Of a stretch of 64,000 bases of DNA, positions 1 through 64,000 are shown one piece after another. Within the stretch, counting starts at the first letter, position 1. Each line of letters opens with the position of its first letter. The notes under the pieces are model-generated. The model saw only the letters and a program-made list of their open reading frames with translations. It had not been told where the DNA came from and did not search any database. The position numbers and the translations under genes are program-made. This DNA comes from an uncultured Spirochaetales bacterium (GTDB lineage: Bacteria; Spirochaetota; Spirochaetia; Sphaerochaetales; Sphaerochaetaceae). The stretch covers positions 62,001 through 126,000 of the forward strand of contig CASEKE010000045.1 in assembly GCA_949288415.1 (NCBI GenBank). The letters run 5' to 3'.

Positions 1-50
1 CGCGTTCATTATTTTAAGAAAATTTAGCGAACAGTCAAAATTATAAATGC

Positions 51-66
51 TGTTTCACGTGAAACT
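51..66. promoter_or_regulatory. parS centromere-like site (ParB binding)
   Basis: The 16-mer TGTTTCACGTGAAACT differs from the canonical bacterial parS palindrome TGTTTCACGTGAAACA only in the last base. ParB-CTP clamps load on such sites next to the origin for chromosome segregation. Its position about 6-8 kb from oriC fits. parA and parB themselves are not in the window. Confidence 0.9.
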
Positions 67-504
67 CCTAATTTATATCTAGCAATAATGAAAATCAACG
101 TTACCGATCTTTTATAAAAAAACGAATCACACATATGAATAGAACGCTGTTCGGAGACTTTCATGCCATACATCAAACATTATTCTGGCATATGACATAC
201 GAACACCTCTGCGACAAAACCCATGCACATGAAAACATCAAGCAGAAGTGTTTTTTTATGATTACAAAAAGGCATTCTATCACAAATCAAGTAACACACA
301 CTTACTTCTTGGGATGGACGGACAATGCTGCTATTCCAAATTGCTTTTTATCATTATTGCATTTTGACAATCGAGCACCAAAATGCTTAAACAACGTTGA
401 GACACAAAACATAATTATACAATCAGGACTCTTCGTCGTTTTCGAAAAACATTCATAAAATAGATTAATAAAAAAAGAGAAAAGCCGCTGAAGAAAAAAA
501 ACAG

Positions 505-520
505 CGTTTCACGTGAAACA
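505..520. promoter_or_regulatory. second parS site
   Basis: The 16-mer CGTTTCACGTGAAACA matches the parS consensus except for its first base. It lies about 450 bp from the first site in the same non-coding stretch, so the two form a small ParB-loading cluster near the origin. Confidence 0.9.
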
Positions 521-999
521 TGGAAAACATGCTACAGAACCATCAGGTAGAAACATACAAAAAAAGGTACGGAAACATAAAAAAGTCAATTCCATTGTAT
601 CAGCTATACCCCTGATATGACCGGTTCTGGTAAGTTTTTTTGTTTTCATTTCTTTTTTTCCAAAAACATCAAATAAACGCTTAAAATGCGGTTTTTGAGC
701 TTAAAATACTATTGATAGAAACAGATTCTAAGTATCTTTTACACCAATTCTATACTATCTAATAGGGTACTTTTCCCATGCTTGGAATAAATATCATTTT
801 CTCACTGTTTTTATGGCATTTAAACACCACGAAATAGCCATTGCGAGTTTTGCCGTATGGAGTCTTTTGGATACGGAAAGTATAAAGATCGCCACAAAAG
901 AAGGTAAGTAAATATAAACACCTATGCACAACTGCTTAGAAAAGATGTTCATTCCGCTTTGTTACATGTGGAGTTGTCTTATTTTCCAATTGTTGATGA

Positions 1000-1028
1000 G
1001 AAAAAAGTCCACGTCATCGGACGTGGAC
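1000..1028 (-). terminator. Terminator of the gyrB-gyrA operon
   Basis: Read on the minus strand, GTCCACGT and ACGTGGAC form a perfect 8-bp stem with a 6-nt loop, followed directly by six T. It lies about 40 bp after the gyrA stop codon. Confidence 0.85.
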
Positions 1029-1065
1029 CGGAAAACAGTTTTAATGACAATCAATCTTCTGCGTT

Positions 1066-3618
1066 TTACACTTCATCGGAAGCCTGTACTTCGGAAGATA
1101 CAGATGTTTCTACAGAATCCATTACATCCGCATCAGGAATATCAGAAGCTGTATCGTCATCTTCCTCGTCGTCTTCCTGATATGTTGTCACGGCCATGGC
1201 GTTGATCATATCGTTTGCTCTCTTGAACGAAGCGACTTTGACACCCCTTGCGGCACGTCCCTGCGTCGAGATATCCTTGCAATGCACTCTTATCGCCTGA
1301 CCCTTCATCGTGATGAAAATTACATCATGATCGTCGTCGACAGCGAATGCATCCACGATTCCATTCTCGCCTTTTTCAATACTGTAGATCTTCTGACCAA
1401 GAGTGGCTCTGCCATGGTTGTTGAAATCCTCGAACCTGACTCTCTTGCCCTTTCCTTTCTCCGTAATCATGAGGATGTTCTTTCCTTCCTCCACTCTTAC
1501 GAGAGCAACAAGACAATCCTCGCCGAGAAGCTTGATTCCCTTTACACCATGAGTGCTTCTACCCATAGTCCTAATGTTGGCAGCCTCTGTTCTAAGGCCT
1601 TTTCCATCGCGTGTCACGAGCATCACATCGTCCTCGTCACTGACGAATATGGACTGTGCAAGCTCATCATCCTCGTCGAGTATTATCGCCTTTACACCAC
1701 GTACCTTCGCATTGACGAAATCGTTGAGCCTTACCTTCTTGACTACGCCGTACTTCGTTCCCATCAGGATATACCTGTCTTCGCTGAACTCGGTGAAGGT
1801 GATGATAGAGGTAACCTTCTCATTGTTCTCGATCTGGATGATGCTCTTCAGGCTTGTTCCCTTTGCCGTCTTTGCGTTCTCAGGAATTTCGAATGCCTTT
1901 ACATAATATGCCTTGCCAAGGTTCGTCACAAACATTATGTAATCATGGCTGTTGCAGATGAAAAGGTGCTGTACGAAATCGCCGTCTACAAGCTTGGCTC
2001 CGATCGTTCCCTTTCCACCGCGCTTCTGTGCCCTGTACTCGTCGATAGGAATCCTCTTCGCAAATCCCTTGTAGGTTATGGATACAACGACCTCTTCCTT
2101 CTTGATGAAATCTTCGGGGCTTGCATCTTCGAGCTCTCTTTCGACGATCTCCGTTCTTCTTCTGTCTCCGTATGTGGCACCGATGGTTCTCAGCTCTTCT
2201 TTGACGACGCCGAGGATCTTATGCTCATCGGCAAGAAGTTCCTTGTAATAGGCAATCTTCCCTTCAAGCTCGAACAACTCCTGGAGAATCTTTTCAGTCT
2301 CAAGATGACTCAGCCTGCCAAGTTTCATATCAATGATAGCATCAGCCTGTATCTGTGTGAGATTGAAGGCCTTCTGAAGGTTCAGAGAGGCTATCGTATT
2401 GTCTTCAGCCTCCTTGATGATGCGGATGACCTCATCGATATTCTCGAGGCCGATCTTCAATCCTTCAAGGATATGAGCCCTCTCTTCAGCTTTTTTGAGG
2501 TCATATCTGGTCCTTCTTGTAACAACTTCCTTTCTATGATCGACATAAGCGACCATCATTTCCTTCAAATTGAAAAGTTTAGGCGCTCCGTTCTGAAGGG
2601 CGAGGTTGTATACATTGAAGTTCGACTGCAGCTGCGTTCTGGAGAACAGCATATTGAGCACGATGTTCGGCACGGCATCCATCTTCAATTCGATGACTAT
2701 CCGTATCCCATCGCGTCCGGATTCATCCCTGACAGCGGATATACCCTTTATTACCTCATCTTTCCTGAGTTCGTCGATCTTCTTTACAAGTTCGCTCTTG
2801 TTCACCTGATAAGGAATCTCGGTAAAAACTATCCTGTCGTGACCTTTCTCGCTCTGTTCGATCTCATATCGGCTTCTTATTACGACTTTTCCCTTTCCCG
2901 TGGTGTAGGCATCCATGATGCCCTTCTTGCCGCAGATAATGCCGTAAGAAGGAAAGTCAGGACCCTTTACATACTCCATTAGCTCGGGAATAGTAATATC
3001 AGGATTGTCAATCAGTGCGCAAAGGCCGTCAATCACCTCTGTAAGGTTGTGAGGAGCAAGGTTGGTAGCCATACCGACGGCAATTCCGGAGGATCCGTTC
3101 ACGATGAGGAACGGGAAAGCCGACGGAAGAACCGACGGTTCCTTGAGCGATTCATCGTAGTTCGGAGTGAAATCGACCGTATCCTTTCCGATATCGGCCA
3201 TCATTTCCTCTCCGAGCTTGCTCAGCTTGGCCTCTGTATACCTCATTGCGGCAGGAGGATCTCCATCAATCGATCCGAAGTTTCCCTGAGGTTTTACCAC
3301 AGGATATCTTAGAGAGAAATCCTGTCCAAGACGTACCAGAGCATCATAGACAGATGCATCTCCATGCGGATGATATTTACCAAGCACGTCTCCGACTACA
3401 CGTGCACACTTCTTTGTCTGAGAATTGGCCTTGAGGCCCATTTCACCCATTCCATAGAGAATTCGTCTATGGACGGGCTTCAGACCGTCCCTGACATCCG
3501 GCAAAGCTCTCGATATGATTACGCTCATTGCATAATTGAGATAGCTTGTCTTCATTTCGGTTGAAAGATCGGACTGTATGACTTTTCCAACCTGTTCTTC
3601 CTGGATATTTTCGTCCAT
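1066..3618 (-). CDS. gyrA: DNA gyrase subunit A
   Basis: Breakage-reunion subunit of gyrase, which with GyrB introduces negative supercoils. The 850-aa length is normal. The winged-helix/tower part holds the active-site tyrosine in [10 protein letters not shown]. The C-terminal beta-pinwheel carries a perfect GyrA box, QKRGGKG, which distinguishes it from the ParC at 54519-56528. The tail is strongly acidic (EDDEEDDD and onward), a feature known to modulate supercoiling in some gyrases. I chose the ATG at 3618, with AAGGAA upstream, over an in-frame TTG two codons earlier. It starts 10 bp after the gyrB stop, so the two are co-transcribed and followed by a clear terminator. Confidence 0.97.
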
Positions 3619-3628
3619 AATCAATTCC

Positions 3629-5644
3629 TTATATGTCGAGCACGCTTACATAGTTAGCGTTCTTTTCAATGAATTCCCGTCTTGGTTCGACATCCTCTCC
3701 CATGAGCATGGAGAATACTCTATCAGCTTCTTCGGCATCGGAAAGCTTGACCTGTCCGATGTAACGTGTTTCAGGATTCATGGTAGTCTCCCAAAGCTCT
3801 TCCTTCTCCATTTCTCCAAGACCTTTATATCTCTGGGCTATTATTTTGGAATTGTCTCCACCCGCATGTTCGTCTATTATCTTCTGCTTTTCTTCTTCCT
3901 GATATGCATAGTAAGTCTTCTTTCCTATCGTTATCTTGTAGAGAGGAGGCATTGCAAAATACACATATCCGGCCTCGATCAGAGGCTTCATGTACCTGAA
4001 GAAGAAAGTAAGCAGAAGGGTTCTGATATGAGATCCGTCTACATCGGCATCAGCCATGATGATGATCTTGTGATAACGGACCTTCGAGAGATCGAAAGTC
4101 TTCTCATCGCCATTTTCGTCCATTGCATCGTGATCCGCCTGGCTTTCGTTGTACCTTGTGATACCTGCACCGATCGTCTGGATCACAGGATGAAGCTTGT
4201 CGTTGTTGAGAACTTTTGCCTCCTGGGCCTTCTCAACATTGAGCATCTTTCCCCATAGAGGAAGAATGGCCTGAAACCGGCTGTCACGTCCCTGTTTTGC
4301 AGTTCCGCCTGCGGAATCTCCCTCAACAATGAACACTTCACACTTCTCCGGATCCTTCTCGCTGCAATCCGCAAGCTTTCCGGGAAGTCCTCCTGTCTCG
4401 CTTTTCTTCCTTATGTTCTCCCTTGCCTTTCTTGCAGCTATTCTTCCGATTGCCGCATTCGTAACCTTGTCGAGCAGTTTGTCGATATTTTCAGGATACT
4501 CGTCGAAATAGTTGGTCAGATTCTCGTAGACAAGTGAATCGACAATGCCTCTTACCGCTGAATTTCCGAGCTTCATTTTCGTCTGTCCTTCGAACTGAGG
4601 CTCAGGAATCTTGACGGAGACCACCGCAGTGAGACCTTCGGATATATCAGATGCCTCAAGGCTCTCTGAATACTTTTTCATGTATTTGACGCTCTTCTTG
4701 AGCTGATTGTTCAAGCATCTTGAAAGAGCTGTTCTGAAACCGACAAGATGTGTTCCACCTTCGCGAGTATTGATGTTGTTCACGAACGTGTAGATCTTCT
4801 CGTCATACTTGTCGTTATACTGAAGGGCAACCTCGACGGAAACTTCCTTGTTCTCGCTCTCGATGACTTTCCTGCCTTCGAATGAAATTGGCTCGAAAAG
4901 GGTGGTCTTGTACTCGTTGAGATACTTCACGAAAGAGGCAAGACCTCCTTCCGCGTGCAGCTTCTCGTGTTTTTCCTCAGGTCCTCTCTTATCGAAGATT
5001 TCGATGTTTATGCCCTTGTTGAGGTATGAAAGTTCCCTGAAGCGGGCTAGCAGCGTATCATAATTGAAACTGTTGCGTTCCATGATGGAGAAATCAGGCG
5101 AGAACTTTACAGTAGTTCCGGTCCTGTCCGTATCTCCAATCACAGCGACATCTGCCTCCGGAATGCCTTTGTGGTATGTCTGTCGATAGATATGAGGAGC
5201 TCTGTATACAGTAACCTCCATCCAATCTGAAAGCGCATTAACACATGACACACCAACACCATGAAGGCCACCCGAGACCTTGTAGGCATTTTCATCGAAC
5301 TTTCCACCGGCATGAAGTTGCGTAAGAACAACCTCGAGGGAACTCTTCTTCTCCGTCGCATGTATATCGACAGGAATTCCTCTTCCATTGTCCTCTACGG
5401 AACATATTTCCCCGATTTCACTGTTTTCAAGAGTGATCACGATATTGTCGCAATATCCGGCCATGGCCTCGTCGATGGAGTTGTCCACGACCTCATAGAC
5501 AAGGTGGTGCAGTCCGTCTATACCGGTGGAACCTATGTACATTCCCGGACGCTCCCTTACAGGTTCAAGACCTTTCAGGACCTTGATCTCTTCGCCAGTA
5601 TAATGTCTGCTGGCTTCTTCCTTTCTTACTTCGTCTTCGCTCAT
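3629..5644 (-). CDS. gyrB: DNA gyrase subunit B
   Basis: ATPase subunit of gyrase, about 671 aa, soluble, partner of GyrA. The GHKL ATPase part begins with [10 protein letters not shown] and continues with VVDNSIDEA and the glycine-rich GGLHGVG lid. The TOPRIM domain shows EGDSAGG and DADVDGSHI, the metal-binding residues. The ATG at 5644 was chosen because MSEDEVRK leads straight into the conserved N-terminus and AAGGAC lies upstream. Longer in-frame extensions run through the promoter. First gene of a two-gene operon with gyrA, divergent from dnaA. The leader has a hairpin at its 5' end (5690-5708). Confidence 0.97.
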
Positions 5645-5689
5645 GTCAGTCCTTTTTATTGGTTTTTGATTTGAAAACAAAACGTACGA

Positions 5690-5708
5690 CTTCCAATTAC
5701 ATTGGAAG
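5690..5708 (-). other. Hairpin at 5' end of the gyrB leader
   Basis: CTTCCAAT and ATTGGAAG form a perfect 8-bp inverted repeat around TAC. It sits just downstream of the predicted gyrB transcription start, so it would be the first structure in the mRNA, or a protein-binding operator. Confidence 0.5.
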
Positions 5709-5717
5709 GACAAAAAA

Positions 5718-5746
5718 ATTATACTTTTTTCAAAGAAAAAAGGCAA
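5718..5746 (-). promoter_or_regulatory. gyrB promoter
   Basis: On the minus strand, TTGCCT (5741-5746) and a perfect TATAAT (5718-5723) are 17 bp apart, about 75 bp before the gyrB start codon. Confidence 0.7.
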
Positions 5747-5879
5747 CACGTCAAATATTCAAAATGTCATATAAAAATCAATGGTGCAGAAAACTTCTCC
5801 GAGCATCGTTCCAATTTGAAAATTCCACTTGCAAAACTAAGTAGGCCGTAGGTAACATATAACTCACGAGGAGGACTCA

Positions 5880-7343
5880 ATGGACAAGGAACTTTGGGAG
5901 CGTGTCAAGGAACAGCTGGAATCAAGCCTTCCAAACAAGAAGAAAGTCTGGTTCAAGAAGGTCTTCTTCGTAAGCAGTACAGAAGACGAGATCACTCTGG
6001 GTCTCAACTCGTCATTCTGTCTCCAGGGACTGGAGAGGAATGGAATAGAGGAAATAGTCAACACTGCAAGCGAATTTGCAGGACATCAGGTCTCGATCAA
6101 GCTGATAGTCACGGACCAGAAAGCAGTGCAGGAATCATCGAAGCAAGCTGAAAGAGAAGACGGACGTACCGCATCTTCGCAAAAGCCGTCATCGCAGTCG
6201 ACATTGCCGGAAAAAGGGAAAAAGGCAGATGAAAGCAATGAGTCTGCACCGTACGGAACTACGTCGACCCAGTATTCGATGAACGAAGAGACACATTTGA
6301 ATCCGCACTATACGTTCGACAATTTCGTAGTCGGGGACAATAACAACTTCGCATATAACGCAGCAAAGGTAATCTCCAGAAATCCAGGCCTCAGCTACAA
6401 TCCATGCCTTATCTACGGAGGAGTAGGTTTGGGAAAGACCCATCTGCTGCAAGCAATCGGAAACTACATAGTGAAGGACAATCCGAAGATGAATGTCCTG
6501 TACATAACAGCCGAGAGCTTCACCAACGAGCTGATAAACGCAATCTTCAAAAAGAATGCTTCGACACTCTTCAAGAAGAAATACCGAAGCGTCGATGTGC
6601 TTCTGATCGACGACATACATTTCCTCCAGGACAAGGAGTCTTCTCAGGAGGAACTGTTCCATACATTCAATGATCTCACAGAGAGAAACAAACAGATAGT
6701 ATTCACCTGCGATCGTCCCATAACGGAACTGAAAGGAATAACGGAACGCCTCAGAACAAGATTCACGAAAGGTACAAACGTAGATCTGCAGCCACCTCTC
6801 TACGAGACAAGAATGGCCATAGTGCAGAAAAAATGCGAAGAAATGCATTACGATATTCCTCGTGACATACAGGAACTAATCTGCCAGAACATAAAGACCA
6901 ACGTAAGGGATCTTGAAGGGGCACTCATAACGCTGGATTCGTTCTCAAAGCTCGTAGGAAAGGAGATAACAAAAAAAGTGGCTCTCGACCACATAAGAAA
7001 CTTCATTCCTGCCACGGTTCTCAAGGAATCCGAAATAACGATAGATAGAATAATCGACGAAACTGGAAAATACTTCAACATACCGTCTTCGGAATTAAAA
7101 AGCAGATCAAGAAATAAAAATGTAGCTACTCCGAGACACATTGCAATATATATAGCAAGTGAAATGACGACAAGAAGCCTTTCGGAGATAGGAAAAAGCT
7201 TCAACATACAGGACCATACATCTGTAAAATACGCAATAGACAAAATCGCCGCCAACATAAAGGAAGACGAAGATCTCAAGAACATAATATCGAATATAAA
7301 GAAAGCGATAATGGACGAGAACGACGACAGGATCTACAGATAA
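5880..7343 (+). CDS. dnaA: Chromosomal replication initiator DnaA
   Basis: Binds DnaA boxes at oriC and melts the origin. The 487-aa protein has the N-terminal interaction domain, a variable linker at about residues 80-140, an AAA+ core with Walker A GGVGLGKT (180-187) and Walker B VLLIDDIHFL, and a C-terminal helix-turn-helix with the signature QDHTSVKYAIDKI that reads the box. The start follows a GAGGAGG ribosome site. It lies immediately upstream of the box-rich oriC at 7344-8186 and is divergent from gyrB, the usual bacterial arrangement. Confidence 0.98.
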   Translation: MDKELWERVKEQLESSLPNKKKVWFKKVFFVSSTEDEITLGLNSSFCLQGLERNGIEEIVNTASEFAGHQVSIKLIVTDQKAVQESSKQAEREDGRTASSQKPSSQSTLPEKGKKADESNESAPYGTTSTQYSMNEETHLNPHYTFDNFVVGDNNNFAYNAAKVISRNPGLSYNPCLIYGGVGLGKTHLLQAIGNYIVKDNPKMNVLYITAESFTNELINAIFKKNASTLFKKKYRSVDVLLIDDIHFLQDKESSQEELFHTFNDLTERNKQIVFTCDRPITELKGITERLRTRFTKGTNVDLQPPLYETRMAIVQKKCEEMHYDIPRDIQELICQNIKTNVRDLEGALITLDSFSKLVGKEITKKVALDHIRNFIPATVLKESEITIDRIIDETGKYFNIPSSELKSRSRNKNVATPRHIAIYIASEMTTRSLSEIGKSFNIQDHTSVKYAIDKIAANIKEDEDLKNIISNIKKAIMDENDDRIYR

Positions 7344-7407
7344 GAAGAAGCAGTATCTCCGTTAGTAATACTCCACGTCAAAATTATGATTACGTACATC
7401 GATAAGG

Positions 7408-7437
7408 TCTTCCGTCATGAAAAGGCGGAAAGTTTTT
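7408..7437 (+). terminator. Possible dnaA terminator
   Basis: CTTCCG and CGGAAAG can pair with a bulge, and five T follow at 7433-7437. It is about 65 bp after the dnaA stop. The stem is short and imperfect. Confidence 0.4.
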
Positions 7438-7633
7438 CCATTTTAAGAACAATCTATTGCGTTTGCTCGGACATGGACTGCATCAACAAAGGTTTAATAT
7501 ATTATTTAATCAATTTTTATCATTAAATAAAATATATTTTTATATAATAATATATATAATTATTTTAAGTATTTTTTTCTGATTAATATAATTTTATTAT
7601 TTTATTTTATAAAATAATATTTTTTGTTTTTAG

Positions 7634-7662
7634 TTGACATAATATATATTATAATATAAAAT
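7634..7662 (+). promoter_or_regulatory. Promoter inside oriC
   Basis: A perfect TTGACA (7634-7639) and TAAAAT (7657-7662) are spaced 17 bp, at the edge of the AT-rich tract. It would drive transcription across the DnaA boxes and through the small ORF at 7707. Confidence 0.6.
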
Positions 7663-7706
7663 ATCAAATGTAAAACAATTTGATACAATAAAAGGAGGTA
7701 ATACAG

Positions 7707-7832
7707 TTGAAAGTTTTCCTCGTCAATGTGGAAAAGTCGGTGGAAAACATGAGGAAAACCTGTGGAAACATTGTGGATAATCTGAGGAAAAAAAACAGTT
7801 TTTCCACGGGAATGCAGAAGCAAAAGAGATGA
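7707..7832 (+). CDS. Putative 41-aa ORF across the DnaA boxes
   Basis: A TTG codon lies 8 nt after a near-perfect Shine-Dalgarno AAAGGAGGT (7691-7699) and opens a 41-codon frame that runs through several DnaA boxes before TGA. The product is short, basic and starts MKVFLVNVEKSV. No homology is recognised. Because box sequences dictate most codons, the peptide may have no function. The act of transcription or translation could still affect origin melting. The strong ribosome site and upstream promoter are what support it. Confidence 0.4.
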   Translation: MKVFLVNVEKSVENMRKTCGNIVDNLRKKNSFSTGMQKQKR

Positions 7833-8033
7833 GGTAGAAGCAGTATGTGGAATACCTGTGGAAAAAAGATGGACTTTTCCACAGTTTTATCCACACCTCA
7901 ATTTCTTTTAAGAGAATGAAAAATATAGAGTTTTCCTTGTTTTCCACATTCCTATTACTACTACTAGTTATATAAATATGAAAAATAGTAGTTATTGTTG
8001 CAACGAGGAAAAAAAAGAGGAAAAGCAAACAGC

Positions 8034-8062
8034 TTAAAAAATAGACTGATTGCTGTTATAAT
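8034..8062 (+). promoter_or_regulatory. dnaN promoter
   Basis: An extended -10, TG-T-TATAAT (TATAAT 8057-8062), has a weak -35 TTAAAA (8034-8039) at 17 bp. It leaves a leader of about 120 nt before dnaN. Confidence 0.6.
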
Positions 8063-8186
8063 ATACAAAGGTTCCTCTGCCTATGGAAAAAGGAAGGTAA
8101 TGATTCATCGCTCCTTTCCGAAATAGAACAAAAATTACGGATCCAGGAGGATATCGTTCTTTACTGGATCTTACGGAGAAAATGAT

Positions 8187-9290
8187 ATGAAGTTCATATG
8201 TTCATGTGAAGCATTGAAGAAAGAGATAGGTTTCGCTATAAATTTCACAAGCAAGCGAAATGCTCTTTCCATCTCCAGCAACGTTCTTCTGGAGAACAGC
8301 AACAACGTACTTACCATAAAGAGTACCGATACGAAGAACGGCTTCGTAGGCAGCATCGAAGTCGAGACCATCATACCAGGTTCGACCACTGTCATATGTG
8401 AAAAGCTGCTCGACGTACTCAAGAACATCCCTTCGGACATATCGCTGGAAATAAATGAAGAGAACGACAAACTATCCATAAGAAATAACAGCGAAAGTAA
8501 GTTTCTTGTAAACATCAGGACAATAAGCAGCGAGAAATATCCTGAGATGCTTACAATATCCGATGATGAATTCTTCACGATCGGTCAGCATGATTTCTTT
8601 TCTATGATAGACAAGACACTGTTTGCCGTGAGCAAGGACGAAGCCAGGTACTTCCTTACCGGCGTCTACATGGAGAAAAAAGATGACAAACTCGTTCTTG
8701 TAGCCACAGATGGAAAAAGACTTGCCTGCATAAGAAAGGAGATAGAACACGAGATTCCTACTTTCAATCCAGTGATTCTTCCTCCTTCGTTCCTGATGAA
8801 CCTCAAGACCATAGGAAGCGGAGACGGAGTACTGTCTCTTGCCATAAAAGATGGTTCCATATTTGCGAACATCGAAGGACATCTCATATATTCGCTTCTC
8901 ATAACAGGTTCCTATCCTGCATATGAGAGAGTGATACCAAAGGATTTCAGCTACAGATGCATCGCCGATACCTCCGATATGGTCAACGCTATAAATCTTA
9001 TATCTGTCATGATCGAGATAAAGAGCAGGAAGATTTTCTTCGACATCAACACAGAAGGTGTGATGGTAAGCGGAGAAGACAACGACGGAGACAGCAAGAA
9101 CATTATACATTGCAGCTACGACGGTCCCGAGACCAAGCTATGCTTCAATTACAATTTTCTGCAGGATGCTATAAAGAAGATAGACAGCAAGAATTTCTGC
9201 ATCGCTTTCAACAATGCAACAAGTGCAGTCGGAATTCTTTCCGATCCTGAATCCGATTACATCTTCATCATCATGCCGATGCAGTCATGA
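8187..9290 (+). CDS. dnaN: DNA polymerase III beta sliding clamp
   Basis: Ring-shaped processivity clamp that tethers the replicative polymerase to DNA. At 367 aa it has the normal length for three tandem clamp domains. It opens with MKFICSCEALKKEI, and DGKRLA, a family hallmark, is present in the middle. The C-terminus IIMPMQS is the typical clamp end (PMR/PMQ type). The start has GGAGA upstream. The stop overlaps recF by 4 nt (ATGA), so the two are translationally coupled. Confidence 0.97.
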   Translation: MKFICSCEALKKEIGFAINFTSKRNALSISSNVLLENSNNVLTIKSTDTKNGFVGSIEVETIIPGSTTVICEKLLDVLKNIPSDISLEINEENDKLSIRNNSESKFLVNIRTISSEKYPEMLTISDDEFFTIGQHDFFSMIDKTLFAVSKDEARYFLTGVYMEKKDDKLVLVATDGKRLACIRKEIEHEIPTFNPVILPPSFLMNLKTIGSGDGVLSLAIKDGSIFANIEGHLIYSLLITGSYPAYERVIPKDFSYRCIADTSDMVNAINLISVMIEIKSRKIFFDINTEGVMVSGEDNDGDSKNIIHCSYDGPETKLCFNYNFLQDAIKKIDSKNFCIAFNNATSAVGILSDPESDYIFIIMPMQS

Positions 9291-10390
9291 CAGATTTCGA
9301 AGAGATAGAAATAAAAAATTTCAGGAACATATCCTCCCAGCGTCTTTCTTTCGACAGGGAGGATATTGTACTTATCGGTACCAACGGTCAGGGAAAGACA
9401 AACTTTCTCGAAGCTGTATACATACTTTGCTACGGGTCTTCTTTCCGTACTCCTTTCCTTAAGGAATGCGTAAGCTATGGAGAAAGCGGATTCGTTCTGG
9501 AAGGAACTTTCCGTAACGAATTCGGAGAACTCCAGAAAATAAGAAGCGTATTCGAGGAAGGGAAAAGATACATAGAGATCGATGGAAAGGAAGTCAAGGA
9601 CAGAAAAGAGCTCATATACCAGTTTCCATGTATAGTTTTTTGTCATGAGGACATTTCATTCATAACAGGAGAACCTGAAACGAGAAGAAGATTCTTCGAT
9701 CAGATGATGAGTCTTTCTTCGCCTGTCTTTCTGGATAACATAAGACTATATCGAAATCTTCTTGCAAAAAGAAACGCATCGATAAAGACTGTGAACTATG
9801 CCTTGCTGCCTATCTATGACGAAAAAATAGCCAGGGTAGGAGTCGAGATAATGAGGGAACGCAAGAAATGCATTGATGATTTCAATTCTCTTTTTCCTTC
9901 TCTTTATTCGAAGGTTTCCGGTGGAAAAGACGATTTATTTATAACCTACCAGAGTTCGTGGGACGAAGATGACGAGGAATTTATAGTGAACTATCTTCGC
10001 GACACGAAGGAAAGAGACATAAAAATGCAGACCACTACAAGCGGAATACATCGCGACAGGTTTGTGATAAAGGATTCCCATGGAAATTTCAGCCAGACCG
10101 GATCTACCGGACAAATAAGACTATGCTCACTTCTTTTCCGGGTTGCTGAAGCAAGAAGCTTTCAGAAGGTCACAGGAAAGAAACCTATTCTTCTTCTCGA
10201 CGATGTGCTCCTGGAACTTGACGACAGAAAAAGAAGCCTGTTTCTGGATGAACTCAGCGATTACAGCCAGGCTTTCTATACGTTTCTTCCTAGAGAGAAC
10301 TACTTTTCGGACGATGGCAGAAAACCTGTATTCTACAAAGTCGAGGATGGATGCTTTGAGAAAGACGAGAGACATTACGATCTTTCGTGA
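9287..10390 (+). CDS. recF: DNA replication and repair protein RecF
   Basis: SMC-like ATPase that loads RecA at single-strand gaps. At 367 aa it has family-typical size. The N-terminus FEEIEIKNFRNI leads into Walker A GTNGQGKT. The ABC signature is seen around STGQIRL, and Walker B is ILLLDDVLLELD near the C-terminus. It begins with a 4-nt ATGA overlap with dnaN and is followed 27 nt later by the DciA gene. Confidence 0.96.
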   Translation: MTDFEEIEIKNFRNISSQRLSFDREDIVLIGTNGQGKTNFLEAVYILCYGSSFRTPFLKECVSYGESGFVLEGTFRNEFGELQKIRSVFEEGKRYIEIDGKEVKDRKELIYQFPCIVFCHEDISFITGEPETRRRFFDQMMSLSSPVFLDNIRLYRNLLAKRNASIKTVNYALLPIYDEKIARVGVEIMRERKKCIDDFNSLFPSLYSKVSGGKDDLFITYQSSWDEDDEEFIVNYLRDTKERDIKMQTTTSGIHRDRFVIKDSHGNFSQTGSTGQIRLCSLLFRVAEARSFQKVTGKKPILLLDDVLLELDDRKRSLFLDELSDYSQAFYTFLPRENYFSDDGRKPVFYKVEDGCFEKDERHYDLS

Positions 10391-10417
10391 TATATTCTCT
10401 AATAAGGAGAAGACGTC

Positions 10418-10747
10418 TTGGACGAGGAATCAAAGTTGTATCATAAGGCCGGCGATATTCTCGAGGAGATCATGTCCGGCATCGAGAAAGGATCTGTAGA
10501 CAGAAAAGAATTGATTGTCAGGAAAAAGTGGTCTTACATAGCTGGAAATCGTCTATGCCGATACGGATCTTTCGTCAAATGCGAACATAGTACTCTTTAT
10601 ATAAAGGCAGACAGTCGAAACTATGTGACCATATTTCTTCTTAACAGAAACGGGATTCTCCGACGGTACAACGAAGTGGTTCCGTCGGATAGGGCACTGC
10701 TGCTGTCAGTCACGTCCGACCAAAGCATGTACGGTAGCCAAAGGTGA
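10418..10747 (+). CDS. dciA: DUF721 / DciA-like helicase loader
   Basis: 109-aa protein of the DUF721 family, whose member DciA recruits replicative helicase DnaB in bacteria that lack DnaC/DnaI. A KH-like core is visible, with KWSYIAGNRLCRYGSF followed by the strand pattern TLYIKADSRNY. The start is a TTG preceded by AAGGAGA. No better ATG exists upstream. It sits directly after recF, a common location in spirochaetes and actinobacteria. Assignment to DciA rests on size, fold pattern and context. Confidence 0.8.
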   Translation: MDEESKLYHKAGDILEEIMSGIEKGSVDRKELIVRKKWSYIAGNRLCRYGSFVKCEHSTLYIKADSRNYVTIFLLNRNGILRRYNEVVPSDRALLLSVTSDQSMYGSQR

Positions 10748-10811
10748 TCGGTAATTCTTTTTCTTGCAAGACTAAGACTCCACTTTTTTCATTATTGTTC
10801 TTTCAATAGTA

Positions 10812-10840
10812 TTGACCTCAAAGGCCTTGTTCTGTAGAAT
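10812..10840 (+). promoter_or_regulatory. Promoter of rpmH-rnpA-yidC-khpB
   Basis: TTGACC (10812-10817) and TAGAAT (10835-10840) are 17 bp apart, about 70 bp before rpmH. Confidence 0.7.
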
Positions 10841-10912
10841 TCGTTAACTGGACATCTATGTCCTCAACAAACAGGAATACCGCATCACAGCGAAGAATAT
10901 TGGAGATTACTC

Positions 10913-11080
10913 ATGAGTTACAAAGGAAAGAGAACTTACCAGCCCAGTAAGATGAAGAGAACCAGAAAGTTCGGTTTCCGCGCAAGAATGGCTACCAAGG
11001 GTGGTCGTCTTGTTCTTGCTCGCAGAAGAGCAAAGGGCAGACACAGCCTGACAGTCAGCGATGAGAAGAAGCCTTACTAA
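10913..11080 (+). CDS. rpmH: 50S ribosomal protein L34
   Basis: Small basic ribosomal protein of 55 aa. The conserved core runs from [20 protein letters not shown] through [18 protein letters not shown]. Most bacterial L34 proteins end shortly after this core. Here a tail of about 12 residues ([12 protein letters not shown]) follows, and its coding DNA overlaps the first 20 nt of rnpA in another frame. The ATG has TTGGAGA upstream. First gene of the classic rpmH-rnpA-yidC-jag operon. Confidence 0.96.
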
Positions 11081-11426
11081 GAAAGAAATCATCAGAAGCA
11101 AAGCAGAGATTGATCGCATTTTCAAGCATGGAAGAAAGATTTCGTGCGAGGGAATGCGATTGCTTGCTTTAGGCAACGGAACATCTTTCGACCGCTTCAT
11201 GATCATTCCGGCTCGAGGCTATGGAAGAGCTGTGGACCGGAACAAGCTCAGAAGAAGATGCAAGGATATCTTCCGTTGCTGGAGAGGCAGGCTGGATCCC
11301 GACCTTGATCCTGATGGAACTTCAGGTCTGGACCTGATTCTGGTAGTGTATCCGAAAAGGGTTTTCGATTTTTCCTTGCTTGAGTCCTCTTTATTGTCAT
11401 TGTTGGACAGGATCGATCGAAAATAG
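11061..11426 (+). CDS. rnpA: Ribonuclease P protein component
   Basis: Basic protein cofactor of RNase P, which matures tRNA 5' ends. The 121-aa protein carries the family signature [13 protein letters not shown], the RNA-binding RNR motif. The ATG lies inside the rpmH 3' end, a 20-nt overlap suggesting coupled translation. It ends in TAG. yidD, often between rnpA and yidC, is absent: only 84 bp separate them. Confidence 0.95.
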
Positions 11427-11510
11427 CTCCTTCACTTCTCTTCATGCAGAGTTCCTATTCCAACCTTCGAGGCTACACGACTTCTTTTCAAAACAAAAAA
11501 CGGAGATGAC

Positions 11511-13316
11511 ATGGATAGGAATACCATCATTGCCATCGTACTCTCGGCTATTGTCATCATAGTCGGCACTACGATACAGGCAACGCTTTTCGCACCGGAT
11601 ATGACAGAGCAGACTACTGCGGTAACTGAGGAGATAATCGCCTCGGAAGAGATTGCCGTAGCTACATCCAGCGCTGCTCAAGCATATGGAAAAACTTTCA
11701 CTGCTTATGGAGAAGATCCTTCAACGACACCATTTACAGTCGAAAATGAGGTACTTTCGATAGTTTTCGACCCTGTAGGAGCTACTGTCGATGATATAAA
11801 GCTTACACAGCATCTTACGGAAGGGCAGCCTTCGAGTTTCCTTTTCAAGGATTCTGACGATGTAAATCCGTTCATGCTTTATGTCGGAGATGACCGGACG
11901 AATCCTGTCGACGCAGTATTCGATTACGAAATCAAGGAACTGAGCATGGGAATAACCCAGGTCACGTTCAGCCGCGATTTCATCACCGACGACGGAGACA
12001 TATTCACAATAAGGAAGATATTCGCCGTTCCTGACAATGACGAATACATGATACAGCTTGTAGTGAGCATCACAGGAAAGGATGGTGCAGTCATTCCGTT
12101 CAATTACGATGGAAGTTCATATTCCATCAATTTCGGACCGCAGGTAGGACCCGAGTTCAAGAATATGAGTTCCAGCTACGACTACAGGAGAGTCAACGTT
12201 CTCAGAGAGGACAAGAGCGGAAAGGACACTGTCAAATATGACAAGAGCAACAACTACGTTTCCGATCCTTCCAAACCGCTCGATTGGATGAGCCTGACAG
12301 GAAAGTACTTTGTGGCAATCGCAATACCTGAGACCGAAGGTACTGTAAAGGAGTTCTCTTCTACCTACAGGACATATGACAGCGGAGTTTCTCAGGAAAA
12401 CTATATGTACATAACCAGGATCGCTGCGAATTCCGGAGAGATCGACGATCTTTATTCGTTCTATCTCGGCCCACAGAATGCGCATGATCTTGCTCTCTAC
12501 GACAGAGCTCAGGACAACATATTCGGACTGGAGAACCACAGGCTCAAGAAGGCTATGGAGAGTTCATGGCTTTCATGGCTCGAGACTGTACTTAAGTGGT
12601 GTCTCGTAATGATCTACAAGGTTATTCCGAACTATGGTGTCTCCATCATAATCCTTACGATTCTCATCAAGCTTGCCCTCCATCCTATTTCGAAGAAGGG
12701 CATGGAATCTACGGCGAAGATGAGTGCGCTTTCTCCGAAGATAGAGGAGATCAAGAGAAAGTTCCCGGATGATCCACAGCAACAGAACCTTGCGATGAGT
12801 AAGCTGTACAAGGAGGAAGGCATCAATCCTATGGGTTCGTGCATTCCTATGCTCATACAGTTCCCGATTCTCATTGCATTCTACGGGCTGCTGAACAAGA
12901 ATATCGAACTGAGAGGAGCAATGTTCATTCCTGGATGGATTCCTGATCTGTCGATACCGGAGACAGTCGCTACTCTTCCGTTCAACATTCCTCTTCTGGG
13001 CAACCAGGTTCATCTGTTGCCGATACTCTATACGTTCAGCATGATTCTTTCGATGAAGATCACACAGCAAAGTACCACGTCCGCTTCGGGGCAGGAAGGA
13101 ATGATGAAGTTCATGACATACGGAATGCCTATCATATTCTTCTTCATCCTTTACAATGCACCGTCCGGACTACTTGTCTACTGGTCTGTGATGAACCTGA
13201 TTTCCATCGGAAGCCAGATTTACGTGAACAAGAAGAAAAAGGGCCAGTTCGTACTAGAGATACAGAAGAAGGACGAAGCGAAGGCAGAATCAAAGAAGAA
13301 GAAAAAGAGAAGGTGA
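11511..13316 (+). CDS. yidC: Membrane protein insertase YidC
   Basis: Inserts and folds inner-membrane proteins, alone or with SecYEG. The 601-aa length with a large periplasmic domain is the gram-negative type. The first membrane helix is near residues 5-27, followed by a periplasmic beta-domain to about residue 345. The conserved insertase core follows with KWCLVMIYKVIPNYGVSI, HPISKKGMESTAKM and SCIPMLIQFPILIAFYG. The tail is lysine-rich. The ATG is preceded by CGGAGA. Co-transcribed with khpB 7 bp downstream. Confidence 0.97.
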   Translation: MDRNTIIAIVLSAIVIIVGTTIQATLFAPDMTEQTTAVTEEIIASEEIAVATSSAAQAYGKTFTAYGEDPSTTPFTVENEVLSIVFDPVGATVDDIKLTQHLTEGQPSSFLFKDSDDVNPFMLYVGDDRTNPVDAVFDYEIKELSMGITQVTFSRDFITDDGDIFTIRKIFAVPDNDEYMIQLVVSITGKDGAVIPFNYDGSSYSINFGPQVGPEFKNMSSSYDYRRVNVLREDKSGKDTVKYDKSNNYVSDPSKPLDWMSLTGKYFVAIAIPETEGTVKEFSSTYRTYDSGVSQENYMYITRIAANSGEIDDLYSFYLGPQNAHDLALYDRAQDNIFGLENHRLKKAMESSWLSWLETVLKWCLVMIYKVIPNYGVSIIILTILIKLALHPISKKGMESTAKMSALSPKIEEIKRKFPDDPQQQNLAMSKLYKEEGINPMGSCIPMLIQFPILIAFYGLLNKNIELRGAMFIPGWIPDLSIPETVATLPFNIPLLGNQVHLLPILYTFSMILSMKITQQSTTSASGQEGMMKFMTYGMPIIFFFILYNAPSGLLVYWSVMNLISIGSQIYVNKKKKGQFVLEIQKKDEAKAESKKKKKRR

Positions 13317-13323
13317 AGCATAT

Positions 13324-14016
13324 ATGTACAAGGATTTCGAAGGAAAGACCGAAGCCGAAGCGCTGGAGAGGGCAAGGGCCGATCTCCGGCTCGGCGATAA
13401 CGACGATGTCTATGTAGAGGTGCTCGAGCAGACAAAGAAGAGCCTCTTCAAGAAGAGCTTCGTGAAGATCCGCGTCTATTACGGAGAGACTTCCGGAGAC
13501 GAGATGTCGGATAACGATGAGAACAATGCCATTCCCGGACAGGTGCTCGAGCCGGAGAACGACAACGAGAGAAAGATTGTTTCGTTCCTTGAGACCCTCA
13601 TCTCGAAGATGGGATACGAAGGAAAAGTGACGATCAATTTCAGGAAGGATAGCAAGCTGGGACTTGATATCGACAGTCCTTCCTCGAGCATCCTTATCGG
13701 AAGGAAAGGAAAGAATCTCGATGCCATACAGCTTCTTGTAAACGTGTATGCAGGCAACCTCGACGAGGATCTCAAGATTGTGATTGACAGCGAGAACTAT
13801 AGAATGAGACATGAGGAACTTATCGTCAGGAATGCCTACAAAGCTGCAGAGTACGTCAAGAAGAGCGGCAGAAGCAAGCTTCTGGAACCGATGAATCCTT
13901 TCGAGAGGCGGCTTGTGCACACGGCTCTCAACGAAGTCGATGGCGTCGATACGAAGAGCGAAGGCGAAGGTCTTTACAAGCAGGTCAGAATCATTCCCGT
14001 AAAGAAGAGAGGATGA
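13324..14016 (+). CDS. khpB: Jag/KhpB RNA-binding protein
   Basis: Cytoplasmic RNA-binding protein of 230 aa with a Jag-N domain (YKDFEGKTEAEALERA at the start), a KH domain (SSSILIGRKGKNLDAIQ) and an R3H domain (NPFERRLVHTAL). It is nearly always next to yidC and is implicated in cell-envelope growth and small-RNA function in Gram-positives. Its target here is unknown. Last gene of the operon, ended by a strong terminator. Confidence 0.93.
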   Translation: MYKDFEGKTEAEALERARADLRLGDNDDVYVEVLEQTKKSLFKKSFVKIRVYYGETSGDEMSDNDENNAIPGQVLEPENDNERKIVSFLETLISKMGYEGKVTINFRKDSKLGLDIDSPSSSILIGRKGKNLDAIQLLVNVYAGNLDEDLKIVIDSENYRMRHEELIVRNAYKAAEYVKKSGRSKLLEPMNPFERRLVHTALNEVDGVDTKSEGEGLYKQVRIIPVKKRG

Positions 14017-14051
14017 TCCGCTTCATAGAGCGCGATTCGAAGAGTGCTGCG

Positions 14052-14095
14052 ATTCCTCCAGGACGGTTTTTCATCCGACTTGGAGGAATTTTTTT
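14052..14095 (+). terminator. khpB operon terminator
   Basis: ATTCCTCCA (14052-14060) pairs with TGGAGGAAT (14081-14089) and a run of T follows. Confidence 0.85.
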
Positions 14096-14293
14096 ATGAA
14101 AGCATTGATTGCTAACCGGACGTTTTCAGATATCCGGTTTCTTCTTTTTCCCATATGTCGGATTTTATATTGCATCCGCTTTCGGAGTGTCCGTCGGACA
14201 AATGAACATTTTTTGCAGAGGAACATTTCCGACCGTCTTGTCTGGTTTCATTTTTCCTCAATAGACAGAGCTGTCATACTCAAAGATGATCGG

Positions 14294-14326
14294 ACAAAAG
14301 AAAAGGGCTGTCTTTCGACAACCCTT
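14294..14326 (-). terminator. Rubrerythrin terminator
   Basis: On the minus strand AAGGGTTGTC and GACAGCCCTT pair around a GAAA loop (one G-U pair), followed by TTCTTTT. Confidence 0.85.
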
Positions 14327-14346
14327 GCTCTGCTGGTGCAGTATGA

Positions 14347-14889
14347 TCAATAGTTCTTTCCGAGAAGCTCGAAGTATGCCTGAGGATGTGCACATACAGG
14401 GCAGATCTTCGGAGCGGCCTTTCCAACATGGATATGTCCGCAATTTCTGCACTTCCAGATCATCTCACCATCCTTGCTGAACACAAGTCCGTTCTCTACG
14501 TTGTTCAAAAGAGCGAGGTATCTTGCCTCGTGTTCCTTCTCGATCTTTGCGACACCTCTGAAAAGAGCTGCAATCTTCGTGAAGCCTTCCTCGTCGGCTT
14601 CCTTTGCCATCTTGTCGTACATGTCGGTCCACTCGTAGTTCTCGCCCTCTGCGGCAGCCTTGAGGTTGAGAGCTGTGGTCTGGATCTCTCCGCCTTCCTG
14701 GAGAAGCTTGAACCAGAGCTTTGCATGCTCCTTCTCGTTGTCTGCAGTCTCAAGGAAAAGAGCTGCAATCTGCTCATATCCCTCAGCCTTTGCCTTGGAT
14801 GCGAAGTAGGTGTACTTGTTTCTCGCCTGGCTCTCGCCTGCGAATGCCGTCTGAAGATTCTTCTCTGTCTTAGATCCCTTGAGTTCCAT
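14347..14889 (-). CDS. rbr: Rubrerythrin
   Basis: Non-haem iron peroxidase that detoxifies hydrogen peroxide in anaerobes. The 180-aa protein has an N-terminal four-helix diiron domain with the ligand motifs [18 protein letters not shown] and [10 protein letters not shown], and a C-terminal rubredoxin domain with CRNCGHIH and CPVCAHP. The ATG follows AAAGGAGAT inside the end of perR (20-nt overlap). Being in an operon behind PerR implies induction by peroxide. It suggests an anaerobic or microaerophilic host. Confidence 0.96.
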
Positions 14890-15292
14890 TTTGATTTATC
14901 TCCTTTGCTCTGCATTTTTCGCAGAGTCCTTCAAAAACAAGATTGTATGTGCTTATCGAGAATCCGTCATCCTTTACTTTTGCCATTTTCAGCAGATTGT
15001 CCTGATTCTCAAGCACCACGTCGAATATTCTACCGCATCGCATACATTTTGCGTGGTAGTGGGGCATCATGTTGTGATCGTATCTGTCGGAGCCGTTTCC
15101 GAGCTTTGGAATCCTTCTGATGCATCCTTTCTCTTCCAGAACCGCAAGATTTCTGTATACGGTGGCTTTCGAGATCGTAGGATAGCTCTCATGTATCTTG
15201 TCATAGACCTCTTCGGCGGTAGGATGGCAACCTAGTGAAAGAAGAGTGTTGTATGTTACTTCCTTCTGTAGAGTGTTTCTTTCCTGTTTCAT
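14870..15292 (-). CDS. perR: Fur-family peroxide-type repressor (PerR-like)
   Basis: DNA-binding metalloregulator of 140 aa. The winged helix includes the recognition segment [18 protein letters not shown]. The dimerisation domain has [15 protein letters not shown] and a C-terminal CEKC, the two zinc CxxC motifs (CMRC, CEKC). The PerR-type role is inferred from the rubrerythrin gene that overlaps its end and the operator in its own promoter. A Fur or Zur role is not excluded by sequence alone. The ATG has AGGA upstream. Confidence 0.85.
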
Positions 15293-15305
15293 CGTCGGTT
15301 CCTGT

Positions 15306-15341
15306 TATTAGTAATATATCATTATTGATAATATATGTCAA
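15306..15341 (-). promoter_or_regulatory. perR promoter with Per/Fur-type operator
   Basis: On the minus strand TTGACA (15336-15341) and TATATT (15313-15318) are exactly 17 bp apart. The spacer holds the palindrome TATCATTATTGATA (15317-15330), and a second palindrome TATTAGTAATA (15306-15316) covers the -10 side. A repressor bound here would block the promoter, so autoregulation is likely. Confidence 0.8.
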
Positions 15342-15387
15342 TAAGATGAAGCAAATCATGCCGCTTTCTTTCTGCGCACTTTACCAA

Positions 15388-16686
15388 TCACATTTTTTTC
15401 TCGTCTTTGGGAAGAATGATGTTGAGTATCACAGCGACTATAGTTGCAACTACGACAGGACTCTTTGCGAATACCATAGTGACCCAGTCGGGGAACTGGT
15501 TGAGAGCTTCCGTTACCTGGCTTATTCCTACGCCAAGGGCAGCCGAAAGCCCTACGATGGAAGTGTTTCTGTAGTTCATAGGCTGCGAGACTACGAGCTT
15601 CATTCCTGTCATGGCTATTGATGCGAACACGCTGACTGTTGCTCCTCCGAGAACGCATTGCGGGATTGTGGTAAGTACGGCACTGAACTTGGGAATAAGT
15701 CCTGCGATTACCAGCATTGCCGCAGTCAGGGAAATGACCTTTCTGTTTACGACCTTTGTAGTCGATACAATTCCCACGTTCTGGCTGTATGTGGCTGTCG
15801 GAAGACCTCCGAACAGCGAAGCCAGGATATTCGAAGCTCCATAGCAGATTATTCCACGCTTGAGTTCGTCTCCGTCAGGTTCCCTGTTCATGCCTCCGAT
15901 CGTCGTTGCGCTCATGTCTCCGATGGCCTGTATGCTATTTATGGCAAACAGTATTGCAAAGGCGAATACCGCCGAAAGTTCGAATCTGATTCCGAACGGC
16001 ATCAGCTTCGGAAGAGCGATAATTGATGCGTCGGCTACGCTGGAAAGCGAAACCATGCCGAACGGTATCGAAATTATGTATCCGGCCGCGATGCCTATGA
16101 GAATGCTTGCAAGTTTGATCAGACCCTTTCCGAAGTGGTTGCATGTAGTCACGATCGCAAGTGTGAATATCGCTACAAGCCAGTTCTGCCATGATCCGAA
16201 GTCCGGATTTCCGCTTCCTCCTGCCATGTATGTTATTGCAGTGGGGTAGAGCGATAGTCCTATCGTGAATACGACCGTTCCCGTTATCAGAGGCGGGAAA
16301 AGATTCTGTATCCTCTTTGCGAAGATTCCTATTACGATTGCAATAGCACCGCCGACTATCTGTGCACCGAATATCTCTGCCAGTCCGAATCCCGATACGA
16401 TTGCCTGCATGCTGGATAGATATGCGAACGAAACTCCCATTATCATCGGTAGTCTTGCGCCAATGAAAAGCTGTAGGAGCGTGGATACTCCTGCAGTTAC
16501 CAGAGATGTCTGTATCAACAATACGCTCTGGCTAGGCGGAAGAGCTGCAAGATCGGCGATTATTATCGATGGCGTCACGCATCCGACTATCATTGCTACA
16601 AGATGCTGCAATGCCATCGGGAAGGCCAGATGAAGTTTCGGCATTTTGCCGTTCAGGTCGAAAAGAAGGGAATGATCATTGTCCAT
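15388..16686 (-). CDS. NCS2 family uracil/xanthine permease
   Basis: Polytopic inner-membrane nucleobase symporter of 432 aa with about 12-14 hydrophobic segments. The N-terminal region HLAFPMALQHLVAMIVGC and the central signature QNVGIVSTTKVVNRKVI are NCS2 hallmarks. The substrate (uracil or a purine) cannot be set from sequence. No convincing ribosome site precedes the ATG. Neighbours are perR and a PfkB-family kinase of the adenosine kinase type, which would fit purine salvage, but that link is only inference. Confidence 0.88.
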   Translation of the reverse strand: MDNDHSLLFDLNGKMPKLHLAFPMALQHLVAMIVGCVTPSIIIADLAALPPSQSVLLIQTSLVTAGVSTLLQLFIGARLPMIMGVSFAYLSSMQAIVSGFGLAEIFGAQIVGGAIAIVIGIFAKRIQNLFPPLITGTVVFTIGLSLYPTAITYMAGGSGNPDFGSWQNWLVAIFTLAIVTTCNHFGKGLIKLASILIGIAAGYIISIPFGMVSLSSVADASIIALPKLMPFGIRFELSAVFAFAILFAINSIQAIGDMSATTIGGMNREPDGDELKRGIICYGASNILASLFGGLPTATYSQNVGIVSTTKVVNRKVISLTAAMLVIAGLIPKFSAVLTTIPQCVLGGATVSVFASIAMTGMKLVVSQPMNYRNTSIVGLSAALGVGISQVTEALNQFPDWVTMVFAKSPVVVATIVAVILNIILPKDEKKM

Positions 16687-16783
16687 AGGAAAATGGTACT
16701 ACACTTTCCCCATTAAGCAAGAAAAAGAACTCCGTATTGTGAAAAATAAGGGAAAAAATAAAATATACTCCGAAATTTTTTAA

Positions 16784-17773
16784 TTAAAGGAAGTTTTTCT
16801 CTATATTATTTTTGAGTTCCGCACTTTTCTCTTTTGAGAATTGTGCGCCCAGTTGGCTGATGATCTCTCCTGCAAGATAGCTTGCGATTCTTCCGGAGGT
16901 CTCTACGTTCGCGCCCATTGCGACTCCGTAGAGATATCCGGCTGCGTATGTGTCGCCCGCACCTGTCGTATCTACCGGTTTCGTGGTCCCATACAGTGGT
17001 ATTTCGTACATTTTCCTTTCATGGGAAATATATGATCCTTTCTTTCCGTTTTTTATGATTGCTGTCCTGCATATCTTTCCAAGGGACTTCGCGCATTCCT
17101 TTGGATCGTAGTTGTCGAGAAGGTATCTGGCCTCTTCCCCGTTTGCAAAGACTATATCGGCATATTCTTCTATGAGGGAGAAAAACGTCTGGCGATAGCG
17201 TCCTACGGCGAACGGATCCGCTATGTCGAACGATACTAGGAACCCGGCATTCTTTTTTTCCGCCAGGACCTTCCTTATCGCTCTTTTCTGCGGTTCCGTA
17301 TCCCACATGTATCCAGTGAAATGGAATATGTCGGAACCTTTTGCACTTTCGAGATTGACGTCTTTGGCGTCGAAGAATCTGTTTGCTCCAAGGTAGGTGC
17401 ACATAGTACGCTCCTTGTCTTCCGTGACGAGGATGATCGATGTTCCAGTAGGGGCATCGTTCCCCACGAGCTCGTCCTTTACGCCAAGGGATGAAAGCTT
17501 GTGCCTGTACATATCGGCATGCTCGTCGAACCCGACTCCTCCCGCGAGTATGGTCTCAACCCCCAGACTCTTGAGGGTGACCATCGTGTTGGGGCATGAT
17601 CCTCCGCAATTGTATGCGATTTCCTTGTTCTGTATGTATGAGAGGATTTCCTGTCGTTTGTCCGTGTCTATGAGATTCATTGTACCCTTGAAAAGACCAA
17701 GGTTCACGATGTCCGTATCGTCGACCTTGACCAGATAGTCGATGAGCGGATTGCCGATTCCATATACTTTCAT
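16784..17773 (-). CDS. PfkB-family kinase, adenosine kinase-like
   Basis: Cytoplasmic sugar or nucleoside kinase of 329 aa. The N-terminus is MKVYGIGNPLIDYLVKVDD, with the GG switch region GGSCPNT, and the C-terminal PfkB signature with catalytic aspartate is DTTGAGDTYAAGYLYG. The overall form resembles the adenosine kinase branch of the ribokinase superfamily. Ribokinase or fructokinase activity remains possible. The start at 17773 is 6 nt after a perfect TATAAT with no Shine-Dalgarno, so the mRNA is probably leaderless. Confidence 0.82.
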   Translation of the reverse strand: MKVYGIGNPLIDYLVKVDDTDIVNLGLFKGTMNLIDTDKRQEILSYIQNKEIAYNCGGSCPNTMVTLKSLGVETILAGGVGFDEHADMYRHKLSSLGVKDELVGNDAPTGTSIILVTEDKERTMCTYLGANRFFDAKDVNLESAKGSDIFHFTGYMWDTEPQKRAIRKVLAEKKNAGFLVSFDIADPFAVGRYRQTFFSLIEEYADIVFANGEEARYLLDNYDPKECAKSLGKICRTAIIKNGKKGSYISHERKMYEIPLYGTTKPVDTTGAGDTYAAGYLYGVAMGANVETSGRIASYLAGEIISQLGAQFSKEKSAELKNNIEKNFL

Positions 17774-18263
17774 AACCTGATTATATACAAAAGCGGTCGA
17801 AGCATAAAGGAAAAACATGGAACGCTATATATGGTTTTCCCATGAGTTTTCCACAGGATGGGGAAATATCATATTATGTATCGTAAACCTGCTTGTTTCT
17901 TCGGTTTTCATAAAGCAATCATACATACTGTTAGATAATATATAATTACTTTATATATAAAGAATTATCGTTGTAATCTAAATATGGGAAAACAACGGAA
18001 CCGATATAAGTTTTCTATAATGGATAAAATACGATATATCAATTATATCCGAAAGTTTTCCACCGGTTTTCCACAAAAATATACACATGTTGAATTTTAG
18101 GAATAATTATTTTTAGTAATGAATTTTATTTCGAACCGTGTCACTTTGTACCTACGCTAGATGTAGCGTTATGACCTTTTCATACTTGGTTCTCTTCAGT
18201 CCGTGAAAAGTTTTGCAGTTGCTATTTTTTGCTTGGTCAGGCAGTTTCGGATGTAATGTATTT
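17774..18263. other. AT-rich intergenic region with DnaA-box-like motifs
   Basis: Nearly 490 bp without a gene. Two exact TTTTCCACA motifs (17847-17855, 18067-18075), the variant used repeatedly in oriC, and a related TTTTCCACC (18056-18064) flank a very AT-rich core (about 17925-18050). A short inverted repeat ACGCTA-GATG-TAGCGT is at 18154-18169. No coding sequence is supported. Confidence 0.5.
17780..17785 (-). promoter_or_regulatory. -10 box of the leaderless kinase gene
   Basis: A perfect TATAAT on the minus strand ends 6 nt before the ATG at 17773. The -35 (TTTATG at 17 bp) is weak. Confidence 0.6.
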
Positions 18264-19001
18264 TCAGTTATTCAGTATGGTCTGGACAGCTGCGATCGCA
18301 TATATTGCGGCTGTCTCGGCGCGCAGTATGTTTGTATGCAGCAGTACAGGCGTGAATCCTAAAGTCTCCGCCTTGAAGCATTCCTCGTCCGAGAATCCCC
18401 CCTCGGGGCCTACCATTATCGTCACATCCATTCCGCTGTTCTCTCCGAGAAGTTCCATGATGGCGCGGGTCTTCTCCCTGATTCCCTGATGCAGGATGAT
18501 TTTTGTTCCTTCGGTCTTTCCCATCGCTTCGTCAATATCGTCCAGGCTCTCCAGCTCCATCAGTCTTCCTCCTGACTGCTGTACGGCTTCCCTTACAATT
18601 TTCTCGACGCGTTCGAAATCATGTCCGACAAGACTTTTCTGTTCGCTGAACGCTCCAGGTGCGAAAATGAGCTTTTTCACTCCCGCCTCCTGAGCCTCCC
18701 GTGCGATTTTCTCGTTTTTCTTTCCTTTGCAGATCATCTGGATCAACGTGATTCTTGCCGCGGGACCGTCGTAGGCGGGCATCCCATCAAGAAAGTTCTC
18801 CGAGCTTTCACTCCTTTCCAGACGCAATGTATCTTCATCGATCAAAGTTCCGTCGTAGAGATTCTCTTTCTCGTCCTTGCATTTGAGGACCGTACCGGTC
18901 TCGAGTCGCAGGACCTTTGTCAGGTATTGTCTTTCACGCTTTGTGAGCATGTATAGTCCGTCGCTACGGATGTTGCATCCCTTTACAAGGAGAATCCTCA
19001 T
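18264..19001 (-). CDS. rsmE: 16S rRNA (uracil1498-N3)-methyltransferase
   Basis: SAM-dependent SPOUT-class enzyme that methylates U1498 in the decoding centre. The 245-aa protein has an N-terminal PUA-like domain and the SPOUT knot with GPEGGFSDEEC and the C-terminal LHTNILRAETAAIYAIA. Its ATG overlaps the upstream protease gene's stop by 4 nt (ATGA), so it is the second gene of that operon. Confidence 0.93.
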   Translation of the reverse strand: MRILLVKGCNIRSDGLYMLTKRERQYLTKVLRLETGTVLKCKDEKENLYDGTLIDEDTLRLERSESSENFLDGMPAYDGPAARITLIQMICKGKKNEKIAREAQEAGVKKLIFAPGAFSEQKSLVGHDFERVEKIVREAVQQSGGRLMELESLDDIDEAMGKTEGTKIILHQGIREKTRAIMELLGENSGMDVTIMVGPEGGFSDEECFKAETLGFTPVLLHTNILRAETAAIYAIAAVQTILNN

Positions 19002-20449
19002 ATTCTTTCCCTGAGCATGTCCATGGCCGAAAGCAGCACTTCGTCGTAGTACAGATCGGCTATCGGTCTTTCGTCGAAATCCATCGAATATACGTATTCT
19101 TTTGTTATAAGGTTTCTAAGTATCTCCACCGGTACACCTGTATCCTTGTTTTCTTCCGCGAACAGGTCCACGTTGTCCTTTGTGTATTCCGGATGCATTT
19201 GCCTGAATGAGGAGAAGTGGTCTTCCATCATGAAATTTTCGTAGGCTACCATCTCTTCGTCCGAGTATTCCTTTTCCGGGATGAGCACGTCCGGTGTTAT
19301 GCCCTTTTCGTGTATAAGGTTGCCTTGCGGGGTGTACCAGTTCGCGCTAGTGAACTGGATGAAGCCGTCGCCGTACGGAATGATCGACTGAGTGATTCCC
19401 TTCCCGAACGTGACATCGCCTACGCTGAATGCTCTCGAGTTTTCGCAAAGAGCGGCCGTGAGTATCTCGCTGGCGCTTGCCGTTCCCCCGTTCACTAGAA
19501 TGGCTATCGGGATGTCTTCGGAAATTTCCGTATCGTCCATGGCGGCATAGGAAATTGCGCCATGTCCGGAGCCTTCCTTGTATCTTACCGTCATTATCGT
19601 CCCCGCGTCGAGGAACATGTCCGCAATCTCGAGCGCGGGCTGCACGGATCCTCCTGCATCGTTCCTTAAGTCGATCACTAGGGCCTTCATTCCCTGTCCC
19701 TGGAGCTTTGTGAGTTCTTCCTTGACGCGTTCAGATGTCGTATTGGCGAATTCTGCAATTTGGAGGTAGCCGATTTGGGAATCCAGCATTCCTGCCACCA
19801 CAGTCGGGATAATCACGTGTTCAGGCCTCAATGTCAGATCGAACACCGAATCTCCTCTGTGGACCGTGATGGTTATGTCCTTGCCTTCCTCGCCTCTTAG
19901 GAGCTTCGATGCTTCGTTCGCATCCATGGCGGAAATGTCCTCTCCGTCGATATGGCTGATAAGGTCGTTGGCTCTCAGTCCCGCCCTGTCTGCAGGACCG
20001 CCTGGGAACGGCGAGGTGATAATGATCATATATGTCTCCGGAATCGTCGGATCCGCATATGCCGGATTGACTTTGGTGAGATATGTACCTATCCCGACGT
20101 ATTCTCCCTCGTAGTCGTTCTCGTAGCTTTCCGCGTCGTCCGCAGCGATATAATATGAGTACTTGTCGCCAAGGGAATCCACCATCGCGGAGATCAGATT
20201 CTCTTTCATCTCCTCCATGTCGATGTCGTAAAGAAAATTCTGCTCCAGATAGGAATAAAGGTTTCCGAGCGAATAGAGAATTTCCGACATCTGGGGCTGG
20301 CCGGACGTGCCTTTCATGCTCGACAGGCTCTGGTTCAGAGCCCCGTCGAGTATTTTTCCGATTGGGTTGTTCTCCCTTTGCGGGGCAGCCTGGAGCAAAA
20401 TGGATATTATCAATGCCAAAATCACAGTCAGCAGAAATCTTTTTTTCAT
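18998..20449 (-). CDS. ctpA: S41 family C-terminal processing protease
   Basis: Exported serine protease of 483 aa. The N-terminus MKKRFLLTVILALIISILL is a signal peptide or anchor. A PDZ domain lies in the first half (GGPADRAGLRANDLISHIDG), followed by the S41 core with nucleophile serine in GGTASASEIL and lysine in FGKGITQS. Such enzymes trim periplasmic or envelope proteins. I chose the ATG just before the signal peptide. An AAAGGA lies too far upstream to serve it, while TAATAT lies 7 nt upstream, so this may also be a leaderless start. Operon with rsmE, divergent from lgt. Confidence 0.9.
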   Translation of the reverse strand: MKKRFLLTVILALIISILLQAAPQRENNPIGKILDGALNQSLSSMKGTSGQPQMSEILYSLGNLYSYLEQNFLYDIDMEEMKENLISAMVDSLGDKYSYYIAADDAESYENDYEGEYVGIGTYLTKVNPAYADPTIPETYMIIITSPFPGGPADRAGLRANDLISHIDGEDISAMDANEASKLLRGEEGKDITITVHRGDSVFDLTLRPEHVIIPTVVAGMLDSQIGYLQIAEFANTTSERVKEELTKLQGQGMKALVIDLRNDAGGSVQPALEIADMFLDAGTIMTVRYKEGSGHGAISYAAMDDTEISEDIPIAILVNGGTASASEILTAALCENSRAFSVGDVTFGKGITQSIIPYGDGFIQFTSANWYTPQGNLIHEKGITPDVLIPEKEYSDEEMVAYENFMMEDHFSSFRQMHPEYTKDNVDLFAEENKDTGVPVEILRNLITKEYVYSMDFDERPIADLYYDEVLLSAMDMLRERI

Positions 20450-20526
20450 ATAGATGATATTAGCTTTTTTTTCCTTTGAAGTCATCATTTCTTTTGATGA
20501 CGGAATCCTTGTCCCCGGAGCCAAGG

Positions 20527-20556
20527 TTGACGCGAGGCGATGTAAGAAACTATACT
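20527..20556 (+). promoter_or_regulatory. Leaderless lgt promoter
   Basis: TTGACG (20527-20532) and TATACT (20551-20556) are 18 bp apart. The ATG follows after six bases (CAGAAC), so the predicted transcription start is at the start codon. No ribosome site is present. Confidence 0.75.
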
Positions 20557-20562
20557 CAGAAC

Positions 20563-21585
20563 ATGGCCTTCTTCGTGAATTATCCGAGCTGGATAACCCC
20601 TTACGTCGTACCGTTCCTTCCTGTGCGATGGTATGCAGTGATGTACATAGTGGCCTTTGCCGTGGCATATCTGCTTGCCCGTCATCAGGTGCGCAACGAC
20701 AGTACGATATCCTATAGCGAGGATGAATTGGAAGGCATCTTCTTCTGGAGTATTCTTGGCCTTCTTCTCGGTGCACGAATATTCTCGTGCCTGTTCTACA
20801 GCGATACAGTGTATTATCTTACCCATCCTTGGATGATGTTCTGGCCTTTCGAGAACGGAAAATTCGTGGGATTGCCGGGCATGAGCTATCATGGCGGAGT
20901 CGTCGGAGCGTTCGCGTTCGGATGGATATGGGCCATACGTCACAGGAAAAGCATTCTCGAGATAACTGACGTGATAGTCGCAGGAATTCCTCTGGGGTAT
21001 ACGTTCGGCAGGATCGGAAATTTCATAAACGGAGAGCTGTACGGTAGGGTGACCATGTCTTCGTGGGGAATGATTTTCCCGCAGGCTGAGCGATTCAGCA
21101 CTACGATAAGCTGGGTACGCGATGTCGCGGACAGAGTCGGCATACCGTACGTATATGGAGAGTACGTCAATCTTCCAAGGTATCCGTCGCAGCTTTTCGA
21201 AGCTTTCGGCGAAGGCCTGCTTCTCTTTCTGGTGCTGTGGTTTGTAATCAAACCTCTGAAGAAGAGAAGACATTGGGCGAATGGTACGATCTTCGGATCC
21301 TACATAATAGGCTATGGCCTGACGCGTTTTGTAATAGAGTATTTCCGTCAGCCGGATGCCGACATAGGCTACGTGCTGCAGCTTGGAAAGGTAAAGAGCG
21401 ACAATATAGCGCTGTTCTCTTCGGTCCTGGACATCAGCAAGGGACAGGTTTTCTGTTTTCTCATGATTGTCGCAGGCGCTGTTCTGATAGCATTCGTAAA
21501 CAGAAAAAAGGCAAGGAAGGAAGCATATGACGATAGAGGAAAAACTGGCGGTTCTCAGAAGAGAGCTCGAGGCAAGAAATCTTGA
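20563..21585 (+). CDS. lgt: Prolipoprotein diacylglyceryl transferase
   Basis: Inner-membrane enzyme that transfers diacylglycerol from phosphatidylglycerol to the lipobox cysteine, the first step of lipoprotein maturation. The 340-aa protein has about seven membrane segments and the Lgt signature GRIGNFINGELYGR. The essential-type motif MSYHGGVVGAF is present. The start at 20563 is set by family N-termini and by a promoter 6 nt upstream. The last ~20 residues are lysine/arginine-rich and are encoded by DNA shared with the start of the next gene (59-nt overlap). Confidence 0.94.
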   Translation: MAFFVNYPSWITPYVVPFLPVRWYAVMYIVAFAVAYLLARHQVRNDSTISYSEDELEGIFFWSILGLLLGARIFSCLFYSDTVYYLTHPWMMFWPFENGKFVGLPGMSYHGGVVGAFAFGWIWAIRHRKSILEITDVIVAGIPLGYTFGRIGNFINGELYGRVTMSSWGMIFPQAERFSTTISWVRDVADRVGIPYVYGEYVNLPRYPSQLFEAFGEGLLLFLVLWFVIKPLKKRRHWANGTIFGSYIIGYGLTRFVIEYFRQPDADIGYVLQLGKVKSDNIALFSSVLDISKGQVFCFLMIVAGAVLIAFVNRKKARKEAYDDRGKTGGSQKRARGKKS

Positions 21586-23272
21586 TGCATATCTGGTGAC
21601 GGGATCCGATCCGCATCAGAGCGAATACGTCGCTCCGCGTTGGAGAACCAGGGAATTCATCTCCGGTTTCACCGGGAGCGCCGGTACGGTCGTTGTCACA
21701 AGGAACGAGGCTGTACTATGGGTCGATTCAAGGTATTTCATACAGAGCGGAAAGGAGACAGAGGGAACCGAATTTAGGATCATGAAACCGGAGCTCGGTG
21801 ACGATGACTACATTCCATGGCTTGCAAAGCACCTCGGAAAGGGTCGAAGACTTTCCGTTGAGGCTACCGAGATATCGATTTCCGGCTTCGAAAGAATGAA
21901 ACAGGCTCTGCAGCCTGACGTGACCGTCGTTCCGTCGAAAGGTATACTCGATGCCGTATGGGTCGACAGACCGGATGTTCCAGAGACCAAGGTGGTCGAG
22001 ATGAAGCTTGAATACGCCGGACTCTCCTGCGAAGACAAGATAAGGAACGTACGCAATGTGCTGAAGGAGAAAGGACTCGAGTGGACTTTCATCGCAAGCA
22101 TAGACGATATTGCATGGCTTACAAATCTCAGGGCCGACGACATAGCGTACAATCCGGTATTCATGAGCTACATGTACATTTCCCTTGACAAGGCTGTCCT
22201 GTTCACAAGCAGCAGAAGGTTCGACGATACCGACGGCTTGCCGTTCGAGATCAGGGAGTACGACGAGGTATACCGATATCTCGAAGAGAATCTGAAGGGA
22301 AACGGATATTACAATCCCGACAGAGTCGTGGAGGATTTCGCTCCTCTTCTGGAGAACGACGGAAACAGGACGGGGATAGACATAACCACGACCATGAAGG
22401 CGAGGAAGAACGCCATCGAGCTGGAAGGAATGAGAAGAAGCCATCTCCAGGATGGAGTCGCATTCGTCAACTTCATGGCAAAGCTGGACAGAACCAGGAG
22501 GGACTACGACGAAATAGCCGTTTCCGATGCGTTCGAAGCCGAGCGAGCAAGGAGACCAGGATATCTCGGGCCGTCGTTCGGTCCGATCTCCGGCTTCAGG
22601 GAACATGGGGCCATGTGCCACTACAGCGCGGTTCCCGAGACCAGCAGCCGCATCGAGGGTGATGGATTGCTGGTGCTCGACACGGGAGGACAGTACGAGT
22701 TCGGAATGACGGACCTTACCAGGACACTTCTTTTCGGAGAGCCGACAGAGGAACAGAAAAGGGACTATACCCTCGTTCTGAAAGGTCATCTGGCCCTTGC
22801 CTCCCAGCGCTTCCCCGAGGGAACCCGTGGCGTGCAGCTCGATGTTCTTGCAAGACAGTATCTATGGCAGGCAGGAATGACGTATTTCCACGGGACCGGT
22901 CATGGCGTCGGGTGCAGGTTGAACGTACATGAAGGGCCCATGAACATCGGAACCAAGCTCATCGACGTTCCACTTGAACCAGGTATGGTCATATCCGACG
23001 AGCCGGGCGTCTATAAGGAAGGCAGACATGGTATAAGAATAGAGAACCTTGTTGCCGTCAGGGAGGACGTAGAGACCGAATTCGGAAAGTTCCTTTCGTT
23101 CGAGGTCCTTTCGCTGATACCGTACGAGAAGAAACTCATAGATGTGCGCTATCTTTCCGAGGTGGAGAAGAATCTCGTGAACACATACCACAAGTGGGTG
23201 CACGACGAACTTGCGGACCTTGTCGACGAGGAAGCGTGCCAATACCTCGAAGAGGCAACTTCACCGCTTTGA
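21527..23272 (+). CDS. pepP: Xaa-Pro aminopeptidase (M24B)
   Basis: Dinuclear metallopeptidase that removes N-terminal residues preceding proline. The 581-aa protein has two creatinase-like N-terminal domains, then the pita-bread M24 domain with metal ligands in LVLDTGGQYEFGMTDLTRT (two Asp), GTGHGVG (His), MVISDEPGVY (Glu) and GIRIENL (Glu). The length and HGVG-type motif match the long APP1 class (eukaryote-like, widespread in bacteria). The ATG has AAGGAAG upstream and lies inside lgt. Confidence 0.93.
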   Translation: MTIEEKLAVLRRELEARNLDAYLVTGSDPHQSEYVAPRWRTREFISGFTGSAGTVVVTRNEAVLWVDSRYFIQSGKETEGTEFRIMKPELGDDDYIPWLAKHLGKGRRLSVEATEISISGFERMKQALQPDVTVVPSKGILDAVWVDRPDVPETKVVEMKLEYAGLSCEDKIRNVRNVLKEKGLEWTFIASIDDIAWLTNLRADDIAYNPVFMSYMYISLDKAVLFTSSRRFDDTDGLPFEIREYDEVYRYLEENLKGNGYYNPDRVVEDFAPLLENDGNRTGIDITTTMKARKNAIELEGMRRSHLQDGVAFVNFMAKLDRTRRDYDEIAVSDAFEAERARRPGYLGPSFGPISGFREHGAMCHYSAVPETSSRIEGDGLLVLDTGGQYEFGMTDLTRTLLFGEPTEEQKRDYTLVLKGHLALASQRFPEGTRGVQLDVLARQYLWQAGMTYFHGTGHGVGCRLNVHEGPMNIGTKLIDVPLEPGMVISDEPGVYKEGRHGIRIENLVAVREDVETEFGKFLSFEVLSLIPYEKKLIDVRYLSEVEKNLVNTYHKWVHDELADLVDEEACQYLEEATSPL

Positions 23273-23276
23273 GAGT

Positions 23277-23306
23277 TTGTTGTATATTTATTCAAGGAAA
23301 TAGAAT
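23277..23306 (+). promoter_or_regulatory. gpmI promoter
   Basis: TTGTTG (23277-23282) and TAGAAT (23301-23306) are 18 bp apart, just before an AGGAG ribosome site. Confidence 0.5.
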
Positions 23307-23321
23307 AGGAGAATCATAGCT

Positions 23322-24971
23322 ATGGTTGAACCACTAACAAAGAATGGAAAGATATCGAGGAAGGGTCCTGTGGTCCTTGTGATCATGGACGGTGTAGGTT
23401 TCGGCAAGTACAAGGAAGGAGATGCGGTTGCGGCAGCTGTTACCAAGAACCTCGACAAGCTCTACGCTTCTTGTCCTTATACGAAGCTTAAGGCACATGG
23501 TGTCGCTGTAGGACTTCCTTCCGATGCGGACATGGGCAACAGCGAAGTCGGACACAATGCGATGGGTTGCGGAAGAGTATTCGCCCAGGGTGCGAAGCTT
23601 GTCGCCAATTCGATCGATTCCGGAGAGATGTACAAGGGAGCAACATGGAAAAAGCTTATCGATAACGTCAAGGCCAAGGGCAGCACGTTGCATTTCATAG
23701 GCCTTCTTTCCGATGGCAATGTCCATTCCCACTTCGACAACCTCAAGAAGATGGTCGTGGAGGCCAAGAAGGAAGGAGTCAGGAAAGTCAGAGTGCATGC
23801 ACTTCTCGACGGAAGAGATGTCGGCGAGATGTCGGCCCTGGATTACTTCGATCCATTTGCGGACTTCCTCAAGGAGCTCAGCGCCGATGGTTCGTTCGAT
23901 GCACGCATTGCTTCCGGCGGCGGAAGAATGGTGATCACTATGGATCGCTATAACGCCAACTGGGATATGGTCAAGAAGGGATGGTATACCCATGTGCTTG
24001 GAGAAGGCAGGCAGTTCGATAGCGCCCATGATGCGATTGTCACGCTGAGAAAGGAAACAGGAGCTATAGATCAGGATCTTCCTCCTTTCGTCATCGCAGA
24101 GAACGGAAAGCCGGTCGGAACGATCGAAGACGGCGATTCGGTCATCCTGTTCAACTTCCGCGGCGACCGCGCACTCGAGATCACAAAGGCATTCGAGGCT
24201 GACGAGCTCAAGGAATTCGATAGGGTCAGTCATCCTGCCGTCGAGTATGCAGGCATGATGGAATACGACGGAGATCTTCACGTTCCTCGCCAGTACCTCG
24301 TTTCTCCTCCTGCCATCGACAGGACCATGGCCGAGTATCTCTGCGCTACAGGCATCAGGCAGTTCAGTATATCCGAGACTCAGAAGTTCGGACATGTCAC
24401 ATACTTTTTCAACGGCAACAAGTCCGGCAAGTACGTAGAGAAGCTCGAGGAGTACCTCGAGATTCCTTCAGATATCGTGCCGATCGAGCAGACGCCGTCG
24501 ATGTAGTGCGCTGACATTGCGGACCGTGTGATCAAGGAGATCGAAAGCGGTAACTGGAAGCTCATAAAACTCAACTTCCCGAATGGAGACATGGTCGGCC
24601 ATACAGGCGTATTCGAGGCAGTCGTATGCTCGATGGAGGCCATGGATCTGCAGATCGGAAGAATCAGGGAGGCCGTTGAAAAGGCCGGTGGAGTGATGGT
24701 CGTCACTGCTGACCATGGAAATGCCGACGATATGTACGAACATGACAAGAGCGGTGCGGTCAAGACAAAAGCTGACGGAGAGCCGAAGGCAAAGACTAGC
24801 CACAGCCTCAATCCGGTTCCGTGCATCATTTTCGATCCGTGCTATGCCGGAGAATATTCCAAGGAGCTCAACAGCGGCCTCGGCATCTCATCGATTCCTG
24901 CAACGCTGATGAACTTCCTCGGCTACGATGCTCCTGCCGATTACGACAGAAGCGTCATCAACCTGAACTGA
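23322..24971 (+). pseudogene. gpmI: Cofactor-independent phosphoglycerate mutase with an in-frame TAG
   Basis: Glycolytic iPGM (3-PG to 2-PG). The frame is continuous over 549 residues except for one TAG at 24504-24506 (codon 395). Before it are the metal aspartate IMDGVGFG (D23), nucleophile serine DMGNSEVGH (S74) and the whole transferase domain. After it, in the same frame, are the remaining metal ligands: GDMVGHTG, TADHGNADD and KTSHSLNPVP. The interrupted stretch PSM-TAG-CADIADRV aligns with family sequence where Lys or Ser is usual, so AAG to TAG would explain it. A truncated product lacks metal ligands and would be inactive. Alternatives are an assembly error, suppression, or a restart at GTG 24528. 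TAG is a normal stop in several other genes here. Confidence 0.9.
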
Positions 24972-24993
24972 AAGTTTCGGTTTTTCTCGAAGT

Positions 24994-25018
24994 AGGGACT
25001 CGAAAGAGTCCCTTTTTT
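24994..25018 (+). terminator. gpmI terminator
   Basis: AGGGACTC and GAGTCCCT form a perfect 8-bp stem with a GAAA tetraloop, followed by a T run. Confidence 0.9.
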
Positions 25019-25088
25019 CTTGTCTCCGCCCTGTTTTAGGGTAACCTTGCTTCCCTTAAATGTTTATACTTTTTACAAGGAGATTCCT

Positions 25089-26510
25089 ATGGAGCTCAAG
25101 CATGAACGACCCGAGTGGGTAAAAAACTTCAAATGCGAGAAAAATACTGAGATAAAGTACATCAACGGAAGATGGTACCTATACGAGCGCAGTACCCGAT
25201 ACGATCCCGTTCTGAAACGTTCCAGAAAGGTTTCGGGCAAGATGCTTGGAAGCATCACGGAGAACGGTTTCGTCCCTAAAAAGGAACGAGGTGAGAAAAA
25301 GCAGGCGCCTGCCGTGGAAAACGTTGAAGAGAAAAAGATCGATGCTCCGGATAGCCGGCCTAAAAAGGAGAGCGTACAGAAGCCTTCTTCTGAAGAACCT
25401 ACCAGAAAGGACTTCCGAGAGGATATGGCCATCGCCGGGGTCTCCCTGCTTCTCGAGGTAGACAATAAGGAGCTTGCTTCCCTGCTTGAGAGGTATTTCC
25501 CGTCGATCTGGAGAAAGCTGTATGTTCTTGCCGTATTGAGGCTGGAGTGCGATGATGTCTCGATGTTTGAGGAGCGATATGCATCCTCGATGCTGTCCAG
25601 ACTCCATCCAGGGCTGGATCTTTCTCCTATCTCAATAGAGGCAGTCTCGGACAAGCTTTCCTCGAACACAGGGGTCATCGCCGCGTTCCTTTCGGATCTG
25701 AAAGGAAACGTAGGTCTTCCGGCAACCTGTTTCATGAGCATGGACGATCATGTCATAGCTCCGATAATAGACATCGACGAGGTCGTCCCGTCTCTCAAAG
25801 GTTTCATTCCTTTCTCAGCGCCGGATGTTCCAGCCCTTCTGGATCAGATGCTGTATTCTCCATATTGTCCAGACGATCTTCTTATAGCAGTGAGGAAGGA
25901 AGACCTTTCAAAGGATGATCTCAGGAGGCTGGAAGCCAGCGGAAGGGACTATATTCTGAAGCTGAAGAACGACGGGAAGCTCGCAGGAGAGCTGATGCCG
26001 TCTTCGGATGATCTGTACAAGGATTCCTTCGATGCAAGAGGGCGTTGTATACTGCACTCGTCATTTCCTTTCGACGGTTATGACGTGCATATTTTCAAGG
26101 ATATGGAAAAGAGAAACGACGAAAGGAGCCATGGCAGGAGAAGAAATGTGTTCGATGGCGTTTCCGTCTTCAGGACGAATCGTCGGAACATGAATGCCAG
26201 ACAGCTGTACGAGCTTTTCATGGCCAAGGATGAGGTTGTAGATTTCATCGGAAATTTCCTGGAAAGAAAGGAAAGGTTGACGGCTTCGTACGGTACGCAT
26301 CTTTCCCTTTTCATCGAGATGCTTACGATGTATCTTGGCCAGCGGCTGATGATCATTGCCGATTCTCTCGAAGGTGTTTCACCGGAGGTTTTGATAAAGC
26401 TGAGCAGCCTTGTGATATGCCATGGAAGCGGGAAGGCATGGAGTCTTGCGGGATCCGTCGGGCGTATCGATGAGATAAGGAATCTGATGGAGAAGGGGCT
26501 GCCGAGATAG
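25089..26510 (+). CDS. Degenerate IS1634/IS4-type transposase-like protein
   Basis: 473-aa intact frame with a good ribosome site (AAGGAG). The N-terminus, with KYINGRWYLYERSTRYDP and RKVSGKMLGSI, resembles the start of IS1634-type DDE transposases. A lysine/proline-rich linker covers residues ~65-120. The catalytic part keeps the outline (DYILKLKND resembles the segment after the second Asp in active enzymes), but the expected D-x-GY motif reads LLIAVRKEDLSKDDL, so the DDE triad appears lost. I found no terminal inverted repeats. It could be a decayed insertion or a domesticated protein. The function is unknown. Confidence 0.65.
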   Translation: MELKHERPEWVKNFKCEKNTEIKYINGRWYLYERSTRYDPVLKRSRKVSGKMLGSITENGFVPKKERGEKKQAPAVENVEEKKIDAPDSRPKKESVQKPSSEEPTRKDFREDMAIAGVSLLLEVDNKELASLLERYFPSIWRKLYVLAVLRLECDDVSMFEERYASSMLSRLHPGLDLSPISIEAVSDKLSSNTGVIAAFLSDLKGNVGLPATCFMSMDDHVIAPIIDIDEVVPSLKGFIPFSAPDVPALLDQMLYSPYCPDDLLIAVRKEDLSKDDLRRLEASGRDYILKLKNDGKLAGELMPSSDDLYKDSFDARGRCILHSSFPFDGYDVHIFKDMEKRNDERSHGRRRNVFDGVSVFRTNRRNMNARQLYELFMAKDEVVDFIGNFLERKERLTASYGTHLSLFIEMLTMYLGQRLMIIADSLEGVSPEVLIKLSSLVICHGSGKAWSLAGSVGRIDEIRNLMEKGLPR

Positions 26511-26527
26511 GTATTTCATGCGGCAAA

Positions 26528-26551
26528 GGGGCCGTACAAGCGCACGGTCCC
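26528..26551. terminator. Possible bidirectional terminator
   Basis: GGGGCCGT and ACGGTCCC pair around an 8-nt loop between convergent genes. The downstream T run is poor on both strands. Confidence 0.4.
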
Positions 26552-26574
26552 AGGAGAAAAGCCTTTTTGAAATC

Positions 26575-27009
26575 CTAGGCTAGGGAATCCATGAAGTCGA
26601 GGACGAGCATGTCCGAGTCTATTTGGAGCTCGACGTATCCGTTCTGTTTCTCCAGATCGATCACGTATTGTCCATTGCCGTAGTCCTGGAGAGAAAAGGT
26701 CGAACCCGGACTCGAGATCGCAGGTTCGGTATCGGTGGAGACTACCAGAAGGTTAAGTCCGTCATCCGACGAATCCTCTATCTCCAGCGTCGAGCCTGCT
26801 GCGAGCTCCAATGCCTGGCTATAGGTTTTCCCCGAGAAGGAAACGGGTTCGGCAAGGTCCGATAGGGCCCATGTTCCCGCAATCTTTACATTGTGTCCCT
26901 GATATTCGATTGCCGTGGATGTAACGGCGTTGTCCGCTTCCAGGTCCTCTGCCGGCAAAACGGCGACGGCAAGAATTGCTGAAAGGATAATCAGAAAAAT
27001 TCGCTTCAT
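26575..27009 (-). CDS. Small exported protein, unknown function
   Basis: 144-aa protein with a signal peptide, MKRIFLIILSAILAVAVLPA, and likely cleavage after it. The mature part is acidic, rich in Ser, Asp and Leu with a beta-strand pattern (VKIAGTWALSD, YGNGQYVIDLEKQNGYVEL), suggesting a small periplasmic beta-sandwich or lipocalin-like domain. No lipobox cysteine is present. The start is supported by AGGAG. No family recognised. Confidence 0.75.
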   Translation of the reverse strand: MKRIFLIILSAILAVAVLPAEDLEADNAVTSTAIEYQGHNVKIAGTWALSDLAEPVSFSGKTYSQALELAAGSTLEIEDSSDDGLNLLVVSTDTEPAISSPGSTFSLQDYGNGQYVIDLEKQNGYVELQIDSDMLVLDFMDSLA

Positions 27010-27110
27010 ATTTGGCTCCTTATCGGGATATATATTGGATTTCCCATAGGGAGATGTGCTGTCGCTACGATGTAGAGTGGCGAAAGAAATGTGACGAAGC
27101 AGCACCGATT

Positions 27111-27157
27111 CCACACGATATGGGATGAAGCCGATGTCAAAGCACCATATCGTGTGG
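27111..27157. repeat. 13-bp perfect inverted repeat
   Basis: CCACACGATATGG (27111-27123) and CCATATCGTGTGG (27145-27157) are perfect inverted copies with a 21-bp spacer, between ppk1 and the small exported gene. A T run follows on the plus strand only, where no gene ends. Confidence 0.8.
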
Positions 27158-27189
27158 TTTTTATCGAATCGTAGATGGTCGGGATAATG

Positions 27190-29259
27190 TCAGATGAATG
27201 CGTTTGCCTCGGCAAGACATTCGTTCTGGCTGTCTATAGGAGAGGAGATTGAAGGGACCTTTGAGTATGTTGCATCGCTGTTCAACCTTCTGGCCTTGAC
27301 GTTGTCGCTGAAGATCACATCCAGAAGATGGATTATCCTCTGCCTTATGTCGTTGTCCAATACGGGGCATGCGATCTCGACGCGCTTGTTTATGTTCCTT
27401 GTCATTAGGTCCGCACTTGCTATGTATACCCTTGTATCGGCGCCACGTCCGAACGAATATATGCGTGAGTGCTCGAGAAAACGTCCTACGATGCTTATTA
27501 CGCTGATGTTCTCCGTCGCCCCCGGAACTTTCGGGCAGAGGCAGCAGATTCCGCGCACCACGAGCTGTATCTTCACTCCGGCATTGCTTGCTTCCTCGAG
27601 CTTTTCTATCATGTCCTTGTCCGTCAGGCTGTTCATCTTCGCTCTGATTAATCCGTCCTGACCTTTTTCTATCTCCTTGTCGATCTCTGCCATGAGTCCC
27701 TTTTTGAGGGAATATGGTGCAACAAGCAGTCTCTTGTAGTCGTAGTCGATGTTCTCTATGGCAAGGTTCCTGAAGAATGCAACTCCGTCCTCTCCTATAT
27801 CCCTGTCCGCGGTTATGATATTGAGATCCGTATACTGCCGACTCGTGCTTTCGTTGTAATTTCCGGTTCCTATATGAGTGATGTAGCCGACCTTGCCGTT
27901 CTTTTCTCGTACTATGCTGATGATCTTGCTGTGGACTTTGTAGTCGCCCAGACCGTAGAACACGGTACAGCCGGCTTCGCGGAGCCTTTCTGCGTAGTAC
28001 ATGTTGTTTTCTTCGTCGAACCTTGCGGCAAGTTCCATGACAGCCGTGACCTCCTTGCCGTTCTCGGCGGCCTTGAGGAGAGCATCGACTATTCTCGAAT
28101 GGTCGTTGAGCCTGTATATGGTAATCTTTATATTGGTCACGCTCCTGTCGGTGGCTGCCTGTTCGAGAAGGTTTATCAACGTATCCATGCTGTCGTAGGG
28201 GTAGGAAAGAAATATGTCCTTTTTCTCCACTGCGGAGAGGAGGTTTGCTCCTTGCAGCTTCCGATCCACCGACCCTCTGAATGCCTTGTAGGAAAGTTTG
28301 GCCGCTTCCTCGGGGGAAAGATACTGGCCGAGCTTGAAAAGGAACTTGAAGTCGAAATATGTCTTGGATGTGAATATTCTGTTCTTCTTTATTCCCACCT
28401 GCTTGCCTATGTATGTCCTGATCGCTTCGCTTGCGGTATTTACTTCCAGCCGCACAGGACTTAAGTTCGTCCTTTCTTCCACCTTTGTCTTCATGAACTT
28501 CGAGAAGTCGAAGTTGTATTCGATGTCCGCTTCCTCCATATTCGCTTCGAAATCGGCATTTCTTGTCATTCTTATCAGGGCCTTCTCCTTTACGGTGTAG
28601 CCTGGGAAGGCAGCCTGTCCGAACAGGTACAGCAGATCCTCGGAAAGTATCAGATGGACTTTCTTTCCGCCTGGAATCCGGAAAATCCTGTCTATTGAGG
28701 GGGACAGAGATGCTACGCCGAACATCTGTCTTCCGTTCCTTTCCAGAAGGAGAACCATGTATGTCCTGAGATTCTGGAAGCGTATCAGCGGATGTTTCTG
28801 GTCGAGTACAAGCGGAGAAATCCTTGGAAGCATATACTCATCGAAGTGCTTCTGGCACAGATCTTTCTGCTTCTGCGTAAGCTCGTCGCCTTTGAGTATG
28901 TTTATTCCCTTTTCATAAAGGTCTGTCTTGAGGAAGTTGAACGTATGGTCCGCACTTTTGTAGAGGGAGGGGAAAAGCGCCAGAATGCCTTCGATCTGTT
29001 CGGCAGGTGTCAGCCCCGTCTTGTTTTCCGTCTCGGAAGGGGACTGTCTGTCCGAGTTTTCCAGACTGCCTAGGCGTACCATGGTGAATTCGTCGAGATT
29101 GCTCTTGAAGATGGACAGGAACTTGCAGCGCTCGAGGAGCGGATTCGTAAGATCCATGGCTTGGTCGAGCACTCTGTTGTTGAATTGCAGCCATGAGTAT
29201 TCCCTGTTTATGGCCGCACCTTTTATGAAACGTGCTGCGGTCTTCTCATCCTCTTTCAT
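27190..29259 (-). CDS. ppk1: Polyphosphate kinase 1
   Basis: Reversibly makes polyphosphate from ATP. The 689-aa protein has four PPK1 domains: the N-terminal INREYSWLQFNNRVLDQA, the head domain, and C1/C2 with the autophosphorylated histidine in YKVHSKIISI and the motif THIGTGNYNESTSRQYTDL. A second conserved patch is VRGICCLCPKVPG. The ATG overlaps the ppx stop by 4 nt. It is the third gene of pfk-ppx-ppk1, placing polyphosphate making and degrading enzymes in one transcript. Confidence 0.96.
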   Translation of the reverse strand: MKEDEKTAARFIKGAAINREYSWLQFNNRVLDQAMDLTNPLLERCKFLSIFKSNLDEFTMVRLGSLENSDRQSPSETENKTGLTPAEQIEGILALFPSLYKSADHTFNFLKTDLYEKGINILKGDELTQKQKDLCQKHFDEYMLPRISPLVLDQKHPLIRFQNLRTYMVLLLERNGRQMFGVASLSPSIDRIFRIPGGKKVHLILSEDLLYLFGQAAFPGYTVKEKALIRMTRNADFEANMEEADIEYNFDFSKFMKTKVEERTNLSPVRLEVNTASEAIRTYIGKQVGIKKNRIFTSKTYFDFKFLFKLGQYLSPEEAAKLSYKAFRGSVDRKLQGANLLSAVEKKDIFLSYPYDSMDTLINLLEQAATDRSVTNIKITIYRLNDHSRIVDALLKAAENGKEVTAVMELAARFDEENNMYYAERLREAGCTVFYGLGDYKVHSKIISIVREKNGKVGYITHIGTGNYNESTSRQYTDLNIITADRDIGEDGVAFFRNLAIENIDYDYKRLLVAPYSLKKGLMAEIDKEIEKGQDGLIRAKMNSLTDKDMIEKLEEASNAGVKIQLVVRGICCLCPKVPGATENISVISIVGRFLEHSRIYSFGRGADTRVYIASADLMTRNINKRVEIACPVLDNDIRQRIIHLLDVIFSDNVKARRLNSDATYSKVPSISSPIDSQNECLAEANAFI

Positions 29260-30179
29260 CTGTTGTCATCCTTTCCCTTCTTTTCCATCTGCAGTCTGAA
29301 CCAACCTTCCTTGACTCCGAGGTTGGAGACGGTGATGTTGCTTATTCCGTAGTGCGTCAGCAGGCTTTTCAGAAGAATCGCCGTAGGGAGAATCAGGTGG
29401 AGTTTCTCCGGAGCATTCCTGAGAATCAGCGCGGAGCGTTTCTTTTCGTTCATGAGCACCTTCACGAGCTTCTGGAGCTTTTTGGTCTGCATCAGTCGTT
29501 CATCGGATTTTCCTATTTCGTAATAGTCGCAATAGATCTTGTAGAGAGCATTTGCGTTAGATCCCGCCAGCACTGCATTCTCGTACATTCCGATTGAGGC
29601 CAGATCACGCTCCGAGAGCTTCTTTTCGAGGAACTCCCTGATATCCTTTTCTTCGTCGTCGGAAGGATAGACTTCCTTTACGAATTCGGCGAGTATGGTC
29701 TCGGCTCCGAAATCCAGGCTGACCATGGCTTCCTTGAATGCCTTCTGGTAGTCGCATATCTCGGTGGAGGAGCCTCCTATATCGATGAGTATGGCTTTCT
29801 CCAGTATCTTGTACCGTTCGTTGGCGTAATATGCCGCAAAGGCTTCCTCCCTGCCGGAAAGCGACACCGGATCCAGCCCTGTCCTTTCCTTTATGGCGGC
29901 TTTTACTTCGTCTCTGTTTTCCAGGTTCCTAAGAAGAGTGGTGCTGATAGGGTAGATCTCCTCGACGTTCAGCTTCTCCACTGATTTCATGATGTTCTGG
30001 GCCTCGAGGCATATCTTCTCGATTCCTTTCTCCTTGAGCTTTCCGGAGTGCGTAATATACTCGGAAATTATGCATTGGACATAGGTCTTGAACAGGACTT
30101 CCTGGCTGCCGTCCTCTGCTCCTGCGATCAGCAGGGAGATCGATCCCAGCGAAAAATCTATTATTGCGTATTTCTTCAT
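29256..30179 (-). CDS. ppx: Exopolyphosphatase/pppGpp phosphohydrolase family
   Basis: ASKHA-fold phosphatase of about 307 aa, the core-only length. The N-terminal phosphate loop is AIIDFSLGSISLLIA, and the second is LIDIGGSSTEICDY; GREEAFAAYYA is the family EEA region. It hydrolyses polyphosphate or pppGpp; the sequence does not decide which. The chosen start fits family N-termini. An alternative ATG at 30221 overlaps the pfk stop as ATGA and would add 14 residues encoded by a hairpin sequence. Coupled to ppk1 by another ATGA. Confidence 0.88.
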   Translation of the reverse strand: MKKYAIIDFSLGSISLLIAGAEDGSQEVLFKTYVQCIISEYITHSGKLKEKGIEKICLEAQNIMKSVEKLNVEEIYPISTTLLRNLENRDEVKAAIKERTGLDPVSLSGREEAFAAYYANERYKILEKAILIDIGGSSTEICDYQKAFKEAMVSLDFGAETILAEFVKEVYPSDDEEKDIREFLEKKLSERDLASIGMYENAVLAGSNANALYKIYCDYYEIGKSDERLMQTKKLQKLVKVLMNEKKRSALILRNAPEKLHLILPTAILLKSLLTHYGISNITVSNLGVKEGWFRLQMEKKGKDDNR

Positions 30180-30189
30180 CTCAATCGAT

Positions 30190-30207
30190 CCGCCTCTGGA
30201 GAGGCGG
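30190..30207 (-). other. Hairpin before ppx start
   Basis: CCGCCTCT and AGAGGCGG form a perfect 8-bp stem separated by only two bases. Its 3' arm holds the only Shine-Dalgarno-like GAGG before the ATG at 30179. Confidence 0.55.
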
Positions 30208-30217
30208 AAATCACCTC

Positions 30218-31306
30218 TCATCTGAGTCCTTTGAATTTTACTCCGTCACCGAACGTGATTCCGATGGACTTCGCCACCTCGATCATCTGATGATCCTCTG
30301 GCACGTATTTTGTCTTTCCTGCGATTGCCTGCAGGTTGTTGTACGATATCTGGTTGTTCTTCATCGCTACAGTAGTGCCGAAATTGCCATCTTGGACGAG
30401 CTTCCCTGCGAACGATCCCATTTCTGTGGAGAGTAGCCTGTCGTACGGCGATGGATTTCCTCCTCTCTGCAGATGTCCAGGAACGACGATCCTTGTCTCT
30501 ACATCGGCATTTTCCGCGATATAGGAAGCAAGCTTTTTCGTGCATGTCGCTTCCCCGCCTCTGCTCTCGAGCCTTTCCGATTTTTTCATCTTGCTTTCGT
30601 CCTTCGTCATGGCTCCTTCCGCTATTGCGATGATGTTGAAGCTCTTTCCTTGGTCTATCCTGTGGCGGATCGTCTTTACCACCTCGTTCGGATCGAACGG
30701 TATTTCGGGAATCAGCACTATGTCTGCACCGCCGGCTATTCCGGAATACAGTGTAAGCCAGCCGACCTTGTTGCCCATTATCTCGATGAGCATCGTCCTT
30801 CCATGGCTTGCCGCGGTGGTATGTATGCGGTCGATGCATTCCGTTGCGATGTCGACGGCACTGTGGAAGCCGAATGTCACTTCGGTGCCGAATATGTCGT
30901 TGTCGATGGTCTTCGGAAGACCTATGACATTGAGTCCTTCGCTTGCGAGAAGCGCCGCTGTCTTGTGTGTCCCGGCTCCTCCGAGCGTGACGAGAAGATC
31001 GAGCCCAAGCTTCTTGTAGTTCTTCTTCATCTGGTCGAGTCTGCTCTGGCCGTTCTGCTCTTCGACCGTCATCATCTTGAACGGTTGCCTGGATGTACCG
31101 AGTATCGTTCCGCCGACATTCAGGATTCCGGAGAAATCCGATTCTTTGAGCGGTTTTGCCTCGCCTGTAATCAAACCGCCATAGCCGTCTGAAATACCGA
31201 TGATCTCTGTCTTCGGCACATTCTCGTAGATGTACTTTGCGAAACCTCTGATTACGGCATTGAGGCCCGGGCAGTCGCCACCGCTGGTAAGAATTCCAAT
31301 CTTCAT
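30218..31306 (-). CDS. pfkA: 6-phosphofructokinase (variant nucleotide/PPi loop)
   Basis: Phosphorylates fructose 6-phosphate. The 362-aa protein starts MKIGILTSGGDCPGLNAVIRG after AAAGGAG. The catalytic motif PKTIDNDI and effector/substrate regions HGRTMLIEIMGN and GHLQRGG are present. The loop usually GGDG or GGDD reads GGAGTHKTA, so the metal-binding Asp is Ala. The Lys before TIDND is common to PPi-dependent and some ATP-dependent enzymes. The phosphoryl donor (ATP or PPi) is therefore open. First gene of the operon with ppx and ppk1. Confidence 0.9.
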   Translation of the reverse strand: MKIGILTSGGDCPGLNAVIRGFAKYIYENVPKTEIIGISDGYGGLITGEAKPLKESDFSGILNVGGTILGTSRQPFKMMTVEEQNGQSRLDQMKKNYKKLGLDLLVTLGGAGTHKTAALLASEGLNVIGLPKTIDNDIFGTEVTFGFHSAVDIATECIDRIHTTAASHGRTMLIEIMGNKVGWLTLYSGIAGGADIVLIPEIPFDPNEVVKTIRHRIDQGKSFNIIAIAEGAMTKDESKMKKSERLESRGGEATCTKKLASYIAENADVETRIVVPGHLQRGGNPSPYDRLLSTEMGSFAGKLVQDGNFGTTVAMKNNQISYNNLQAIAGKTKYVPEDHQMIEVAKSIGITFGDGVKFKGLR

Positions 31307-31385
31307 GTCAACTCTCCTTTTTTGTGATAGTCTGATTATATCAGACAAAAGCCGGCGCTGTGGCGGATTTTGTTGTCGGAACACA

Positions 31386-31421
31386 CGAAAAAAACCGGTC
31401 CTGCAAACCGTGGCGGACCGA
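31386..31421 (-). terminator. Terminator after the symporter operon
   Basis: On the minus strand CGGTCC and GGACCG pair with a 13-nt loop and seven T follow. It separates the membrane-protein operon from pfkA downstream. Confidence 0.75.
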
Positions 31422-31472
31422 TTGTCTCATTTTTATGTAAAGTCCGTATGAACTCCGTGTTATCTTTTTTTG

Positions 31473-32237
31473 TCAGAATGCATCCTTGCTTGTCGTGATA
31501 AGAAGTATCGAGCTGAAGATGAACAGCACCGTACAGGTGATTGTCACCGCATTCGATGTTTCGGAGAATATCCCGAAGTTTCCGATGATCATTATTATGA
31601 AAGTGATCGAGCGTCTGATGTTGTGTGCGACCTTGTCGTTTATTGCCGCTACTACGTAGGTGACTATTGCGGCAAGGTTGACGAGGATGGCCGCGAAAGT
31701 GAAATAGACGTCGTAGTCGGATCCGAAGCCGTATACGGCCGACTGCAAGGTCGAGGAAGATGGAGCCATAATCGACAGCACAAGAGCCGCGAACAGACTT
31801 GTGGCTATGAAGGAACCAAGCTGGGTGATGTTGCTGCCCAAGTAGAGCAGGGATGTGAAAATGAACATCACCGAGCAGCTTAGGAAAAAGAATCTTATCA
31901 GGACGTTCGTAGTGACCGGATCGAAGATGAGAATGCCTGTCTCGACGAAATACTTCGGCAGGATTATCACGCACTCCAACGTCAGGAACAGGAAGAGAAG
32001 GGGAAGCAGTTCCCCTTCCGGCGTATGGCTCCTATGCTTTATCCTGAGCACTATGTGCGTCACGAGCGAGAAGACTATCACAATGAGATAGCTTATCGCC
32101 GACACCGTCGTGCTTAGTTCCTTTACGATCCGTCCATTGATTCTCATCGAGATCAACGTGTGGATTATGAGGGATGCGATGATCAGAGCCAGCAACCCCT
32201 GTAGGAACAGAAGTACTCTCGAATATCCTTTTCCCAT
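31473..32237 (-). CDS. Polytopic membrane protein, unknown
   Basis: 254 aa with about seven hydrophobic segments (for example LLFLQGLLALIIASLIIHTL, YLIVIVFSLVTHIVL and FIIMIIGNFGIF). No catalytic motif or known family recognised. The topology resembles seven-helix sensor modules more than a transporter, but that is only a shape argument. It starts 8 bp after the symporter stop with a weak GAGA site, so it is co-transcribed with it. Confidence 0.7.
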   Translation of the reverse strand: MGKGYSRVLLFLQGLLALIIASLIIHTLISMRINGRIVKELSTTVSAISYLIVIVFSLVTHIVLRIKHRSHTPEGELLPLLFLFLTLECVIILPKYFVETGILIFDPVTTNVLIRFFFLSCSVMFIFTSLLYLGSNITQLGSFIATSLFAALVLSIMAPSSSTLQSAVYGFGSDYDVYFTFAAILVNLAAIVTYVVAAINDKVAHNIRRSITFIIMIIGNFGIFSETSNAVTITCTVLFIFSSILLITTSKDAF

Positions 32238-32245
32238 CTTCTATC

Positions 32246-33490
32246 TCAAATCTGATCCTGATATGGAGTCTCGATGTCCGTGTCCACTGCGAATCCTGTG
32301 ATCTTGCATCCGAGTGCCATGATCGCAGCATCGAGCATCGATGCGACGCCGTTGAGCAGCGGAACCAGTGCGATCGCCGCAACTTCCGCTCCGTATAGCT
32401 CTATTCCGAGAAGCTTGAGAATGAAGTATATGGCGAGAACGACCTCGTAGCCGAGAGCCATGAAGGATGTGAACGATACGAGGAATGCGGAGAGGGCGAC
32501 GAGGATAACGATCGAGGATGAGATGTTTCCTGTCAGCGCGTAGATCAGAGAGAGCGTAGCTACGGTCGATATGGATGCTGTTCCGCCACGTCCTATGAGG
32601 GCGAAGAATGGACTGGCTGTCGCGCCTATCCTTTTCTGGATTCCGAGGTTGTGCCTTGCGATCGTCACATTCATCGGCATGGAGAAGAGTATGTTGCCTG
32701 TCGTGAGAGCGGCAAACAGAGGGGCTATGGAGCGGTAGATCGCACTGTACGGATTTTTCTTGAATCTGGTTGCGATCGCATAGAGAAGCGGAAGTGCCCC
32801 GAGCAGCATCGCAAGTGCGATCAGAACGATCTCAAGGAAGAAGATCGGTGCTGCCTGCATGGTCTTCTCCTGATATAGCTTCATGAAGAAATCCGCCGAG
32901 GTGAAGAACACCAGGATGAAGCCGTATACCGTATAGAATCTGGATATGCGGAACATCACCTCGCTGAAGCTGTTCATCACTGCGTATGCAGGACGGATGG
33001 TATCGGCATTCGGTTTCATCGAGTATCCGAATATCCATGCCACTATCACCAGAGGAAGTATAAGATTGGAAGAGATTACTGCTGTATAGAACGGGTTGAC
33101 CGGCTGAAGCGAGGATGCCAACGAGCTCGTGGCCATCTGGCTGAGGTAGGGGACGAGCTGGTTGGAATTTCCTGCCGATGAAGAAACGGGGAAGGCGATC
33201 GGGTAGATGGAGAAAAGAAATCCGGCGACGATCGGCATCAGAAGCGATGTGAAAACGGCCCAGAGCAGTATGCCCTGTGCAGCCTTTCCTCCTATCTTGT
33301 CCTTTCTGAGCGATGCGATTCCGCTTGTGAAAGAAAATACGATGAGGGGTATTGTCACGAAAACTCCTAGGCTCATGATGTAACCCGCTACGGATGAAAC
33401 GACATTGGTCGCTGCCGCCATATCGCCGAATAGCAGTGCCGTTGCAAGTCCGAAGAGAAGAGCGGCAAGGTAGGTAATCCAGGTCTTCAT
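32246..33490 (-). CDS. Sodium:dicarboxylate symporter family protein
   Basis: Inner-membrane SLC1/DAACS-type secondary transporter of 414 aa with about eight helices and two re-entrant loops. Visible hallmarks are VFVTIPLIVFSFTSGIASL in the N-terminal half and FFALIGRGGTASISTVATLS, which corresponds to the serine-rich re-entrant loop. The substrate is a dicarboxylate or amino acid, not decidable here. A TCCGCC-GTAA-GGCGGA hairpin overlaps its ribosome site. Operon with a membrane protein of unknown function. Confidence 0.85.
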   Translation of the reverse strand: MKTWITYLAALLFGLATALLFGDMAAATNVVSSVAGYIMSLGVFVTIPLIVFSFTSGIASLRKDKIGGKAAQGILLWAVFTSLLMPIVAGFLFSIYPIAFPVSSSAGNSNQLVPYLSQMATSSLASSLQPVNPFYTAVISSNLILPLVIVAWIFGYSMKPNADTIRPAYAVMNSFSEVMFRISRFYTVYGFILVFFTSADFFMKLYQEKTMQAAPIFFLEIVLIALAMLLGALPLLYAIATRFKKNPYSAIYRSIAPLFAALTTGNILFSMPMNVTIARHNLGIQKRIGATASPFFALIGRGGTASISTVATLSLIYALTGNISSSIVILVALSAFLVSFTSFMALGYEVVLAIYFILKLLGIELYGAEVAAIALVPLLNGVASMLDAAIMALGCKITGFAVDTDIETPYQDQI

Positions 33491-33501
33491 AGTGCATTTC
33501 C

Positions 33502-33517
33502 TCCGCCTTACGGCGGA
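33502..33517 (-). other. Hairpin covering the symporter ribosome site
   Basis: On the minus strand TCCGCC-GTAA-GGCGGA forms a 6-bp stem with a GTAA loop. Its 3' arm merges with the GGAGGA ribosome site of the symporter gene. Confidence 0.55.
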
Positions 33518-33642
33518 ACTCCTTATTTTAATAAAGCCGGGAAGAACAGGCTTGGTTACAGCCGCCCTTCCTTGCTTGCATCGATCGAGTCGAAGAAAGC
33601 TTACTGCTTAGGTTAAATCACAATAGGAAGTTAGTCAAACTC

Positions 33643-36600
33643 CTACTTGAGAAGCTCCTTCAGTCTGTACTTGCTTCCTATCTCCTTCTCGAGAAGCTCC
33701 TTGACATACTTGTCCGCGTCGAATCCCTTGTTTTCGTATCTGATCGCAATCGATAGTGCGGAGAGAAGAATGATCATCTGGACCTTCTCCTTGTTGTACC
33801 ATGTGATCTCCTCGTACTCATTGAGTCCTGCGAAATCCCTTATTCCTTCATCTTTGAAGAGCTTTGCGAGAATCTTCGAGCTGTCGTCGAGATCCTTCTT
33901 GTCGACCATGTTGCGCGCATTGAGGAAGATCGCCGCCGCATGGCATATGAGTCTTGCGTTGTTCTCGTCGAGTCCGAGCTTCTTTTCCTCTTCCTCGAAG
34001 AAAAACGAAAGCGGAAGATTGTCGGCCTTCTCCATCGCTTCGAGAATCGTGTCTCTCGTGGTGAATGGCTTGAGGGCAAGGGAGATTGCCATCATCAGAG
34101 GCAGCGATTTCTCGAAACCTGCCCAGCTGTTGAACGCATCCGCGGTTTCCTTCTTGAAGAGGTGGGACAGCATCTTGACGTCTCCGACCATCTTCTTCGC
34201 ATCTACGTCGTCGAGATCTCCCAGAATGTCCTTGGCAACGTCGTCGAGGTTCTCGTAGATCTCCGGCAGTTTCGAATAGATCTCGGCAAGCTGGAGAAGC
34301 AGCGTTCTCTCTACGATCGTGCTTCCTTTTCCTGCAGTCAGCTCGGCCAGACCGTCGAGAAGCTTGCGGCTCCTGAGCGGTTCGTATAGGGCGAAGAGAT
34401 TCTTGAGCCTTATCATCAGGATAGCAATCCTGAGGTTCCTGTGACCTCTTTCTCCGTATTCCTTCCAGAGGATTTCATACGATCCGTCCGTGTCCTCGAC
34501 TTCGCGTATGTTCCAGTAGACCTTCGATTCATAACCGTTGAGAGCAAAGTTGAGTCCTTCCTCATAAAGCTTCATCGATGGCCTTATATATGTAAGTCCA
34601 TCGGAGAAGCATTCCATTATCGCGTACTTCCGTCCTTTGAACGAGAGTCCGAGGTTTTCCGCAAGCTGGACGCGCACGGTGCTCTTCTCGTCTCCTTTTT
34701 TCTTGAGTTTCTCGCAGGAAACCTTGATGTTGCCCCATACCCTTTCGTAGCGGTTGTTGTACAGGACGAGAGTCCTCTCGTTTCCGCTTCCGTTGACATA
34801 GGCGAACACGCTTTCCTCTACGTTGCCGTTGTTGTAGCAGTCGTATAGGTTGAAATGGTCGACGTTCGAGAAGAGATATCTTCTTCTGAACAGAGGGAAT
34901 ATTCTCTTGTAGTGCTGGTCGATGAGCCATCCGTTCGGAGTTTCGTTCCAGTAGGCTCTCTTGTATTCCATTCCGTACTTTTCCCGGAAGCCCTCTATCT
35001 GGCCATGTCCGATCATAGGCAATCCGGGCAGGGTTGCGAGGAGCGTGCATACTCCGAAGTATCTGTCACCGTCGCCGAACTGGGCTATTGCCGTCTCTTC
35101 GTCAGGGTTGTTCATGAAGTTTACGTATCTCTTGAGGATTTCCGGTTCGAATATCAAGGTGTTCTTGATTCCGAGCCTGTACTTCTGGTTTTCCTGGTTC
35201 TTGAGCATGTTCATGAATGCCGAGTTGTATACCCTGTGCATTCCGAGAGTCCTTACAAAGTAGCCTTCCATCATCCAGAAGGCTTCCGCAAGAAGGAGTG
35301 TGTCCGGTACTTCGATGGCGATCCTGTCGACTACTTCACGCCAGAATTCGTTCGGTATTCTTCTGTTGAATTCCTTGTCAGACATTGCGTGGACCGCGCG
35401 TCCGGCTATGTCTCCGGCGCTTCCGGGTTTAGGATACCATAGCCTCTGGATATGGCGTTTCGCAAGTGTCATGGCAGCGTCGAATCTGATGATCTGGAAG
35501 TTCTTGGCCACATGGATGATTTTCTGGATTACGGCTTCTCTGGTCTCGGGATTGAGGTAATCGAGCTGGGCAGTGTCGTTCCAGGGCATCGTCGTTCCAT
35601 CGTTTCCATGGAATACGTATCTTATCTGACCGGTTCTCTTGTCGGTCAGCCTGAATGTCACGGCCGCATCGGTCCTGTCGAAGTAATGGTCCTCGAGCTT
35701 GACCTCATAGTTCGGATCTCTGGAAAGATCGGGGCCGTTGTACGTATACGACGGGAAAGGAGGCCAGTCCTGGCTGATGAAGTAGTCGGGGTGCTCGTAT
35801 ACCCAGTTACCGTCGATTCCGGTATGGTTCGGCACCATGTCGGAAGCAAGGCGGATTCCCCTTGCATTGCATCGCTGTCTGAGATTTTCCAGTGCCGCCC
35901 ATCCTCCGATCGCCTCTGCTATGTCATAATCCCTTAACGAGTATGCACTTGCCTCCGCATCGGGGTTGCCGCACAGGTTCTTGATGGTCTTGCTGGCAGT
36001 GCTCCTTTCCCATAGTCCGATGAGCCAGAGCGCGGTGAAACCTCTTTCCTTGAGAAGATCTAGCTCTCTGTCCGGAATCTGGTCGAGCGTCCGTATCTCC
36101 TTTCCGTATTCCTTGGAAAGCTGGTCCAGCCATACGAGAGTGCACTTTGCCATCATTACTACGCGCGGCATCCAGTTGGAGTCGTCGCTGAAGGCTTCAT
36201 ATTCGTATGCTTCGCCGGAGTAGTCGGTGACGGGCATCGGACCGGGTGCGCCTCCGGGTGTTCCTCTGTCCTTCTCTTCCTCCCTGATGTAGTCCAGCGA
36301 AAGCTGGAGAAGTTCGATCAGTTCGGCCGGAAGCATGTATGCCCATTCTTTCATGATGTAGCGTATCTGTTCCTGGAGGGAGTCCGGGTACAGTCTTGCC
36401 GGTTTTGTCAGGAAGGTGAAGATATCCTCGTCTTCAAGAGCCTTGCCGTTCCTGGATTCGTCCTTGATGTACGAGGACAGTATGCTAGAAAGGGCCATGA
36501 AGGAGGAAGGGATTTCGAATCCTTCCGGAAGGATGAACGGCTTCGATGCCTTGACCAGAGCCGGGTTGTTCAGCATTACCTGATATACGAAGAAGCCTCT

Positions 36601-36993
36601 TGCGGTCTCGGTGTCCCGATATAGCCCTTCGGCTTTCTCGCTGTCAAGAAGCGGGGAAGGGTAGTTGTCGCCGTAGTACGACAGTGCCCTTTTGAGCTCG
36701 TCGTTCGCATTCACCGCCTGGATTCTGCGGGAGAAGAAGTCGAGATGTCCGCTTTTCATGCATGCTGTCAGTACGGTCTGGTACAGCAGATGCAGAACGG
36801 CAGTGGCGTTGAGCTTGCTTGCGGAGACGAAGTCGCTTCTGCCTTCGTTCCTGACTTTTTCGTTATATCGATAGGAGACGGTCAGCGCCTCTCTGTATAG
36901 CTGTGAAAGATCTTCATCCGTGGTGAATACCGGTTCTTGCAATTGCAGATCGAGCCTCGTAGCTTTTGCAATACGGAAATCCCGCTTTTCCAT
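33643..36993 (-). CDS. Large GH13 alpha-amylase family protein
   Basis: 1116 aa, far longer than ordinary amylases (450-700). A predominantly helical N-terminal region (~290 aa) precedes the GH13 barrel. Visible GH13 regions: I DMVPNHTGID, II IIRFDAAMT (nucleophile Asp), III LLLAEAFWMMEG (acid/base Glu), IV FMNNPDEETA (transition-state Asp). The last ~250 residues are helical with no known domain. No signal peptide, so cytoplasmic: an alpha-glucan or maltodextrin enzyme, perhaps a transferase. The exact reaction is unknown. The ATG at 36993 follows AGGAGG. Confidence 0.88.
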   Translation of the reverse strand: MEKRDFRIAKATRLDLQLQEPVFTTDEDLSQLYREALTVSYRYNEKVRNEGRSDFVSASKLNATAVLHLLYQTVLTACMKSGHLDFFSRRIQAVNANDELKRALSYYGDNYPSPLLDSEKAEGLYRDTETARGFFVYQVMLNNPALVKASKPFILPEGFEIPSSFMALSSILSSYIKDESRNGKALEDEDIFTFLTKPARLYPDSLQEQIRYIMKEWAYMLPAELIELLQLSLDYIREEEKDRGTPGGAPGPMPVTDYSGEAYEYEAFSDDSNWMPRVVMMAKCTLVWLDQLSKEYGKEIRTLDQIPDRELDLLKERGFTALWLIGLWERSTASKTIKNLCGNPDAEASAYSLRDYDIAEAIGGWAALENLRQRCNARGIRLASDMVPNHTGIDGNWVYEHPDYFISQDWPPFPSYTYNGPDLSRDPNYEVKLEDHYFDRTDAAVTFRLTDKRTGQIRYVFHGNDGTTMPWNDTAQLDYLNPETREAVIQKIIHVAKNFQIIRFDAAMTLAKRHIQRLWYPKPGSAGDIAGRAVHAMSDKEFNRRIPNEFWREVVDRIAIEVPDTLLLAEAFWMMEGYFVRTLGMHRVYNSAFMNMLKNQENQKYRLGIKNTLIFEPEILKRYVNFMNNPDEETAIAQFGDGDRYFGVCTLLATLPGLPMIGHGQIEGFREKYGMEYKRAYWNETPNGWLIDQHYKRIFPLFRRRYLFSNVDHFNLYDCYNNGNVEESVFAYVNGSGNERTLVLYNNRYERVWGNIKVSCEKLKKKGDEKSTVRVQLAENLGLSFKGRKYAIMECFSDGLTYIRPSMKLYEEGLNFALNGYESKVYWNIREVEDTDGSYEILWKEYGERGHRNLRIAILMIRLKNLFALYEPLRSRKLLDGLAELTAGKGSTIVERTLLLQLAEIYSKLPEIYENLDDVAKDILGDLDDVDAKKMVGDVKMLSHLFKKETADAFNSWAGFEKSLPLMMAISLALKPFTTRDTILEAMEKADNLPLSFFFEEEEKKLGLDENNARLICHAAAIFLNARNMVDKKDLDDSSKILAKLFKDEGIRDFAGLNEYEEITWYNKEKVQMIILLSALSIAIRYENKGFDADKYVKELLEKEIGSKYRLKELLK

Positions 36994-37154
36994 GCATTTT
37001 CCTCCTACTAACTCAATCATTTTAGCATGTTAACTTCGAATGAAGTAGATAAAAATGCCGCGTTATGGCGAATATTTGCGTTTTTTGAGCATTGCCGGGG
37101 CTTTGTGGACCGCTTTGTTCCCCACATTCTGGCACATGTATGGAATAGCTTTCT

Positions 37155-37664
37155 TTATAGTGGAATCAAGTGTTCTTGCAGCAGTTTCCTTGCCTTGTCG
37201 AAAGCTTGGCTCAGGGTTATCCTTTCCTCGCTCGTGAACGGACTTGTGACATATAGTCTCACATCTCCGAACTTTGGTCGTCCTATCCCGATTCTGAGAC
37301 GGTGGAACATGTCGGTTCCAAGTCTTTCACGTATGCTCCTCAGTCCGTTGTGCCCCTGAAGGCCACCGCCTTTCTGCATCCTGACCTCCCCAAGGGGAAG
37401 CTCCAGATCGTCATGGACAATAAGAATGTCGTCAGCTTCAAGTTTGAAAAACGAGGCTGCCTCGCTTACGGCCGTTCCCGATAGATTCATGAATGTGAGG
37501 GGCTTTATCGCATGGATGCCGTTTTTTTTCACATACAGGGAATGGAACTTGTTCTGCAGAGCTTCCTCAGAGCAGAGCTCGTCGAAAAAGAGATATCCGG
37601 CATTGTGCCTGGTCGCTTGATATTTCTGTCCGGGATTGCCCAGAAAAGCTATAAGTTTTATCAC
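37155..37664 (-). CDS. pth: Peptidyl-tRNA hydrolase
   Basis: Recycles peptidyl-tRNA dropped from ribosomes. The 169-aa protein has the N-terminal IAFLGNPGQKYQATRHNAGY (the Asn and catalytic His20), FMNLSG, and HDDLELPLGEVRMQKGGGLQGHNGLRSI, all Pth signatures. The start is a GTG 6 nt after a perfect TATAAT with no Shine-Dalgarno. Upstream in-frame codons are not Pth-like, so the mRNA seems leaderless. Divergent from a membrane-protein gene. Confidence 0.95.
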   Translation of the reverse strand: MIKLIAFLGNPGQKYQATRHNAGYLFFDELCSEEALQNKFHSLYVKKNGIHAIKPLTFMNLSGTAVSEAASFFKLEADDILIVHDDLELPLGEVRMQKGGGLQGHNGLRSIRERLGTDMFHRLRIGIGRPKFGDVRLYVTSPFTSEERITLSQAFDKARKLLQEHLIPL

Positions 37665-37670
37665 GTTTGT

Positions 37671-37700
37671 ATTATAATCATCCGTAAGCACAACTATCAA
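37671..37700 (-). promoter_or_regulatory. Leaderless pth promoter
   Basis: On the minus strand TTGATA (37695-37700) and TATAAT (37671-37676) are 18 bp apart, and the GTG start codon begins 6 nt later, at the expected transcription start. Confidence 0.75.
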
Positions 37701-37715
37701 GCTTGGAGGTAATCT

Positions 37716-38162
37716 ATGGCAAAGACAAGCGCAGCTGCGAAGGCAAAGATCGCAGGGGATTTCATAATGAAGCTTCTTGTAGGGCTTCTTTTTGTGTGCA
37801 TCGGAATCGAGGGCATCGCCGGGGGCGATACCGGAGCCAACGAGCTCTATCGTGCCATCGGCAACGACGTCGCAAATACGATCCTCGGAATCGTGCTCAT
37901 CGTCTGCGGACTTCTGATTGCTGTTCCTCTTTTCATCAGGGGAATCAAGCCGACATTCACGAGATATTCCACCATCGTGGTGTTCATCGTCTGGGTACTT
38001 GTAATCGTATTTGCCGACATAATGAACATCGGATCGTATCGCGGAATGGAATACTTCGAGTGGGCAGAGGGCTTCATCTACCATCTTCTCATACTGAATG
38101 CCATCTACGGAATCACAAAGAAGAGCTTTGTGGCAGTAGCGAAGACAGTCGCAGGCAAGTGA
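37716..38162 (+). CDS. Small four-helix membrane protein, unknown
   Basis: 148 aa with about four membrane segments (LLVGLLFVCIGIEGIAG, ILGIVLIVCGLLIAVPLFI, VVFIVWVLVIVFADIM and a C-terminal one). The N-terminal ~15 residues and the C-terminus are basic, which suggests both are cytoplasmic. It has a strong TTGGAGGT ribosome site and its own terminator, so it is a single-gene unit. I do not recognise the family. Confidence 0.75.
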   Translation: MAKTSAAAKAKIAGDFIMKLLVGLLFVCIGIEGIAGGDTGANELYRAIGNDVANTILGIVLIVCGLLIAVPLFIRGIKPTFTRYSTIVVFIVWVLVIVFADIMNIGSYRGMEYFEWAEGFIYHLLILNAIYGITKKSFVAVAKTVAGK

Positions 38163-38185
38163 TATCTGAAGCAACATGCGTCAAG

Positions 38186-38208
38186 AGGGACCTCAGGGTC
38201 CCTTTTTT
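38186..38208 (+). terminator. Terminator after the small membrane protein
   Basis: AGGGACC and GGTCCCT form a perfect stem with a 4-nt loop, followed by T6. Confidence 0.85.
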
Positions 38209-38227
38209 CATGTCTTCGATCCTTTTG

Positions 38228-38890
38228 TCATCTCCTCTTGCCGACATCGGTTTTTGCGCACATGTCGTTCAGGGGACAGCTTGAACAGTATGGCGATACA
38301 GGGGTACACATATACTGTCCGAAACGGACCAATGTCTCGTTGAGCGGAATCCAGAACCGTCTTGGAAGAATTCTTCTCAGTTCCTTTTCCGTCTCCTCCG
38401 CCGTCCTCGTACGGACTATGCCAAGCCTGTTGAGAATCTGGTGTACGTGGCAATCGACGCAGATCGCATCGCTGCCGAAACCGAGGTTGAGCGTCAATGA
38501 TGCCGTTTTCAGACCGACTCCAGGAAGTTTCATGAGGGCATCCATGTCGTCTGGCAGTTTTCCGCCATATTCATTGTTCACTATACTTGCGATAGTCTTG
38601 AGATTCTCCGCCTTTCTCCTGTAGAACGCCGTAGGTTTGATCGTCTCTGCAAGTTCGGTCGTGTCCATCGCTTCCAGCGCCTTGAAATCCGCTGCTTTTG
38701 CAAAGAGCCTTCCGGAAGCTTCCAGCGTCACCTTGTCCTTTGTCCTTAGCGAAAGAATCGTGGATACAAGAATTCTGTACGGGTCGTTGTTCTCTGCCGC
38801 GATCAAGCTCACTGAGGGCAGGGGCGATCCGAGCTCCTCGAGCTTCCGCTCGGCTTTTTCCATCAAGATGTCGAAATACGTTTCATCCAT
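38228..38890 (-). CDS. nth: Endonuclease III
   Basis: DNA glycosylase/AP lyase that removes oxidised pyrimidines. The 220-aa protein has the helix-hairpin-helix LMKLPGVGLKTASLTL, the catalytic Lys/Asp region (FGSDAICVDCHVHQILNRLG) and a C-terminal [4Fe-4S] cluster with C-x6-C-x2-C-x5-C spacing (CTPVSPYCSSCPLNDMC). The ATG at 38890 gives the family-length protein. No Shine-Dalgarno precedes it. Divergent from the aro fusion across 48 bp. Confidence 0.94.
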   Translation of the reverse strand: MDETYFDILMEKAERKLEELGSPLPSVSLIAAENNDPYRILVSTILSLRTKDKVTLEASGRLFAKAADFKALEAMDTTELAETIKPTAFYRRKAENLKTIASIVNNEYGGKLPDDMDALMKLPGVGLKTASLTLNLGFGSDAICVDCHVHQILNRLGIVRTRTAEETEKELRRILPRRFWIPLNETLVRFGQYMCTPVSPYCSSCPLNDMCAKTDVGKRR

Positions 38891-38938
38891 ACTTGTACAT
38901 ATATTGACGAATCGGACAAAAAAAGCATAGTAGTAACT

Positions 38939-40852
38939 ATGATAATCATCCTGAACCAGGGCGTAACGTCCGATGAAAAGAATGCCATAAGAAGCGCTCT
39001 CAAGGAGAAAGGCTTCATCGTCAAGGAGATTGTCGGCCAGGAGGACACGGTCCTCGGAGCCGTAGGAACCGCCCGGATCGATCCTCGAATGATAGAGATC
39101 ATGCCGGGGGTCTCGCGAGTCGTACCGATTTCCAAGCCTTACAAGCTCGCATCCCGTGAATTGAAGAAGGAGGATACGATCGTATCCGTGGGCAAGGTCC
39201 GCATCGGTGGAGGACGCATAGCCGTCATGGCCGGTCCATGCGCCGTGGAATCTAGAGATCAGATCCTCAGGATTGCAGGCAAGGTCCGTGAGGCCGGTGC
39301 CGTCATACTGCGCGGAGGTGCGTACAAGCCGCGTACCAGCCCTTATTCGTTCCAGGGACTCGGAGAAGAAGGACTCAGGTATCTCAGAGAGGCAGGCGAC
39401 ATGTTCGACATGCCGGTCACGACCGAGGTCGTGTCTCCCCGGGATGTCGATGTGATGAAAGACTACATCGACATGTTCCAGATCGGAGCAAGGAACATGC
39501 AGAACTTCGAGCTGTTGAAGGAAGTCGGAAAGACCGGGATGCCTGTACTTCTCAAAAGAGGTCTTTCGGCAACCATAGAAGAGTGGCTGATGGCTGCCGA
39601 ATACCTCATGGCGAGTGGGACAGACCAGGTTGTGCTGTGCGAAAGAGGAATCAGGACTTTCGAGAAGGCGACCAGAAATACTCTCGACTGTTCCGCTATC
39701 CCGGTTGTCCAGAAACTTACCCATCTTCCTGTCATAGGCGATCCTTCACATGCCACAGGCATAAGGGACATGGTCTCTCCTATGGCGTTGGCTCTTGTTG
39801 CTTCCGGAGCCAGCGGAATCATGGTGGAGGTGCATGACAATCCGGACAAAGCTCTTTCCGACGGACCGCAGTCGCTCTATCCTGAGCAGTTCGAGCGTCT
39901 CATGCGAGACATAGAGGCATTGGCGCCCGTGGTGGGCAAGAGCGTGGAGAGGATTCCTCGCATCGTGCCAGAGTCCATCAAGGCAGAGTCTGCCAAGGTC
40001 GGCACGCCGTCCGGTTCGGCAGTCATAGCTTTCCAGGGGGAACGCGGCGCTTTCAGCGAGCTTGCGGTACGTCGCACGTTCAGCGAGGACGAGAAGGTTC
40101 TGCCGTGCAAGAATTTCAAGGATGTGTTCGACGCAGTTGCCAAGGGCGAGGCGAAGTACGGAGTGATACCTGTCGAGAATACTCTTGGCGGATCGGTCCT
40201 CGAGAATTACGACCTGCTCAAGGTAGAGGAGAACGTGACGGTCGTAGGCGAGTGCGAGGTCAGAATAATTCATAATCTCATAGCGAATCCCGGTGTCCGT
40301 ATCGAGGATATCAAGAGGGTATATTCCCATCCGCAGGGGCTTGCGCAATGCAAGGAGTACCTCGATGTCCATCTTCCGAATGTAGAGCGGATTCCGTTCT
40401 TCGACACGGCAGGAGCCGTATCCTATGTCAAAAATGAACATATGATGGATGCCGCTGCGATTGCAGGCAGCCCCGCAGCCGTGCACAATTCGATGGAGAT
40501 ACTCGTTCCGGGCATCGAGACGAATCCAAGGAACTACACGCGCTTCTTCGTGATTTCACGCGAGGAGAATGCCGCCGAGTTCCGTTCCCGCTCGAAGATA
40601 GACATGGCGAGCGTGACATTCTGCGTGCCCGACAAGCCGGGAGCGCTTCTCAATGTCCTCGATATCCTCAGAAAACACGAAATAAACCTCCAGAAGCTCG
40701 AGAGCCGTCCTATTCTCGGCAAACCTTGGGAATATAGCTTTTTCCTCGAGCTGGAGATCAAGGATGTGGCAGGTCTTGACGATGTGGTTGCCCTCGTGAA
40801 GGAACAGACCACGGGATTCAGGATTCTGGGCTATTACACGAAGGCCCACTGA
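38939..40852 (+). CDS. DAHP synthase-prephenate dehydratase fusion
   Basis: One 637-aa protein carrying the first step of the shikimate pathway and the phenylalanine branch step. Residues 1-70: ferredoxin-like regulatory domain found in AroF/AroG type Iβ DAHP synthases. About 75-335: DAHP synthase barrel (MAGPCAVES with metal Cys101, RGGAYKPRTSPY, QIGARNMQN, SHATG). About 360-540: prephenate dehydratase (FQGERGAFSE, IPVENTLGGSV, NYTRFFVI). About 556-637: ACT domain with LESRP, the phenylalanine-sensing motif. Chorismate mutase is not included. No ribosome site is visible; a CATAGT box sits 7 nt before the ATG. Overlaps the next gene by one base. Confidence 0.93.
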   Translation: MIIILNQGVTSDEKNAIRSALKEKGFIVKEIVGQEDTVLGAVGTARIDPRMIEIMPGVSRVVPISKPYKLASRELKKEDTIVSVGKVRIGGGRIAVMAGPCAVESRDQILRIAGKVREAGAVILRGGAYKPRTSPYSFQGLGEEGLRYLREAGDMFDMPVTTEVVSPRDVDVMKDYIDMFQIGARNMQNFELLKEVGKTGMPVLLKRGLSATIEEWLMAAEYLMASGTDQVVLCERGIRTFEKATRNTLDCSAIPVVQKLTHLPVIGDPSHATGIRDMVSPMALALVASGASGIMVEVHDNPDKALSDGPQSLYPEQFERLMRDIEALAPVVGKSVERIPRIVPESIKAESAKVGTPSGSAVIAFQGERGAFSELAVRRTFSEDEKVLPCKNFKDVFDAVAKGEAKYGVIPVENTLGGSVLENYDLLKVEENVTVVGECEVRIIHNLIANPGVRIEDIKRVYSHPQGLAQCKEYLDVHLPNVERIPFFDTAGAVSYVKNEHMMDAAAIAGSPAAVHNSMEILVPGIETNPRNYTRFFVISREENAAEFRSRSKIDMASVTFCVPDKPGALLNVLDILRKHEINLQKLESRPILGKPWEYSFFLELEIKDVAGLDDVVALVKEQTTGFRILGYYTKAH

Positions 40853-41385
40853 TGCAATACCGGCCATATGACAAGGTTCTGCTGTTCTCGGGCATATTGA
40901 CGTCGATAGGTCTGCCCGGGAGCCTACTTTCCCGCCTCGAGGAGAGATTCGGGAAAATAGTCTATATCTCCGAAAAGCTGGATTTCGATTTCACCGATTA
41001 CTACAACGAGGAGATGCAGACGCCGATAGAAAGATATTTCGTCGCATTCGAATCCCTTGCGATGCCGGACGATCTGGCTATGGCCAAAGTGTTCACCAAC
41101 GATCTTGAGGCGGAATATGCCGTCGAAGGGAATCGTCGCATCAATCTCGATCCCGGTACTCTCAGCGTGTCGAACGTGATTCTCGCCACGACCAAGAACA
41201 GAGCCCACAGAATAGCGATAGGACATGAGCTATATGCAGAGGTCACTCTCATATACCATCGCAAAGGGTTCGAATCTTTCAAGTGGACGTATGCCGACTA
41301 CAGAAGTCGTACCGTCCAGGATATCCTTCTTGAAATGAGGAGGATCTATCTGGATGCCGTCCGCAAGGAGAACAAACCGAACTAG
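40852..41385 (+). CDS. DUF4416 family protein
   Basis: 177 aa, beginning YRPYDKVLLFSGIL and containing the family pattern NLDPGTLSVSNVILATTKN and IAIGHELYAEVTLIYHRKG. DUF4416 occurs mainly in spirochaetes and deltaproteobacteria-like groups; its role is unknown. The start overlaps the aro fusion stop (TGATG), so translation is coupled. Ends in TAG. Confidence 0.85.
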   Translation: MQYRPYDKVLLFSGILTSIGLPGSLLSRLEERFGKIVYISEKLDFDFTDYYNEEMQTPIERYFVAFESLAMPDDLAMAKVFTNDLEAEYAVEGNRRINLDPGTLSVSNVILATTKNRAHRIAIGHELYAEVTLIYHRKGFESFKWTYADYRSRTVQDILLEMRRIYLDAVRKENKPN

Positions 41386-41391
41386 AGGGAT

Positions 41392-42117
41392 ATGATCCGT
41401 ATCCTCGTCCTTTCTGTCGTTCTGGCCTTTTTTCCTTCGTGCGACATTCCCGACGGCAGGACGGTTGTCCTGGACATCCCGTCCTTTCCCCCGATTGCAT
41501 CGATTCTTTCAGAATCTCCTTTCTATGACCTTCTTTGTTTCGATGGATACAAGGTCAGGCATCTTTTCGTGCAGAAAGGCACATCCGAAGTGTCCATACG
41601 TGTCCGGCGAGGATCCCTTGTCCTTTTTGTTCTGACTCCGTTCGGAGAATTCAGCCCGCTTGCATCCTGGTTCCAGCCGGGCATGTCCGTTCCATCGACC
41701 TTTTCTTTCGGTACTGCGTCGACGGTCCGATTCCTGATCGACGTCGCAGAGAGGAATCCGGGGCTTGTATCATCTCTTTCCTTCTCGGATCTGATCCGCG
41801 ACAATCCGGATGGCGACTCGATCGACAGAAGGAAGCTTCTTGACGCTCTTGAGAACGGCAATCTTTCCGGCTCCAGCGATCTTGCCGCAAAGAAATTCCC
41901 TGTCGTTGTCGAAACCTACCTGCATGGGCGATGGTCCAGCGACCGTGACGACATTCCGGATTTCTGGACGACTCTTTCCGGCGGGCCAGCCGAAATATGG
42001 CTATACGAGGGATTTTACCGATTTTTCCACGAGAACGGCGAACATATGCTCGTAATTGCGGTGTCTTCTGATGGCTCAAGCATCACTAAGCTATCCCTCA
42101 TACCTATATTCTCTTGA
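41392..42117 (+). CDS. Putative lipoprotein, unknown
   Basis: 241 aa. MIRILVLSVVLAFFPSC is a short signal sequence with a relaxed lipobox (FPSC) of the spirochaete type; Lgt is encoded in the same window. The mature part has beta-strand-rich hydrophobic stretches and no recognised domain. It starts 6 bp after DUF4416 behind GAGGGA. The sdaA promoter begins within its last codons. Confidence 0.7.
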   Translation: MIRILVLSVVLAFFPSCDIPDGRTVVLDIPSFPPIASILSESPFYDLLCFDGYKVRHLFVQKGTSEVSIRVRRGSLVLFVLTPFGEFSPLASWFQPGMSVPSTFSFGTASTVRFLIDVAERNPGLVSSLSFSDLIRDNPDGDSIDRRKLLDALENGNLSGSSDLAAKKFPVVVETYLHGRWSSDRDDIPDFWTTLSGGPAEIWLYEGFYRFFHENGEHMLVIAVSSDGSSITKLSLIPIFS

Positions 42118-42141
42118 AAAGAACCATCGATTCAATATAAT
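42114..42141 (+). promoter_or_regulatory. Leaderless sdaA promoter
   Basis: TTGAAA (42114-42119) and TATAAT (42136-42141) are 16 bp apart. ATG begins 7 nt after the -10, with no ribosome site. Confidence 0.75.
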
Positions 42142-42148
42142 TGGATTT

Positions 42149-43351
42149 ATGGAATCATTGAGAGAGCTATACAGAATCGGCCAGGGGCCGTCATCCTCGC
42201 ACACGATGGGGCCGAGAAAGGCCGCGGAGGATTTCATTGGCAGACATCCGGAAGTCAAGAGTGTAAGAGCGGAACTCTACGGGTCGCTTGCGGCAACAGG
42301 AAAAGGGCATCTGACAGACAAGGCCATAAGGGAAGCTTTCAAGGCTGCCGGAGTGGAGACCGAGATATTCTGGTTTCCCGACGTGTTCCGTAGCTTCCAT
42401 CCCAACTGTCTCTCGCTCATTTCGAGCGATGGTTCCGTAAGCGAGACATACTATTCCGTAGGAGGCGGCAAGATCGTACGTGAAGGCGATTCGTCCTCCG
42501 GCGCCGATGAGGTCTATCCTAACGAGCTCGTAGGTTCGATGAAGAAACTCCTTGCCTTTGCAGACAGCGAAGGCTATCAGCTATGGGAAGTCGCTCTCCG
42601 CTTCGAAAAAGATGACATCTGCTCTTATATGGAGGAGATCTGGCAGGTAATGAAAGATGCCATAAAGAGAGGGCTCGAGAACGAAGGCGTTCTTCCTGGA
42701 GGACTGAAGCTTCCTAGAAAGGCCTGTCTTGTCCATGAACAGGCAATAAGCATGTCCGGAGCCCTTGGAAACACTCTGGTGGCACATTCGTATGCTCTTG
42801 CCGTGTCCGAGGAGAACGCTGCCGGAGGTATCATCGTGACTGCTCCGACATGCGGTTCCTGCGGTGTCCTTCCCGGTGCTCTCTACTACATAATGAAAGA
42901 ATACGACATTCCGGAGAAGAGGGTCATAAGGGCTCTTTTGACTGCAGGTCTTGTAGGCAACATCGTCAAGACGAACGGTTCGATAAGCGGAGCGGAAGTA
43001 GGTTGCCAGGGAGAGGTAGGCGTTGCCTGTGCAATGGCAGGTGCTGCCGTCGCCCAGCTTCTGGGCGGAACGATTCGTCAAGTCGAATATGCCGCTGAAA
43101 TGGGACTGGAACATCACCTGGGACTTACCTGCGATCCTTTGAAGGGGCTTGTGCAGATTCCATGCATCGAGAGGAACGGATTCGCCTGCATGCGTGCCGT
43201 AGACCATGCTTCGTTCGCTCTGGTAGGAGACGGGACCCACAAAATATCGTTCGACGACGTAGTGGAAGTCATGATGGAGACAGGCCATGCTCTTCCAAGT
43301 CTGTACAGGGAGACGAGCATGGGCGGTCTGGCCCGTGTCTGGGGCAACTGA
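42149..43351 (+). CDS. sdaA: L-serine ammonia-lyase (iron-sulphur type)
   Basis: Converts serine to pyruvate and ammonia using a [4Fe-4S] cluster. The 400-aa single chain has the beta-type N-terminal part (YRIGQGPSSSHTMGPRKAA) and the alpha-type catalytic part (TAPTCGSCGVLPGAL with cluster cysteines). It is somewhat shorter than E. coli SdaA (about 454 aa). The start agrees with the conserved N-terminus and a -10 box 7 nt upstream. Feeding serine into pyruvate suits a fermenter and pairs loosely with the glycerate kinase downstream. Confidence 0.92.
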   Translation: MESLRELYRIGQGPSSSHTMGPRKAAEDFIGRHPEVKSVRAELYGSLAATGKGHLTDKAIREAFKAAGVETEIFWFPDVFRSFHPNCLSLISSDGSVSETYYSVGGGKIVREGDSSSGADEVYPNELVGSMKKLLAFADSEGYQLWEVALRFEKDDICSYMEEIWQVMKDAIKRGLENEGVLPGGLKLPRKACLVHEQAISMSGALGNTLVAHSYALAVSEENAAGGIIVTAPTCGSCGVLPGALYYIMKEYDIPEKRVIRALLTAGLVGNIVKTNGSISGAEVGCQGEVGVACAMAGAAVAQLLGGTIRQVEYAAEMGLEHHLGLTCDPLKGLVQIPCIERNGFACMRAVDHASFALVGDGTHKISFDDVVEVMMETGHALPSLYRETSMGGLARVWGN

Positions 43352-43480
43352 TAGCTTTCATGCCTCTTTACGAATTCCGCTATGCATCATAGAATGTTGC
43401 AAAAAGGTTTTCGATAGGTTATTCAACATTAACGGCATTCAAGTGCCGCTATAGGAAGCAGCAGAACAGGAGGTTCCGCA

Positions 43481-44614
43481 GTGAATAAAATTGTGCTCAT
43501 TCCAGATTCCTTCAAGGGAACGATGTCTTCCGAGAGGATTATCGCGATAGAGAAAAAGGTCATTTCCAGATATTATCCTGATGCAGAGGTAGTCGGAATT
43601 CCGGTTGCCGACGGAGGCGAAGGATCGGTGGATGCATTCCTTTCTTCCTGTGGGGGAGAAAGGATTTCAGTGGATGTCCACGGACCGTACATGGAAAAGA
43701 CGGAAAGCTTTTTCGGTCTTCTTCCCGACGGTACTGCCGTTGTCGAGATGGCAGCCGCTGCCGGTCTTCCGATGGTAGGCGATTGCAAGGATCCGTCCGC
43801 AACCACGACATACGGTGTAGGGGAGCTTCTGCTGGCTGCTGCCAAGAGGGGAGCGCGACGCATCATACTAGGTCTTGGCGGGTCCTGTACCAACGATGCC
43901 GGAACCGGTGCCGCTGTTGCTTGCGGAGTCGAATTTCTCGACGGAGACGGCAATCCCTTCGTTCCTGTCGGAGCTACTCTCGATAAAATTGCCGACATAG
44001 ATACGACCGGTCTGGATGAAAGTCTGAAGGCAATTCCGATCATCACGATGTGCGATATCGACAATCCTTTCTATGGCCCTTCCGGTGCTGCCGCCGTATA
44101 TGGCCCGCAGAAGGGAGCGGACAAAGATATGGTCGAAATGCTGGACGGAAAGATGGAATTTCTTGCGTCTCTTATAGAAAGAAAGCTTTCCATCGACGTA
44201 CAGAAGATTCCCGGATCAGGCGCTGCCGGCGGTATGGGCGGCGGCATGGTCGCTTTCTTCTCGTCCTCTTTGAAGATGGGAATAGATACGGTCCTGGATG
44301 TCACCGAATTCAGGAAAAGAGCCGCCGGTGCCGATTTCATTTTCACCGGAGAGGGAAAAATAGACACGCAGAGTCTCAGGGGAAAGGTCGTGATCGGCGT
44401 AGCCCGCGAGGCAAAGAGCCTGGATGTGCCTGTTGTGGCCTTTGTCGGGGATATCGGAAACGATATACAGAAGGCCTACGACGAAGGTGTTGCAGCCATA
44501 TTCTCCACAAACCGTGTCGCCGTTCCTTTCAAGGAAGCGAAGCTGAGAGCTGCGGAGGATCTCGAGCTAACAGTGGACAATTTTCTCAGGTTCATGAAAC
44601 GTATCGGAAAGTGA
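43481..44614 (+). CDS. glxK: Glycerate 2-kinase (GlxK/GarK family)
   Basis: Phosphorylates D-glycerate to 2-phosphoglycerate. The 377-aa protein starts with GTG after AGGAGG and reads MNKIVLIPDSFKGTMSSE. Family motifs include VADGGEGSVDAFL, LGGSCTNDAGTGAA and GSGAAGGMGGGM, and TGEGKIDTQSLRGK near the C-terminus. Product feeds lower glycolysis, the step served by the mutase gene at 23322. Confidence 0.94.
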   Translation: MNKIVLIPDSFKGTMSSERIIAIEKKVISRYYPDAEVVGIPVADGGEGSVDAFLSSCGGERISVDVHGPYMEKTESFFGLLPDGTAVVEMAAAAGLPMVGDCKDPSATTTYGVGELLLAAAKRGARRIILGLGGSCTNDAGTGAAVACGVEFLDGDGNPFVPVGATLDKIADIDTTGLDESLKAIPIITMCDIDNPFYGPSGAAAVYGPQKGADKDMVEMLDGKMEFLASLIERKLSIDVQKIPGSGAAGGMGGGMVAFFSSSLKMGIDTVLDVTEFRKRAAGADFIFTGEGKIDTQSLRGKVVIGVAREAKSLDVPVVAFVGDIGNDIQKAYDEGVAAIFSTNRVAVPFKEAKLRAAEDLELTVDNFLRFMKRIGK

Positions 44615-44656
44615 AGAAGGTCGCCGGAATCCGGAGTCTGTTCCGATCCGGTTCCG

Positions 44657-45367
44657 TCATTGCCAGACGACGTAGCCGAATTCCTCGAAAAGAAGGTTTA
44701 TGTTGGTGTGCCTCATAAGCGATGCGTTGTCCTTTCTTATTTCGTCCCAGCTCGATTTGTAGTCTGTGCCCAGCGGACCGCACTCCGATACGACATAGCT
44801 GTAGAAGTCTCTCCAGTTCTGACCGAACCTGTCCGCGAACTCGTCGGACAGGTCGGACTTCCTGTTGTCGTTGAGGTTTTCTCCGATTCCGTACAGTGCA
44901 TGTTCTATGTTGTGGGAAAAGTAGTAGATTCTGTATGGTATGTCGTTTCCGAGACAATTCAGGCCGGAAAGAACGTCCAGGTTCTTTCTCTTTTTCCTGT
45001 TTCTGGCGGCGATCGAAGAGACGAATTTCGTCCTTATGCAGTCGCTTTCGTACCTGATCCTGTGTGCAGCGGCATCTTCCACGATCATTTCGTCCGGTAT
45101 GAATGCCCCATCGGTGTCTGTTGCATGGAATACGGCCAGAACGTCCGATCTCCGCAGGGCGTAGCGTTTCATCTCTGCCGAGAGAATATCTTCTATAGCA
45201 TCCTTAGGGGCCTTTTCCGACGAACTCAGGAAGAAGTCTCCGTGTACTATGTGGAACTTGACTTCGGAAGGATTGAAAAAGCTTTTCATCACAAGGTAAA
45301 TTGCGTTCTCGTCCGTCGGGCCTTCGCAGATGAACAGTACAAGCTTCTTCGCTCTAGCTTTCCTCAT
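44657..45367 (-). CDS. TOPRIM-type protein paired with AAA ATPase (candidate defence effector)
   Basis: 236 aa. KKLVLFICEGPTDENAI gives a TOPRIM-type glutamate (E15), and VFHATDTDGAF gives D84-x-D86. This E plus DxD pattern is that of OLD, RloB and AriB-like nucleases. The rest is charged, with an unassigned C-terminus ending in EFGYVVWQ. The ATG, behind GGAGGGCG, overlaps the ATPase stop by 14 nt, so the two are made together. In PARIS, AbiL and Rlo-type systems an ATPase holds a TOPRIM partner that becomes toxic on infection. That role is inference, and the family is not identified. Confidence 0.75.
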   Translation of the reverse strand: MRKARAKKLVLFICEGPTDENAIYLVMKSFFNPSEVKFHIVHGDFFLSSSEKAPKDAIEDILSAEMKRYALRRSDVLAVFHATDTDGAFIPDEMIVEDAAAHRIRYESDCIRTKFVSSIAARNRKKRKNLDVLSGLNCLGNDIPYRIYYFSHNIEHALYGIGENLNDNRKSDLSDEFADRFGQNWRDFYSYVVSECGPLGTDYKSSWDEIRKDNASLMRHTNINLLFEEFGYVVWQ

Positions 45368-46739
45368 TCGCCCTCCATGCCTTTCTCAGTGCCCTGCCGA
45401 TTTCGTAGCTGTCCGTCTCTTCGCAGATATTCTCCTTTCTTCCGCCGAGAAGAAGGCTTCTTATATATACGTCCCGGAGATTGTTCGTGTCCCGTATGTT
45501 CGTCATCCTGATGTATCGATTGTCGGGGTTCGATGTGGAGAATACGATGCTGTTCTTGTCGATCATCTCGAGAATCCTGAGATTATGGCTTGTGAAGATC
45601 ATCTGCCCCTTGGCCCCCTTGCTGAATACCTGGATCAGTTCTCCCAGAAGATATTCGAATATGGAGGCATCGAATTCGTCGATTACGAGGCAAACCGATT
45701 CGTCGTTGTACACGGAGAGGAGTATGTTGATTATGGAGATGATCTTTATTATTCCCTCGCTTTCGTATCTGATAGGTATAGCCTTTCCGTTCTTGAACGA
45801 CACGAGCTCGATCCTGACGCCTTTCTTTCCTTCCTTTGTGAGTTCTTCGCCGGCTTCGTACAGGCCGAGTGTCAGATGTGGTACGATGGTCTGCAGAACG
45901 GTATTCATTTCGCGGATCATCCGTTTCAGCGTATCTCTGTCTTCCATCGAGAGAATGTCCGGCTTGCCGATGTCAAGAATCATCAGTCTGCTTCTCTTGC
46001 CTCCGTCGCTTCTGCTCTGGTACGTGATCGGGAGCTTGAACGAGGAATCGACTCCGAATTCCCTGGACGATATCACGACAAGAGAGTTCTCGGCATATTC
46101 GCGTAGAGCGGTCACTACGGATTCGAGAAGGGCCGATCCGTCTCCATCGAGACCGGAAATGATCGGATATGCACCGTCGTCGGAGAACAGGAATGAAGAA
46201 TTGCTTCTTGCACTGAGTCTTGCCGCCACCATAAGATCCAGTTCGAGCTCTCTGTTGTTTTTGACAAGACGCCGGTAGTTTTCCATCGGCCTGATGGCCA
46301 TATCTTTAGACGAGAAGCCGATCAGCGTCCTTCGCCTTTCGAACCCGTCTCCGTCGCTCTTCTTTTTCCGTATATCGATCTCTTCCTTCTGCAGGTAGGC
46401 TTTCTCGTTTTCGATTCCTATGCGGACGGAGTAGGAAGCAAAGAGCTCGATCGTTCCTTTCCCGTCCAGGAATGCATATTCCACCTCCAGTTCCGCCGTT
46501 TCCGCATCGACGTTTATGTAGTCCTTTATGGCAGCCGGGATTTCCTTTCCCCGCATGATAACCTCGAGCATCTCGAAGGCTTCTATGACAGCCGTCTTTC
46601 CGGATCCGTTCTGGCCGTAGATACCGACTATGTCCGCACTGTAGCTCTTCTCTTTCAAGAAGGATGGCATCGTAATCTCTCCGAATCTTACATTCTTGAA
46701 ATCGCGGAGAGTTATTGACTCGAGTTTGAGTTTCGGCAT
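45354..46739 (-). CDS. AAA15/OLD-like ABC-type ATPase
   Basis: 461 aa, cytoplasmic. N-terminus LESITLRDFKNVRFGEITMP is typical of RecF/SMC-like AAA15 ATPases. Walker A is GQNGSGKT (42-49), with an SEG signature segment before the Walker B LVIDEFD (about 350-356) and an H-loop TSHN (His385). A helical insertion fills the middle. The C-terminus includes a segment of about 60 residues after the core. First gene of a two-gene unit with the TOPRIM protein, behind an AGGAG site and a TATAAT box (minus strand). AriA of PARIS, AbiLi and RloA share this layout. Stops at TAG. Confidence 0.85.
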   Translation of the reverse strand: MPKLKLESITLRDFKNVRFGEITMPSFLKEKSYSADIVGIYGQNGSGKTAVIEAFEMLEVIMRGKEIPAAIKDYINVDAETAELEVEYAFLDGKGTIELFASYSVRIGIENEKAYLQKEEIDIRKKKSDGDGFERRRTLIGFSSKDMAIRPMENYRRLVKNNRELELDLMVAARLSARSNSSFLFSDDGAYPIISGLDGDGSALLESVVTALREYAENSLVVISSREFGVDSSFKLPITYQSRSDGGKRSRLMILDIGKPDILSMEDRDTLKRMIREMNTVLQTIVPHLTLGLYEAGEELTKEGKKGVRIELVSFKNGKAIPIRYESEGIIKIISIINILLSVYNDESVCLVIDEFDASIFEYLLGELIQVFSKGAKGQMIFTSHNLRILEMIDKNSIVFSTSNPDNRYIRMTNIRDTNNLRDVYIRSLLLGGRKENICEETDSYEIGRALRKAWRANEES

Positions 46740-46918
46740 TGTATTGATCTCCTGGAATAATTATAGTTCATAATACCGAAACTAGGTAATCAAAAGCGAA
46801 ATATGTATAAAAAATACGGTTTTGTGACTTGTTTGTATGCAATCTGTCTAAAGTAAGGAGGAATGTGTATCCGGATCAACGTGTCGAAACGGACTTGGCC
46901 TTCGGATTTGAGACCTGT

Positions 46919-47749
46919 TCAATCGAAGAAGAACTCATCAGCGACAGCGAGGTGGCAGGACGAAATTTTCGTCCTGCAGCGCAGCATACTGTCGACTGCA
47001 TCTCCCGAGCAGTGGCTGAGGCCGAGTATGGATACTCCCATGTCTTCGAGGCCGCCGATGGTCTCTCGGATCCGCGCTTCCTCCGAGTTTTTCAGATGCG
47101 TACCTCCGAAGATGGCATGTATGTGCTTTTTGCTTCGTTCCGTTATGCTTTCGGCGATGTTGAGAATCCCGGGATGTGAGCATCCGACCAGAACAACAAG
47201 TCCTTTCGAGGTTTCGATCGCAGCGGCGATTTCGTCGTGGAAGTCGTCCTTGACGAAGCCTGATGGTGTTCTCCTGACGTATTTCCCGGGGATGGTCTCG
47301 CAGCTGTTCCTTCTTTCGAACGCGCAGTAGAGTCGGAAGCCCGGGAATACCTCGACTTCGTCCGTGACCGTGGTCGGGAATATTCCATGAGAGATGAGGT
47401 AGTTTTCGTTGTAGCCGGCAGAGAGATTCGCATGCTTTGCCAAGTCGCAGGAATATTTCTCCTGGAAGAAGTCCGGACCGATGAAAAGCTTTTTTGCAGC
47501 CAAGCCCGATTCTATGAAGTACTTGAATCCTGTCGCATGGTCGTAGTGGCTGTGGCTTATGACGGTAGCTTCCGCTTTCCTGATGTCTTCGCCGAGTGCG
47601 AAGGCATTCTTCAATGCAGTGTCGTCCGGACCGGTGTCGAATATGACTGTGTGACCGTCGTACTGTACCAGGTAGCACAGTCCGTGTCTGTTCTCGACGC
47701 ATTTGCGCTCGCCTGCCTTGTCGTCGAGCAGTGTAAGTATCCGCAGCAT
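46919..47749 (-). CDS. Metallo-beta-lactamase fold hydrolase
   Basis: 276 aa from the ATG at 47749, which has GGAGGTAGGA upstream; longer in-frame starts are not supported. The signature HSHYDHATG gives the zinc site, with further histidines in GCSHPGILN and LSHCSGDAV. The form resembles the DHPPS-type branch (dihydropterin-phosphate synthase-like) of this superfamily. Substrate unknown. It is divergent from a GH2 glycosidase. Confidence 0.85.
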   Translation of the reverse strand: MLRILTLLDDKAGERKCVENRHGLCYLVQYDGHTVIFDTGPDDTALKNAFALGEDIRKAEATVISHSHYDHATGFKYFIESGLAAKKLFIGPDFFQEKYSCDLAKHANLSAGYNENYLISHGIFPTTVTDEVEVFPGFRLYCAFERRNSCETIPGKYVRRTPSGFVKDDFHDEIAAAIETSKGLVVLVGCSHPGILNIAESITERSKKHIHAIFGGTHLKNSEEARIRETIGGLEDMGVSILGLSHCSGDAVDSMLRCRTKISSCHLAVADEFFFD

Positions 47750-48017
47750 TCCTACCTCCGATCCATCAGGAGTCTTTCCATAGATTCTAATTCCACGGAT
47801 GTTTCTTCTCAACAAAAATTCCGCATGCGATATCCGCTCCTTCGCCGGTACCACGATTCGTCCGTGTCCGCTGGACCCAAGAGAATATGTTTCATGGTCG
47901 TGCGGCGCTCCATACAACATCCGCAGCTTGGAAACTTGAAATAGTATCGAGATTCCCAAAATTTTTGCATGGAGGATATTCGCATGCGGCTACATAGTAG
48001 AATCCAGGAGGCCATTT

Positions 48018-49787
48018 ATGAAAAACCCCGGAAATTTTGATTCTGACATCCATGCAACGGATCACCGTGCCAAATACGAGAAGAGCAGGGCGGATATGTC
48101 CCTCTTCTTCATCGACGGCAGGGACAAGGAAAGTCTTGCAGGTAACTGGACCTTCATGACCGACCCTTACGAGAGCGCACTCAGGGCCGATTGGTACAGG
48201 GAGAAGAGGATCGATGCGTCGACCGGAATGAAAATACCGTTCGACTTCGATTTCGACCTTTGGCCGAGGATGAAGGTGCCTTCCTGCTGGAACACAGAGA
48301 GAAGCGACCTGTTCCTATACGAGAATATGGGACTCTATTTCAGGACCTTCACGATAGAAAGGAAGGATGATGAGCGTATATTCCTGTTCTTCGAAGGCGT
48401 GGCCTACAGAGCATATGTCTTCCTCAACGGCGAATATCTGGCGATGCATGACGGAGCCTCGACACCTTTCTCGATAGAGATAACCGATTGCGTCAGGACA
48501 GACAATCGTCTTATAGTGGCTGTCGATGCATCCCGCAGCGACCGACGTGTTCCGATGAGCAATACCGACTGGTTCAACTACGGAGGAATATATCGGGACG
48601 TATACATAGTGAGGACCCCTTCTACGTTCATCCGGGATTTTTTCCTGAGACTTGTTCCGGATTCCGGTTTCGGCAGGATCGCGCTGGATGTCTGCGTCGA
48701 TGGCACGAGCCGTGGAGAGGTTTTGCTGAGCATACCGGAACTCGGCATCGAAAGGGTGGTGACGGTCGAGAATGGAAAGGGCTATGCGGAGATCGATGCT
48801 TTCCCGATTCTCTGGTCGCCCGATGAACCGAAACTCTACGAGGTAAAGCTTTCTTGCGAAGGAGATGAGATATTTGACAGGATAGGGTTCAGGGAAATAA
48901 AGGTGGAAGGCCGTAGGATCCTTCTCAACGGGAAAGATATTTTTCTCAAGGGAATAAGCTGCCACGAGGATGATGTCGATCTGGGAAAGAGCACGACGAG
49001 GGAGAGCATATTAGCCACGATATCGAACGTCAAGGATGGTCTTTGCGGAAATTTCATCCGACTGGCGCATTATCCACATACAAGGGAATTCGCACGGCTG
49101 GCAGATGAGAAGGGAATCCTGCTCTGGGAGGAGATTCCTGTTTATTGGGCGATAGCCTTCGACGACGAAGGTACATATCGCGATGCAGAGAACCAGCTTG
49201 CGGAACTTGTCACAAGGGACAGGAACAGGGCCAGTGTCATAATCTGGTCGGTTGGCAACGAAAATCCGGATACCGATGCCAGGTTCGGCTTCATGTCCGC
49301 GCTTGCCGCGAAAGCCAAGGCTCTTGATGATACGAGATGTGTAAGCGCCGCCTGTCTGGTGAACAAAGAGAAGGAAATGATCGAAGACCGTCTTGCATCA
49401 CGGCTGGATATCATTGGAATAAACGAGTACTACGGTTGGTACACTCCGGACATAACGAGGCTGCACGTAGTCCTTGAGAACAGTAATCCTGACAGACCTG
49501 TGATAATAACCGAGTTCGGAGCTGACGCCAGGGCTGGAAACCACGGCCCCCGCGAGGAAATGTGGACGGAGGAGTTCCAGGCGGAGCTTTATAGAAGGCA
49601 GACTGCGGAAATCGGCTCCTGCGTCTTCATCCGTGGGATGACCCCATGGATATTGTATGACTTCAGAGCCGTCAGAAGACTTAACCGCTATCAGGAGGGG
49701 TTCAACAGGAAGGGGTTGATCGACAGTGACCGAAAGACCAGGAAACTTGCCTTCCGCGTTCTTGCGGACTTCTATAGGAACATGTGA
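48018..49787 (+). CDS. GH2 family beta-glycosidase (beta-glucuronidase/galactosidase)
   Basis: 589 aa, the size of beta-glucuronidases. The order is N-terminal sugar-binding domain (VPSCWNTERSDLFLYENMGLYFRTF), immunoglobulin-like domain, and TIM barrel with acid/base Glu in WSVGNENPD and nucleophile Glu in IITEFGAD. No signal peptide, so cytoplasmic. The specificity is not decidable. The ATG follows AGGAGG and a strong terminator follows the stop. Confidence 0.92.
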   Translation: MKNPGNFDSDIHATDHRAKYEKSRADMSLFFIDGRDKESLAGNWTFMTDPYESALRADWYREKRIDASTGMKIPFDFDFDLWPRMKVPSCWNTERSDLFLYENMGLYFRTFTIERKDDERIFLFFEGVAYRAYVFLNGEYLAMHDGASTPFSIEITDCVRTDNRLIVAVDASRSDRRVPMSNTDWFNYGGIYRDVYIVRTPSTFIRDFFLRLVPDSGFGRIALDVCVDGTSRGEVLLSIPELGIERVVTVENGKGYAEIDAFPILWSPDEPKLYEVKLSCEGDEIFDRIGFREIKVEGRRILLNGKDIFLKGISCHEDDVDLGKSTTRESILATISNVKDGLCGNFIRLAHYPHTREFARLADEKGILLWEEIPVYWAIAFDDEGTYRDAENQLAELVTRDRNRASVIIWSVGNENPDTDARFGFMSALAAKAKALDDTRCVSAACLVNKEKEMIEDRLASRLDIIGINEYYGWYTPDITRLHVVLENSNPDRPVIITEFGADARAGNHGPREEMWTEEFQAELYRRQTAEIGSCVFIRGMTPWILYDFRAVRRLNRYQEGFNRKGLIDSDRKTRKLAFRVLADFYRNM

Positions 49788-49793
49788 TAAAGA

Positions 49794-49823
49794 AAGGGGA
49801 TGGCCAATGGTCATCCCCTTTTT
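49794..49823. terminator. Bidirectional terminator between GH2 and leuS
   Basis: AAGGGGATGGCC and GGTCATCCCCTT form a 12-bp hairpin (one G-U pair) with an AAT loop and T runs in both directions, between convergent genes. Confidence 0.85.
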
Positions 49824-49840
49824 AGTCGCTCTGTAGCTTG

Positions 49841-52357
49841 CTATCTGATGACGATGTTCACGAGCTTGTTCGGAACGACGATCTCCTTGACGATCGTCTT
49901 GCCGTCGATCCAGGATTTCGTCTTCTCGTCGGCTTTTGCCGCGGCGATCACGCTTTCCCTGTCGGCGCCGAGAGGAAGCATAAGCTTGCTTCTCAGCTTT
50001 CCATTGATCTGCACCACGATCTCGACTTCGTCGTCGACACACTTTGCTTCGTCGTACTCAGGCCACTTCTCCTTGCTGATCGACGGCTTGTGTCCGAGAA
50101 TCTCCCACATCTCCTCTGCAAGGTGCGGAGTGTACGGGGAAAGAAGCAGAGCGAAGGTCTCGAGTGCGCTCTTGGGAACCTGCTCCAGCTTGTTGAGCTC
50201 GTTTGCAAGTACCATCATCTGGCTGATTGCGGTGTTGAAGTTGAGGTCTTTCGTATCCTCCGTTACTTTCTTGACCGTTCTGTTGACCAGTTTGTCCAGC
50301 TCCGCAGAAGGTGCGTCATCGACTATCGTCTTTTCCGTGATTATTCTCCAGACTCTGTCCAGGAACCTGTATACGCCCATGAATCCGTTGGTTGCCCAAG
50401 GCTTGCTTTCCCTGAGCGGTCCCATGAACATCTCGTACATCCTCACGGAATCTGCACCGTAGTTCTTTATGTAGTCGTCCGGATTGATGACGTTCTTCAG
50501 GCTCTTGCTCATCTTGGCGATTACCTGCGTGACTTCCTCCCCGGTCTCCTTTTCTATGAATTTACCATCCGCCGTCTCCTCGACCTTGTCTACAGGCACC
50601 AGGCTCTTGTTCTTCTTCTGGTAGGCGAAGCTGGTGATCATTCCCTGGTTGACAAGTCTCTGGAACGGTTCCTTGGTCGAGACAAGTCCGAAGTCGTAGA
50701 GTACCTTGTGCCAGAATCTGGCATAGAGCAGGTGGAGTACCGCATGTTCCGTTCCTCCCACATAGAGGTCGACCGGCATCCAGTACTTTTCCTTCTCCGG
50801 ATCGCAGAAGCACTTGTCGTTGTGGGGATCGATATATCTGAGATAGTACCAGCAGGAACCTGCCCACTGCGGCATCGTGTTCGTTTCCCTCTTTGCGGGA
50901 CCTCCGCATACGGGGCACTTGCAGTTCACCCAGCTGTCGACGTTCACCAGCGGGCTTTCTCCCGTTCCGGAAGGCTCGTATTTCTCGACTTCAGGAAGAG
51001 TCAACGGCAACTCGTCGTCAGGAACCGTTACGGTTCCGCACTTCGGGCAATGCACTAGAGGAATCGGCTCTCCCCAGTATCTCTGGCGGCTGAAGATCCA
51101 GTCGCGGAGCTTGTAGTTGACAGCCTTGTGTCCGCACTTGTGTTCTTCGAGCCATGAGAGCATCTTGTCGATGGCCTCCTGTTTGTTGAGCCCGTCCAAC
51201 CACTGGGAGTTCACGTGGATTCCATCTTCGGTCCAAGCCTGCTTCTGTACGTCCACTTCGCTCTTTAGGACTTCGATTATCGGGAGATCGAACTGCTTCG
51301 CGAACTCCCAGTCCCTGTCGTCATGGGCCGGGACGGCCATGATGGCACCTGTTCCGTAGCTGATGAGAACGTAGTCGGCGATCCAGATCGGGATTCTGCT
51401 TCCGTTGACCGGGTTGATCGCATAGCTTCCGGAGAAGACTCCCGTTTTTTCCTTTGCAAGGTCGGTTCTCTCCAGATCGCTCTTGTGCTTGACCTCCTCA
51501 AGATATTTTCCGACCGCATCCTTCTGTTCAGGCGTGGTGAGCTTGCTGACCAGCGGATGCTCCGGAGCGATGACCATGTAGGTAGCACCGAACAGGGTAT
51601 CGCACCTGGTTGTATATACTTCGAGCGTCTCATCCATGTTCTCGAGCTTGAAGAATACGGCGGCTCCCTCGCTTCGGCCGATCCAGTTTCTCTGCATCGC
51701 CTTTACGCTCTCCGGCCAATCGAGATCGTCCAGATCCTCGAGCAGTCGGTCGGCATAGGCGGTGATCCTGAGGATCCACTGCCTGATGTTCTTCTTCTCG
51801 ACCTTTGCGCCGCAGCGTTCGCAACGACCTTCCTTGACTTCCTCGTTGGCCAGGCCTGTCTTGCAGGATGGGCACCAGTTGATCGGAGTGCTGGCTTCGT
51901 ATGCAAGGCCCTTCTCGTAGAGCTTCTTGAATATCCACTGCGTCCAGTGGTAGTAGTCCTCGTCGCATGTCGAGATCTCCCGGTCCCAGTCATATGAGAA
52001 TCCGAGGCTCTTCAGCTGTCTTGTGAAGTTCTCTATGTTCTTCTTTGTCGTCACATAGGGATGCGTCCCCGTCTTTATGGCGTAGTTCTCCGCAGGAAGT
52101 CCGAACGCATCGAATCCCATCGGATGCAGGACGTTGTAGCCGTTCATCCTCATGAAGCGCGACCAGATGTCTGTCGCCGAGTAGCCCTCCGGATGTCCGA
52201 CGTGCAGACCGGCTCCCGACGGATAGGGGAACATGTCGAGGACGTACTTCCTCTTTTCTCTGGGGAAGGAGGGGTCCTCCGTAGTCTTGAAGGTCTTGTT
52301 CTCCTCCCAGTATTTCTGCCATTTGGCTTCGATTTCGTTGAATGGATATTTGCTCAT
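49841..52357 (-). CDS. leuS: Leucyl-tRNA synthetase
   Basis: Class I synthetase that charges tRNA-Leu. The 838-aa protein has the HIGH-type motif in [13 protein letters not shown], two CxxC zinc-like pairs (CPSCKTG, CERCG), an editing domain and the KMSKS motif in [10 protein letters not shown]. The start [17 protein letters not shown] at 52357 matches family N-termini, though the ribosome site (GGAG) is weak. Longer in-frame extension runs through the intergenic region. Confidence 0.97.
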
Positions 52358-52719
52358 GCTCCAAATCATAATTACATTGAGGAAATTGTTCAATGCAAAG
52401 ACATTGCAGGATCGGTCAAACACGTTCGATTTGCCCGATGTCGATCGCCTTTGAGCGCCGATCCGGCACTTTGCAGAGATGACATAGCACTGATCGCTTT
52501 TCCCAGCGGTTCCAGGCAATGTAGGACAGTCCGGCTTCCTATGATTCCCACATCGTCTGCGCCAATATTTCTTTGATATGAGATAACGTATTCTCTGAAC
52601 GGCGGAAGCCGACATCTCAGGTTTTTACGGGACGATGTCCGAAAAACCATGAATCCGGCGCATATGTAACTTTTCATTTCGTTTGCAATTATTATTATCA
52701 ATAGGATATAATCACCAGT
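52358..52719. other. Intergenic region between divergent leuS and parE
   Basis: 362 bp. The end near parE contains the leaderless parE promoter (52683-52712). The rest is GC-richer than other gaps but shows no codable product that resembles anything, and no RNA structure I could name. It may hold the leuS leader, possibly with a tRNA-responsive element, but no T-box motif was seen. Confidence 0.5.
52683..52712 (+). promoter_or_regulatory. Leaderless parE promoter
   Basis: TTGCAA (52683-52688) and TATAAT (52707-52712) are 18 bp apart. The ATG follows 7 nt later, so the predicted start is one base before the codon. No ribosome site. Confidence 0.75.
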
Positions 52720-54519
52720 ATGGCAGCGAAATATACAGAAGAAAGCATCGAATCCCTGACGCCGCTGGAGCATATCAGGCGCCGTCCGGGCATGTACATA
52801 GGGCGTCTCGGCAACGGCAGCCACATCGATGATGGAATATATGTCCTCCTCAAGGAGATAATAGACAACTCCATCGACGAATTCGTAATGAAATACGGAA
52901 CCAGGATACTGGTGACGGTATTGAACAACCATGTATCGGTAAGGGACTTCGGCAGAGGCATACCTCTTGGGGCCGTCGTCGACTGCGTATCGAAGATAAA
53001 CACGGGGGCGAAGTACTCCGGAGACGCATTCCAGTATTCCGTGGGACTGAACGGAGTCGGAACGAAAGCTGTCAATGCGCTCTCGAGCGAATTTTGCGTC
53101 ACAAGCTATCGGGACGGCAAGTTCGTTTCGGCATCCTTCGTCAGAGGGGAACTCAAGGAGGAAAAGCACGGAAAGACGGAGGAGCCCAACGGTACTTTCT
53201 TCGAATTCACTCCCGACACCGAGATATTCGGCGAATACTCCTACAACGACGAGTACGTAAAGCAGAGACTCTGGAATTATGCGTATCTGAACACAGGGCT
53301 TTCGATCGTATACAATCGCCTTACCATAAAAAGCCAGAACGGCCTGATGGATCTCCTGGAAAAGGAGCTGGGCGAGGATACAATATACCAGCCTATACAC
53401 TATAAGAGCGACAGGCTGGAGTTTGCGTTCACCCATACGAACAGCTATGGGGAGAACTACTTTTCCTACGTCAACGGGCAGCATACATCGGATGGCGGAA
53501 CGCATCTTGCGGCGTTCAAGGAAGCTCTGCTGAAAGGTGTCAACGAGTACTTCAAGAAGAGCTGGGCAGCACCGGAGATCAGGGATGGTATAGTATGTGC
53601 CATCGCCATCAAGTGCCAGAATCCTATATTCGAAAGCCAGACGAAGAATAAGCTCGGAAATACGGACGTGAAGAGCTGGATACTTTCGGAAGGAAAGGAA
53701 GCCGTGGTCGATGCGCTGATGAAGAACACCCAGACTGCGCAGGCGCTACAGCAGAAGATAGTCAGCAACGAGAAGGTCCACAAGGATGAGCAGGCTGTCA
53801 GGAACGGAGCGAGAGAGAAAGCTAAGAAGGTCGCCATCAACATCCCCAAGCTCAAGGACTGCAAATACCATCTCAACGACAGGTCGGCGGCGCATCGCGA
53901 GGAAGCGGAGAAGACAATGATCTTCCTTACCGAGGGAGATTCTGCTTCCGGGACTATCACCAAGACCAGGGACGTGTCCACGCAGGCCGTGTTCTCGCTC
54001 CGGGGCAAGCTGTACAACGTCATCGGAGAGAAGAGAAGCGTCATATACAAGCATGACGAGCTGTACAACATAATGGTCGCTCTCGGAATCGAGGAGGACA
54101 TCGAGAACCTGAGATATGCAAAGGTCGTGATTGCGACCGATGCGGATACAGACGGCTATCATATCCGCAACCTTATAATGACGTACTTTTTCGCTTTCTT
54201 CGAGGAGCTGATAACGTCGGGCCGTCTCTTCATTCTAGAGACGCCGCTTTTCCGGGTGAGAAACAGGAAACAGCTGATATACTGCTACAGCGAGAAGGAG
54301 AGGGACGAGGCCGTAGGAAAGCTCAAGGATGCTGAAATCACACGGTTCAAGGGACTGGGCGAAATAGACCCCAAGGAGTTCGGACAGTTCATAGGAGAGG
54401 ACATAAGGCTGGTTCCCGTATCTATATCGTCCTTGAAGGAGACCAGGGAAATCATCGACTTCTGCATGGGTGACAACACGCCCAGAAGAAGAGAATACAT
54501 CATGGAGAATCTCATCTGA
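52720..54519 (+). CDS. parE: Topoisomerase IV subunit B
   Basis: ATPase subunit of topoisomerase IV, which unlinks daughter chromosomes. The 599-aa protein has the GHKL ATPase motifs RRRPGMYIGR, EIIDNSIDEF and GLNGVGTKAVNAL, and a TOPRIM domain with EGDSASG and DADTDGYHI. It is a second GyrB-like protein distinct from that at 3629-5644. Its start is leaderless. The stop overlaps parC (TGATG). The head of a five-gene operon. Confidence 0.94.
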   Translation: MAAKYTEESIESLTPLEHIRRRPGMYIGRLGNGSHIDDGIYVLLKEIIDNSIDEFVMKYGTRILVTVLNNHVSVRDFGRGIPLGAVVDCVSKINTGAKYSGDAFQYSVGLNGVGTKAVNALSSEFCVTSYRDGKFVSASFVRGELKEEKHGKTEEPNGTFFEFTPDTEIFGEYSYNDEYVKQRLWNYAYLNTGLSIVYNRLTIKSQNGLMDLLEKELGEDTIYQPIHYKSDRLEFAFTHTNSYGENYFSYVNGQHTSDGGTHLAAFKEALLKGVNEYFKKSWAAPEIRDGIVCAIAIKCQNPIFESQTKNKLGNTDVKSWILSEGKEAVVDALMKNTQTAQALQQKIVSNEKVHKDEQAVRNGAREKAKKVAINIPKLKDCKYHLNDRSAAHREEAEKTMIFLTEGDSASGTITKTRDVSTQAVFSLRGKLYNVIGEKRSVIYKHDELYNIMVALGIEEDIENLRYAKVVIATDADTDGYHIRNLIMTYFFAFFEELITSGRLFILETPLFRVRNRKQLIYCYSEKERDEAVGKLKDAEITRFKGLGEIDPKEFGQFIGEDIRLVPVSISSLKETREIIDFCMGDNTPRRREYIMENLI

Positions 54520-56528
54520 TGGCACACGCGGACATACTTTACAAGAACAATTTCCTGGAATACGCATCGTATGTCATCAGGGAAAGGGCCATTCCGGACA
54601 TCGAGGACGGTCTGAAGCCTGTACAGCGACGCATCATGCATACGCTCTTCGAGATGGACGACGGCAAATTCACGAAGGTGGCGAACGTCGTCGGCGCGAC
54701 GATGAAGTACCACCCCCACGGCGACTCGTCGATCTACGAGGCCCTCGTCAATCTTGCAAACTGCGATCTTTTCATCGAGAAACAGGGCAATTACGGCAAC
54801 TTCCTTACCGGAGATGGCGCTGCTGCCGCGCGATATATCGAGTGCCGACTCCTTCCGTTCGCGAAGAAAGTTCTCTATTCGCCCGAGATAACCGAGTATA
54901 CCGACAGCTACGACGGCAGGAACAAGGAGACAGTTGTCTTCCCCGCGAAGATTCCCGTGGTCGTTGTACAGGGAACGCAGGGAATTGCGGTCGGAATGTC
55001 CACGATGATACTCCCGCATAACCTGATAGAGACGATCAAGGCCGAACAGGACGTGCTCCGCGGCAAGGACATCGTACTGTATCCGGACTTTCCCGGCGGT
55101 GGGACGATGGATGTCTCCGAGTATCAGGATGGATGCGGAAAGGTCGTAGTTCGTGCAAAGCTGAATGCCGAGGATCCCAAGAAATTGATCATCGAGGAAC
55201 TTCCATATGGTGTGACCAGCGAGAAGATGATCGAATCCATCGAGAAGGCCAACAGGAACGGGCAGCTGAAGATTGCATCGATAAACGATTTCACCTCCGA
55301 CAAGGCACAGATCGAGATATGCTGGCAAAGGAACACCTATTCCAAGGACATGGTCGATGTACTCTATGCCACTACCGATTGCGAGGTAAGAATCAGCGTC
55401 AATCCGCTCGTCATCAAGGATGGTCTGCCGCATGTGGTCCCGATCACGGAGCAGGTGAGGTACCATGCAAAGCATCTAGTGGAGGTTCTCACCAAGGAAC
55501 TCGAGGTCGATCGTCGCCATCAGGAGGACAAGCTCAGGGCGAGGACGCTTGAGAGAATCTTCATCGAGGAGAGGATATACAAGAAGATCGAAACCAAGAC
55601 CACCGAGGAGGCGGTCAAGGCCGCCATAGTGACAGGCTTCAAGCCGTTCATGCACGAGGTCGCGGACATACCTCTGACCGATGAGGACATAGACAGACTC
55701 CTGAAAATCCCTATCCGCAGGATATCGATGTTCGATATTGAGAAAAACCGCAGGGACATCCAAGAGCTGAATGCCAAGATTGCCCAGATCGACTACAATC
55801 TAACGCATATCGTGAATTATGCGATAGGCTATCTTGATTCCGTCCTCGAGCTGGTCGACGCCGATGTACACAGACGAAAGACGACAATTGCCGACATCGA
55901 GAGTCTTTCCGCGAAGCAGGTGGCTGTCAGAAACATGGATCTGAGGTACGACAAGGAGACAGGGTACATGGGCACCAATGTGAAGACCGGCGATGTATTG
56001 CTCAAAGTATCCCCGTTCGACAAGGTTTTCTATCTCAAGAACAACGGCGAGTATCGCGTGACGAACGTATCCGAGAAGGAGTTCATCGGAACCGACGGAC
56101 TAGCATATGTCAACTACGGCGAGAAGGAGATAATCGCAAAGGAGATATTCACTGTCATCTATGCCGAGAAGTCGAAGCTTGACGGAAAGAAGATGCTCTT
56201 CATAAAGAGATTCCAGATTCCTTCGTTCACGACCGGAAAGCTATATTCCGTCCTCAAGGACCCGAAGGCGAAGATAAAGAAGTTCAGTCTCTATCCTTCG
56301 GCTGTCATCTTCTTGACGTACAAGAGCGGAAGAGGCTACAAGCAGCTAGAGGAAAAGATGAGATTTGCCGATTTCCGGGTCCAGAAGACCGCCACGGGAG
56401 GCGGTGTGAGACTTACGGCCAAGGAGATAGAGAAGATCGCCATACGTCCCACGAAGGATACCTCCTCCAGCGCGGACAGCGAACCTACACTCTTCGACGG
56501 AGACGATGGAGGAGACGATGATCGCTAA
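54519..56528 (+). CDS. parC: Topoisomerase IV subunit A
   Basis: DNA breakage-reunion subunit, 669 aa, shorter than GyrA (850) because the C-terminal pinwheel is reduced. The active-site tyrosine lies in AAARYIECRL. RALPD-like REXAIPDIEDGLKPVQRRI starts the domain. No QKRGGKG GyrA box is present, supporting ParC. The tail is acidic (FDGDDGGDDDR). Its end overlaps the next gene by 11 nt. Confidence 0.94.
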   Translation: MAHADILYKNNFLEYASYVIRERAIPDIEDGLKPVQRRIMHTLFEMDDGKFTKVANVVGATMKYHPHGDSSIYEALVNLANCDLFIEKQGNYGNFLTGDGAAAARYIECRLLPFAKKVLYSPEITEYTDSYDGRNKETVVFPAKIPVVVVQGTQGIAVGMSTMILPHNLIETIKAEQDVLRGKDIVLYPDFPGGGTMDVSEYQDGCGKVVVRAKLNAEDPKKLIIEELPYGVTSEKMIESIEKANRNGQLKIASINDFTSDKAQIEICWQRNTYSKDMVDVLYATTDCEVRISVNPLVIKDGLPHVVPITEQVRYHAKHLVEVLTKELEVDRRHQEDKLRARTLERIFIEERIYKKIETKTTEEAVKAAIVTGFKPFMHEVADIPLTDEDIDRLLKIPIRRISMFDIEKNRRDIQELNAKIAQIDYNLTHIVNYAIGYLDSVLELVDADVHRRKTTIADIESLSAKQVAVRNMDLRYDKETGYMGTNVKTGDVLLKVSPFDKVFYLKNNGEYRVTNVSEKEFIGTDGLAYVNYGEKEIIAKEIFTVIYAEKSKLDGKKMLFIKRFQIPSFTTGKLYSVLKDPKAKIKKFSLYPSAVIFLTYKSGRGYKQLEEKMRFADFRVQKTATGGGVRLTAKEIEKIAIRPTKDTSSSADSEPTLFDGDDGGDDDR

Positions 56529-57246
56529 GGATCGCATACTATACGAGGACAACCATCTGATCGTGGTCAACAAGCTTCCCGGGGAGCTTGTACAGGCCGA
56601 CATCACGGGGGACCGTACGCTGCAGGACGACGTGAAGGAATATCTGAAGGTAACCTACGGCAAACCCGGGAACGTTTTCCTCGGGTCTCCGCATCGTCTC
56701 GACAGGCCTACGAGCGGAATCGTCCTTTTCACAAAGACGGAGAAGGCCCTGACGAGGATGAACGAGGCCTTCAGAGGAAGCGGCGTGAAGAAGAAATACT
56801 GGGCCATCGTGGATCGTGCCCCTAGAAAGAGCGAGGGCACGTTGATACACTATCTCGTAAGAAACGCCGAGCTCAACAAGAGCCAGGCATACAGTACTGA
56901 AAGGAAGAACAGCAAACTCGCCCGTCTCGACTACAGGCTTCTTGCATCCGGAGACAACTATCATCTTCTGGAGATCGACCTGCATACAGGTCGCCATCAT
57001 CAGATAAGATGTCAGCTTGCCGCAATCGGTGTGCACATCAAGGGGGATCTGAAATACGGTGCCTCGAGAAGCAATCCTGACGGAGGAATATCCCTGCATG
57101 CGCGCAGCATCGCATTTGTGCATCCTGTACGCAGGGAGGAGATCGGCGTCGTTGCCGACCCGCCCCGCGATGCGCTATGGGATTTCTTCCTTTCGAAGGT
57201 AGGGGAAAGATATGAAGATGATAATTGCAATCATCAGCCAGTATGA
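56518..57246 (+). CDS. RluA-family pseudouridine synthase
   Basis: Isomerises uridine in rRNA or tRNA; 242 aa. The catalytic motif is HRLDRPTSGIVLF (Asp nucleophile), followed by the family pattern HTGRHHQIRCQLAAIG. No S4 domain, so closer to RluA/TruC-type than RluD. The ATG at 56518 has GGAGGAG upstream; an earlier in-frame ATG is 12 bp upstream. The exact target uridine is unknown. Confidence 0.88.
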   Translation: MIAKDRILYEDNHLIVVNKLPGELVQADITGDRTLQDDVKEYLKVTYGKPGNVFLGSPHRLDRPTSGIVLFTKTEKALTRMNEAFRGSGVKKKYWAIVDRAPRKSEGTLIHYLVRNAELNKSQAYSTERKNSKLARLDYRLLASGDNYHLLEIDLHTGRHHQIRCQLAAIGVHIKGDLKYGASRSNPDGGISLHARSIAFVHPVRREEIGVVADPPRDALWDFFLSKVGERYEDDNCNHQPV

Positions 57247-57553
57247 TGAGGATGTCACGGTAAGGGAGCTCAATAAGGAAGGTTATTTCGTTACAAAGCT
57301 TGCTACGGTAGGCGGTTTCCTGAAAGCTTCCAACACGACGATTCTCATCGGTTGCGAGGACGAGAAGGTGGAACATGCGGAGGAGATAATCAGAAAGTAT
57401 GCTTCGAAGCGCATGGAGGATCTTCCCGTGATAACGCCTGCCGTACTCGAGGGTGGAACGCATATAGGACACGTGCCTTTTGCCAAGGTCCCCAAGGAGG
57501 TTGGCGGCTGCACGCTGTTCGTGGTCGACGTAGAACACTTCGAGAAGGTATGA
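57212..57553 (+). CDS. darA: Cyclic-di-AMP receptor (DarA/PstA, PII-like)
   Basis: 113 aa, DUF970 type. MKMIIAIISQYDEDVTVREL, followed by GYFVTKLATVGGFLKASNTTILIG, is the PstA/DarA fold, with a C-terminus ending VVDVEHFEKV. Trimeric PII-like sensor that binds c-di-AMP and relays it to unknown partners. Presence implies c-di-AMP signalling. It starts inside the preceding gene (35-nt overlap) and ends against the GNAT gene (ATGA-type overlap). Confidence 0.9.
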   Translation: MKMIIAIISQYDEDVTVRELNKEGYFVTKLATVGGFLKASNTTILIGCEDEKVEHAEEIIRKYASKRMEDLPVITPAVLEGGTHIGHVPFAKVPKEVGGCTLFVVDVEHFEKV

Positions 57554-58047
57554 TGAAGATAGAGAAGGCCGATCCCGAGGATCTGTCCGAACTGCTTTCC
57601 ATATTCGAGCATGCAAAGCTCTTCATGCGCCGTACCGGCAATCCCGACCAATGGAACGACGATTATCCGACGCGGGAGATCATACTTTCGGACATTCTTG
57701 CCGGAGAACTGTACAAGGTGACCGAGGAAGGGACTGCGCATGCTGTCTTCATGGCATCCGATCGCGGGGATGCCTGGTATGATGAGAATCCGGAAAGCTT
57801 TTCAGGCGGCGAAGGATACTGGGTCATCCACCGGGTTGCGAGCGACGGGAAGATCAAAGGAGTCCTGGCTTTGGCACTCGATTTCGTCCGTCCGAAGGCC
57901 AAGGCGATAAGGATGGATACGTACATAGACAACCATGTCATGCAACATGCTCTTCTACGGAACGGCATGGTAGAGACCGGCCGGCTCTACAGTCCGGATG
58001 GAAGGGTATACCTTGCGTTTTCGGACGGAACGCTTCTGGCCGACTAG
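57550..58047 (+). CDS. GNAT family N-acetyltransferase
   Basis: 165 aa. The N-terminus MKIEKADPEDLSELLSIFEHA and C-terminal IRMDTYIDNHVMQHALLRNG fit the GNAT fold, and the RTGNPDQWNDDYPT segment is found in a common acetyltransferase subfamily. Substrate unknown. An ATGATG start overlaps the darA stop. Last gene of the topo IV operon. Ends in TAG. Confidence 0.82.
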   Translation: MMKIEKADPEDLSELLSIFEHAKLFMRRTGNPDQWNDDYPTREIILSDILAGELYKVTEEGTAHAVFMASDRGDAWYDENPESFSGGEGYWVIHRVASDGKIKGVLALALDFVRPKAKAIRMDTYIDNHVMQHALLRNGMVETGRLYSPDGRVYLAFSDGTLLAD

Positions 58048-58186
58048 ATACCGTCTTGTAGGGACGATCCGGAAGCTCTGACGGCATAAATTTGTCGCGA
58101 TCGCAGTATTGCAGAAGTCCGGCTGTCTTCTTTTGCCGTTTTCCGGAAAGGATGCAGCCGGATCCGTTTTCCCTGGGCAATCCTCT

Positions 58187-59362
58187 CTAGAGCATCATCC
58201 TGTATATCGTTTCCATGTCCTTCTCGTCGAGAACGCGGAAGTTTCCGATTTTCCTTGTGGAGAAGAACGAACACTTCTTCGCAAGTTCCTTGATCTGTTC
58301 CTCCGATGGTTCGATTCCTGCCTCCTTGAGACTGAGCGGCATGTCAAGAGAGCGGAAGAGCTCCTGAAATTTTCCTATGGTCTTATCGCATGCGGACTCG
58401 GTTTCGCCGTCGATTCCGAATACGGCCTTGCCAAGTTCCGCAAACCTGGCCGGCTTCTCCTTTGAGACGAAGCGGGCCCATGCGGGGAATACTATCGCCA
58501 GACCTGCTCCATGGGCTATGTCGAACATCCCGGAGAGTTCATGCTCCAGCTGATGGCAGGCCCAATCTCCTTTTGTATCGTTTCCGAGGGCCATCAGGCC
58601 GTTGTGAGACAGACTGGATGCCCACATGAGCGATGCATGGGCCTCGTAGTCGAGAGGATTCTCCAAACAAGATGCTCCTTTCTCGAATACCGTGCGGATG
58701 AGCGAGCCGGCAAGTGCGTCTGTTATGCCGATTCCCTTTCCTGCGTGGAAGAATCTTTCGATCGTGTGCATGGCGATGTCGACCGTACCGCAGGAAATCT
58801 GGTATGGCGGGAGCGTATATGTCAGCTCTGGATTCATCAGAGCGAACTTGGCTCTGCAGTAATTGGTGTTGCAGCCTCTCTTGAGTCCCAGTTCCTCGTT
58901 TGTGAGGACCGAGCTGTCGCTCATTTCGCTTCCTGCTGCAGCGAGCGTCAGTACGACGCCTAGGCCGGCAGAACCCTTGGGGACTCTGGCCCCGGAATAG
59001 AAGTCCCACGGGTCGCCTCCGTTGTAGATTCCGTAACAGATTGCCTTTGCACTGTCGATGACGGATCCGCCACCCACAGCAAGGACGAAATCGATGTTCT
59101 TTCTCCTGCAGAGTTCCAGTGCTTCTCTCGCCAGTTCTATCCTCGGGTTGGGCTTTACTCCACCAAGCAGCTCGTACTTTATTCCCTTTGCATCCAGCAG
59201 GTCCGTGATCTTCTTTATCAGTCCGGATCGTACAGCCGACTTTCCTCCGAAATGGACAAGCACCTTCTTTACCTTGAGTGCTTCAAGCTCTTCTGCTACC
59301 TTTGTCTCTGCGTCCTGTCCGAACAATACATGGGTTGGGGTATAGTATTCACTGATGCTCAT
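58187..59362 (-). CDS. Iron-containing alcohol dehydrogenase
   Basis: 391 aa, NAD(P)-dependent group III ADH, close in form to butanol dehydrogenase. NAD-binding GGGSVIDSAKAI and the metal-ligand motif HQLEHELSGMFDIAHGAGLA are present. It likely reduces aldehydes in fermentation; the substrate is unknown. The ATG behind GGAGGAG overlaps the stop of the upstream gene by 14 nt, so it shares an operon with the receiver-PPDK protein. Confidence 0.92.
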   Translation of the reverse strand: MSISEYYTPTHVLFGQDAETKVAEELEALKVKKVLVHFGGKSAVRSGLIKKITDLLDAKGIKYELLGGVKPNPRIELAREALELCRRKNIDFVLAVGGGSVIDSAKAICYGIYNGGDPWDFYSGARVPKGSAGLGVVLTLAAAGSEMSDSSVLTNEELGLKRGCNTNYCRAKFALMNPELTYTLPPYQISCGTVDIAMHTIERFFHAGKGIGITDALAGSLIRTVFEKGASCLENPLDYEAHASLMWASSLSHNGLMALGNDTKGDWACHQLEHELSGMFDIAHGAGLAIVFPAWARFVSKEKPARFAELGKAVFGIDGETESACDKTIGKFQELFRSLDMPLSLKEAGIEPSEEQIKELAKKCSFFSTRKIGNFRVLDEKDMETIYRMML

Positions 59363-62279
59363 TCTCTCTCCTCCTTATGACGGCGCGATTCCTCCTGCCG
59401 TCGACCTTTATATCGAAGCCCTCAGGGGCTTTTACATGCAGAAAATGTCTGGTTTCCGTGACCACCGGAAGTTCCCTTATCGCCTCGTAATCCAGAATCC
59501 CGTCTCCGTGGAGCGGATTGATCGTAAGGTAGATGGCTCCGAGGCTCGTCATGTTCTGGAAGAAGTGCGTACCCTGGCTGGGCTCGACATCCAGTTCTTT
59601 GAGACCCGTCTCGACGATCACCTGCGCCCGTGATATCTGTGACCAGACGCAAGGTATGCCGAGCCATCGGTCGGAGGAACCCAGCCGCCCGGCTGCCACA
59701 AGTACGTAGTTTCCGTCCGTGCTCTTGTTCAGCTTCTCTAGTTCTCTTGCCATTTCCAGAGTTTCGGAGGCCTTGAACGCCTCCGGCTTTATCGTAACGA
59801 GTTCGTCTATTCCCTCTATCTGGCCGTTCCCCATGACTTTACGTGCGAAGATGATGGCATCCTTCTCGTCTTCCTCCTCCACGAACACTTCCTGTTCGGC
59901 GCCGTTCGATGAGATGGGGCGGATCTGGAGGATCGTGAAATCGACTATTTCCCGTTCCGTGTTCACGGCGAACTCGATCTCTACTGGTTCGGCCATGGCT
60001 TCGCTTCCGAGCTTCAGCATTTCGTCGACTATCGGAGCAAGCGGAAGCATGCCGTACTTGAGGATCCCGTTGAAAGTGAGGAGCTTTATCCCGTTTGCCG
60101 ATATCGACTCGGATAGCGTTCCTGTATAGGGATCTATTGTGGAGAATATGTTTTTCGTCGCCTTTTTATATCTGTATCCCTCTTCGAGCGGAAGCTTGAT
60201 CAGGTTGTCGCTGTCGGCCAAAGGATCGAACGGCTTTTCCATGTCCAGTGCGTAGAAGCAATCCTGTACCGACGAATCCTGACCGGTGAGATTTCCACTA
60301 GGCTTCCTAGGCTTGGCCGGGCAGAACCTGAACGACGTTCCTTCGTCGACGACCGTCTTGCCGAAGCCGAAAGAGAGCATTCCGATTCCGTCTTCCTGGC
60401 ACTGCCCGGGGGCAGGATAGTAATTCAGGCTTCTTGCTACGCCCGAGATGTTCGGGAAGAACAGGTTGTCGTGGGCGCTGCCCGTGATCTGCTGTATTAT
60501 CACGGCCATCTTCTCGTCCTCGAGAGTGTGATCCGTATTCTTCAGATACTCTTTCGCATTTTCGTAGAACGTACTTGCCCATACTGTCTTTACAGCCATT
60601 TCCAGTTCCTCGAGCCTCTTTTCGTCCGTTCCCCTGTTCGGAATCATCGATGTCTGGTAGACTCCGGCGAACGGTTGGAAGTGGGAATCTTCAAGAAGCG
60701 ACGAAGATCGGATCGACAGCGGATTCTTCAGCTGTTTCGTCATTTCCATCAGACATTCGTGCAGATACTGCGGCATGGGCTTCGACAAAAAGAGAGCGAG
60801 TATCATCTCGTCCGAGAACGAACAGAACGAAAGGTCGGAAAGGTCGTTTTCCTCGAGGAAGAGGTCGAACATCTCTGTGGTGACCACTACTGTCCTCGGT
60901 ATGGAAAGACAGAGTGACGGGTACTTCTTCCTCAGTCCGTTGGCCTTGATTATCTGGCTCAGGAACGCCAAACCGCGGCCCTTGCCTCCCATCGAACCCT
61001 TTCCTATGCGGGCGAACTGCATAGTCTCGTCGTAGTGTGCACTGGAGAATTCCGCGATTACGCCCCTGGTCCTGTCTGCTCTGTATTCCTTTATCGTGTC
61101 GTAGAGAAGCTGTCTGGTTTCCTCCGGATCGGTTCCCGGAGCGAGTTTGATGTTCTTGATCAGCGTCGCTAGCTGGTAGAGGGACTGCGCCCTGAGCCAT
61201 CTGGAGAAATCGTTCTTCTTCGAGTGATAGATGAACGAGTCTATGGGCATCGTCTTGACGAAGAGCTGGACTTCTTTCATGGTGTCCGCTCTGCCTATCT
61301 CTTTCATTGTCTTGGGGTCGATGAAGATGAACGGACCGAAATTGTAGCGTTTCAGGAAATGCTTTTCCACATCCTGCAGCAGGGTAGGAGAGAGTTTCCA
61401 GACGAAGTCCGCTCCGTATTTCTCCGCATCCTTCGCGTTCTCCTTTTCTCTGGTCTGGATGAGGATGGGGATATCCTTGTCCATTGCTTTGATGTACTTG
61501 CAAAGTTCGAATCCCGCCGTCCTTTTCTCTCCGTCGGCAATCGGGAACGAGACATCTGTGACCACGCCAAGGATGTTCGCACTGTAACGGTCGAGGATCT
61601 CTGTCGCTTCCTCGTACGTTCTGGCGAGGACGATCTTCGGCCTGCCGCGCATCCTCAGCGTCTTGCCCCATTCGTTCAGAGCCTCGAGTATGCTTGTCCG
61701 ATTCTGATGGATAAGGCAGGTATACATCTGCGGCAGGTATGTCGAGATGAATCGTACGGAATCCTCGACGAGTACGATGACCTGGACATCGGCCTCCTTT
61801 GTATCGTGGTCGATGTTCATCCTGTCCTCGATGAGCTTCACCATCGCCAGAAATAGCGAGGCATTGCCTTGCCAGTAGAACATGTAGTCTATGTATGGGC
61901 AGTTCTCGCCTTTGAGTTCCTTGACTTTCCTGTGGTCGGGAGATGGGGACAGGACTATGATCGGCATGTCCTTCCGGAGTTTCTTGATGCTTTCGCATAG
62001 AGCTTCCACCCTTCCGGAACGAAGGTCGAGCATGGTTATCACAAGGTCGAAGTTGAGACTTCTTATGAGGCTCAGCGCTTCCTCCTCGCTGTTGGTATGG
62101 GTTATCTTCGGAGGATTGGACAGTCCCAGGGCCGTGTACTCCTTGTAGAGTTCCTCCTCGACTCTTCCATCTTCTTCGAGCATGAATCTGTCGTAGTCCG
62201 AACAGATCAGCAGAACGTTGTATATGTGCTTCAGCATCAGGTTGCTGAACGGCAGCCATGTCTGGTCCAAAAGATACAT
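59349..62279 (-). CDS. Tandem receiver-like protein with PPDK-type nucleotide-binding domain
   Basis: 976 aa. Two receiver-like domains come first. The first (about 20-150) is partly degenerate. The second (about 166-320) keeps acidic E172/D173, phospho-acceptor D242 (VTDVSFP), T276 and K295. Next is a pyruvate phosphate dikinase/PEP synthase type ATP-grasp region (about 430-830) with the signature GKGSMGGKGRGLAFLSQI, PLSIRSSSLLEDS and ILQIRPIS. The phosphohistidine and PEP domains of real PPDK are absent. It may be a phosphorelay- or nucleotide-controlled regulator; function unknown. The ATG may be leaderless (TAGAAT 6 nt upstream). Confidence 0.8.
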   Translation of the reverse strand: MYLLDQTWLPFSNLMLKHIYNVLLICSDYDRFMLEEDGRVEEELYKEYTALGLSNPPKITHTNSEEEALSLIRSLNFDLVITMLDLRSGRVEALCESIKKLRKDMPIIVLSPSPDHRKVKELKGENCPYIDYMFYWQGNASLFLAMVKLIEDRMNIDHDTKEADVQVIVLVEDSVRFISTYLPQMYTCLIHQNRTSILEALNEWGKTLRMRGRPKIVLARTYEEATEILDRYSANILGVVTDVSFPIADGEKRTAGFELCKYIKAMDKDIPILIQTREKENAKDAEKYGADFVWKLSPTLLQDVEKHFLKRYNFGPFIFIDPKTMKEIGRADTMKEVQLFVKTMPIDSFIYHSKKNDFSRWLRAQSLYQLATLIKNIKLAPGTDPEETRQLLYDTIKEYRADRTRGVIAEFSSAHYDETMQFARIGKGSMGGKGRGLAFLSQIIKANGLRKKYPSLCLSIPRTVVVTTEMFDLFLEENDLSDLSFCSFSDEMILALFLSKPMPQYLHECLMEMTKQLKNPLSIRSSSLLEDSHFQPFAGVYQTSMIPNRGTDEKRLEELEMAVKTVWASTFYENAKEYLKNTDHTLEDEKMAVIIQQITGSAHDNLFFPNISGVARSLNYYPAPGQCQEDGIGMLSFGFGKTVVDEGTSFRFCPAKPRKPSGNLTGQDSSVQDCFYALDMEKPFDPLADSDNLIKLPLEEGYRYKKATKNIFSTIDPYTGTLSESISANGIKLLTFNGILKYGMLPLAPIVDEMLKLGSEAMAEPVEIEFAVNTEREIVDFTILQIRPISSNGAEQEVFVEEEDEKDAIIFARKVMGNGQIEGIDELVTIKPEAFKASETLEMARELEKLNKSTDGNYVLVAAGRLGSSDRWLGIPCVWSQISRAQVIVETGLKELDVEPSQGTHFFQNMTSLGAIYLTINPLHGDGILDYEAIRELPVVTETRHFLHVKAPEGFDIKVDGRRNRAVIRRRENEHQ

Positions 62280-62285
62280 ATTCGG

Positions 62286-62291
62286 ATTCTA
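62286..62291 (-). promoter_or_regulatory. -10 box before the receiver-PPDK gene
   Basis: TAGAAT on the minus strand ends 6 nt before the ATG at 62279. No good -35 or ribosome site was found. Confidence 0.4.
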
Positions 62292-62455
62292 TCACATCCG
62301 GAGAGCTTGCGTGATATATTCGTTGCTGTTTTTCAAAAAACAGACAATCTGTTTTGAGGTTTTTGAAAACTTGCTCCAAGATATGGTAGTTCATATTTTT
62401 CTTTTCTTGCCAGAACGTATTTTCTCTCTTAAGCTGTGTGTAAAAGGAGCAATAA

Positions 62456-63793
62456 ATGTACGATCTAGAGAAGTTCATCCGTGAGCTCGAGAGAAAGAAC
62501 CCTGCAGAACCTGAGTTCATCCAGGCTGTACGGGAAGTCTGCGAGAGCGTGATAGATGTGGTCAATTCGAATCCGGTTTACCTCAAGAACAGGATTCTCG
62601 AAAGAATTACTGAGCCCGACAGGGTATTTTCGTTCAAGGTGGAATGGGAGGACGACAATGGCGATATCCAGGTCAATCGAGGTTATCGCGTACAGTTCAA
62701 CAATGCGATCGGGCCATACAAAGGAGGCCTGAGGTTCCATTCCTCTGTGACTCTCGGAAGCCTGAAGTTCCTCGGCTTCGAGCAGACGTTCAAGAACAGT
62801 CTTACGACGTTGCCGATGGGAGGCGGAAAAGGCGGTTCCGACTTCTCTCCGAAGGGAAGGAGCGATGCTGAGATTCTTCGCTTCTGCCGGTCGTTCATGA
62901 CCGAGCTCCAGAAGTACATCGGCCCCGATACGGACATCCCTGCCGGAGACATCGGCGTCGGAGCACGTGAAATCGGATTCCTGTACGGACAGTACAAACG
63001 GCTCAGAGGAGAGAATACAGGCGTTCTGACGGGCAAAGGCCTCAACTACGGCGGGTCGCTCGTGCGTCCTGAGGCTACAGGCTACGGTACCATGTACTTT
63101 GCATCCGAGATGTTGAAGGCCCATGGGGATTCCATGGAAGGAAAGAGAGTCGCAGTCTCCGGTTTCGGCAACGTGGCCTGGGGGGCCGTGATGAAAGCCA
63201 CGGAGCTCGGCGCGAAGGTCGTAACCATATCCGGTCCCGACGGCTATGTGCTTGACGAGGACGGTGTCGGAACTCCGGAGAAATGGGCGTTCATGCTGCA
63301 GCTGAGAAGCTCGAACAAGGATGTCGTGAAACCTTATGCGGACAAGTTCGGCTGTGTTTTCGTTCCTGGCAAAAAGCCGTGGGAGGTCCCTGTAGACATG
63401 GCTTTCCCCTGTGCGATACAGAACGAGCTCGGGGAGGAGGATGCCGCAGCTCTTGTCGCCAACGGCGTGAAGTACGTTGTGGAGACTTCCAATATGGGCT
63501 GTACCCGCGAGGCCATGGAATACTTCATCGATCATCGCATCCCGTTTGCGCCCGGCAAGGCCGCCAATGCAGGCGGAGTCGCTGTCTCCGGCCTAGAGAT
63601 GAGCCAGAATGCCATGCATCTTTCCTGGACGAGCGAGGAAGTGGATGGAAAGCTACATGGAATCATGAAATCGATCCATGAGGCATGTGTAGCCGAAGGC
63701 CGCGAGGACGACGGATACATCAACTATGTTAAAGGGGCGAATATAGCAGGATTCAAAAAGGTTGCCGACGCGATGTGTGCTCTAGGGTACTGA
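62456..63793 (+). CDS. gdhA: Glutamate dehydrogenase (NADP-type)
   Basis: Interconverts glutamate and 2-oxoglutarate plus ammonia. The 445-aa protein has KGGLRFHSSVTLGSLKFLGF, the lysine-rich catalytic motif PMGGGKGGSDF and the Rossmann GFGNVAWGA. The length and sequence fit the hexameric 450-residue NADP class used for ammonium assimilation. The ATG follows AAAGGAG. A terminator comes after the stop. Confidence 0.96.
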   Translation: MYDLEKFIRELERKNPAEPEFIQAVREVCESVIDVVNSNPVYLKNRILERITEPDRVFSFKVEWEDDNGDIQVNRGYRVQFNNAIGPYKGGLRFHSSVTLGSLKFLGFEQTFKNSLTTLPMGGGKGGSDFSPKGRSDAEILRFCRSFMTELQKYIGPDTDIPAGDIGVGAREIGFLYGQYKRLRGENTGVLTGKGLNYGGSLVRPEATGYGTMYFASEMLKAHGDSMEGKRVAVSGFGNVAWGAVMKATELGAKVVTISGPDGYVLDEDGVGTPEKWAFMLQLRSSNKDVVKPYADKFGCVFVPGKKPWEVPVDMAFPCAIQNELGEEDAAALVANGVKYVVETSNMGCTREAMEYFIDHRIPFAPGKAANAGGVAVSGLEMSQNAMHLSWTSEEVDGKLHGIMKSIHEACVAEGREDDGYINYVKGANIAGFKKVADAMCALGY

Positions 63794-63815
63794 TCGTCGT
63801 TTTTCCCCCATATCC

Positions 63816-63839
63816 AGGTCCCGGCGACGGGACCTTTTT
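63816..63839 (+). terminator. gdhA terminator
   Basis: AGGTCCCG and CGGGACCT form a stem around GCGA, followed by T5. It lies between gdhA and a convergent partial gene, so it may serve both. Confidence 0.85.
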
Positions 63840-63844
63840 CGTTT

Positions 63845-64000
63845 TCAGCAGATTCCTCTGGGATTGTGTCCGGGATAGAACTTCTCCGACTGGCCCGATT
63901 GCCAGGACCGCCCCGTGTCGAGGTCGAACAGAGTCAGGCGTCCGTCCCAGCCGCAGCCGGTATCCAATGCTACCAGAAGCCCGTCGTCGGATACGTATGG
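63845..64000 (-). CDS. C-terminus of a metallophosphoesterase (partial)
   Basis: A minus-strand frame runs in from the window edge for 51 codons and stops at 63845. It ends LDTGCGWDGRLTLFDLDTG followed by RSWQSGQSEKFYPGHNPRGIC, the typical tail of PP1/ApaH-type serine/threonine phosphatases, including the Asp-Thr-Gly-Cys metal-site region. The start is outside the window. Confidence 0.7.
   Translation of the reverse strand, partial: PYVSDDGLLVALDTGCGWDGRLTLFDLDTGRSWQSGQSEKFYPGHNPRGIC

Follow-up and report, generated by a model that had tools for sequence, protein, structure and literature searches.

The region between dnaA and dnaN in the genome of this uncultured spirochaete is, judging by its sequence, a replication origin of a known kind, made of DnaA boxes and DnaA-trios, and its melting site is predicted at about 7950-7990. 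A frame of 41 codons runs through many of the boxes, behind a good promoter and ribosome site. The explanation that we favour, and hold with fairly good confidence, is that DnaA loads at the boxes and melts the origin at the trios, that the frame stays open by way of the stop-poor boxes, and that the promoter and ribosome site are lineage-specific and take no part in a conserved origin function.

The window (the whole stretch of 64,000 nt that was analysed) contains, in this order, gyrB (on the minus strand), dnaA, an intergenic region of 843 nt, dnaN and recF, and each of these four genes is named by NCBIfam equivalog models above cut-off. The main elements around the box array are:

5880-7343, plus strand: dnaA, an ORF of 487 aa (NCBIfam TIGR00362 DnaA, 476.9 bits, cut-off 343.9)
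7410-7430, plus strand: terminator-like hairpin 3' of dnaA, from a consensus scan only
7490-7706, no strand: very AT-rich block of 10% GC, by composition, within the gap of about 370 nt between dnaA and the array
8034-8062, plus strand: probable dnaN promoter, TTAAAA-17-TATAAT with a TG, from a promoter scan
8187-9290, plus strand: dnaN, an ORF of 367 aa (NCBIfam TIGR00663, 262.2 bits, cut-off 137.65)

An extended -10-like site (TG-N-hexamer, at least 5/6) is found 3' of the trios in 30 of 45 regions, and such a site is likely to be the dnaN promoter. When the genome was searched for a second copy of the origin region, only short weak matches were found besides the region itself. A known RNA at this locus was considered and rejected, as the Rfam search of the region gave two sub-threshold matches (E of 0.72 and 0.9) that are not credible.

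Our comparison takes the dnaA-dnaN region from each of 44 relatives, of which 42 belong to the same genus and 2 (L010 and L011) to Treponema; the named relatives in the dnaA search were an uncultured Spirochaetaceae MAG and two Treponema MAGs. A dnaA gene was found in 43 of the 48 genus genomes, our own included, and the five with no match (G009, G031, G043, G046 and G047) were left out of the 44. Since L009 and L020 are apparently one contig, L020 alone was counted, and L021, where dnaN had no match within the flank, gave way to L055, which is longer and comes from that genome as well. The dnaN gene is alignable in all 44 relatives.

The exact DnaA-box matches cluster at 7727-7948 and lead up to a run of trios on the dnaN side:

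7714-7722, plus strand: degenerate rightward DnaA box TTTTCCTCG, from the box scan
7727-7791, minus strand: six leftward DnaA boxes, in steps of 12, 11, 11, 11 and 11 nt, from the box scan
7800-7808, plus strand: rightward DnaA box TTTTCCACG, from the box scan
7846-7865, minus strand: two leftward DnaA boxes, 11 nt apart, from the box scan
7856-7884, plus strand: 10-bp hairpin formed by an inverted box pair and followed by TTTTAT, from the fold of 7850-7895
7875-7895, plus strand: tandem rightward boxes, TTTTCCACA-3 nt-TTATCCACA, from the box scan
7940-7948, plus strand: DnaA box TTTTCCACA, adjoining the trios, from the box scan
7952-7966, minus strand: DnaA-trio run 3'-GAT AAT GAT GAT GAT-5', the predicted unwinding site, from trio scoring

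The DnaA-trio consensus is given as 3'-GAT-5' (PMC6669920) or 3'-[G/A]A[T/A]-5' (PMC7561715), and a run of the latter on one strand, as in a basal unwinding system, is present at 7952-7966. This run (CTATTACTACTACTA) begins 3 nt past the box at 7940-7948; where PMC7561715 places a GC cluster ahead of the trios, only TTC stands between box and trios here, and 0-15 nt in the relatives. Of the co-oriented pair of boxes expected beside the trios in such a system, one is this box, and the next two co-oriented boxes (7875 and 7887) end 44 nt before it. A trio-like run was found in all 45 intergenic regions, scoring 6 to 9.5 of 10, with 16 of the 45 at only 6 or 6.5, and just 4 of 900 letter shuffles scored as high as the region they came from. 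Counting from the dnaA end, the run lies at 68-92% of the intergenic distance in 44 of the 45 regions and at 15% in L055 (G039:C33), where dnaN is 1977 nt from dnaA and more than 1 kb of extra sequence follows the trios. The melting element that these genomes share thus seems to be the trios on the dnaN side, which are the predicted basal unwinding system. By analogy with Bacillus subtilis, DnaA would load at the boxes, spread onto the trio strand and open the DNA at about 7950-7990.

The spacing of the boxes also has counterparts among the relatives. Their commonest leftward step is 11 nt (33 of 116 intervals of at most 40 nt), and a rightward step of 12 nt makes up 30 of 43 such intervals; the tandem rightward pair with this step recurs among them. 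A rightward box stands 2-6 nt before a leftward one in 34 of the 44 relatives, and here this pair is formed by the boxes at 7714 and 7727, just past the start codon of the 41-codon frame.

The promoter and the frame behind it, which the preliminary description had reported, are present where it placed them:

7634-7662, plus strand: sigma-70-like promoter TTGACA-17-TAAAAT, matching the consensus at 11 of 12 positions (TTGACA at 7634-7639, 17 nt, TAAAAT at 7657-7662)
7691-7699, plus strand: Shine-Dalgarno-like (SD) sequence AAAGGAGGT, from a motif scan
7707-7832, plus strand: frame of 41 codons from the ORF list, with the start TTG at 7707, seven nt past AAAGGAGGT, and the stop TGA at 7830-7832; a probable by-product of stop-poor DnaA boxes

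A plus-strand promoter of at least 11/12 appeared in 3.5% of 3000 dinucleotide shuffles of 7490-7706, and in 3.0% of 600 when the entire intergenic region was shuffled. The 8-base AAGGAGGT turned up in 1.9% of 3000 shuffles, and an SD of 7 bases followed by a start in 7.4%. We searched 464 kb (the window and 20 stretches of this genome, both strands) and found a promoter of at least 11/12, then an SD of at least 7 bases, then a start, only once, at this locus, and not at all in the same 464 kb reversed. With the promoter relaxed to at least 10/12 there were three such successions, and again none in the reversed sequence. So good a ribosome site had been called unexpected for a non-coding region, and together with the promoter it is indeed surprising.

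On the other hand, it is not unusual for a good SD to be followed by a short ORF. Outside ORFs of at least 110 aa, which is what we counted as intergenic, the 464 kb hold 61 SDs of at least 7 bases, of which 38 precede ORFs of at least 100 aa, 14 lack a start, and 9, ours among them, lead into shorter ORFs. On the strand opposite to genes, SD-like sites have a start behind them by chance in 23 of 64 cases (36%), so about 8 short ORFs are expected behind intergenic SDs, as against the 9 seen. In the whole genome AAAGGAGGT occurs 22 times, 10 of them with a start and an ORF of at least 100 aa behind them; the same letters backwards occur 66 times, so that the genome may avoid the complete Shine-Dalgarno string. 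It is therefore the combination of promoter and SD that is unusual. As this combination is unique in 464 kb, a lineage-specific transcript is plausible, and the promoter and ribosome site may start a real one. We also considered whether the SD is hidden in a hairpin and rejected this, since folding of the 72-nt leader is unremarkable, 115 of 200 shuffles being as stable. The 237-nt transcript does fold better than its shuffles (2 of 200 as stable), which the inverted boxes can explain.

The promoter and ribosome site sit in the roughly 370 nt, largely AT-rich, that separate dnaA from the array. The first DnaA box (at most 1 mismatch) lies 383 nt past the dnaA stop here, compared with 0-174 nt in the 44 relatives; the array begins at most 10 nt from the dnaA stop in 28 of them, which leaves no room there for such a leader, and within 174 nt in the rest. 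The block at 7490-7706 is 217 nt long and carries long imperfect AT palindromes. GC content over the 100 nt preceding the array is 17% here, 15% in L025, 26% in L024 and 48% in L046. By this comparison the AT-rich stretch with its promoter and ribosome site, which is known from a single MAG contig, is lineage-specific. A second unwinding site at this left block was considered as well, and rejected as unlikely, though this lineage may have one: no trio run comparable to that at 7952 (score 9.5) was found on either strand of the dnaA side of the array (7344-7726), where the best scores are 3.0 and 4.5 for the two strands, and the closeness of the array to dnaA in those 28 relatives also disfavours it.

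None of the 44 relatives has a promoter of at least 11/12 before the trios, and 6 have one of 10/12. An SD of at least 6 bases with a start is found before the trios in a single relative (L041, an SD of 6 and 9 codons). The in-register frame is open for at least 34 codons in 8 of the 44, and some frame is so in 19; in 10 of the 44 only the first leftward box served to anchor this test, and its anchor pair in L054 is not the first of the array. In the nearest relatives by DnaN identity (76, 75 and 74%) that frame runs for 12, 8 and 13 codons. The ribosome site and frame, whose conservation had been proposed as the check, are thus not kept in relatives of which the nearest has 76% DnaN identity, and relatives at 74-76% are too distant to reveal a recent small ORF under selection. 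Any transcript from 7634 is, on this comparison, not a conserved part of origin function.

The frame itself has a simple explanation. It spans the six leftward boxes (7727, 7739, 7750, 7761, 7772 and 7783), so that it does cross most of the left-hand boxes as first described, together with the rightward box at 7800 and the degenerate one at 7714. TGTGGAAAA, TTTTCCACA and TTATCCACA have no stops in their three frames and TGTGGATAA has one, in one frame. Across 7710-7829 stops number 0, 2 and 1 in the plus frames, and 0, 0 and 1 in the minus frames; minus-strand ORFs of 73, 76 and 101 aa span the same boxes. The frame is probably open because DnaA boxes, mostly in 11-bp steps, hold almost no stop codons. 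Its length is ordinary and not beyond chance, 40 open codons after the start being reached in 12% of 5000 dinucleotide shuffles. The possibility that the boxes merely lack stops, which the preliminary description had kept as its alternative, is accordingly the one that fits best. A -1 frameshift at the A8 tract (7788-7795) was rejected, as translation would end after 14 codons.

It had been suggested that transcription through the origin could aid melting and that a ribosome-engaged transcript could tune it. A conserved, translated transcript that aids melting finds no support, since neither promoter, SD nor frame is kept in the 44 relatives, and the trio run, which is shared by all 45 regions and lies on the dnaN side in 44, is where the promoter would point the polymerase, as mioC does in Escherichia coli. 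There, transcription into oriC (mioC) inhibits initiation and transcription away from it (gidA) promotes it, and transcription away from, not into, oriC sufficed to bypass a ppGpp block (PMC6606810). Transcription from 7634 would push positive supercoils ahead of it, towards the trios. Should transcription indeed assist opening here, a better candidate would be the dnaN promoter, whose direction is away from the trios.

The same E. coli precedent favours a different role, in which both signals work and produce a lineage-specific transcript, headed by a short translated leader, that runs into the origin; it would brake initiation through mioC-like supercoils or collision with bound DnaA and would not aid melting. 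The motif and direction fit mioC-like transcription into oriC, the promoter being predicted from the motif only; the promoter-SD-start combination, unique in 464 kb and absent from the reversed control, also speaks for it, and the AT-rich block upstream could act as an UP element. We nevertheless consider a brake of this kind unlikely. A promoter match of this quality is reached by 3.5% of local shuffles and by no relative, the SD-led frame is not kept, and preventing transcription of gidA or mioC on the E. coli chromosome was without effect in exponential phase (PMC6606810). Moreover, the hairpin and TTTTAT at 7856-7884 might end a rightward transcript from 7634 before the trios: the fold of 7850-7895 reaches -12 kcal/mol, a stability equalled by 3 of 200 shuffles, and the hairpin is outside our terminator scan, which allows loops of 3-8. 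A fuller version seems to us more doubtful still. In it, a strong promoter and ribosome site would have come to the left edge of oriC with an AT-rich insertion, and a translated transcript would now cross the boxes; the passage of ribosomes and polymerases would clear DnaA or add positive supercoils, tying initiation to growth state.

It is likewise quite improbable, in our view, that the promoter at 7634 is a second, upstream dnaN promoter, replacing readthrough from dnaA that would have been cut by the insertion and the hairpin at 7410-7430, with SD and ORF incidental. It is on the same strand as dnaN, a terminator-like hairpin does follow dnaA, and readthrough would be possible in the 28 relatives where dnaA ends at the array; yet dnaN owns the promoter-like site at 8034-8062, of a type found past the trios in 30 of 45 regions, and the hairpin at 7856-7884 intervenes. 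That the frame encodes a functional small protein is the least probable of all, its good SD, start spacing and promoter notwithstanding: frame and SD are not kept in relatives, the peptide has no match in Pfam or NCBIfam, most of its residues are translated boxes, and a search of the genus gave only weak matches (15 of 48 genomes at E of at most 10, own included), several of them in relatives' box arrays and some without a stop (e.g. G026 at E 0.04), the best outside its own genome (E 0.002, G040) having a TAA inside. The frame is thus probably a chance product of the boxes and its peptide probably not functional.

These results suggest that open frames within DnaA-box arrays are to be expected as by-products, the boxes being almost stop-free on either strand. 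The box array and DnaA-trios offer a shared, testable origin map for an uncultured spirochaete genus, and the promoter, if active, would be a natural case of transcription aimed into an origin.

In Vibrio cholerae, rctA is part of the RctB system, on chromosome II, and not of a DnaA-box array. It resembles the present case, if the promoter here is active, as a transcribed stretch beside a replication origin, and its transcription is reported to inhibit its negative influence on RctB (PMC3141006). E. coli mioC has a promoter aimed at the melting site, but it is a gene flanking oriC, whereas here a 41-codon frame lies within the box array behind a predicted promoter (PMC6606810). A translated ORF across oriC boxes was not found in a non-exhaustive search of the literature. 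The origin itself resembles the basal unwinding system of B. subtilis incC, also 3' of dnaA, with boxes and then repeated 3'-GAT-5' trios on one strand and more boxes upstream (PMC6669920, PMC10721633); here, by contrast, the tandem boxes (7875 and 7887) end 44 nt before the trio-adjoining box, an extra AT-rich stretch and a promoter lie on the dnaA side, and unwinding is predicted from sequence. The oriC2 of Clostridioides difficile, again 3' of dnaA, has a trio run, CACCTACTACTATTACTACTATGA, that closely resembles CTATTACTACTACTA; that origin is described as bipartite, and its DnaA-dependent unwinding was tested by experiment, whereas the present one is known from its sequence (PMC7561715).
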